DNA from: a virus
IMG/VR virus record: IMGVR_UViG_3300009136_000029
Coordinates: 1 to 28,266 of that record
Direction: 5' to 3' (one strand)
Length of the DNA stretch: 28,266 nucleotides
Within the stretch, counting starts at the first letter, position 1, and every line of letters starts with the position of its first letter. A program made the position numbers and the translations under genes. Under the pieces are notes generated by a model. That model saw nothing but the letters and a program-made list of their open reading frames with translations, was not told where the DNA came from and ran no database searches. Shown piece by piece: positions 1-28,266 of this stretch.

Positions 1-144
1 TCTGTGAAATATGTATGGAGAATGAAGATGATAGATAAAGAGGGATTTAAAGAGTGGCGTTCTGAGCGAGCAGAATTAGAATATCAAGCCGCACTGGATT
101 ATATAGAGTATTTTAATAATAATGAGAATGAAAATGAGCGATAA
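1..144 (+). CDS. Partial small phage protein, possibly the C-terminal end of a DUF3310-like protein
   Basis: The frame is open from the first base of the window, so the 5' end is probably missing. The readable product is about 47 residues. It begins SVKYVWRMK and ends in an Asn/Glu-rich tail. The 'KYVWR ... AALDYIEYF' arrangement resembles the end of the DUF3310 family, which is common beside phage replication genes and has no firmly assigned function. Alternatively the gene starts inside the window at the ATG at 28, which has GGAG at 17-20 with a 7-base spacer and would give a 38-residue peptide. It overlaps the next gene by 23 bases in another frame. The family match is by eye and weak. Confidence 0.45.
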   Translation, partial: SVKYVWRMKMIDKEGFKEWRSERAELEYQAALDYIEYFNNNENENER

Positions 145-676
145 ACCAACAAAGACACATTGGCTACAAAATCCTAACAAGAACTATTTAGGACATTGGG
201 ACTTGCCAGAAGGGCGTGACGTTATATTAACTATAAAGTCCGCACAATGGGAAGAGGTTAAAAACCCAATTATAAACACTTCTGAGGCCAAAAGAGTTAT
301 TAGGTTTGAAGAGAAAGTAAAACCTTTTATATGCAATGAAACTAACTCACAATCAATCCTACGGTCTACAGGTACAAGTTATATGGAAGACTGCCAAGGA
401 CTGAAGATAAAGTTATTTCTTTCTCAGGTTAAGGTTAAAGGGCAAAACGTCGATTGTTTACGTGTTAAAGAGGTGCCTCAAAGTGAGCTAGTGGAAAAGG
501 TTATATCTAAAGAACAGCGTGAAGAGTTGGAAGGGTTAATTCCTTTGGCTGATAAGAGCGTGATGGATATATGCGAACTTATGCAAATTGATTCTTTAGC
601 GGCTTTACCGTTGATTAAGTTTAAAAATCTGTGCAAAAGATTAAATGAATTGAGCGAAGAAAATGCAGATAATTAA
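122..676 (+). CDS. Conserved phage protein of the KTHW...NP.YLG family, recombination-module partner
   Basis: This 184-residue soluble protein has no catalytic motif that I recognise. Its conserved layout is seen in many phages: an opening KTHWLQNPNKNYLGHWDL, a central KPFICNETNSQSI, then GTSYMEDCQGLKIKLFLSQV and a 'DCLRVKE' strand. The last 55 residues form a helical tail (EELEGLIPLADKSVMDICEL ... LPLIKFKNL) of the kind also seen at the end of phage annealing proteins. In other phages the family lies near RecT/Erf or YqaJ genes, as here, where it overlaps the exonuclease by 14 bases. A role in single-strand binding or annealing is inference. An alternative start is the ATG at 134; neither start has a good ribosome binding site. 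Confidence 0.85.
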   Translation: MRMKMSDKPTKTHWLQNPNKNYLGHWDLPEGRDVILTIKSAQWEEVKNPIINTSEAKRVIRFEEKVKPFICNETNSQSILRSTGTSYMEDCQGLKIKLFLSQVKVKGQNVDCLRVKEVPQSELVEKVISKEQREELEGLIPLADKSVMDICELMQIDSLAALPLIKFKNLCKRLNELSEENADN

Positions 677-1262
677 TTGCGAACAAGGGTCTGATGAATG
701 GCTCCAATTACGCCAAGGTGTGGCAACAGCTAGTAACTTCTCTAAGATTATTACGAGCAAGGGGGAGTTAAGCAAACAAATACGCGATTATGCTTTTCAG
801 TTGGTGAGTGAAACTATAACGAACCTACAAGACGAATCATATAAAAGTGCTGATATGCAGCGCGGTAATGATTTGGAACCTGACGCTAGGAACGCTTATC
901 AACAACACACTTTATCACTTGTTAAAGAGGTGGGATTTATGAAGAATGGTTTTTATGGCTATTCTCCAGATGGACTTATTGGTGATAATGGTTTGGTCGA
1001 GTTTAAATGTCCTAACCAAAAGACACACACGAAGTATTTATTTCAAGGTGCGTTACCAACTGAATATAAAGCCCAAGTTCAAGGCGGCCTTTATGTTTCA
1101 GAGCGTAAATGGTGTGATTTTGTTAGCTTCCACCCTAATTTTATAGAGGGTAAAAAGCTATTTATCATTAGAGTATTTAGGGATGAGGAGTTCATAGAAT
1201 GCCTTGCTAAGGGACTTGATAAACTAAACACTTACAAGGTTAATATAAAGAAGAAAGTGTAA
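663..1262 (+). CDS. YqaJ / lambda-type exonuclease (viral recombinase family)
   Basis: A 199-residue nuclease of the PD-(D/E)XK superfamily, expected to resect double-stranded DNA ends 5'-3' to make single strands for annealing during phage recombination. Visible motifs are the N-terminal QGSDEWLQLRQGVATAS (about residues 8-24), RGNDLEPDAR (67-76), the catalytic core GYSPDG...LVEFKCP (Asp103, Glu113, Lys115), and QVQGGLYV (138-145) with its conserved Gln. The length is normal for the family. The start overlaps the upstream gene by 14 bases, suggesting coupled translation. No RecT, Bet or Erf annealing partner is visible in the window; it may lie upstream, or the 184-residue neighbour may play that part. 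Confidence 0.95.
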   Translation: MQIINCEQGSDEWLQLRQGVATASNFSKIITSKGELSKQIRDYAFQLVSETITNLQDESYKSADMQRGNDLEPDARNAYQQHTLSLVKEVGFMKNGFYGYSPDGLIGDNGLVEFKCPNQKTHTKYLFQGALPTEYKAQVQGGLYVSERKWCDFVSFHPNFIEGKKLFIIRVFRDEEFIECLAKGLDKLNTYKVNIKKKV

Positions 1263-1291
1263 CACTTATAACAAAGACAGGAGAAGAATAA

Positions 1292-1552
1292 ATGAAGATG
1301 GAAATTTACAGTTTTAAAGATAAAACACCTAAACGCGGTAAGATTGTTTGCTTTAGTGAAGAGGACGCACAAGCCAACTTCTATTTTTTAGATGGACGTG
1401 GTGATGCGTGGAGTAGGACTGATGAAACTTGTGGTTGGGAGCACGCTTGTAGAGCAGAAGATTTAAGTTCGTACAGGTGGGGTCATTATAGCCATTGGGC
1501 CAGAACAGACAAGGTCTTCAATATGGAGTATGATATTCCAAAGGATGATTAA
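1292..1552 (+). CDS. Small phage protein of unknown function
   Basis: An 86-residue acidic, aromatic-rich protein with six Trp/Tyr-dense patches such as WSRTDETCGWEHACR and YRWGHYSHWART. I do not recognise the family. There is no signal peptide or membrane segment. The start is well supported: AGGAGA at 1279-1284 lies about 8 bases before the ATG. The stop codon abuts the start of the zinc nuclease gene (TAA at 1550-1552, ATG at 1553), so the two are probably co-translated. By context it belongs to the recombination operon. Confidence 0.8.
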   Translation: MKMEIYSFKDKTPKRGKIVCFSEEDAQANFYFLDGRGDAWSRTDETCGWEHACRAEDLSSYRWGHYSHWARTDKVFNMEYDIPKDD

Positions 1553-1849
1553 ATGCCTAAGAAGAACCTAACAGCAGTAGAGAAACGATACCGTCAATAT
1601 TTACGGACGTTTCCCTGCTACGCTTGTGGGATTGAAGGGGAAACTAATTGCGGCCACCATCTAACATTCGTTAAGTCGATTATGGGCGGTAAAGCAGAAG
1701 AAGAGTATCAAGTGCCTATGTGTTTCTGGTGTCATATCGAGAAATTACATAGACATGGTGAGCGAAGCTTCTGGGCTGCACTAGGAATTACAGAAGAAGA
1801 GTTAATAGAATACGCTAACGAATTATATAGGAAATACCATGACAGATAA
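1553..1849 (+). CDS. HNH-type zinc nuclease, Ref / DUF968-like
   Basis: A 98-residue protein with a treble-clef zinc site: CYAC (Cys22, Cys25), GHHLTF (His35-His36), VPMCFWCH (Cys57, Cys60, His61) and LHRHGERSFW. The order CxxC, HH, P-C-x-x-C-H, H-x-H-G followed by F-W and a C-terminal helix ending 'ANELYRKY' matches phage HNH proteins of the Ref (RecA-dependent nuclease) and DUF968 group. A role in phage recombination or branch processing is inferred from the family and from sitting with the exonuclease. AAGGA at 1541-1545 precedes the ATG by 7 bases. The gene overlaps the next one by 11 bases. Confidence 0.85.
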   Translation: MPKKNLTAVEKRYRQYLRTFPCYACGIEGETNCGHHLTFVKSIMGGKAEEEYQVPMCFWCHIEKLHRHGERSFWAALGITEEELIEYANELYRKYHDR

Positions 1850-2408
1850 TGCAGTAATAGCGGGTGAATATGTTACATTTAAACATGTAAAGACTAGAAA
1901 GGTTGTAGTGCTGGAAGTGGAAGTGCCAGAAGAGTTATTTCAAGACGTAATAACAAAGCTTGGTATGCCTATTGGCGGTGAGTCAAAACCTGTTGCGGTA
2001 TGCTTATTAAACTCCAAGATAATCAACAAAGAATATCTACCAAATGGGACTGACGCTGCAAAAGAACTTGGTATGGATGGGCCTATTACTCAGTTTACAG
2101 TTACGAAGCGCGAAGAGAAATCAGAAGGGGAGAAGCTTAGAATTAGAGCTGTTATGCTCTGTAAAGAAGAGAGCTTCCATAGATTTGTGGCACAATCAGG
2201 CTTTGAGCTTCTTGCTGATACTACCGAGGAAGATAACGAGATAATCTGCAAGGAATATATATTGGTTAGCTGTGGAATTAATTCACGCGCTGAACTTACT
2301 AAAGATAAAAGAGCGCAGTCCCACTTCCGAATTCTCGATGAGGCTTACAAAGAATGGTGCAAACCCTCCGTTGAAGAGCAATACAGCTATTTTGAACAAT
2401 ACGTGTGA
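1839..2408 (+). CDS. Conserved phage protein, two-domain, unknown function
   Basis: A 189-residue protein. The first half begins 'AGEYVTFKHVKTRKVVVLEV' and continues as a beta-rich domain to about residue 85 (VPEELF ... PVAVCLLN). The second half contains a helical segment 'CKEESFHRFVAQSGF' and then 'ILVSCGINSRAELTKD' followed by 'F..LDEAYKEW'. The same two-part design recurs in phages beside HNH nucleases and recombination genes, but I know of no established activity. The second part appears as a separate short domain elsewhere, so a DNA- or protein-binding module is possible; this is inference. It overlaps the zinc nuclease gene by 11 bases. Confidence 0.85.
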   Translation: MTDNAVIAGEYVTFKHVKTRKVVVLEVEVPEELFQDVITKLGMPIGGESKPVAVCLLNSKIINKEYLPNGTDAAKELGMDGPITQFTVTKREEKSEGEKLRIRAVMLCKEESFHRFVAQSGFELLADTTEEDNEIICKEYILVSCGINSRAELTKDKRAQSHFRILDEAYKEWCKPSVEEQYSYFEQYV

Positions 2409-2415
2409 GGATAAC

Positions 2416-2493
2416 ATGCCAAACCAAGAACAACTAGACGCATACTGGAAAGAAGAAGACGAATGGGAGTTGCAGGACTTCGCGTGGGGTTAA
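2416..2493 (+). CDS. Very small acidic ORF, 25 residues
   Basis: ATG at 2416 follows GAGG at 2407-2410 by 5 bases and encodes a 25-residue peptide rich in Glu, Asp and Trp (MPNQEQLDAYWKEEDEWELQ...). It is the last gene of the + strand operon. Its TAA (2491-2493) overlaps the stop codon of the converging - strand gene. A longer in-frame ORF starting at 2272 would lie inside the previous gene and has no better start signal, so the short form is preferred. The function is unknown. Confidence 0.5.
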   Translation: MPNQEQLDAYWKEEDEWELQDFAWG

Positions 2494-2906
2494 CGCTTAG
2501 ACTTCTTGCACTCTTCTGTAGGGTATGCACAAACGGCCTTTACATCGTCTTTAGAAGGGCAGGGTTTATTAATTGACTGCAATGCGTCTTTAATGATTTT
2601 ACTTTGACATAAAACCGCGTGAGCTGCTTCATAATCGCCTATAGCTATGTATATCTTTGAAAACTCTCTTATGTTACAGGGTTTACTTTCCTTAGTGCCA
2701 CCAAGTGATAAACCTAAAAATTGGCGTTGAACACCTGCGCTATAAGACCCCAGGCAATCACTTGTGCTTACAATAGTTGGAGCGTTTGCACTCCTGACTG
2801 GTTGCTTGTCACCTTCAATAACAATGTTTTTATTATTGCTGTAGTGCCACGGGACGGCCAATGAAAAAGATGGTAATAATATTAAAACTATTAGTAATCT
2901 AATCAT
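2490..2906 (-). CDS. Secreted small phage protein of the lysis region, unknown function
   Basis: A 138-residue protein with a clear N-terminal signal peptide (MIRLLIVLILLPSFSLA, no lipobox Cys). The mature part contains about six Cys and a conserved-looking core: 'SDCLGSYSAGVQRQFLGLSL' then 'CNIREFSKIYIAIGDYEAAH' and 'VLCQS'. Proteins with the pattern C-x-G-S-x-S-A-G-V ... C ... A-x-x-x-x-C occur in proteobacterial phages and genome islands without a known role. Export, paired Cys and position just after the holin suggest an envelope function during lysis or superinfection; that is inference. AAGGGG precedes the start by 7 bases. It is the last gene of the - strand operon. Confidence 0.85.
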   Translation of the reverse strand: MIRLLIVLILLPSFSLAVPWHYSNNKNIVIEGDKQPVRSANAPTIVSTSDCLGSYSAGVQRQFLGLSLGGTKESKPCNIREFSKIYIAIGDYEAAHAVLCQSKIIKDALQSINKPCPSKDDVKAVCAYPTEECKKSKR

Positions 2907-2917
2907 AGCCTAACCCC

Positions 2918-3292
2918 TTACTTTTTAAACCTATCTGCAAACCACCAAGTGCCTGCCATTGAAGAAAACTCTAATGCACTTGCAATAATTACCGCTTTCC
3001 CCGCTACATCGGTAAAGAAAAAGAATACCGTTACTATTGTTAGTGAGTAAAATGTAAGTACTGGCCTCACCATAGCCCTAATATTTGCAACCCACCTGCT
3101 AACATCTTGCCCTAATGTTTTATCATGGTTATATGACTCTACTATAGCGGCCTTGCCAGCGTTTAATTTTGCTTTTTCGTATTCATCAGACCGCTTTTTT
3201 TCTTCCACTTTCGCTTGTTGCTTTTCGCGGTAGATTCCCAAGGCCTGATTTCCTAAGCTACCCAAAGCCCCTAATATTGCACCTGTTATCAT
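2918..3292 (-). CDS. Holin, three transmembrane segments (gene-transfer-agent type)
   Basis: A 124-residue membrane protein. It has a hydrophobic N-terminal segment (residues 1-18), a charged middle (20-60), then two strong transmembrane helices (about 76-94 and 99-119) and a basic end DRFKK. The stretch 'SRWVANIRAMVRPVLTFY' followed by 'FSSMAGTWWFADRF' fits the 3TM holin family described for gene-transfer-agent release. It would permeabilise the inner membrane so that the endolysin encoded just upstream reaches peptidoglycan. The start is preceded by AGGAGGG with a short spacer. Confidence 0.85.
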   Translation of the reverse strand: MITGAILGALGSLGNQALGIYREKQQAKVEEKKRSDEYEKAKLNAGKAAIVESYNHDKTLGQDVSRWVANIRAMVRPVLTFYSLTIVTVFFFFTDVAGKAVIIASALEFSSMAGTWWFADRFKK

Positions 3293-3301
3293 AATACCCT
3301 C

Positions 3302-3670
3302 CTAACTATCAATTTCAAAGTGAGGCATATCTTTAAGATTTTTAAAGTCACCGCCCCACTTTAGTTTAACACCGTATTTAAACGCTATAGCTTCTATTGT
3401 ACCAGCTAATCTAGCAAAACGCTCTGTATCATTCCAATCTATAGGATAAGGGGCTATATCAACCGCCATTGAAGGGTGGCTATTATGCTTAGACTCACCC
3501 CATTTCGCACCGCTTGCGCCTTTTTCATAAGCTTTGTTTTGGTCTACCTCATTTCTGTGACCACATAAAACTGTAAAGTCAGTTATCTTGATTGCCTCTT
3601 TGCATATAACCTGCAATTTCTCGTGGCATGAGTTTAGTTTACCTTGTGATTTATCGCTGAATTTATTCAT
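3302..3670 (-). CDS. Endolysin, M15-family peptidoglycan peptidase
   Basis: A 122-residue zinc peptidase expected to cut peptide links in the host cell wall. The M15 zinc site is complete: SKHN..PSMAVD supplies the first His and the Asp, and KDMPHFEI supplies the second His with the D-x-P-H catalytic Asp. An N-terminal 'CGHRNEVDQNKAYEKGASG' also fits the family (R-x-x-x-x-Q-x-x-x-x-x-G-x-S-x). I chose the ATG at 3670 because AAAGG lies 9 bases upstream of it; the GTG at 3676 would place that site too close. It overlaps the upstream membrane protein gene by 8 bases and is followed by the holin, a compact lysis cassette. Confidence 0.93.
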   Translation of the reverse strand: MNKFSDKSQGKLNSCHEKLQVICKEAIKITDFTVLCGHRNEVDQNKAYEKGASGAKWGESKHNSHPSMAVDIAPYPIDWNDTERFARLAGTIEAIAFKYGVKLKWGGDFKNLKDMPHFEIDS

Positions 3671-4055
3671 AACCACGCACCTTTAATTGCTCTTTTATAT
3701 TAGCTATATCTTCCTTATTTCTCGCTACATCTTCCTTGTTTCTCTCTCCATCTTCCTTGTTTCTCTCTACGTTACTTTGCAGCATTTTGTAAGCTGATGT
3801 AGCTTTCTCTCTGCCTACGTCCAGCCTATTATACAACTGGTTTATTCTGTCGTTAGTGGCAATATTCATAATACCTATATCACCACGAAGAAGCTTTAAT
3901 TCTTCAGTGTTTGTATTTGTTGCTTTTATTTGGAAATTTCCAATAACACCCAATGTGCCAACTAGAACAGTTACAAAAAAAGCAATTACCCATGTTAAAT
4001 ATTTATTCTCAGCTCTCAACACGGAAGCTGTTATATCTAATTTTCCTTCAGTCAT
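3663..4055 (-). CDS. Membrane-anchored coiled-coil protein of the lysis cassette (spanin-like candidate)
   Basis: A 130-residue protein. It has a short cytoplasmic N-terminus, one transmembrane helix (about residues 19-41) and then a long charged helical region to the C-terminus, predicted to be coiled coil. Residues 96-116 are three near-identical seven-residue units (VERNKED, GERNKED, VARNKED), a perfect heptad repeat. This topology matches an inner-membrane spanin, and the gene lies immediately before the endolysin. No recognisable outer-membrane spanin with a lipobox is seen. Alternatives are a holin-like or anti-holin membrane protein. The function is inferred from topology and neighbours only. 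Confidence 0.8.
   Translation of the reverse strand: MTEGKLDITASVLRAENKYLTWVIAFFVTVLVGTLGVIGNFQIKATNTNTEELKLLRGDIGIMNIATNDRINQLYNRLDVGREKATSAYKMLQSNVERNKEDGERNKEDVARNKEDIANIKEQLKVRGYE
3708..3770 (-). repeat. Three tandem 21-base units encoding heptads
   Basis: Three adjacent copies of a 21-base unit (3708-3728, 3729-3749, 3750-3770), differing at only a few positions, encode the R-N-K-E-D heptads of the membrane coiled-coil protein. The unit length is a whole number of codons and of coiled-coil turns, so copy-number change would lengthen or shorten the coil without shifting the frame. Confidence 0.9.
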
Positions 4056-4058
4056 GTC

Positions 4059-4700
4059 TTATAGCCCCAAAGTTGTTTTAATTTCAGTCAATAAAGTAGG
4101 ATATTCAGCAAGGATAATACCAAGATTATGTGCATTATCGTTTTCAATATTATTACTAGCTCGTACATCAAAACGCGCACTTTTGAAATGCTTGGTTAAG
4201 CTTGCCATCGTATCAATAAGGCTTGGATAGTTTTCAGTCCCCGCAATTGGAACAATCTTATCATTCACCATATGGAAATGATATACTGGACCAGTATAAT
4301 CAAATTCTTCTGTAGCTAAATAAGGAGCGCATAAAGTAGTAATACTCGCAAAGTTAAATTCATCTAAGTATGCGGCCGCTTTGTAACACATCGCACCGCC
4401 ACCACTATGACCAGTTAGGCTTATTTTTGTTAAATCTATAATGTCATAATCCGCTTTTACAGACAATAGCAAACTGTGAATATAAGCAACATCATTAGAC
4501 TCACTACCCGCTTTCCATAGTTTTGTTTCTTCCGCACTAACATAAAGAATGTACGAATTTGGGTAAATATCTTCTAGCTTTATCGCGTTTTGAAAAGAAG
4601 CGGGCGCACCATAACTACCATGAAACGCCATGATTAACGACCCATCAGGAGCCGTTGGTGCTACTAAAATATTTGTTCTATTTTGAAATATATAATCCAT
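4059..4700 (-). CDS. Alpha/beta-hydrolase, LpqC / polyhydroxybutyrate-depolymerase-like esterase
   Basis: A 213-residue serine hydrolase. Visible elements in order are an oxyanion HG motif (MAFHGSYGAP, His27-Gly28), 'DVAYIHSLLLSVKADYDIID', the nucleophile elbow LTGHSGGGAMCYKAA (Ser99), a possible acid Asp147 in HMVNDKIVP, and the catalytic His191 in NDNAHNLG. The spacing matches the feruloyl-esterase / LpqC / depolymerase group, but there is no signal peptide and the length is short. It sits between the tail adhesins and the lysis genes, so a virion-borne or lysis-time activity that deacylates a host surface polymer is plausible; the substrate is unknown. The ribosome binding site is GAGGA before the ATG at 4700. 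Confidence 0.9.
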   Translation of the reverse strand: MDYIFQNRTNILVAPTAPDGSLIMAFHGSYGAPASFQNAIKLEDIYPNSYILYVSAEETKLWKAGSESNDVAYIHSLLLSVKADYDIIDLTKISLTGHSGGGAMCYKAAAYLDEFNFASITTLCAPYLATEEFDYTGPVYHFHMVNDKIVPIAGTENYPSLIDTMASLTKHFKSARFDVRASNNIENDNAHNLGIILAEYPTLLTEIKTTLGL

Positions 4701-4718
4701 AATTTTAATCCTCTTAGT

Positions 4719-5000
4719 TTAATCTAATAATCCATCATCAGGAAACCAACCAACAGCTTTAACTTGCGCATCTATATATACCGTCGAAGCAGCCCTTCCA
4801 CCTTCGTCAAACTGCCATATGTAATCGTCGTTATTTGTAGGGTGTGCTATAGGTTTCGAGTAATGTGTGGTTCGCGGCCTAGTGGGTGCAAGCTTACCTC
4901 TAAGGTAAGTTATTTTCCCCCCTTCTGGTATACCGAACCTAACCTTCATTGCCGTGTGTTCAGTAATATATTCCGCTAATGTTCCTCTGTGCCATCCCAT
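4719..5000 (-). CDS. Small protein of the tail cassette, unknown function
   Basis: A 93-residue protein with no family I recognise. It is Gly-, Pro- and Trp-containing and beta-prone (VRFGIPEGGKITYLRGKL; DDYIWQFDEGGRAAS), with no signal peptide or membrane segment. It starts one base after the stop of the LamG adhesin gene and is followed by the esterase gene, so it is probably a small tail component or a chaperone or partner of one of those two. Ribosome binding is likely through a GGGG tract within the last codons of the adhesin gene. Confidence 0.75.
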   Translation of the reverse strand: MGWHRGTLAEYITEHTAMKVRFGIPEGGKITYLRGKLAPTRPRTTHYSKPIAHPTNNDDYIWQFDEGGRAASTVYIDAQVKAVGWFPDDGLLD

Positions 5001-5001
5001 A

Positions 5002-6714
5002 CTAAAAACCCCATTTTTCTGTTAAGTAGTCCTCTACCTCTGTAGACTCAGCGCCAGAATGTAACCCTTGGTAAACGAGTATTTCAAACATATAACCAAG
5101 ATATCCGCCAACGCCACTGTTCCTAGCGTTTATTTTTAGCGAGGATAAACTATCTGAACCCGCAAGAACGGCTGTAGAGCCATCGCTCACACCATTCATA
5201 AAAATTTCTAGCGTACCGGCCCCAGATAAGTCCTGTTCTATTCTATGTATATAGTTTGTATCTGCTACAACTGACGATGTGCTTTGAAAGTCATTAATTA
5301 TATTGTCGCCCGTTATTACTCTAAACTTAGCGTTATTGTTTATTCCAAATAACAAGTCGATATCCGTATTACCGCCGTTACCTTTTTCATACATAAACCT
5401 AAACTCACTGTCAACTGTGGTTGGCCTATGTGCAATATATACCGTGAAATCACCCGTGGATAGGTTTAAGCTGCTATCGTGCGGAACCTCCAAGAAGTCG
5501 TTAGCCCCAAAGTTTATAGCACTAAGACCATTTTGCACCCCTGTCGTATAAACAGGCTGTGAACTCGCGGTTCCTTGAGCGCCTACATGTGTATTCGCTG
5601 AAATGCCATTCCATGAAGTAATATTTTCTGATACATCCCTTCCCACTTCGTCAGACTCATTACCCCTCATCCACAAACTTAAATCATCCGTTGGGATGTC
5701 AGGCACAGTTGCGACGTACGTATCGTTATGCCTAGTGCCTAATTGAGTGGCAACAATCGCCATTTGCGCGTCCGTTAAGTTCCCATTAAACATGTCAAAG
5801 CTTCGCACCCTTGAGTCGTTTGCAAGTGGTAATGTACCGCCACCATAAGCGCCTATATAAAACTCATTCGCGCTTGCTGTGGAGGTTGTGGTATTAAATG
5901 TGTCTGTTGCAGTTAAGCCGAGTGAACTATTAAGCCACACCGTAGACTCGTTAGTACTATGTTTATGAGAAACGGCAAGAAAGTTCCACTCGTCTGCATT
6001 TAAAGTTCCATTCGTTTCAATAGTTGTTGAATTTCCGCTATCGCCTCTTTGCAGCATCTTTAATTTATCGTCGGCAGCGAGGGTATACATCATAACCCCT
6101 TTGTTGGTAGTTCCCGCTTGTCTATTTGTTGCAAATACAGTATTTGCACTTTTATAGTAAACAGTCATTACCATAGTGTAATCTGCACCGCCCGTGGTCT
6201 TGTGTATAGCGTCTAAGAATGTACTTAGAGCGTTATCCCCTGCAAAACTGTCGTTGTTAAATGAGAAGTAGGCCGCTGGACTTCCTGCTGTTCCCGTGAA
6301 AGTTGGCGCACCGACACCAGTTCCAAAGTCGTATTCCGCTTGCAACTCTCCATCCGCAGGGGTTGGCTCTACATTCAAAAAGCTAGTCCCAGTACCAGGA
6401 TAGGAAGTTGCGAAAGTTGCGTCTAAATCAAACACACAACTAGCAACAAAATCACCCATAGGTAAGTTTAATAAGCTTGTTACATCGTGCCAACTCGCCA
6501 CCCCTAGTTGGGTTGCGAAATCCGCCTTTAAATCGTTTATATTTGTTGAGCTTGAGCCTGTTTGTTGTTGTAACCATGCAATAAAGCGTCCGTTGAATTC
6601 ACCAGAAGCTATACTAGCCGCGTCAAATAACGCCATCCAGTCCTCGTTATATGAGCCTGTCGTACTTGTAACAGCTCTCACCGCCGCTTGTCTTAATTCT
6701 TGGTTTGTACTCAT
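5002..6714 (-). CDS. Tail adhesin with two LamG / concanavalin-like lectin domains
   Basis: A 570-residue virion protein. Residues 1-85 form a helical head (ELRQAAVRAVTSTTGSYNED ... WLQQQ), probably for attachment or assembly. Residues about 95-335 and 345-570 are two jelly-roll domains of the LamG/concanavalin type. The first ends 'GNLTDAQMAIVATQLGTRHN' and the second ends 'EILVYQGLHSGAESTEVEDY' plus LTEKWGF, a typical LamG ending. It probably binds a surface glycan. I moved the start to the ATG at 6714, which overlaps the upstream stop as ATGA and has AGGAGG 7 bases upstream; an earlier frame start at 6747 lies inside the preceding gene. Confidence 0.88.
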   Translation of the reverse strand: MSTNQELRQAAVRAVTSTTGSYNEDWMALFDAASIASGEFNGRFIAWLQQQTGSSSTNINDLKADFATQLGVASWHDVTSLLNLPMGDFVASCVFDLDATFATSYPGTGTSFLNVEPTPADGELQAEYDFGTGVGAPTFTGTAGSPAAYFSFNNDSFAGDNALSTFLDAIHKTTGGADYTMVMTVYYKSANTVFATNRQAGTTNKGVMMYTLAADDKLKMLQRGDSGNSTTIETNGTLNADEWNFLAVSHKHSTNESTVWLNSSLGLTATDTFNTTTSTASANEFYIGAYGGGTLPLANDSRVRSFDMFNGNLTDAQMAIVATQLGTRHNDTYVATVPDIPTDDLSLWMRGNESDEVGRDVSENITSWNGISANTHVGAQGTASSQPVYTTGVQNGLSAINFGANDFLEVPHDSSLNLSTGDFTVYIAHRPTTVDSEFRFMYEKGNGGNTDIDLLFGINNNAKFRVITGDNIINDFQSTSSVVADTNYIHRIEQDLSGAGTLEIFMNGVSDGSTAVLAGSDSLSSLKINARNSGVGGYLGYMFEILVYQGLHSGAESTEVEDYLTEKWGF

Positions 6715-7769
6715 GTTATATCCTCCTCGTGGCATCCAGAAAAGCATGTGAATCGTAGCAATCCAGATAAATCGTCATTTATTGTCACAGTGATTACCCT
6801 GGCCTCTCTTGAATCTAAAACGATTGGCACTTCTTGCGCTTTAAAATCAAATGCAACCGTTACGAATGTGTTTGTGCCGTCATCTATTTTATTAACTATT
6901 CTACCCGTTAATGATAGAAAATCCCCTAGGTTACGCACTACTCCCGACACGTCGGAGTCAGTTAAATTTACACCTATGCCATTCGCTAAAGTAGATATAG
7001 CACCTATTTTATTATAAGCAAAGGCTGTAATACCCGTGCCAACATCCGCCCAACTAAATTCCAGTGTATTAACGTGTAGTTTTGTTCCAGCGCGAGGCTT
7101 TAGAGTGTAAATTAATGGTTCCCCGAATTCTTCAATCTGTATGTCATCAAAATAAATTGTAGGCCTTGTGCCCCCACTTCTTGTTATAATAATATCTAGT
7201 TCATCAACTGTAATATTGTCAATCTCTAAATCAGATTTTGGAATAACAAAAGATTGATAAGAGCCAAGAAGTGAGGTGTTAATATAATCATTTAAACTCA
7301 CAGGAACACCAACATTTACCCCGTTATTTTGGAACTGTAATAATATACTATTGTTTAATGCGCTATATATCTGCAAATTAACTTGACCAGTTATAGCTGT
7401 GTAACCGCTCATGTCTATCTCGCCAGCATCATTAAACGTTGCTGTGCTTAAATTGATTGCACTTGTAACAGTTACCGCCGCGCCGCCACTAACGCCAACA
7501 CCTGCCGCTGCAAAATCCCACGTACCTAACACAGCCGCACCAGTCCAGCCCGTAGCGTCCCCACCATTATGGATTAACTCTGGCGTGCCAGTAAACGCAA
7601 CGTTCTGATTCATCGCTGAGCCAAATGTCTCATTAATTAAAAACTGCCCCGCTAAAAGACTAGTGAGCATAGGCTCCGTATACACCATTTGCCCCACACC
7701 TTTCTCCTTGGTGTATAGTTCGGCAGGCTTATGCGAGTCGTTACCTATAATAAAGGTGTTTATTGTCAT
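6711..7769 (-). CDS. Virion beta-sandwich protein with carbohydrate-binding-like domain
   Basis: A 352-residue protein of the tail cassette. After a 50-residue start, the region from about 60 to 215 looks like a galactose-binding / carbohydrate-binding jelly roll: 'WDFAAAGVGVSGGAA', 'EIDMSGYTAITGQVNLQIY', 'VPVSLNDYI..SLLGSYQSF', 'VDELDIIITRSGGTRPTIYF' and DDIQIEE. The rest (about 215-352) is a second beta-rich domain. There are no catalytic residues I can point to. Its start overlaps the upstream stop by four bases (ATGA), and its own stop overlaps the LamG adhesin start in the same way, so the proteins are probably made in fixed ratio. Confidence 0.82.
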   Translation of the reverse strand: MTINTFIIGNDSHKPAELYTKEKGVGQMVYTEPMLTSLLAGQFLINETFGSAMNQNVAFTGTPELIHNGGDATGWTGAAVLGTWDFAAAGVGVSGGAAVTVTSAINLSTATFNDAGEIDMSGYTAITGQVNLQIYSALNNSILLQFQNNGVNVGVPVSLNDYINTSLLGSYQSFVIPKSDLEIDNITVDELDIIITRSGGTRPTIYFDDIQIEEFGEPLIYTLKPRAGTKLHVNTLEFSWADVGTGITAFAYNKIGAISTLANGIGVNLTDSDVSGVVRNLGDFLSLTGRIVNKIDDGTNTFVTVAFDFKAQEVPIVLDSREARVITVTINDDLSGLLRFTCFSGCHEEDIT

Positions 7770-8320
7770 TCTTCTTCCACTAAAGTAATTGTACCAGTTA
7801 TATTCGCAGTTGCAGTTTCCACCAATAACGCGAGTGCCTGCCCCTTTGGTATCCTTATACGCTCACTAATCTCAATAACATATTCCGTATTAACCACGGC
7901 GCACTGAATAAAGCGATGTATTCCTGAGCTAGTTAAACCCGTGATATCCGCTCCACTTTGTATAGTCGCACTTGGAGACGCTGACGAGCCAACCGTGCTT
8001 GAAACAGGGGCTAGTGTTGAGCCTCCTGCCGCCACTCCTGTAACCCCGTGCAACTCCACTTGGGTAGTTGCCGTGTCTGCACTCAATGCTATCTCGTCTA
8101 TATGCAGAGTTTTATCACCAGTGTTTTTAATATAAACAACATAATCTCCCGCGCCCGTAGGGTTCAAACCGTCAAACGGTAAAGTCCAGACGTTACCAGA
8201 CTCTCTATTTATAACGGCATCTGCCGACTCCGAAACCGATTTAACAAACGCCCTTTTTTTACTATCGACTTGGACTGTATTACGCCCACCGTCGCCACTT
8301 CCTTCTATTTCAAATCCCAT
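7766..8320 (-). CDS. Virion beta-sandwich protein, paralogue of the 199-residue neighbour
   Basis: A 184-residue protein predicted to be almost all beta strand. Its layout matches the next gene upstream: an N-terminal 'SVSESADAVIN', then a strand 'DYVVYIKNTGDKTLHIDEIA', a Gly/Ser/Thr-rich variable middle, and a C-terminal 'RIPKGQALALLVETATANIT'. The same order of IKN, PKG and asparagine-containing strands in both proteins suggests gene duplication. It is likely a structural subunit of the tail or baseplate region; the function is not known. GGGG 6 bases before the ATG serves as ribosome binding site, within the end of the upstream gene. Confidence 0.8.
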   Translation of the reverse strand: MGFEIEGSGDGGRNTVQVDSKKRAFVKSVSESADAVINRESGNVWTLPFDGLNPTGAGDYVVYIKNTGDKTLHIDEIALSADTATTQVELHGVTGVAAGGSTLAPVSSTVGSSASPSATIQSGADITGLTSSGIHRFIQCAVVNTEYVIEISERIRIPKGQALALLVETATANITGTITLVEEE

Positions 8321-8321
8321 C

Positions 8322-8921
8322 TTATACCCCGTTTATTAAATGACAAATTAACGCAACGTAACAAGTTAAACTTGTGTTGCTATCTTGTGGCGTTATCTTT
8401 ACGCCGATACTAGTCCCTTTCGGAATTACCTCGTCTATCGCAGCAAATACCCGACCTAAGTCCGTTTGATATATTAGAAGATGCTCCGTGCCGTCCGTCA
8501 TTGTGTCGCCCGTAGCGCCTTTGTATGCATCTGATAAAGATAGCGTATTGGATGAACCGTAATTTCTATTGGAATTTATATCAACATCAGTTGCGCCACT
8601 AACTATAGTGCCTGTTGTTGGGTTTCTAATCACGGTTATAATAGGCGCATCAGTAGCAGCACCGCCTGTAGAGTTTTGAAAACCTATCGCGAGGGCTGTA
8701 ACTAACAGGTCTTGTGTTTCATTGTTCTTAAAGTAAAGAATTGGCGTTTGCACCGCGTCCGTTAAAGTTACCTCTCCAGTGTTTATATTATACGCGTTTC
8801 CTATTAGATTAGCTTGCGTCTGCTCCGATGTAGTTTCTGAAAAGGTTTTTAACTGCTTCGCTGTTGTGACACCAACCTCATATATTCCTTTACCGCTGTC
8901 GCCGTGTATACTATCTGCCAT
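8322..8921 (-). CDS. Virion beta-sandwich protein of the tail cassette
   Basis: A 199-residue beta-rich protein. Recognisable stretches are 'ANLIGNAYNINTGEVTLTDA', 'TPILYFKNNETQDLLVTALA', 'VIRNPTTGTIVSGATDVDIN' and 'VIPKGTSIGVKITPQDSN' ending in CYVALICHLI. This pattern recurs in phage virion proteins annotated only as hypothetical or structural. It is a paralogue of the downstream 184-residue protein. AAGGAG lies about 9 bases upstream of the start, inside the end of the preceding gene. It probably forms part of the tail tip or a fibre attachment layer; this is inference from context. Confidence 0.82.
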   Translation of the reverse strand: MADSIHGDSGKGIYEVGVTTAKQLKTFSETTSEQTQANLIGNAYNINTGEVTLTDAVQTPILYFKNNETQDLLVTALAIGFQNSTGGAATDAPIITVIRNPTTGTIVSGATDVDINSNRNYGSSNTLSLSDAYKGATGDTMTDGTEHLLIYQTDLGRVFAAIDEVIPKGTSIGVKITPQDSNTSLTCYVALICHLINGV

Positions 8922-9362
8922 TTATAGAATCTCCTTATGTGTTATTTGTTCGTCTGATAATTTAGCCAAATAATAGTTTGTTATTCTTTGTTCTTTTATT
9001 AGGGTGTTTAATGCACATACAGCCGCATCATCTACAACAATCGACTTTAATCGACCGCCCTGCTCCATAACAGGAGGTTGCTCACTTTCATATACAACCA
9101 GAAGGTCATCCAACGTTTTCATGTAGCCGTTTTCTGGGAAGTTTAATAAAATCCCATTAGGCAGCTTTTCCCCCAGTTTATCCTTATCATACGGGTTATA
9201 CATAACTACACTATGTGTAGAATTTACAATATACAAAACCCGTTTAAAGTCTAAATCATTTACCGTAATACGCATCGTTTCAGGCGTAAACGTATAATCA
9301 GTAGAAACTTTACTGCTTCCGCTAAACGCTGGTATTTCTGATGGTAATATATCAGTAGCCAT
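8922..9362 (-). CDS. Small virion protein of the tail cassette, unknown function
   Basis: A 146-residue protein, beta-rich in its first half (STDYTFTPETMRITVNDLDF, 'RVLYIVNSTHSVVMYNPYD') and helical at the end (ALNTLIKEQRITNYYLAKLS). I do not recognise a family beyond its likely structural nature. Its ATG overlaps the upstream stop by one base (TAATG), and its end abuts the 199-residue gene, so it is part of the coupled tail operon. Confidence 0.8.
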   Translation of the reverse strand: MATDILPSEIPAFSGSSKVSTDYTFTPETMRITVNDLDFKRVLYIVNSTHSVVMYNPYDKDKLGEKLPNGILLNFPENGYMKTLDDLLVVYESEQPPVMEQGGRLKSIVVDDAAVCALNTLIKEQRITNYYLAKLSDEQITHKEIL

Positions 9363-9820
9363 TATAAACTAAATACCTCTGTTGGTGGACTAGAAATAGT
9401 ATAGAACTCAGAAGATTTCTCGTCTAAATTCGGCCAGATTGCTTTTAAGTCCTCAGGCGTTTCCGCTGTTGTTAAGTCTATCTTAGCAGGTAAATCTCTC
9501 AACACTTGTTTTTCTGCTTGAACATCCAAACCCTTCATTGTTTCTATATCTAGCACTTTTATTTTCGCGTCCCGTTTTTTGCGTATCTCTTTCATATGAA
9601 CGTCACGGGCTTTTGGCATATCAACCACAACCTTTCCCCCTTCAATACACCACGCGTTCCTGAAATACCTGTCTTGAGGCAAATCCGCCGCTTCTATGAT
9701 TTTATACTCAATACCGTCAGGGACGCTTTTTGCCACCACCTCTGCAAGTGTTTTTGTTTTATCAACAGGCGTAACATATGTAACGCTACCGTCTAATTCT
9801 GTAAAAGCTATTACTTTCAT
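9362..9820 (-). CDS. Tail-fibre-associated phage protein (DRxFRNAW family)
   Basis: A 152-residue protein. The middle motif 'LPQDRYFRNAWCIEGGKVVV' followed by 'DMPKARDVHMKEIRKKRDAK', a helical 'KVLDIETMKGLD', 'KQVLRDLP' and a closing 'PEDLKAIWP' is a widespread phage family found just after fibre genes, often regarded as a fibre assembly helper or minor tail protein. I place the start at the ATG at 9820, which has TTGGAG upstream and clears the previous gene; a longer frame to 9940 would lie within that gene and begins with an unrelated sequence. The exact role is not established. Confidence 0.85.
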   Translation of the reverse strand: MKVIAFTELDGSVTYVTPVDKTKTLAEVVAKSVPDGIEYKIIEAADLPQDRYFRNAWCIEGGKVVVDMPKARDVHMKEIRKKRDAKIKVLDIETMKGLDVQAEKQVLRDLPAKIDLTTAETPEDLKAIWPNLDEKSSEFYTISSPPTEVFSL

Positions 9821-9821
9821 C

Positions 9822-10820
9822 CTATCTATCTCCAAAAAATGCGACACCAATATAATCAAGGTCTGGGTTTGTTCCTGAATCTGACCACACAGCAACAGGG
9901 CAAGCACCCGCAGTTTGATTTGCCTGCGTTGTTGTGCCACCTATAAAGCCCGAAATATTAGACCCACTACTTGCAATTCTACCCCAACCCGTCACCGCAT
10001 AATTTGCACTTCCAAAAGCTGTTGAGAAATTGACCGTAAACAATCCAACCCCGTTGTCACTAACAGACGACACATTAAAACTATCATAAACACTCAGTGT
10101 TCCAGTTGAGTCAAATAATACCCACGCTTTGCATATTCCCTCATGCCCTATCATACTGGACACCGATGGAACACGCGCTGTATCTGTTCCTGTTTTAACC
10201 TCCGCAACTGTCGCAAGCTCTACAGTTCCTTCTACTGTTTCGGAAGCTGAACTTGAGGCCGCTGTAATCTGGTCTGTTAATAAATAATCTGTACCATCAT
10301 AACGAACCGCATAAGAAATACCATTTTTTAAATCACCAGCCGCCACCGCTATTTTTGCACCTGAAGAATTAATCTTCTTTAGATTTGTTGCAGTTAAGCC
10401 GCTTATTGCTAACGTGGTTTCGCTTGATGCAAGGGTATTGTCCGCGTTCGTAGTAAATGAATGCTCTTGCCCTGTTACTAATGCAGCAATTGCAGGGCTT
10501 GGTGTTAACGTGTAGGCCGCTGAAGTTCCAGCCGTAGTACCCAAGTAACCAAAGTCGTTATCTGCCACCTGTCCAGCGTTAGGAGCATCAGTAACTAGCG
10601 TAGCATCCGCCACAAGGGTAACCTTATTACTCCCTAGCTTCAGATTGCCAGTCATAGTAGTTTGACCATCTGTTGCAACCGAGTTTGTTAGCTCCGCTGC
10701 CACACCGTCCATTTCTTCGTCAAAACGTGATGCAGTTATAGCAATGCTATTTGCTGCGTCATCTGTCCAGTCATATACACGGGTAAAAGTACCAGTGCCG
10801 TTTCTTGATGCGTTTGCCAT
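9822..10820 (-). CDS. Tail fibre protein
   Basis: A 332-residue fibre. The N-terminus 'FTRVYDWTDDAANSIAITAS' plus 'RFDEEMDGVAAELTNSVATD' and GQTTMTGNL is the common virion-attachment head of podovirus-type fibres. The middle (about 85-215) is Thr/Ala/Ser-rich with repeated short strands. The C-terminus from 'KAWVLFDSTGTLSVYDSFNV' through 'DNGVGLFTVNFSTAFGSANY' is a receptor-binding or trimerising tip seen on many fibres. AAGGAG lies about 11 bases before the ATG. It is the first gene of the adhesin cassette and is followed closely by the helper-like gene. Confidence 0.9.
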   Translation of the reverse strand: MANASRNGTGTFTRVYDWTDDAANSIAITASRFDEEMDGVAAELTNSVATDGQTTMTGNLKLGSNKVTLVADATLVTDAPNAGQVADNDFGYLGTTAGTSAAYTLTPSPAIAALVTGQEHSFTTNADNTLASSETTLAISGLTATNLKKINSSGAKIAVAAGDLKNGISYAVRYDGTDYLLTDQITAASSSASETVEGTVELATVAEVKTGTDTARVPSVSSMIGHEGICKAWVLFDSTGTLSVYDSFNVSSVSDNGVGLFTVNFSTAFGSANYAVTGWGRIASSGSNISGFIGGTTTQANQTAGACPVAVWSDSGTNPDLDYIGVAFFGDR

Positions 10821-12251
10821 TTATTTAGACTCCTTTATTGCGTTTCGTAGTGAGCCGCTTTGCGCTCTATTTGTTATTTCTTGTTGTATGCCTTTTGTTG
10901 CTCTTTTTCCCGCACTTTCTGCGGCTTTCCTTGCTGCGCCTGAAACTACAGCGCCCGTTATAGCCCCGCCCGTTCCACCGAGTATCCCACCTAAACCAGT
11001 TGATATTAAACGACTGCCAACTATAGTTCTTAGCGTATTTGGTATAACGCCACTCTTTGCAGCCTTCTCTATTAACTTTCTTTCCTTTGGGCTATAACCA
11101 CGCATTCTTTTCTTGTTTCTAGCAAGAGTTCTAAATCCGTTTTTTATAGATGTAGCGGGATTGTCTGTGAATTCTGCGTTTTTCAAAATACGGTCTATAT
11201 CTTCCATACGTTTAGAGGCAGACCATAAGTCACGACCTTCTTTTAATAATTTACCACCTTCGCTCTTTTGTATCTCTGAGCGGAATTTATCTTGTATCTC
11301 TAATAGTTTTTTACCATCTGCATTAAGCCCATCTCTATAGTTCTTCGATATAAGCTGTCCCAACTCTTCATCTATTTGTTGCGCTCCATCTAAAGTAAGA
11401 ACTTCGCCTTTTCTAACTTCCATAAGCTCTAGGGCGTTATCAATATCGTTACTGCCTTTACGTAAAGATTCCGCTCCAGCTTTCTTACTTTCTAATGAGT
11501 TTATAAGATTTAACCTTACTGCGTCGGGAAAGTTTTCCCCCGCCTCTGCTGCTTGCTTATATTTATCTGCTGATAACGTTTTTAAATCATCAGGTTGTAA
11601 CGCTTCTTTGCTTTTTTTTGTAAATAAAGCTGTTGCACGTTCTTTTGCTTGCGCCACAGCGGCTGGAGCTTTTGCAATCACGCCTTCTGGTGCTGTTGTT
11701 GCCACACTTTTTGCCGCTCCCAACCCTTTGAGCAATGGTAATACACCAATGATATTTGCACCAGCCTCTAGCAATCCCGCCACTCTCGGATTACCCTCTT
11801 TAAACTCACTGTATAACTCACCGCCTTTTTGTATAGCTTCTATTCCTGCTTGCCCCACTGGGGTTGCAGCTAATTGTTGTAACTCTGCGCTCAATTTCTC
11901 TTCGCCTTTATCCGTCATGGCTGCGTGGAATAATGCTGTTGCGCCCTCTCCCACAACATCAGTAACGCCAGCCGCGAACTGCCCCGCTCCTCTTATTTGC
12001 GCCTCTGCCTTTCTTATTCCACCCTCTTTAGGCTCCCCCCCTAAAGGCACAATAGCCTCTGCTAAATTAGCAGTTTCTGCACCCCTTTGCCTTTGTCGCT
12101 CAAAGAATCCCGCCTCTTGCGGCTCTACCGCTTGTGGCTTATCAAGTTCTACATCAGTAACCTCACGGAACGTTGGTTGCATGGCTTGAGGCCGCGCACT
12201 TTGTTCCGCTGGAGCATCTAACTTTATATCTTGCACTTGCCTAAAAGCCAT
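10821..12251 (-). CDS. Internal virion / DNA-ejection-type protein
   Basis: A 476-residue, Ala- and Lys-rich, mostly helical protein with two tandem N-terminal motifs: FRQVQDIKLDAP (residues 3-14) and FREVTDVELDKP (28-39). Hydrophobic Gly-rich segments lie around 160-180 (VAGLLEAGANIIGVLPLLKG) and 412-436 (LISTGLGGILGGTGGAITGA), the latter like a glycine zipper able to enter a membrane. A long helical region lies between them. The make-up and position after the other ejection-type gene suggest a protein ejected with DNA that crosses the host envelope. There is no direct family match; the function is inference. Confidence 0.82.
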   Translation of the reverse strand: MAFRQVQDIKLDAPAEQSARPQAMQPTFREVTDVELDKPQAVEPQEAGFFERQRQRGAETANLAEAIVPLGGEPKEGGIRKAEAQIRGAGQFAAGVTDVVGEGATALFHAAMTDKGEEKLSAELQQLAATPVGQAGIEAIQKGGELYSEFKEGNPRVAGLLEAGANIIGVLPLLKGLGAAKSVATTAPEGVIAKAPAAVAQAKERATALFTKKSKEALQPDDLKTLSADKYKQAAEAGENFPDAVRLNLINSLESKKAGAESLRKGSNDIDNALELMEVRKGEVLTLDGAQQIDEELGQLISKNYRDGLNADGKKLLEIQDKFRSEIQKSEGGKLLKEGRDLWSASKRMEDIDRILKNAEFTDNPATSIKNGFRTLARNKKRMRGYSPKERKLIEKAAKSGVIPNTLRTIVGSRLISTGLGGILGGTGGAITGAVVSGAARKAAESAGKRATKGIQQEITNRAQSGSLRNAIKESK

Positions 12252-12252
12252 A

Positions 12253-13368
12253 TTAATCCTGTATAAACGTTTTACCGTCTGGTGTTTGAAATACTGGTTT
12301 ACCGCCCGACGTTCCTATCTGAGTTGCTCCTTGCGGTAACACCTCAATTGGTGCGTTTAATGGATTGGTAGGGTCGAACCCAGCAACCTCCTCTTTAGCA
12401 CCAACTTGTCTTTGCTTTGTTTTAATGTTAGCCGCTTTTGCTGCTATAAACGCTTTTAGTATAGCGTCTTTTTCTTCTGGTGATTTATTTACATCACCTA
12501 ATGTTGCTTTTAAGCTTTTACCCTCGTTCTCTGTAAACTGCGCCCCAAAGGTTTGTCTTAGCAAAGGAAGTATTTCGTTATCAATTTTAGCTATATATTC
12601 AGACCTCGCAACCGCACCTTGTCCAACATCTAAACCTAACTCTCTTCTAGCTATATCCGCTGCTTGTCCTGCCTTTGTAAATGTGGCGGTTTTTCCTAAC
12701 TCACTTAGCTCTGCCGCAACTCTTTGAAGGTTAGGGAAGGAGGCTATTTGTGCGTCCAACTCCGTTATCGCTATACCCTCTTCTTTTCCAACAATTTTAG
12801 CAATCTCTTCCGCTTTTTTAATAGCTGGCGATAACTTAGCTTTTGCCGTTAGCTTTCCTGTCTCTTTTTGCTCTTCTATTTTTGATACAGACTCCCCGAA
12901 ACCTTCTTTAACTGTTACATCGCCCCCAACACTTTCAACTAAGCCCTTAGCCCTTAATGGGTCAGCACGCTTTATATTTATAAACCTTTGTTGGTCTTGT
13001 GGCGTTAATTTATTAAAGAACTCAAACTCACGTACAGCACTAGGGCTATCAGCTTTATTTGGCGCAAACTTTTTACTAAACAACTCCTCTTGCTTCGCTC
13101 TTGGTAACGTAGCAAATGCGGCTTGTTGCTCTGGTGAAGCCCCAGACTGAGCTATAACGTTAGCCATTGAGCTTTGTCTTTGCGTTTCTAGTTCTGCTAG
13201 TTGGGGTTCTAAATCTGAGCGCTCACGATTGATATCACGTTGCCTACCCACTGATAGCAAATTAAACAAAGCTCTACCGCCTGAGTTGCTTATTCCTGCG
13301 CGACTTTGGTCTAGTCTTTTCTGTCTTAATGCATTATTTGCTGCTGACCTTTCAATTGCTTCACGCAT
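12253..13368 (-). CDS. DNA-transfer / ejection-type virion protein
   Basis: A 371-residue highly charged helical protein. The conserved core lies at about 256-308: 'YIAKIDNEILPLLRQTFGAQ' then FTENEGKSLKATLGD and 'KSPEEKDAILKAFIAAK', a pattern present in many phage proteins annotated as DNA transfer or internal virion proteins. It ends 'GKPVFQTPDGKTFI'. The N-terminal 60 residues are Arg-rich and could bind DNA. Its ATG lies inside the last codons of the upstream gene (8-base overlap) with GGAGG 6 bases before it, a clear coupling signal. The role in DNA delivery is inferred from family and position. Confidence 0.83.
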   Translation of the reverse strand: MREAIERSAANNALRQKRLDQSRAGISNSGGRALFNLLSVGRQRDINRERSDLEPQLAELETQRQSSMANVIAQSGASPEQQAAFATLPRAKQEELFSKKFAPNKADSPSAVREFEFFNKLTPQDQQRFINIKRADPLRAKGLVESVGGDVTVKEGFGESVSKIEEQKETGKLTAKAKLSPAIKKAEEIAKIVGKEEGIAITELDAQIASFPNLQRVAAELSELGKTATFTKAGQAADIARRELGLDVGQGAVARSEYIAKIDNEILPLLRQTFGAQFTENEGKSLKATLGDVNKSPEEKDAILKAFIAAKAANIKTKQRQVGAKEEVAGFDPTNPLNAPIEVLPQGATQIGTSGGKPVFQTPDGKTFIQD

Positions 13369-14437
13369 GTTTAACCTCCACCATTTCTAGTCCAATCATA
13401 TCATAATTTACAGCTTTAAAACCATCAATTTCAGTTACCGCCTCTGGTCTTGTTTTCTCGACTTCCTGCGCCATTACACCGCGATAACGCCCAGCCCCAT
13501 ACTTAGAAGTATCTTTATAGTTAAACTCGTAAATATTGAAGCCTTTTTCCCTACCGACCACCTCTATATCTTCTTTTAATCGCTCATCTGAACCCGCAAA
13601 AAATGACGCCACTGCAGGCAATGCTTGGGTTATTTGCCCAGCTATTCCCGACCCTTGAGTAGGTCCTTGCATACCGCCACCCATCGGAGTTCCCGCAGAA
13701 CTTCCAAAGCCGCCGCCTCCGGCAAAGCTTGTCACTCCCTCGATTGCCCCTATCACATTCTCACGCTGGGTATTAGCCCTCGTGGCTTCCAGAGCGTCAC
13801 GGGATAGGTTCATTAGGTCTGAGTTCTGTATAATACCGGCCGCGTCTATTGTGGGAACTCCACTTAAGAATCCTTCCGTGTTAACACCACCTAACTGGTC
13901 TGCGAAAACATTCGCTTCATTCATTGCTAAATTTCTGAGTCTCGTTTGCTCGTTACTTGCTGCTAGTTCGGAACTTCCAGCTAAGTTTACAAGTAGGTCT
14001 TGCTCTTCACGGCTTAACCTTGCTAATTCGTCTGACCTTGCCTCACTGCCAACTGGTAAACCTTGTGTTGCTAGTTGCGTTTCCGTGCGTCTTCTAGCTG
14101 TTTCTATAGTAGGTTCTAGGCGTGATAAACCTCTTTCAAAGGTTAAGTCTCCTATTCTCTTTGCTTCGTCTGCAAACCTATCGTCTCCACCTTCTAAATC
14201 AGATAAGAAAGATGTAGCTAAAGCTTCTTTTGCCGCTCTAGTTTGTTGTTGAAACGGGGTTTCTGTTACTGTTAGCGTTGAACGTCCTGTTTCTGGGTCT
14301 ACTCCGAACTCTCTTCCGCCCTCTGGTGTCTCAAAGTTTATACGATTCAATTCGTCTTGCTGGTCGATTATCGCTTGTGGGTCTGTTATAAATGACGTTT
14401 TCTCGCCACCCCCAAATAACTCATCAAAAAAACTCAT
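13361..14437 (-). CDS. Virion protein with C-terminal S74-type intramolecular chaperone domain
   Basis: A 358-residue protein. Residues 1-225 are helical and Glu/Arg/Leu-rich (QQQTRAAKEALATSFLSDL; 'ARRRTETQLATQGLPVGSEA'). Residues 236-270 are a flexible Gly-rich linker. Residues 283-352 match the peptidase S74 / endosialidase chaperone: SDERLKEDIEVVG, 'GFNIYEFNYKD', GRYRGVMAQEVEKTRPEAV and 'AVNYDMIGL'. The Ser283-Lys288 spacing fits the self-cleavage dyad. S74 domains normally trimerise and release fibres; here the body looks like an internal or ejection protein, which is unusual. It lies between the nozzle-like protein and the ejection-type genes. Confidence 0.88.
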   Translation of the reverse strand: MSFFDELFGGGEKTSFITDPQAIIDQQDELNRINFETPEGGREFGVDPETGRSTLTVTETPFQQQTRAAKEALATSFLSDLEGGDDRFADEAKRIGDLTFERGLSRLEPTIETARRRTETQLATQGLPVGSEARSDELARLSREEQDLLVNLAGSSELAASNEQTRLRNLAMNEANVFADQLGGVNTEGFLSGVPTIDAAGIIQNSDLMNLSRDALEATRANTQRENVIGAIEGVTSFAGGGGFGSSAGTPMGGGMQGPTQGSGIAGQITQALPAVASFFAGSDERLKEDIEVVGREKGFNIYEFNYKDTSKYGAGRYRGVMAQEVEKTRPEAVTEIDGFKAVNYDMIGLEMVEVKHA

Positions 14438-14446
14438 AACATCTAC

Positions 14447-15949
14447 CTATATTGCATTTACGCTAAAATTATAATATGTACTATACCAAGATAACCGCTG
14501 TCCTAGAACTGAGGTTTTTAGCCTCGGACTAACAAAAGTACCTTGGCCACTTGATAAGTAGTTTTCTGTTCTTGTTACTACCTCTGGACTCCACTCACTA
14601 CCCCATAATGCACCCCATTGTGTGCCTGTGCTTTCCGAGGAAATAGTTTGTGATAATATAGACCTTCCGAAGTCGTAGCCCATATCTACATTGACAGTGA
14701 CATTCCCGTCCGCTACATGCACTGGGTCTATTGTGTTTATTGTCTTTATCGACTGCACGCCTAGAACTGAATAGGCTTGCTGTGCATCTACTTTTATTTC
14801 TACCGTGTCGTCTTTCAGGCCGCTATCAGCTTTATATATAACCATATCACCACCGAAATATAATACATTCGCATGAACTGCCCAAACCCTAGCATTTATA
14901 CCTGTAAAACGTGCAGCTGCGCCCGTTATGGTGTTTACAATATATTGGTGGTACGTGGTATTAGTTGCAATAGGTACGTTAACTATTAATAGATTTCCCC
15001 TTTGATACTCCAAGGATTGCCAACCAAAGTTAGAACCATAGTTTAAAGCGGCCTCTGTGATTGCGCCTGATAGCTTCGTGCTAGTTCCAACTAAGCCACC
15101 CTTTTTAAATACCTCACTAAATAGCACAAAATCACCATTATTAACAATCATCATGTCACTAGCTATTTTAGTAATAGCCCTTTGGTGTATTGGCGAGCCT
15201 ATCTTGTAAACCCCAACTAAAGCCCACGCCGCTGCGTCGCCTGGGTCTGTTCCTTGGTAGACAATAGTGTCCCCAGAAGACATAAAAAATACTGCCAAGT
15301 CATCAACGCCGTCACCACCATCTACATTCCAAGATTCTATTTTAACTAAATTTCCACCAAACGTTCCAACCCTAGAAAGAGGGAATTTCGTAAACGCACC
15401 TTCAATTGCATTTAAAGCACCATACCAATAATCTTGTGTGTCACTATCCCAATAAAACACGAAGTTCTTAAATACCGCGACACCATCTAAAGTTGCTGGC
15501 GTTAGGCCCGAACCCGTTATACTTAAAGCAGATAACGTGGAACCGTCAAATGTCTGGGGTGTATCCGAGCCATTAACCATCAAAAGATTAGCGTTAAAGT
15601 TTGCACCTTCCCAACGTGCGTTTGCAAAGCCTGAGCCTATACTTGTAAGAGTCCCGCTTGTGCCTTTATATACATTGCCATCACTTGCAGATATTAATTC
15701 ACTTACTGTCCCAGCCTCATATGATAACAACGTTTCCACATTGCCACTTGCACCTGTGCCTGACGATGTATAACCCCATCTTGTATCAACTTTGCCAACT
15801 GAAGGAATCCAGTTGTCAAGTATAACCGCGTCCTCAATAGGCATCTGACTTTCAGCGTCCCTAGTATTCCAGCCACCATGAGGAGCAGGTGCAACAACTG
15901 CAACCGAATTACCCCCCCTTTCTGCCTGTAAACTAATTTCTCTGGTCAT
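14447..15949 (-). CDS. Tail nozzle / hub-like protein
   Basis: A 500-residue beta-rich protein. The opening 'VVAPAPHGGWNTRDAESQMP' with 'DAVILDNWIPSVGKVDTRWG' is a well-conserved phage virion signature, and the rest reads as repeated propeller-like strands (VFKNFVFYWDSD; 'MMIVNNGDFVLFSEVF'; VLYFGGDMVIYKADSG). It follows the adaptor gene with an ATGA overlap. In short-tailed phages this slot encodes the nozzle or DNA-stabilising protein closing the tail (P22 gp10 in role). The assignment of role rests on gene order; the virion nature is firm. Confidence 0.82.
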   Translation of the reverse strand: MTREISLQAERGGNSVAVVAPAPHGGWNTRDAESQMPIEDAVILDNWIPSVGKVDTRWGYTSSGTGASGNVETLLSYEAGTVSELISASDGNVYKGTSGTLTSIGSGFANARWEGANFNANLLMVNGSDTPQTFDGSTLSALSITGSGLTPATLDGVAVFKNFVFYWDSDTQDYWYGALNAIEGAFTKFPLSRVGTFGGNLVKIESWNVDGGDGVDDLAVFFMSSGDTIVYQGTDPGDAAAWALVGVYKIGSPIHQRAITKIASDMMIVNNGDFVLFSEVFKKGGLVGTSTKLSGAITEAALNYGSNFGWQSLEYQRGNLLIVNVPIATNTTYHQYIVNTITGAAARFTGINARVWAVHANVLYFGGDMVIYKADSGLKDDTVEIKVDAQQAYSVLGVQSIKTINTIDPVHVADGNVTVNVDMGYDFGRSILSQTISSESTGTQWGALWGSEWSPEVVTRTENYLSSGQGTFVSPRLKTSVLGQRLSWYSTYYNFSVNAI

Positions 15950-16644
15950 GGTGCTGTTACATTTTCAGGATAACCCACATTCACACCCGATGGGAATCTT
16001 CCCCGAGGTGTTATAGTCATGCGGCCGCCGTCCTGTCCCTTTTTTAATAATCCGATTTCATTATATTGACTCATGTCTTCTTGGTAAGGCATCCCGTTTA
16101 CTTTACGGAATCTCCATTTCGTACCTAACTGCACTAAATATGCGTCTATTCTTGGTACGTCTGTATCAGCTTCCCAGCCCGTTTGTGCTACTGCTCCAGA
16201 AGATTCTACAGGCGTATTCACAGTGTATTCATAAACTAACGACTCTACAGCCGCAGGAGTAGGGAATATTAAAACCTGACCACCCCTTATTCTATATCTA
16301 TCCGTAAACGAACTTGAACTTGACGTTCTGTTCTTTAAATCTTGCCACTCTTGGGCAGATACCACGCCAACCATCTGATTAGTATTGGTAGTATTCCACG
16401 CGGTGCCGTTGGTTATTCTTTCAAAGTCTGAGGGTAAGTTATACCCCTCTGTACTAGCAACCGTTGTGATTGTTGCTTCTGCTTGTAACTCTTCCCAATC
16501 AACCCTTTTAAGCAAGTCGTTTACCGTCTCAGATATAGATTCAAGTAAACGCACCGCCTCCAACTCACTGTTCCCAATGATTGTTGACGGCACTTTTACC
16601 TTGCTACTTCTTGCAACGTCCTGACATATACTTAAAAGGGTCAT
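15946..16644 (-). CDS. Head-to-tail adaptor protein
   Basis: A 232-residue protein with a helical start (LLSICQDVARSSKV ... 'ELEAVRLLESISETVNDLLK' RVDWEEL) followed by a beta part ('TEGYNLPSDFERITNGTAW', 'RYRIRGGQVLIFPTP', 'SLVYEYTVNTPV') and a helical end ('YLVQLGTKWRFRKVNGMPYQ'). This layout matches phage tail adaptors that bind the portal ring and receive the nozzle. It precedes the nozzle-like gene with a four-base overlap. The identification is by pattern and position. Confidence 0.82.
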   Translation of the reverse strand: MTLLSICQDVARSSKVKVPSTIIGNSELEAVRLLESISETVNDLLKRVDWEELQAEATITTVASTEGYNLPSDFERITNGTAWNTTNTNQMVGVVSAQEWQDLKNRTSSSSSFTDRYRIRGGQVLIFPTPAAVESLVYEYTVNTPVESSGAVAQTGWEADTDVPRIDAYLVQLGTKWRFRKVNGMPYQEDMSQYNEIGLLKKGQDGGRMTITPRGRFPSGVNVGYPENVTAP

Positions 16645-16649
16645 ATAGG

Positions 16650-17093
16650 TTACTCGCTTTTAGTTTCTTTGGTTTTCTTTGCAGCCTCTTGCAATAAAAC
16701 CATTTCTTTGCGCATGTTTTCTATTTCTTCGTCTTTACTAGCAGATTCTTTTTCTTTCTTAGCTATTTCTTTGTTCTTTGCAGCTAATGAATCAACTAAT
16801 TGACTTGTTTCATCTAATCTACCGCCTGATTTCTTAGCAGCTAAATATAGGTTATAAGCACGCTCATATCTTCTTTTTAGTAATGGCAACTCTTCATCTG
16901 TTACTTTGCGTTTTACTACTTGTTTCTTTCCAATATTATCAATGGATATATATAGTCTATTTTCTGTGATTTCGTCTTTTTTGCCCTTTGGCGTGAACGT
17001 TCTAGGATTGTCATAGAATCCAATAGCTTGACTACCATATGTAGCCTCTGCTTCGGATGTTAAAGTTCTCACTAGTGTTTCTTTTTTAGCCAT
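16650..17093 (-). CDS. Small basic coiled-coil protein between head and tail genes, unknown function
   Basis: A 147-residue, Lys/Glu-rich protein. Residues 1-60 contain short strands (LTSEAEATYGSQAIGFYDNP); residues 65-147 form a long charged helix with heptad character (SLAAKNKEIAKKEKESASKD, EEIENMRKEMVLLQEAAKK). It lies between the decoration and adaptor genes, so it may be a minor head or assembly protein; I cannot assign a family. The ribosome binding site AAAAGGAAATAAAA directly before the ATG is nearly the same as those of the coat and decoration genes. Confidence 0.78.
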   Translation of the reverse strand: MAKKETLVRTLTSEAEATYGSQAIGFYDNPRTFTPKGKKDEITENRLYISIDNIGKKQVVKRKVTDEELPLLKRRYERAYNLYLAAKKSGGRLDETSQLVDSLAAKNKEIAKKEKESASKDEEIENMRKEMVLLQEAAKKTKETKSE

Positions 17094-17115
17094 TTTTATT
17101 TCCTTTTAAAGTTAA

Positions 17116-17139
17116 AAGGGAGGCAATATCGCCCCCCTT
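17116..17139 (-). terminator. Hairpin between decoration and downstream genes (partial terminator or processing site)
   Basis: On the - strand a 9-base-pair stem (AAGGGGGGC with GCCTCCCTT, one G-U pair) closes a six-base loop and is followed by TTTTAAC. The U run is short, so this would at most be a leaky terminator or an RNA-stabilising structure setting the ratio of coat and decoration proteins to later genes. Confidence 0.5.
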
Positions 17140-17145
17140 AAATAA

Positions 17146-17649
17146 TTAGTCTGCTAAAGCGTTGTTTGTGAATGGATAGAACATTTCAAACTCTGCTAAA
17201 CCTGTAGAAGGTGTATCAACAGCCGACGCGCCTTTACATCTTTGTACACGGTCACCAGCAACGATTGCATCATCAATAGAACCAGCCGTAGCAGTCCCAT
17301 AAACGTTAGCGTTATCAGCAAAACCAGTTAAAGCCTTACCAACACCTTTACCAGCGATTTGATACCAGCCATACGAGCTTGCAACGTTAATCGACATAGA
17401 TGTACCAACATCACCGATTGCATTAGCTGCAAGTAGTGCCGTTGAGAAGTCATCAGAAGATATAGTAACAAACGAACCAACAACTGTTGAAGCAACACCT
17501 TGTAAGTAGATAAACTCACCAATGCCATAAGCAGTTGAAGCTTTATCTTCTGCTTGCACTCTTGTTCCCAAAGGCACAAGTTGAGTCGTAGAAGTGTCTT
17601 CAATGTCCTGCGCTATAACGTGGTTAGATATAATTTTAAAATTAGACAT
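17146..17649 (-). CDS. Capsid decoration-like protein
   Basis: A 167-residue beta-rich protein found directly after the coat gene. Recognisable parts are 'LVPLGTRVQAEDKASTAYGI', GEFIYLQGVASTVVGSFVT, 'MSINVASSYGWYQIAGKGVG' and an Ala/Gly-rich remainder. The 'GEF.YL.GVAST.VGS.V' and 'SYGWYQI' pair marks a common phage virion protein family whose place next to the coat gene suggests a capsid cement role. AAAAGGAAAAGAAAA precedes the ATG. Hairpins lie on both sides of the gene, suggesting that its transcript is separately stabilised. Confidence 0.83.
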   Translation of the reverse strand: MSNFKIISNHVIAQDIEDTSTTQLVPLGTRVQAEDKASTAYGIGEFIYLQGVASTVVGSFVTISSDDFSTALLAANAIGDVGTSMSINVASSYGWYQIAGKGVGKALTGFADNANVYGTATAGSIDDAIVAGDRVQRCKGASAVDTPSTGLAEFEMFYPFTNNALAD

Positions 17650-17674
17650 TTTTCTTTTCCTTTTATTTGAGTTA

Positions 17675-17696
17675 TTCCCCCTAATTAAAGGGGGAA
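17675..17696 (-). terminator. Perfect hairpin between coat and decoration genes
   Basis: A perfect eight-base-pair stem (TTCCCCCT with AGGGGGAA) with a six-base loop lies in the 52-base gap after the coat stop. No U tract follows on the - strand, so this is more likely a transcript-protecting or processing structure than a terminator. Confidence 0.5.
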
Positions 17697-17701
17697 GTTA
17701 G

Positions 17702-18664
17702 CTATGCAATCATTACACCATGAACACGAGCATTAGTAATTGTTAAGTTACCCATACTTGTCATTGGAACAACAGTTATGCCTTGGTTATGTGGGCGTGT
17801 AGCTGAACCGACACTCATCATGCTATCACCGATATATTTGTATGATAGATGTCTAGTGTTCAAGAAGTACATACGAGCGTCATTACACTTAGTATCGTAA
17901 ACTACATCAGCAGCTTTATACTTGTATGAATCAAACCCTAGTTTAGCCATGTCACCATTGCTGAAACGTTGGTTAGCTTGTAATGAATCCTCAAAGTAAC
18001 CAAAGTAAGTATCACCAGCAGTGATAAGGTCAACCAATTGCCCGCCTTGAGTTTGGCAACGTCTGTAAAGAACATTCATAGAACTTTGTATAGTTGTCGC
18101 GCTTGGAGTAACAGATTCTACTGAGAAATCATAAAGTTGGTTTCTCCAGAAAGTGTTTGTAGAAGTTGCACGGTTAATGCCACCAACAGTTCCAGTTGTA
18201 GGGTCATCAGCTACAAGTAGTTGTAGACCACCAATCTCATTACCACCTTCGCCTGTACCATCTGAATAAGACTGGTCACCGAACACGTTATCAAATGAAG
18301 TCTTAAGAACGTCCATTTTAGCTTTCATCAAAGGGATGATTTGCTCTTTACCGTTGTTCTGGTTTGCTTCCAAATCAGTCATGGTAATAGTACCAGTGAT
18401 GATTTTTTGGTCAAAGTCAGCAGAAGTAATAACGTCTTGAGGTGCAGTATCATAAGTATCATAAGCACCTTGAGACTGTATAGTAGCATTCTCAGCGTAA
18501 GAAAGAGTCTCACGGAAAGTAGTACCACCAGATTGCTTTAAGATACGACCGCGCTCTTTTAGCTTTAAAAAGATTATGTTATTTTCAGCTATGTTGTCAA
18601 CAACAGTAGCCTTTTGGTTTTCCATAGTAGTGGAAAGTAGTTGTGAAATATTAGGATTAGCCAT
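17702..18664 (-). CDS. Major capsid protein
   Basis: A 320-residue coat protein. Diagnostic stretches are the N-terminal NISQLLSTTMENQ, 'GGTTFRETLSYAENATIQSQ', 'TGTITMTDLEANQNNGKEQI', and the highly characteristic 'SDGTGEGGNEIGGLQLLV', 'TTGTVGGINRATSTNTFWRN'. These mark a known family of phage major capsid proteins expected to adopt the HK97 fold and to assemble on the scaffold encoded just upstream. The start has AAAGGAAA 6 bases upstream, and that site can pair with TTTCC just before it (18670-18687). Confidence 0.95.
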   Translation of the reverse strand: MANPNISQLLSTTMENQKATVVDNIAENNIIFLKLKERGRILKQSGGTTFRETLSYAENATIQSQGAYDTYDTAPQDVITSADFDQKIITGTITMTDLEANQNNGKEQIIPLMKAKMDVLKTSFDNVFGDQSYSDGTGEGGNEIGGLQLLVADDPTTGTVGGINRATSTNTFWRNQLYDFSVESVTPSATTIQSSMNVLYRRCQTQGGQLVDLITAGDTYFGYFEDSLQANQRFSNGDMAKLGFDSYKYKAADVVYDTKCNDARMYFLNTRHLSYKYIGDSMMSVGSATRPHNQGITVVPMTSMGNLTITNARVHGVMIA

Positions 18665-18669
18665 TTTAA

Positions 18670-18687
18670 TTTCCTTTTTTTAGGAAA
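18670..18687 (-). promoter_or_regulatory. Small hairpin covering the ribosome binding site of the coat gene
   Basis: TTTCC and GGAAA, separated by an eight-base A-rich loop, lie directly before the coat start, and the 3' arm is the ribosome binding site. The stem has only five pairs, so it would be weak and could act only as a mild modulator. Confidence 0.35.
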
Positions 18688-18696
18688 CGCCAACAA

Positions 18697-19689
18697 TTAA
18701 TTAAATCCAGCCGCAGCTACTGCTTGTTCCAACATCGTATCTTGGTCTATAACCTGTGTTGCTACTGCGCCAGTCCGTAAACTTTGTCCGTTCATCTTCT
18801 TGGCCTTCTCAACTTCTGCTTTCCGCTTAGACTCAACTTCATTTAAATGTTTTGTCTTTTCAGCTTCTAGCGTCTTCATATACAAATCATCATTCATACG
18901 AACAGCTTTTGTATATAATTGGTCTATAGTCAAATTTCGGTTTACATCAGATAAATCCATCATATCAGCCTTTACAGCATCAAAGTGAGGATTAACTAGT
19001 TCACCTGCTTCGTTGGTTTTATTACGGAATCCATCCACAACAGATTGTTGGGCCTGGTTCCTACTATTTGCAGCGTTTTGCTTTAACTGGTTTACTTCTT
19101 GTTGCAACGTTTCGTATTGTTTACGATTGTTAAGTTCATCATCAGTTAAGTATTCATCATCACTACTGCTAGTAGGAGTCGTTATACCGAGGTCTTCAGG
19201 TTTTAGTTTAGCGTGTGTCATTAGCTTCTGTACTGCCGCCTTTGGGTCACTTGCTATAAGCTTCTCAAATGCTATGTAGTTGTTTACTACCCCTTCAGGA
19301 CTACTGACATTTAAACCGCTATTACTAAAAGCCTGTGTTATATTTTCTGCGAGTTTCTTTTGCTCTGCAAACTCTTGATTCTTTTTCGTAAAGCTGCCTT
19401 GCATCTTCTTGAAAACTTCAACACCTTGCTTTTGAGCGTCTTCCCCTAAACTAGATAGAGATTCTTGTAGCTCCTTCGGCATATTCTCAGGTAAAGAAAA
19501 CTCGCCTTCTTCTGATTCTGTAGACTCTGCTACTTCTTCAGGTTCGGAAACATCAGCTTCAACTTTCGTTTCTTCTGGTGCTGACTCTGCAACTTCTTCA
19601 CTTACATAAAGTGCATTAATTGCGTTGTCGATACTTAGGTCTTCATTGGTTGGGTTGGGTTCTGTGACCACAACTTCCTCTTCCGACAT
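18697..19689 (-). CDS. Scaffold protein
   Basis: A 330-residue protein with the hallmarks of a phage scaffold: a strongly acidic first 65 residues (rich in Glu, Ser, Val, Pro), a long helical body with 'LGEDAQKQGVEVFKKMQGSF', 'TKKNQEFAEQKKLAENITQA' and a coiled-coil stretch (NNRKQYETLQQEVNQLKQNA), and a Lys-rich helical end (TKHLNEVESKRKAEVEKAKK) able to bind coat protein. It lies directly before the coat gene, as in P22-like gene order. AGAGGA lies before the ATG. A sigma70-like promoter is visible immediately upstream. Confidence 0.88.
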   Translation of the reverse strand: MSEEEVVVTEPNPTNEDLSIDNAINALYVSEEVAESAPEETKVEADVSEPEEVAESTESEEGEFSLPENMPKELQESLSSLGEDAQKQGVEVFKKMQGSFTKKNQEFAEQKKLAENITQAFSNSGLNVSSPEGVVNNYIAFEKLIASDPKAAVQKLMTHAKLKPEDLGITTPTSSSDDEYLTDDELNNRKQYETLQQEVNQLKQNAANSRNQAQQSVVDGFRNKTNEAGELVNPHFDAVKADMMDLSDVNRNLTIDQLYTKAVRMNDDLYMKTLEAEKTKHLNEVESKRKAEVEKAKKMNGQSLRTGAVATQVIDQDTMLEQAVAAAGFN

Positions 19690-19714
19690 ACTTTATCCTC
19701 TTAAGGTTCAATTA

Positions 19715-19743
19715 ACTATAACAATCATTCGACACTTATGCAA
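19715..19743 (-). promoter_or_regulatory. Sigma70-like promoter before the scaffold-coat genes
   Basis: On the - strand TTGCAT and TATAGT are separated by exactly 17 bases, and TATAGT is preceded by TG one base away (extended -10). It lies in the 70-base gap ahead of the scaffold gene, one of the widest gaps in the virion operon, where an added promoter for abundant head proteins makes sense. Confidence 0.45.
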
Positions 19744-19759
19744 CTATATAATTATAGAA

Positions 19760-20107
19760 CTATGAAAGTATCTTCTTTTTCTTACGTTTGTTAGCGGTTT
19801 CATTGCCCACTTCAACAACGTTTTCAGCTTTCTTATGGTCTTCCCATGAACGCTTTGTAATATACTGCTTATCATCAATAGGGCTGATAATAGCTCCATC
19901 TTCTTGTATAGTTTGCTCTACAGTTCTTTGCTGCCTACGGATTCGCTCTTTATGGTAAGCTATGTATTCAGGGCTTTGCATTTGCTTTGCGCGATTCTCT
20001 ACAACTTTGTTAAAGAACGCCCTCCGCTCCTTTGTTGGGTCAACTTTATCTTTAAAGCACATAGCAAGAAATTGTTTATCTTCTTCCTCTGGTGTCATTC
20101 TAAGCAT
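19760..20107 (-). CDS. Small basic protein between portal and scaffold, unknown function
   Basis: A 115-residue, charged, helical protein (MTPEEEDKQFLAMCFKDK ... 'NRAKQMQSPEYIAYHKERIR') ending in a Lys-rich tail NKRKKKKILS. No family is recognised. I chose the ATG at 20107, which has GGAAAG 7 bases upstream and overlaps the previous gene by 8 bases; a longer frame to 20143 has no better signal. The basic tail suggests nucleic-acid or acidic-protein (scaffold) binding; this is inference. Confidence 0.75.
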   Translation of the reverse strand: MLRMTPEEEDKQFLAMCFKDKVDPTKERRAFFNKVVENRAKQMQSPEYIAYHKERIRRQQRTVEQTIQEDGAIISPIDDKQYITKRSWEDHKKAENVVEVGNETANKRKKKKILS

Positions 20108-20318
20108 TTTTACTTTCCACATAATAATGAACAAATAGCCCAACTTTTATAGAGTATACTGGCTTCCACTTTACATCATCAGATACAGATTCCATATACT
20201 GCTTAATATTTAAACCTTCTTTGATTGCGTCTTGCACCTCTTGGTCTATACGCTTAAACCATTCAGACCTCTCGCCACCTACCGATTCTTTGTAGTCTTC
20301 CCACTTTCTGCTTGTCAT
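20100..20318 (-). CDS. Small protein after the portal gene, unknown function
   Basis: A 72-residue protein, helical at first (RKWEDYKESVGGERSEWFKR, IDQEVQDAIKEGLNIKQYME) with a short beta end (WKPVYSIKVGLFVHYYVES). Its start overlaps the portal stop by one base (TAATG), with AAGGGG a few bases upstream. No family is recognised. It may be a minor assembly factor. Confidence 0.75.
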   Translation of the reverse strand: MTSRKWEDYKESVGGERSEWFKRIDQEVQDAIKEGLNIKQYMESVSDDVKWKPVYSIKVGLFVHYYVESKNA

Positions 20319-22345
20319 TAATTAACCCCTTGTTGTTTAGCGTCGTTTCTAAGGTCTTTCAACTGCTGTAAGGTGAAGTCAGATTCACGGTCGTTTTCTT
20401 TCTCCATTGACGTGTGGTCCATCTTAGCAGCGTCAAGTTTAAGCTCTCCTTCAACCTTCATTCTGCTAGTCTTGGCGTTCTCTTCGTCAATATCAATCTT
20501 ACGTTTGTTTTGTTGCGCGTCAATCATTTCAGCAGTTGGTTGTTTTTCAGCTTCCTTCTGCTCGTCTGTTTTCTCGCCAATTAGCTCGAATGACTCTTCT
20601 AGTTCACGCCCTACTTTGAACGGCCTTGCCACAAAGCCAATCATCGCCTTAAATGCTTCCATAGGTAATAACCCAGCTTGTACCAGTGGAGTGTTTTGTG
20701 TTAGGAATGCTGTCATAGTATTCATAAACTCTATACGCTGCGCTTTGAGCTTATCACTATCAACTTGTGCTGTTGTTTCAGTTTCTACGTCAATTGCATA
20801 GCCGCGCATCTTATCGTTACGCAATAGTTTTTCTACTTTCTTTAAATCCCTATCAGTTACGCCACCTTCTGTTTTAATTGTGCGCTCCTGCTCTTCACGC
20901 ATAGTTTTGATGATTTTGTTAAACTCTTGTTCGTTCACATCTAAACCAGCAGCCATGTTTGCAATCTTTTCATCAAACTCTTTTTGACTCGTGACAGTAA
21001 TGCCAGCAATTTCAGCCAACTCTTCACCGCTCCAATTCTCAGCTAATAGCTCGCCTGTTATCTCTACCATATCCTTTATAAATTCAGACATGGCTTGTTG
21101 TTGAGTTTGTATACGGCTTATTGCAAAGTTACTCTTAAGTTTTTGAGCTGTTGCCGTTTCTGAAGCTTTCGTGTTGCCACGAACAATATCAGATATACCA
21201 GTGATATCCTTTATCTCTTCGATAAGCTCCGCTTTTTGTGAGCGTAAAACAGTTAGTACATTAGCAAGCCCCACTATATCCCTAGTGTAAATCATCTTGT
21301 TGATGTCTACTTCTGGTGGTACTTGTACAGGGCTGTATGTATCATCCTCGTTATTCAGTAGTGAATCTACATCATTTCCGTTCATAACTTGATTATACAA
21401 GCCGCCAGCTTTTATAGCTTTTGTTACTGTTTCGATTCTATCAGCTAAGACGTTCAATTCAACAGCTTGAGCCTTATACATACGATACGGAGGCACTGGT
21501 AGTATTGAACCATTTACACGTCCTAAGTTTAAAGACCTTGGAGACGGAAAGAAGTTAACCAGATTATAAACATCATCTTCGCTACTTAACACGCCCTCTT
21601 TATACCCATTGCTCCAAAATATTACTTTGCCTTCTGTCTTGTCCCATATTTCCCACACTTCTGCACGTTTAAACGTTTGGGTGTCGTCTTCGTCTTTTAT
21701 ATCATCACCCTCAAGGATAGTTTCGTTTAGTGCTACTTTGTCGCCTTTCTCCTTACCGAACTGCTCCACTAGCTGCTCACGAGTTCGTTTGTGTTTGTAT
21801 GCTTTCCAGCGTATTAAAGTTTCATCCTTAGCAGGGGAAGTAAGGTAGTCATCCCAAGATACAAAATCATACTCAATCTTCTTGCCTGTTACAGCTTCGC
21901 TTCCTGATTCCAGTTTGCTTATCTCAGCTTCATAGCGGACTTTAATCTCACCAAGACCAGTTATCAATCCATCATCCCTAGTTTTAGCAATCCCAGCCGC
22001 TGCGTTGCCAGCCTCTAAGAAAAAGTTTACGCTTCTTTCTAATAGAATAGATGATAATCTTGCAACTGCATCCTTGCCTATGTATCTACGTCGTATTTCT
22101 GCTAGTGGTAGGTTTGAGAATATCAAGGGCTTTAGGGTTTGGATATTAGCCCACATAATCGGATAACGGTTAGTAGTGAAGGCCGCGCCTTTTGTGTCGT
22201 TCTTGTATATGTCGTAATATTCCTTAACTTCCTTGTCCCACGGCTCGCGGAACTTCTTGGCGTTTTCTATCTCCTGACTCCATAGTTTCCAATCGCCAAA
22301 ACTACTACCATCGGTTATATCTTCTTTTGTTTCTATGCCTGTCAT
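20318..22345 (-). CDS. Portal protein
   Basis: A 675-residue portal that would form the twelve-subunit ring at the DNA entry vertex. Supporting stretches are 'REPWDKEVKEYYDIYKND', 'NRYPIMWANIQTLKPLIFSN' LPLAEIRRRY, 'LLERSVNFFLEAGNAAAGIA', 'YDFVSWDDYLTSPAKDETLI' and 'IKDITGISDIVRGNTKASET' ATAQK, a conserved portal segment. The last 90 residues are charged and helical (QQNKRKIDIDEENAKTSRMK), as in the barrel part of large portals. The ATG at 22345 overlaps the terminase stop by one base; the GTG at 22348 is an alternative. AAAGGGG lies 8 bases upstream. Confidence 0.95.
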   Translation of the reverse strand: MTGIETKEDITDGSSFGDWKLWSQEIENAKKFREPWDKEVKEYYDIYKNDTKGAAFTTNRYPIMWANIQTLKPLIFSNLPLAEIRRRYIGKDAVARLSSILLERSVNFFLEAGNAAAGIAKTRDDGLITGLGEIKVRYEAEISKLESGSEAVTGKKIEYDFVSWDDYLTSPAKDETLIRWKAYKHKRTREQLVEQFGKEKGDKVALNETILEGDDIKDEDDTQTFKRAEVWEIWDKTEGKVIFWSNGYKEGVLSSEDDVYNLVNFFPSPRSLNLGRVNGSILPVPPYRMYKAQAVELNVLADRIETVTKAIKAGGLYNQVMNGNDVDSLLNNEDDTYSPVQVPPEVDINKMIYTRDIVGLANVLTVLRSQKAELIEEIKDITGISDIVRGNTKASETATAQKLKSNFAISRIQTQQQAMSEFIKDMVEITGELLAENWSGEELAEIAGITVTSQKEFDEKIANMAAGLDVNEQEFNKIIKTMREEQERTIKTEGGVTDRDLKKVEKLLRNDKMRGYAIDVETETTAQVDSDKLKAQRIEFMNTMTAFLTQNTPLVQAGLLPMEAFKAMIGFVARPFKVGRELEESFELIGEKTDEQKEAEKQPTAEMIDAQQNKRKIDIDEENAKTSRMKVEGELKLDAAKMDHTSMEKENDRESDFTLQQLKDLRNDAKQQGVN

Positions 22346-23775
22346 CACTTAAACCCCTTTTGTTTATCCTTTGCTCGCATCTCTTTTATAACATCTGCCA
22401 CGTATATATTTGCATCCCAGTCTTTAGGGTGGTCAATCTTAGTCTTAACATAAGGACGCGCCATTAAACCATATCTTAGTGTGTCTACATAATGGTCATC
22501 GGCTGTTGTATCCAAGTCCTCTGGTTTAGTTTTATCATGTTGCATTGCGGGGAGTGTTCTAATTAACGCGTTGCAATTACTAAATATATACAGCATTGGT
22601 GCGTTGTTGTCACCCTCTATTCTTTGGCGCACCTGTTGCCACCCTGCAAGCCGCTTGTTATCTGCCTTTCGGAAGAAACACCCCTCGTTCATCATTTGCT
22701 CACCAATAGAGATACCACCGCTTTGAATCCAAATAGCAGGATCGGCAACCATGTCATCCATCTTGTCGCGTGTTTCCCTCTCGATAATCCCAGCAGCAAT
22801 GTCTTTATTCTCCATCCTTAAACCAACGCTAGGCTTACTTGCTCCATCCCATTCACGATACACAATAGCAGCACCTTTTGGAAAAGACGTAACCTTGCCA
22901 TCGCACTCAACAGGCTTTCCATCACTTATAGCAATCCATAGCACACAGAAGGGCGCTCTGTATCCCCAATCAAACGCTCTGATTTTATACCAATGCTCAG
23001 GAATCTTAAATGGCTTGATAATATGTTTATTCTTGTCGAACTTATCAAAGTATGCGCCTTCTACTGCATCCCAGTCGCCCTCTAACCAAGCTTTAACCAA
23101 TGCAGTGGAACCAACCATGTGTAAGTTGCCTACATAGTTTGGGTCGTTCTGTAATAATATTTGATTGTCTGTTACCTTAGCAGGGATATAAACCCTTTGT
23201 CGCTCTGCCCTGTTTGGTAGTGTCTCAGTTATTACCTTCATACCTTCTGGACATGGGTCTACAAACCTATCACGCAACCAACCTTGACCTGCCCCCCCAG
23301 GGTTTCCCGTTAGGTGCATTTGCGTGGGTATTCCACTTGCTGAACGGATTGCGGCGTGCATCTTAAATATAGGAGCAGGGTCGCCATACATGCCAGCTTC
23401 TTCTATGCAAACGTCTGATAAGTTTTGGCCTTGGTATTTCTCAGCGTCAATATCTCTTTCCAATGGTCTGAATCTTAATGTGCCACCGCCTTTGAATTGC
23501 CACGTTTTCTTATAGCCTATCCATTGGGCATCTAGTGGTGAGTATATTTGCTGACTTCGCATTATAGCGTCGTCCAACATAGGAAGTTCTTTTCGGAAGA
23601 ATATACAGTTAAAAGCATCGCCGTACTTTTGAGCCTTTAAAGCCATCTTACCCAGCACGCCGTCAGTCTTGCCACCACCCCTTGCTCCACCGTAGAAGAT
23701 TTCGTACACCGGGCAATCAATCAGTGCTTTTTGTCTTCCTGCTTGTGGTCGCCAGATAACGTTAGTTTTTACCAT
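22345..23775 (-). CDS. Terminase large subunit
   Basis: A 476-residue packaging motor and nuclease. Seen are a Walker A-type loop GGARGGGKT (residues 29-37), 'FFRKELPMLDDA' (adenine-binding region), a Walker B with catalytic Glu in DVCIEEAGMY (121-130), the coupling motif TGNPGGAGQGW (156-166), and RNase H-like nuclease acids Asp269 (AFDWGYRAP), Asp345 (VADPAIW) and Asp427/Asp431 in DDHYVDTLRYG. All motifs are intact and the length is normal. No clear ribosome binding site precedes the ATG; an overlapping 58-residue ORF upstream may couple its translation. Confidence 0.97.
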   Translation of the reverse strand: MVKTNVIWRPQAGRQKALIDCPVYEIFYGGARGGGKTDGVLGKMALKAQKYGDAFNCIFFRKELPMLDDAIMRSQQIYSPLDAQWIGYKKTWQFKGGGTLRFRPLERDIDAEKYQGQNLSDVCIEEAGMYGDPAPIFKMHAAIRSASGIPTQMHLTGNPGGAGQGWLRDRFVDPCPEGMKVITETLPNRAERQRVYIPAKVTDNQILLQNDPNYVGNLHMVGSTALVKAWLEGDWDAVEGAYFDKFDKNKHIIKPFKIPEHWYKIRAFDWGYRAPFCVLWIAISDGKPVECDGKVTSFPKGAAIVYREWDGASKPSVGLRMENKDIAAGIIERETRDKMDDMVADPAIWIQSGGISIGEQMMNEGCFFRKADNKRLAGWQQVRQRIEGDNNAPMLYIFSNCNALIRTLPAMQHDKTKPEDLDTTADDHYVDTLRYGLMARPYVKTKIDHPKDWDANIYVADVIKEMRAKDKQKGFK

Positions 23776-23938
23776 AGGCTATATGTAACTTAAATAATTT
23801 GATTACTTTCAGTGGGTAATTATTAAACGTCTTCATTGTGCAAGGCTGGTGTATACGACCATAAGAAAAGCCTATGTAGTACCTTTCTTTGTACTCGAAG
23901 AACTTTAGTATGCCTTTTGGTTTGTACCTGTTATTCAT
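23762..23938 (-). CDS. Small basic ORF overlapping the start of the large terminase, 58 residues
   Basis: The gap between the terminase and the next listed gene is filled by a frame starting at the ATG at 23938 and ending at TAA 23762-23764. It encodes a 58-residue, Lys/Tyr/Phe-rich peptide (MNNRYKPKGILKFFEYKE, RYYIGFSYGRIHQP ...). It overlaps the upstream gene by 8 bases and the terminase by 14, the same spacing habit as its neighbours, and its aromatic-basic make-up resembles the 83-residue gene upstream. There is no clear ribosome binding site. Coding is likely but not proven; the function is unknown. Confidence 0.55.
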   Translation of the reverse strand: MNNRYKPKGILKFFEYKERYYIGFSYGRIHQPCTMKTFNNYPLKVIKLFKLHIAYGKN

Positions 23939-24182
23939 CTATACAATATATCCATAAATCTTTATCTTCCCAACACCAATGAACAGCCTCTTGCTTTGTT
24001 AATGAAATGTGAAACTTTACCTTATAAGGATAAGTCTTCTTAAACTGCCTCCGACTAATCCACTGGAATCTTACAAAGCGAAACTTACACTCCTTGAAGT
24101 AGTCCCAACAAAAACCCGCATAACCTAAATTATCTGGTTTTGGGTGTATAAATATCTGGAAGTTTCTTTTTCGCATTTCCAT
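23931..24182 (-). CDS. Small aromatic-basic protein, unknown function
   Basis: An 83-residue protein unusually rich in Phe, Trp, Tyr, Lys and Arg (RNFQIFIHPKPDNLGYAGFC, 'WDYFKECKFRFVRFQWISRR', 'WCWEDKDLWIYCIDE'). There is no signal peptide or membrane helix. I do not recognise it. Basic aromatic-rich small proteins can bind nucleic acid, but this is only a suggestion. The start is uncertain: ATG codons at 24182 and 24176 both lack a good ribosome binding site. Confidence 0.65.
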   Translation of the reverse strand: MEMRKRNFQIFIHPKPDNLGYAGFCWDYFKECKFRFVRFQWISRRQFKKTYPYKVKFHISLTKQEAVHWCWEDKDLWIYCIDE

Positions 24183-24227
24183 TACACTATTTTGTTATAT
24201 CCCCGTATATTTGAGCATATTTGTATA

Positions 24228-24611
24228 TTATACGTTACTTTGCTCAATCTCTATAAACATATTTACTATACTATCAGGGGCAGGTGTAGACTGCGATATA
24301 CTCTCAGCGTCACCTTTGTAACTATGGTCGCCATATAAACCCAAACTCACATCATAGTTAACCCTATGTATCACCTCTTTATCATTGTACCTGTAGAACG
24401 ATATAGATACATTACGAACCTTTTGGCCTTTTAGGTTAAAACGTACATCACTATCAAAGTGTTCTTGTGCCACCTTTGGGGCTGCGTCGGTTATCTTAAC
24501 TAACTGGGGAATGTCAATAGTACGTCTATAATTATACAAACTATCATCTTTAAAAACTAACCGCAGGAATGTATTGCCTATAGTTATTTTACTTAGATAT
24601 TCGTTTTTCAT
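24228..24611 (-). CDS. Small phage protein between small and large terminase genes, unknown function
   Basis: A 127-residue protein, mostly beta in the first part ('LSKITIGNTFLRLVFKDDSL', 'VRNVSISFYRYNDKEVIHRV') with a helical end (DSIVNMFIEIEQ). No family is recognised. Its ATG overlaps the stop of the previous gene by 4 bases. It is one of several small genes inserted between the two terminase subunits. Confidence 0.75.
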   Translation of the reverse strand: MKNEYLSKITIGNTFLRLVFKDDSLYNYRRTIDIPQLVKITDAAPKVAQEHFDSDVRFNLKGQKVRNVSISFYRYNDKEVIHRVNYDVSLGLYGDHSYKGDAESISQSTPAPDSIVNMFIEIEQSNV

Positions 24612-24847
24612 CCCTTTAACTCCGCTATGCGTTTTGCTTTCCTGTCCTGATACTCGTCAAACTCTTCTTGTGTAGCTTCTCTCCAGCCTAATATAAACGG
24701 GTAATCAGTACCACGCCCTACTTTGCTCCAGTTGAATGTTTCAGCTAGTTCTATAGGCTCACGCTCATTGGATAGGTTTAATTGCACTATAGTCTCACCA
24801 GCTACAGGGCTTACGCCTCCGTTGAATGGGGTGTATTTACTTTCCAT
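24608..24847 (-). CDS. Small phage protein, unknown function
   Basis: A 79-residue protein (YTPFNGGVSPVAGETIVQLN, 'GRGTDYPFILGWREATQEEF', then a charged helix DEYQDRKAKRIAELKG). No family is recognised. It overlaps the upstream gene by 11 bases and the downstream gene by 4, so it is embedded in the coupled operon. Confidence 0.75.
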   Translation of the reverse strand: MESKYTPFNGGVSPVAGETIVQLNLSNEREPIELAETFNWSKVGRGTDYPFILGWREATQEEFDEYQDRKAKRIAELKG

Positions 24848-25148
24848 ACTTACTGCCCATTGCTTGCTTAAATACCTTATATTTAGCTTCCATTAGTTCT
24901 GGCAGTTTACTAGCAATAGCCGCACTTCCTTCTTTTTTAACCGATGTGTTGGTTTTACCTACCGTCTTTGTGTAGGAATGTGTTGCTGGAGAGCCTCCGT
25001 ATTGGTTATACTCCATACTAGTTATACATAATGTTCCGCATTGCTCACCGTTAGTAAGTTCATATAAAGCATATAAGCCGCTTTGCTGGCCTTTATTCTC
25101 TACTGTGTACCCGTCCTGAGCCGCTAATTCTTTTAATCTACTTTCCAT
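24837..25148 (-). CDS. Small phage protein after the small terminase, unknown function
   Basis: A 103-residue protein with a beta core (SGLYALYELTNGEQCGTLCI) and a Lys-rich helical end (LPELMEAKYKVFKQAMGSKY). There is no signal peptide and no known family. The ATG overlaps the end of the small terminase gene by 11 bases. Confidence 0.75.
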   Translation of the reverse strand: MESRLKELAAQDGYTVENKGQQSGLYALYELTNGEQCGTLCITSMEYNQYGGSPATHSYTKTVGKTNTSVKKEGSAAIASKLPELMEAKYKVFKQAMGSKYGK

Positions 25149-25545
25149 GCTCTTCTTCCCATTCTTTAGGGGTTAAAGGTTCTGCACTTATAATTGTTAC
25201 GGTGTCGTTGTTGTTGTTTTCGTTCTCAAACTTATCTTTCCAGCCATAGTTTTTAAGTGCAAATATCGCTCCAGTCGCGTTATTCCCGAATAATCTTTTC
25301 TCCGCGTAATTCTCCACGACAGTCTTTGCCCTTTTTACTGTGTCAGTAAACTCGTCACGTTCTTGATAATCCATAAGGGTTTGTCTTGTGGTATCAAGTG
25401 CTAGTGCTAGTCCTGTAATTGTTAAGGGTGCTTGATGCACTACGCCATTGGAATCCTTAAAGAAATCTTTGGCAACCTCATCGAAATAAGCCTGTATTGC
25501 TTTGTCGAGTATTTCTTTAGTTTCAAACTTGAGTGGTCTACCCAT
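25138..25545 (-). CDS. Terminase small subunit
   Basis: A 135-residue DNA-recognition subunit of the packaging motor. The pattern GRPLKFETKEILDKAIQAYF, 'PLTITGLALALDTTRQTLMD' YQERDEF, 'DTVKRAKTVVENYAEKRLFG' and 'NATGAIFALKNYGWKDK' is diagnostic of the phage DNA-packaging small-terminase family, with the 'TITGLALAL...R.TL' helix-turn-helix used for pac or cos recognition. AGGAGG lies 7 bases before the ATG, which overlaps the preceding stop by one base. It is separated from the large subunit by five small genes. Confidence 0.93.
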   Translation of the reverse strand: MGRPLKFETKEILDKAIQAYFDEVAKDFFKDSNGVVHQAPLTITGLALALDTTRQTLMDYQERDEFTDTVKRAKTVVENYAEKRLFGNNATGAIFALKNYGWKDKFENENNNNDTVTIISAEPLTPKEWEEEHGK

Positions 25546-25718
25546 TACGCAGCCTCCTGATAGTTTTCTTCTTTTAACCAGCGGTTTACACGTTCTATTG
25601 TTAATGGGGTTTTGTTTCCTGATATACCAGCAAAGAAGTAGCTTTTTATTGCTATTGCTACACTATTGTACTTTGGGTCGTATAACAACTCGTCATATAG
25701 TCTTTTTAGTTTCGCCAT
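25545..25718 (-). CDS. Small protein just before the small terminase, unknown function
   Basis: A 57-residue helical protein (AKLKRLYDELLYDPKYNSVA, 'TPLTIERVNRWLKEENYQ'). The closing part resembles a single helix-turn-helix-like unit, but I cannot assign a family. I chose the ATG at 25718, which is preceded by GAGGGG at a 10-base distance; the frame's earlier ATG at 25739 lies deeper in the upstream gene. Confidence 0.65.
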   Translation of the reverse strand: MAKLKRLYDELLYDPKYNSVAIAIKSYFFAGISGNKTPLTIERVNRWLKEENYQEAA

Positions 25719-25983
25719 CTGTATTAATCCCCTCAGCACTAGCTTTAGCTAGGCGTTCTAGTTTATTAATCATGTTCATCATGTATAGTTTTTCTAGTTG
25801 GTGATAACCTATCTCGTCAACTGTCTGTACTGTTTCTGCGCTTATCTCTATCCAATTCTTACCTACGGCACTTGTTCCCACTATAGCAGGTAATCTTAGC
25901 AAATAGGAATCATTACCAGTTGATAATTCAACCAATATTATACTATCTGGGTTAACTATATGGCCGTATAAGTTTATAAGCAT
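25693..25983 (-). CDS. Small phage protein, unknown function
   Basis: A 96-residue protein: a beta start (GHIVNPDSIILVELSTGNDS, 'LPAIVGTSAVGKNWIEISAE') then a helix (HQLEKLYMMNMINKLERLAK). It is not recognised. No ribosome binding site is visible before the ATG at 25983, and the 21 bases upstream are almost pure A/T. It overlaps the next gene by 26 bases. Confidence 0.7.
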   Translation of the reverse strand: MLINLYGHIVNPDSIILVELSTGNDSYLLRLPAIVGTSAVGKNWIEISAETVQTVDEIGYHQLEKLYMMNMINKLERLAKASAEGINTDGETKKTI

Positions 25984-26004
25984 TTAATATATATAACATA
26001 TCTT

Positions 26005-26115
26005 TTATAGTACTGCAAGTATATACAAGAATCCATAACATAGTAACCCTGTTATTATTAATATATAAGCTGTTACTATTATTGCTACTGTTGCTTTTTT
26101 AAGTAAATTAATCAT
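26005..26115 (-). CDS. Small single-pass membrane peptide, 36 residues
   Basis: ATG at 26115 opens a 36-residue frame ending in TAA at 26005. It reads MINLLKKATVAIIVTAYILI and continues as a single hydrophobic helix to the end. AAAGGAAAGAGAC lies directly before the start, and the ATG overlaps the upstream stop as ATGA. Short positively started, single-helix peptides occur in phages as membrane modulators (for example of host enzymes, holins or exclusion), but no specific role can be given. Confidence 0.6.
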   Translation of the reverse strand: MINLLKKATVAIIVTAYILIITGLLCYGFLYILAVL

Positions 26116-26279
26116 GTCTCTTTCCTTTTTTTCACGTAGAACTCTTTATAATTATTAAACACAGCCACTATCTGCCCACTCTCTTTAAGCATTATAAACG
26201 ATAAATCATAAATATACTCGTCACACTTGTGCCCGTGCCGCTCACCCGTGCTGTTTAATACTGTTACTGACTCAATCAT
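26112..26279 (-). CDS. Small phage protein, 55 residues, unknown function
   Basis: ATG at 26279 opens a 55-residue frame (MIESVTVLNSTGERHGHKCD ... 'NNYKEFYVKKRKET') ending in TGA at 26112. The ribosome binding site GAGGAG is 8 bases upstream, one of the best in this region. Both ends overlap neighbours as ATGA, giving a three-gene translational chain (26524 to 26005). No family is recognised. The gene was found by reading the gap between longer frames. Confidence 0.65.
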   Translation of the reverse strand: MIESVTVLNSTGERHGHKCDEYIYDLSFIMLKESGQIVAVFNNYKEFYVKKRKET

Positions 26280-26524
26280 TGTTTGTTCTCCTCTATAGAT
26301 TCAACTTTATATTCAGTTATATCGTCACTATCTGGGCATTTATTGCCTTTTTCATCTACCCATCTATAACCGATTTGACCGCCTTTTTTCTTTCCTGCTG
26401 GCTGGCTGTATCTTTTTTTCTTAACTTTATAATTAAAGGTAAACTCTCCCATATAATCACTGCCTTTAACTTCGACAAATTTATCAAAGGGGCATTCGTG
26501 TGCTGGCTTCCATTCTTCTTTCAT
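26276..26524 (-). CDS. Small basic protein, unknown function
   Basis: An 82-residue protein (EEWKPAHECPFDKFVEVKGS, 'FNYKVKKKRYSQPAGKKKGG', IGYRWVDEKGNKCPDSDD). 'KFVEVKG' and 'GYRWVDEKG' suggest a small beta barrel, but I assign no family. I chose the ATG at 26524 because AAAGG lies 6 bases before it; the ATG at 26530 would touch that site. It is followed in the coupled chain by the 55-residue gene. Confidence 0.72.
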   Translation of the reverse strand: MKEEWKPAHECPFDKFVEVKGSDYMGEFTFNYKVKKKRYSQPAGKKKGGQIGYRWVDEKGNKCPDSDDITEYKVESIEENKQ

Positions 26525-26533
26525 AATCATCCT

Positions 26534-26569
26534 TTATTTATTAGTTAGCTGCTCTAGGTGGTCGAAACC
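26534..26569 (-). other. In-frame remnant after the stop of the 66-residue gene
   Basis: Directly after the TAA of the 66-residue gene, the same frame stays open for 11 codons (GFDHLEQLTNK) before a second TAA at 26534-26536. The peptide matches the C-terminal tail FNHLEQLTKG of the 114-residue neighbour. It is either a decayed former C-terminus, a programmed read-through product or a copied DNA element. Confidence 0.6.
26541..26562. repeat. 22-base gene-end repeat, copy A
   Basis: An exact copy of the 22 bases at 26783-26804 (TTAGTTAGCTGCTCTAGGTG plus GT on the + strand). This copy lies between the stop of the 66-residue gene and the start of the 82-residue gene. Confidence 0.9.
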
Positions 26570-26770
26570 TTAAGCGTAGTTCCATTCCATTTTTAACGCT
26601 CGTGCTAGTGTATATCCGTTATCGTGATACTCCTTCCAAACCTCTTTCGGTGTTGCGTCATATAACTCATTATAAGCCTCAGCATATTCTTTGTAAGTTA
26701 TGTCCGATTCAACAAAGCCACAATAATTACACTTTTTCTTTTGTGGATTATTTTTAGGCATCATTCTCAT
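26570..26770 (-). CDS. Small zinc-knuckle protein, unknown function
   Basis: A 66-residue protein with one CxxC knuckle near its N-terminus (KKKCNYCGFVES) followed by a helical body (YKEYAEAYNELYDATPKEVW). Its ATG overlaps the upstream stop as ATGA, with AAAGGA 8 bases upstream. It is one of three adjacent small proteins with CxxC motifs. An in-frame remnant of a second tail follows its stop. It may bind metal; the role is unknown. Confidence 0.7.
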   Translation of the reverse strand: MRMMPKNNPQKKKCNYCGFVESDITYKEYAEAYNELYDATPKEVWKEYHDNGYTLARALKMEWNYA

Positions 26771-27111
26771 AATAGTATTCCTTTAGTTAGCTGCTCTAGG
26801 TGGTTAAAAACTACACCACCACAATGTGTGCAATTATCTGTTTTACTAAGCAGGGCCAAGATAGTTTCCTTTTTCACGTTCTCATTAGGTATAAGCTCCA
26901 CCTCTCCACTATTAGATTCTATATAATTAAAAAGAATCTTCTCCGCCCCCCGTATTAAATTCACCAACACGTAACAGCCTAATTTTAGGAAATATCTTCT
27001 ATCTCGCACTTCCAGAGAAAAACTACAGCCATTTCTATAAACGCTCCACCCCTCCAGTATTGCATCGTCCAATATCAGCTCTGGCACAACAACCCTTTCC
27101 CTTAATATCAC
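26767..27111 (-). CDS. Small protein with C-terminal CxxC knuckle, unknown function
   Basis: A 114-residue protein beginning with GTG. It has a hydrophobic beta or helical body (REYRFLK-like segment RDRRYFLKLGCYVLVNLIRG) and a C-terminal CTHCGGVVFNHLEQLTKG in which a CxxC is followed by the shared tail. GGAG lies 7 bases before the GTG. The 22-base repeat copy B encodes the HLEQLTK part of its tail. No family is recognised. Confidence 0.75.
   Translation of the reverse strand: MILRERVVVPELILDDAILEGWSVYRNGCSFSLEVRDRRYFLKLGCYVLVNLIRGAEKILFNYIESNSGEVELIPNENVKKETILALLSKTDNCTHCGGVVFNHLEQLTKGILL
26783..26804. repeat. 22-base gene-end repeat, copy B
   Basis: The second exact copy of the repeat at 26541-26562. 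Here it lies inside the 3' end of the 114-residue gene and encodes part of its C-terminal tail. Confidence 0.9.
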
Positions 27112-27130
27112 AGTCTTACTCCTTTATGTT

Positions 27131-27148
27131 ATGCCCTAGGTGGTTAAA
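27131..27148. repeat. Diverged gene-end repeat, copy C
   Basis: CTAGGTGGTTAAA (27136-27148) matches 13 bases of copy B (26796-26808) at the end of the Lar-like gene. A frame shifted by one would read FNHLG, like the tail seen at copy B, but the gene here stops in a different frame (ALTT). Confidence 0.6.
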
Positions 27149-27606
27149 GCTTGTTTACCGCACCTGCATTCTGGGCAAATATCTTTTGTTGCGCTATATG
27201 TGCAGCTATCGGTCTGGCTGCCTAAGTCCTTTATATAGTTTTTATAAAACTCGGCTGTATTCTCTAACACCTTGTTCCGCTCCTCAGCCGCCTTTAGCTG
27301 CGCCCGCAGTTCATCATGGTCTGTGGTGGCTCTGGTGTTCCATGCACTCAATGCGTCTTGTAGGTACTCCCACTCCGCGCCACGCGCTCCGCAATTGCCA
27401 CAAGCAACCCTGCATGATGTCAATGTTTTATGTAGTTCAAATTCACAACTATCGCAGAAAGGGCAATTAGGAATATCACCCTCCATGCCGCAATTATGAC
27501 ATTTTTCATTGTTATCACCAAGAACTCCGCAAGCTATACACTCCCAAAATGCCTTTACCTTCTTTTTTAACTCCGTCATCTCATTTTTCTTCGTGTCTTG
27601 GTTCAT
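27136..27606 (-). CDS. Lar-like zinc protein (restriction-alleviation family)
   Basis: A 156-residue protein with several CxxC knuckles: CIAC (23-26), CHNC (36-39), CPFC (48-51), CGNC (69-72) and CPEC (144-147). The stretch CPFCDSCEFELH ... RVACGNCGARGAEWEY ... ALSAWNTR matches the Lar family (C-P-F-C ... C-x-x-C-G-A ... W-N-x-R), which in lambda-like phages relieves type I restriction. It is followed by a coiled-coil segment (100-125). Anti-restriction is inferred from the family, which is widely spread and not always tested. GAGGA precedes the ATG. Confidence 0.8.
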   Translation of the reverse strand: MNQDTKKNEMTELKKKVKAFWECIACGVLGDNNEKCHNCGMEGDIPNCPFCDSCEFELHKTLTSCRVACGNCGARGAEWEYLQDALSAWNTRATTDHDELRAQLKAAEERNKVLENTAEFYKNYIKDLGSQTDSCTYSATKDICPECRCGKQALTT

Positions 27607-27609
27607 TGG

Positions 27610-27909
27610 TTAATCCTCTTTAAGTGCTTGTCGGGCTTGGTATAACACCCCACTACCTATATTTAAAACTCTTGCGCCATTTGAATCTACATCTGCCCTT
27701 TCTGTCAAATCTGCAAGGATAGCCTCCAGTGCTTCTTTGTACCGAGCGGCGTTGTTAACAGATTCTACTATAAGCTTGGCGTTGGCAGTCACGTTGTCTT
27801 GAAAATTAAAGCATTGGGCTACAAACACGCCTTTTGCGTTAAGTATATTACTACCCGCCATTTCACTAATAGAAAATGGTAACTCGCTGTGTTTTAGTTC
27901 CTCTGTCAT
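27610..27909 (-). CDS. Conserved small phage protein, unknown function
   Basis: A 99-residue protein. The layout 'HSELPFSISEMAGSNILNAK' GVFVAQC..FQDNVTANAKLIVESVNN ... YKEALEAILADL is a common phage pattern ('HSxLPW ... I.DA.G..V ... AN..FIV.A.N....L...L') with no known activity. AAGGA lies before the ATG, which overlaps the upstream stop as ATGA. Confidence 0.82.
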   Translation of the reverse strand: MTEELKHSELPFSISEMAGSNILNAKGVFVAQCFNFQDNVTANAKLIVESVNNAARYKEALEAILADLTERADVDSNGARVLNIGSGVLYQARQALKED

Positions 27910-28214
27910 ATCATATCCTTTATTGTTTTAATTGATGTTTTGGCTAAACCCCTGTATTTATCTTTCTTCCTCTCGGTGGAGTCGTTAGCCCACCAGCTAT
28001 ATAACGCCTCATTTTCCTGCAATTTAGACTCTATGCGCCACATATCTATAGCAAGCTCCTCTATTATATCCTCACTCTCTAGCCTCTCTATAAACGTATT
28101 AAGCTCGACTAAAGCTTCTTTGTAAACCTTCAACTCAAGATTCCCAGCTTCTGGGTCTGCTGCCCACATATCAATAGCCTCGTTTAACGCCTCTTTTACT
28201 TTTTCCAGTGTCAT
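27906..28214 (-). CDS. Small helical phage protein, unknown function
   Basis: A 102-residue, acidic, all-helical protein (EKVKEALNEAIDMWAADPEA, KVYKEALVELNTFIERLESE). An internal resemblance between 'LNEAIDMWAADPE' and 'EELAIDMWRIES' hints at an old duplication. AAAGGAG lies about 8 bases before the ATG. No family is recognised. Confidence 0.78.
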   Translation of the reverse strand: MTLEKVKEALNEAIDMWAADPEAGNLELKVYKEALVELNTFIERLESEDIIEELAIDMWRIESKLQENEALYSWWANDSTERKKDKYRGLAKTSIKTIKDMI

Positions 28215-28233
28215 CGCTCTTTCTCCTTTATGC

Positions 28234-28251
28234 CTTAGCGTTATAGCTAAG
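28234..28251. repeat. Short inverted repeat upstream of the last gene
   Basis: CTTAGC and GCTAAG flank a six-base spacer ahead of the 102-residue gene. The surrounding bases (read on the - strand, ending GGCATAAAGGAG) resemble those around copy C of the gene-end repeat, so this may be a further diverged copy or the end of the previous gene. Confidence 0.4.
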
Positions 28252-28266
28252 AGGTTGTTTTATCTC

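Follow-up and report, generated by a model that had tools for sequence, protein, structure and literature searches.

The gene at positions 4059-4700 on the minus strand of the window (the whole 28,266-nucleotide stretch of viral DNA that was analysed, of environmental origin, from IMG/VR record IMGVR_UViG_3300009136_000029) encodes a 213-aa protein. With a probability of roughly 0.5, we take it to be an active serine ester hydrolase, encoded apart from the tail fibre and acting as its partner, that would remove acyl groups from a host surface glycan much as the SGNH deacetylases of phage tails do. In many phages, the range of hosts infected depends on acyl groups that decorate the capsule or O-antigen. 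Those tail deacetylases for which the literature surveyed gives experimental proof are SGNH domains inside the fibre. If our reading holds, a separate non-SGNH enzyme encoded beside the fibre escapes searches for fibre domains and would be an overlooked determinant of host range.

Coding status, catalytic residues and predicted fold

The esterase gene is a real coding gene under purifying selection. It starts with ATG, with AGAGGA about 8 nt 5′ of this codon. Between the homologous esterase genes of phage contigs L005 and L010, differences at codon positions 1, 2 and 3 numbered 32, 15 and 100, giving dN of 0.117, dS of 1.90 and dN/dS of about 0.06, a ratio taken from this pair because the other homologue pairs were saturated. 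The preliminary description had held that the protein lacks a signal peptide, and this was borne out by a hydropathy scan (used here rather than a signal-peptide predictor), in which the first 45 residues contained no hydrophobic leader; the maximum over 15 residues was 1.3, compared to 2.1-2.4 in two bacterial relatives with leader-like N-termini (L007 and L008).

The same description had proposed an oxyanion HG motif, Ser99 in GHSGG, Asp147 and His191 as the hydrolase set, all of which were located at these residues. The alignment of nine proteins covered the window protein, the phage homologues from L002, L005/L006 and L010/L015, the two bacterial relatives and three esterases of a second phage family described below, and had only 11 invariant columns. 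Among these are H27 and G28 of the predicted oxyanion hole (codons at 4617-4622), the predicted nucleophile S99 (AGT, 4404-4406), the predicted catalytic acid D147 (GAT, 4260-4262) and the predicted catalytic base H191 (CAT, 4128-4130), all on the minus strand. Their presence among so few invariant columns supports the reality of the triad more strongly than any other result.

A structure first predicted with two sequences was of poor quality (pLDDT 53.5) and was set aside. AlphaFold2 with the nine sequences gave a model with pLDDT of 85.9 and pTM of 0.87, in which S99 occupies the nucleophile-elbow position, preceded by strand 93-98 and followed by helix 100-111, D147 comes after strand 139-144, and H191 is found between strand 175-180 and helix 193-199. 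By residue order and position in the model, Ser, Asp and His come after strands 5, 7 and 8, together with the oxyanion HG motif; the three residues thus take the canonical order and positions of a triad, and the opposite outcome considered in the preliminary description did not arise. Structure matches of the model (Foldseek, with E of about 1e-9, and VIA-align) were ester hydrolases over the whole chain, with Z of 17-20 across 176-202 residues. They included B. cereus carboxylesterase 2h1i (Z 20.0, 188 residues aligned, rmsd 2.5), acyl-protein thioesterase 1 (Z 19.4, 185, 2.4), acetylxylan esterase 9j08 (Z 19.0, 201, 2.7), PHB depolymerase 8daj (Z 18.8, 196, 2.5) and feruloyl esterase 8jh8 (Z 17.7, 190, 2.6). 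Structure prediction and Foldseek, both suggested beforehand, therefore agree on an alpha/beta-hydrolase with a canonical triad, and the window protein is predicted with good confidence to be a complete one. Since carboxylesterases and thioesterases score largely the same as carbohydrate esterases among the top matches, the fold does not select a substrate; no match favours glycan esters above other esters, which counts against a glycan deacylase.

Relation to the LpqC and PHB-depolymerase group

The window protein matched NF050058 with E of 2.3e-6 (2.1e-12 for the L005 protein), scoring 27.3 bits against a curated cut-off of 150, and kinship with TIGR01840 was also seen for the esterase group. 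PF10503 was not among its Pfam matches, and searches of Pfam, PHROGs and, with the single sequence, PDB gave weak or partial matches only. Matches to PRA-CH (E 0.004) and Lipase_3 (E 0.0017) did not reach the cut-off and were regarded as chance or generic. A profile made from phage members alone found only generic lipase fragments, and one including the two bacterial members found strong feruloyl-esterase and PHB-depolymerase matches; because the latter profile contains bacterial members, these matches are read as kinship with the wider group only. The bacterial relatives, L007 from Bacteroidales and L008 from Flavobacteriales, both carry hydrophobic leaders, and L008 additionally has a type 9 secretion sorting domain. 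Judged by sequence, the window esterase is related to the LpqC/PHB-depolymerase group, a kind of enzyme usually secreted by bacteria, as a divergent form of minimal size and without a leader. Thus, of its initial designation as LpqC/depolymerase-like, the affinity to NF050058 stands, as a remote kinship and not as a family assignment.

Genomic neighbourhood in the window

The minus strand of the window encodes, in this order, a 352-aa protein, a 581-aa LamG protein, a 93-aa ORF, the esterase, a 130-aa protein and an M15 peptidase, with intergenic gaps of 18 nt and 3 nt flanking the esterase gene. The 581-aa protein (5002-6747) has a LamG/concanavalin-like lectin domain (PF13385, 4.8e-12) and matches a virion structural protein family (phrog_10356, 3.5e-8), and is thus a probable tail adhesin and the likely partner of the esterase; searches of IMG/VR for it by exact-peptide patterns found no relatives. 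It is separated from the esterase by the 93-aa ORF (4719-5000), which had no family match, and this separation counts against a tail partnership. The 93-aa product may be a chaperone or linker. Downstream of the esterase are two neighbours that we do not claim for the system: the 130-aa protein (3663-4055), with one transmembrane segment and a tail that is charged, rich in repeats and coiled-coil-like, and the endolysin (3302-3676; PF13539, 3.8e-8; phrog_465, 1.5e-35). The initial placement of the gene between a lectin-like tail protein and lysis genes is therefore correct. The C-terminal tail of the 130-aa protein repeats the motif RNKED(G/V)(E/A), and this protein is possibly lysis-related. 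The window terminase has its nearest counterpart in Pseudanabaena phage Pam5 (46%), and was not found in the records of L002 or L015, both of which are fragments.

Phage homologues recur beside fibre or adhesin genes

Whichever pattern was used to scan IMG/VR, one small set of phage homologues emerged, in L002 (56%), L005/L006 (53%, with esterases identical to each other) and L010/L015 (53%). Homologues are thus not confined to bacteria; such confinement would have spoken against the preliminary description. No esterase match was found in plasmid records, and 50,697 phage records yielded only cyanophage proteins, at E of 0.8. In L002, the gene ahead of the esterase encodes a LamG-like protein with 40% identity to the window adhesin over 260 aa, and in the part of this contig available, matches to the window are limited to the adhesin, the esterase and a small ORF. 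This small ORF lies downstream of the L002 lysis genes and is 48% identical over 86 aa to a 138-aa ORF of the window (2490-2906, minus strand) with a probable leader.

L005, L006 and L015 are T7-like phages, having the N-terminal domain of the T7 tail fibre (PF03906), and in both L006 and L015 the esterase is the sole protein in common with the window. The gene order of L015 is T7 fibre, a 94-aa protein, a 71-aa TM-like protein, a 115-aa protein, a 414-aa tail fibre (phrog_24456, 7.6e-8) and the esterase, followed by a small ORF, the terminase large subunit, a 178-aa ORF and an amidase. The stop codon of the 414-aa fibre gene and the start codon of the esterase gene have one base in common (TAATG). 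Comparison of L005 (4200-4310) and L006 with L015 (6276-8001) revealed a deletion of about 1.6 kb, by which most of the 115-aa and 414-aa tail-fibre genes is gone; in L005 the scar consists of the last fibre codons, directly before an intact esterase gene. As L005 and L006 keep the esterase, it has no strict dependence on that fibre.

Searching for the motif GHSNGGMM added six phage contigs, L017-L022, spanning 39-67% GC and carrying a distinct family of esterases of 316-352 aa (L017:5075-6091, L018:4127-5104, L019:216-1208, L020:4396-5454, L021:11779-12729 and L022:5523-6344, the last being cut at the contig edge with its upstream side missing). In a profile comparison, the two phage families are linked through 49 columns around the nucleophile (E 1.2e-7) and nowhere else. 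Five members of the second family were scanned and had no PHROG, and three were tested without a match in phage records; for both families, scanned members had no PHROG of their own and tested members no full-length match in the 50,697 phage records. The start of the esterase gene overlaps the stop of the preceding gene in L017, L020 and L021, and in L017 and L021 this preceding gene is a tail fibre according to phrog_11393. The L018 esterase begins 2 nt past the stop of a 306-aa gene; neither this gene nor the one upstream of the esterase in L020 had a family match. In L019, a tail-collar fibre (PF12571, PF07484) starts about 14 nt after the esterase.

The genes downstream of the esterase vary among phages. 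Across otherwise unrelated phages, the recurrent neighbour of esterase homologues is a fibre or adhesin gene, not lysis genes, in a small sample of about six independent lineages; the proposed survey of the gene's slot thus found it recurring in other phages. Where the preliminary description had left the role as entry or release, the recurrence of fibre rather than lysis genes favours entry.

A cyanomyovirus protein with a related hydrolase domain

In a viral structure library, the esterase model matched best to a cyanophage S-RIM14 protein with a YHYH domain (E 6.8e-9), and a weak tblastn match was obtained to the equivalent S-ShM2 protein, which is phrog_2576. Proteins of this family are an independent fusion, in which a YHYH domain (PF14240, 1.4e-39) is joined to a hydrolase at the C-terminus having HG, GxSNGG, D and H. 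Their gene lies in the baseplate cluster, where a single gene separates it from gp9. YHYH domains have been described as tail- or baseplate-associated (PMC7824862). The Synechococcus phage S-ShM2 gene (L014:556-2274) is annotated as gp7 baseplate wedge initiator, while phrog_2576 is listed as of unknown function. The hydrolase triad of phrog_2576 looks complete, and the gp7 annotation appears questionable.

Proposed role and alternative explanations

According to our proposal, the esterase would be made in the late operon along with the tail adhesin. In the predicted ester hydrolysis, S99-H191-D147 would act as the triad and H27/G28 would lie at the oxyanion hole; this step is strongly supported by sequence and predicted fold. 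The lectin-like adhesin would hold the phage on the host surface polysaccharide, from which the esterase would remove acetyl- or feruloyl-like acyl groups; we infer an acylated glycan as substrate from the lectin or fibre partner, the carbohydrate-esterase relatives and the SGNH precedents. Deacetylation at the adsorption step has precedents in gp41 of phage Aristophanes (PMC8471582), in gp66 of Possum (PMC9569702) and in Klebsiella prophage fibres, where the SGNH hydrolase is sometimes in an adjacent protein (PMC13123978). That the enzyme would act during adsorption, at the virion tail or close to it, is suggested by the fibre coupling and by the fusion in phrog_2576. Against tail action stand the absence of a virion-attachment domain within the 213 aa and the case of L005 and L006, which lost the second fibre and kept the esterase.

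A free 213-aa enzyme that lacks an attachment domain and is independent of one fibre would also suit a different task with identical predicted chemistry, in which a non-virion enzyme deacylates the receptor glycan on debris or the infected cell and so frees progeny at release. Such an enzyme can destroy a receptor, since phage Aristophanes could no longer infect cells that had been pretreated with its deacetylase (PMC8471582). However, receptor stripping alone leaves unexplained the overlaps between fibre stops and esterase starts and the fusion of phrog_2576 in a baseplate cluster, and we regard it as improbable. Scarcely better are the chances of a lysis-associated esterase that passes holin lesions and cuts an envelope ester, for example in O-acetylated peptidoglycan or the outer membrane, to aid release. 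In the window and in L002 the esterase gene directly precedes those of the TM protein and M15 endolysin, a leader would be unnecessary if a holin opens the membrane, and mycobacteriophage LysB is an example of an alpha/beta-hydrolase esterase that a phage employs for lysis (PMC7022511). In L010/L015, however, the small ORF and terminase come next and the amidase lies beyond, and in L018-L022 lysis genes are likewise not adjacent, whereas a fibre usually adjoins. Because lysis neighbours are not conserved, we rank this role below that of a fibre partner.

Just as unlikely as a role in lysis is an intracellular auxiliary enzyme that supplies phage replication by hydrolysing an acyl metabolite or a storage polyester (PHB/PHA) of the host. 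The kinship with NF050058 and TIGR01840, the structural match to PHB depolymerase 8daj (Z 18.8) and the missing leader fit such an enzyme, but the gene belongs to a structural/lysis operon by the fibres and not to the early genes, the best-scoring relatives for NF050058 are secreted and act extracellularly, and the NF050058 scores are far under the cut-off. The divergent sequence and minimal size might even indicate a catalytically dead or purely structural relative; we give this very little credence, as the catalytic residues are all invariant in the phage homologues and in the second phage family, under purifying selection. The fibre-partnered deacylase therefore remains our preferred reading. 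A wider generalization is offered more tentatively, at less than even odds: LpqC-type alpha/beta-hydrolases may have been repeatedly recruited as separate, often translationally coupled fibre partners, a second receptor-modifying class besides the SGNH deacetylases, with the fibre-esterase cassette moving between unrelated phages.

Comparison with known systems

LpqC-type or type 1 short-chain-length PHA depolymerase-like secreted esterases (NF050058, TIGR01840, PF10503; L007 and L008) have the same predicted fold as the phage esterase at about 29% identity, and the catalytic motifs HG, GHSxGG, xND..(I/V)P and H are common to both. In contrast to them, the phage protein is shorter and leaderless, scores far under curated cut-offs and is encoded in a phage tail/lysis operon. 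The literature searched, the coverage of which was incomplete, contained no report of a phage tail enzyme that is an LpqC or a PHB depolymerase. LysB is likewise a phage alpha/beta-hydrolase esterase encoded near lysis genes, but it cuts the mycolylarabinogalactan of the mycobacterial envelope, while the esterase genes described here recur with fibres; a LysB model was absent from the Pfam, PHROGs and NCBIfam matches of the window protein. The C-terminal domain of phrog_2576 (S-ShM2 gp7 and the S-RIM14 YHYH-domain protein) has the same predicted fold and catalytic residues as the window esterase, and differs in being part of a 573-aa YHYH fusion with about 31% identity over 121 residues only. 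The proposed reaction and its place are like those of the SGNH/GDSL tail-spike deacetylases G7C gp63.1, Aristophanes gp41 and Possum gp66. Unlike these, the window protein is modelled as an alpha/beta-hydrolase with a GHSGG nucleophile in mid-sequence rather than an SGNH/GDSL fold, its activity is a predicted one, and it is the product of a separate small gene instead of a domain of the fibre polypeptide. By this analogy, the window esterase probably works as the SGNH tail deacetylases do, without being one of them.
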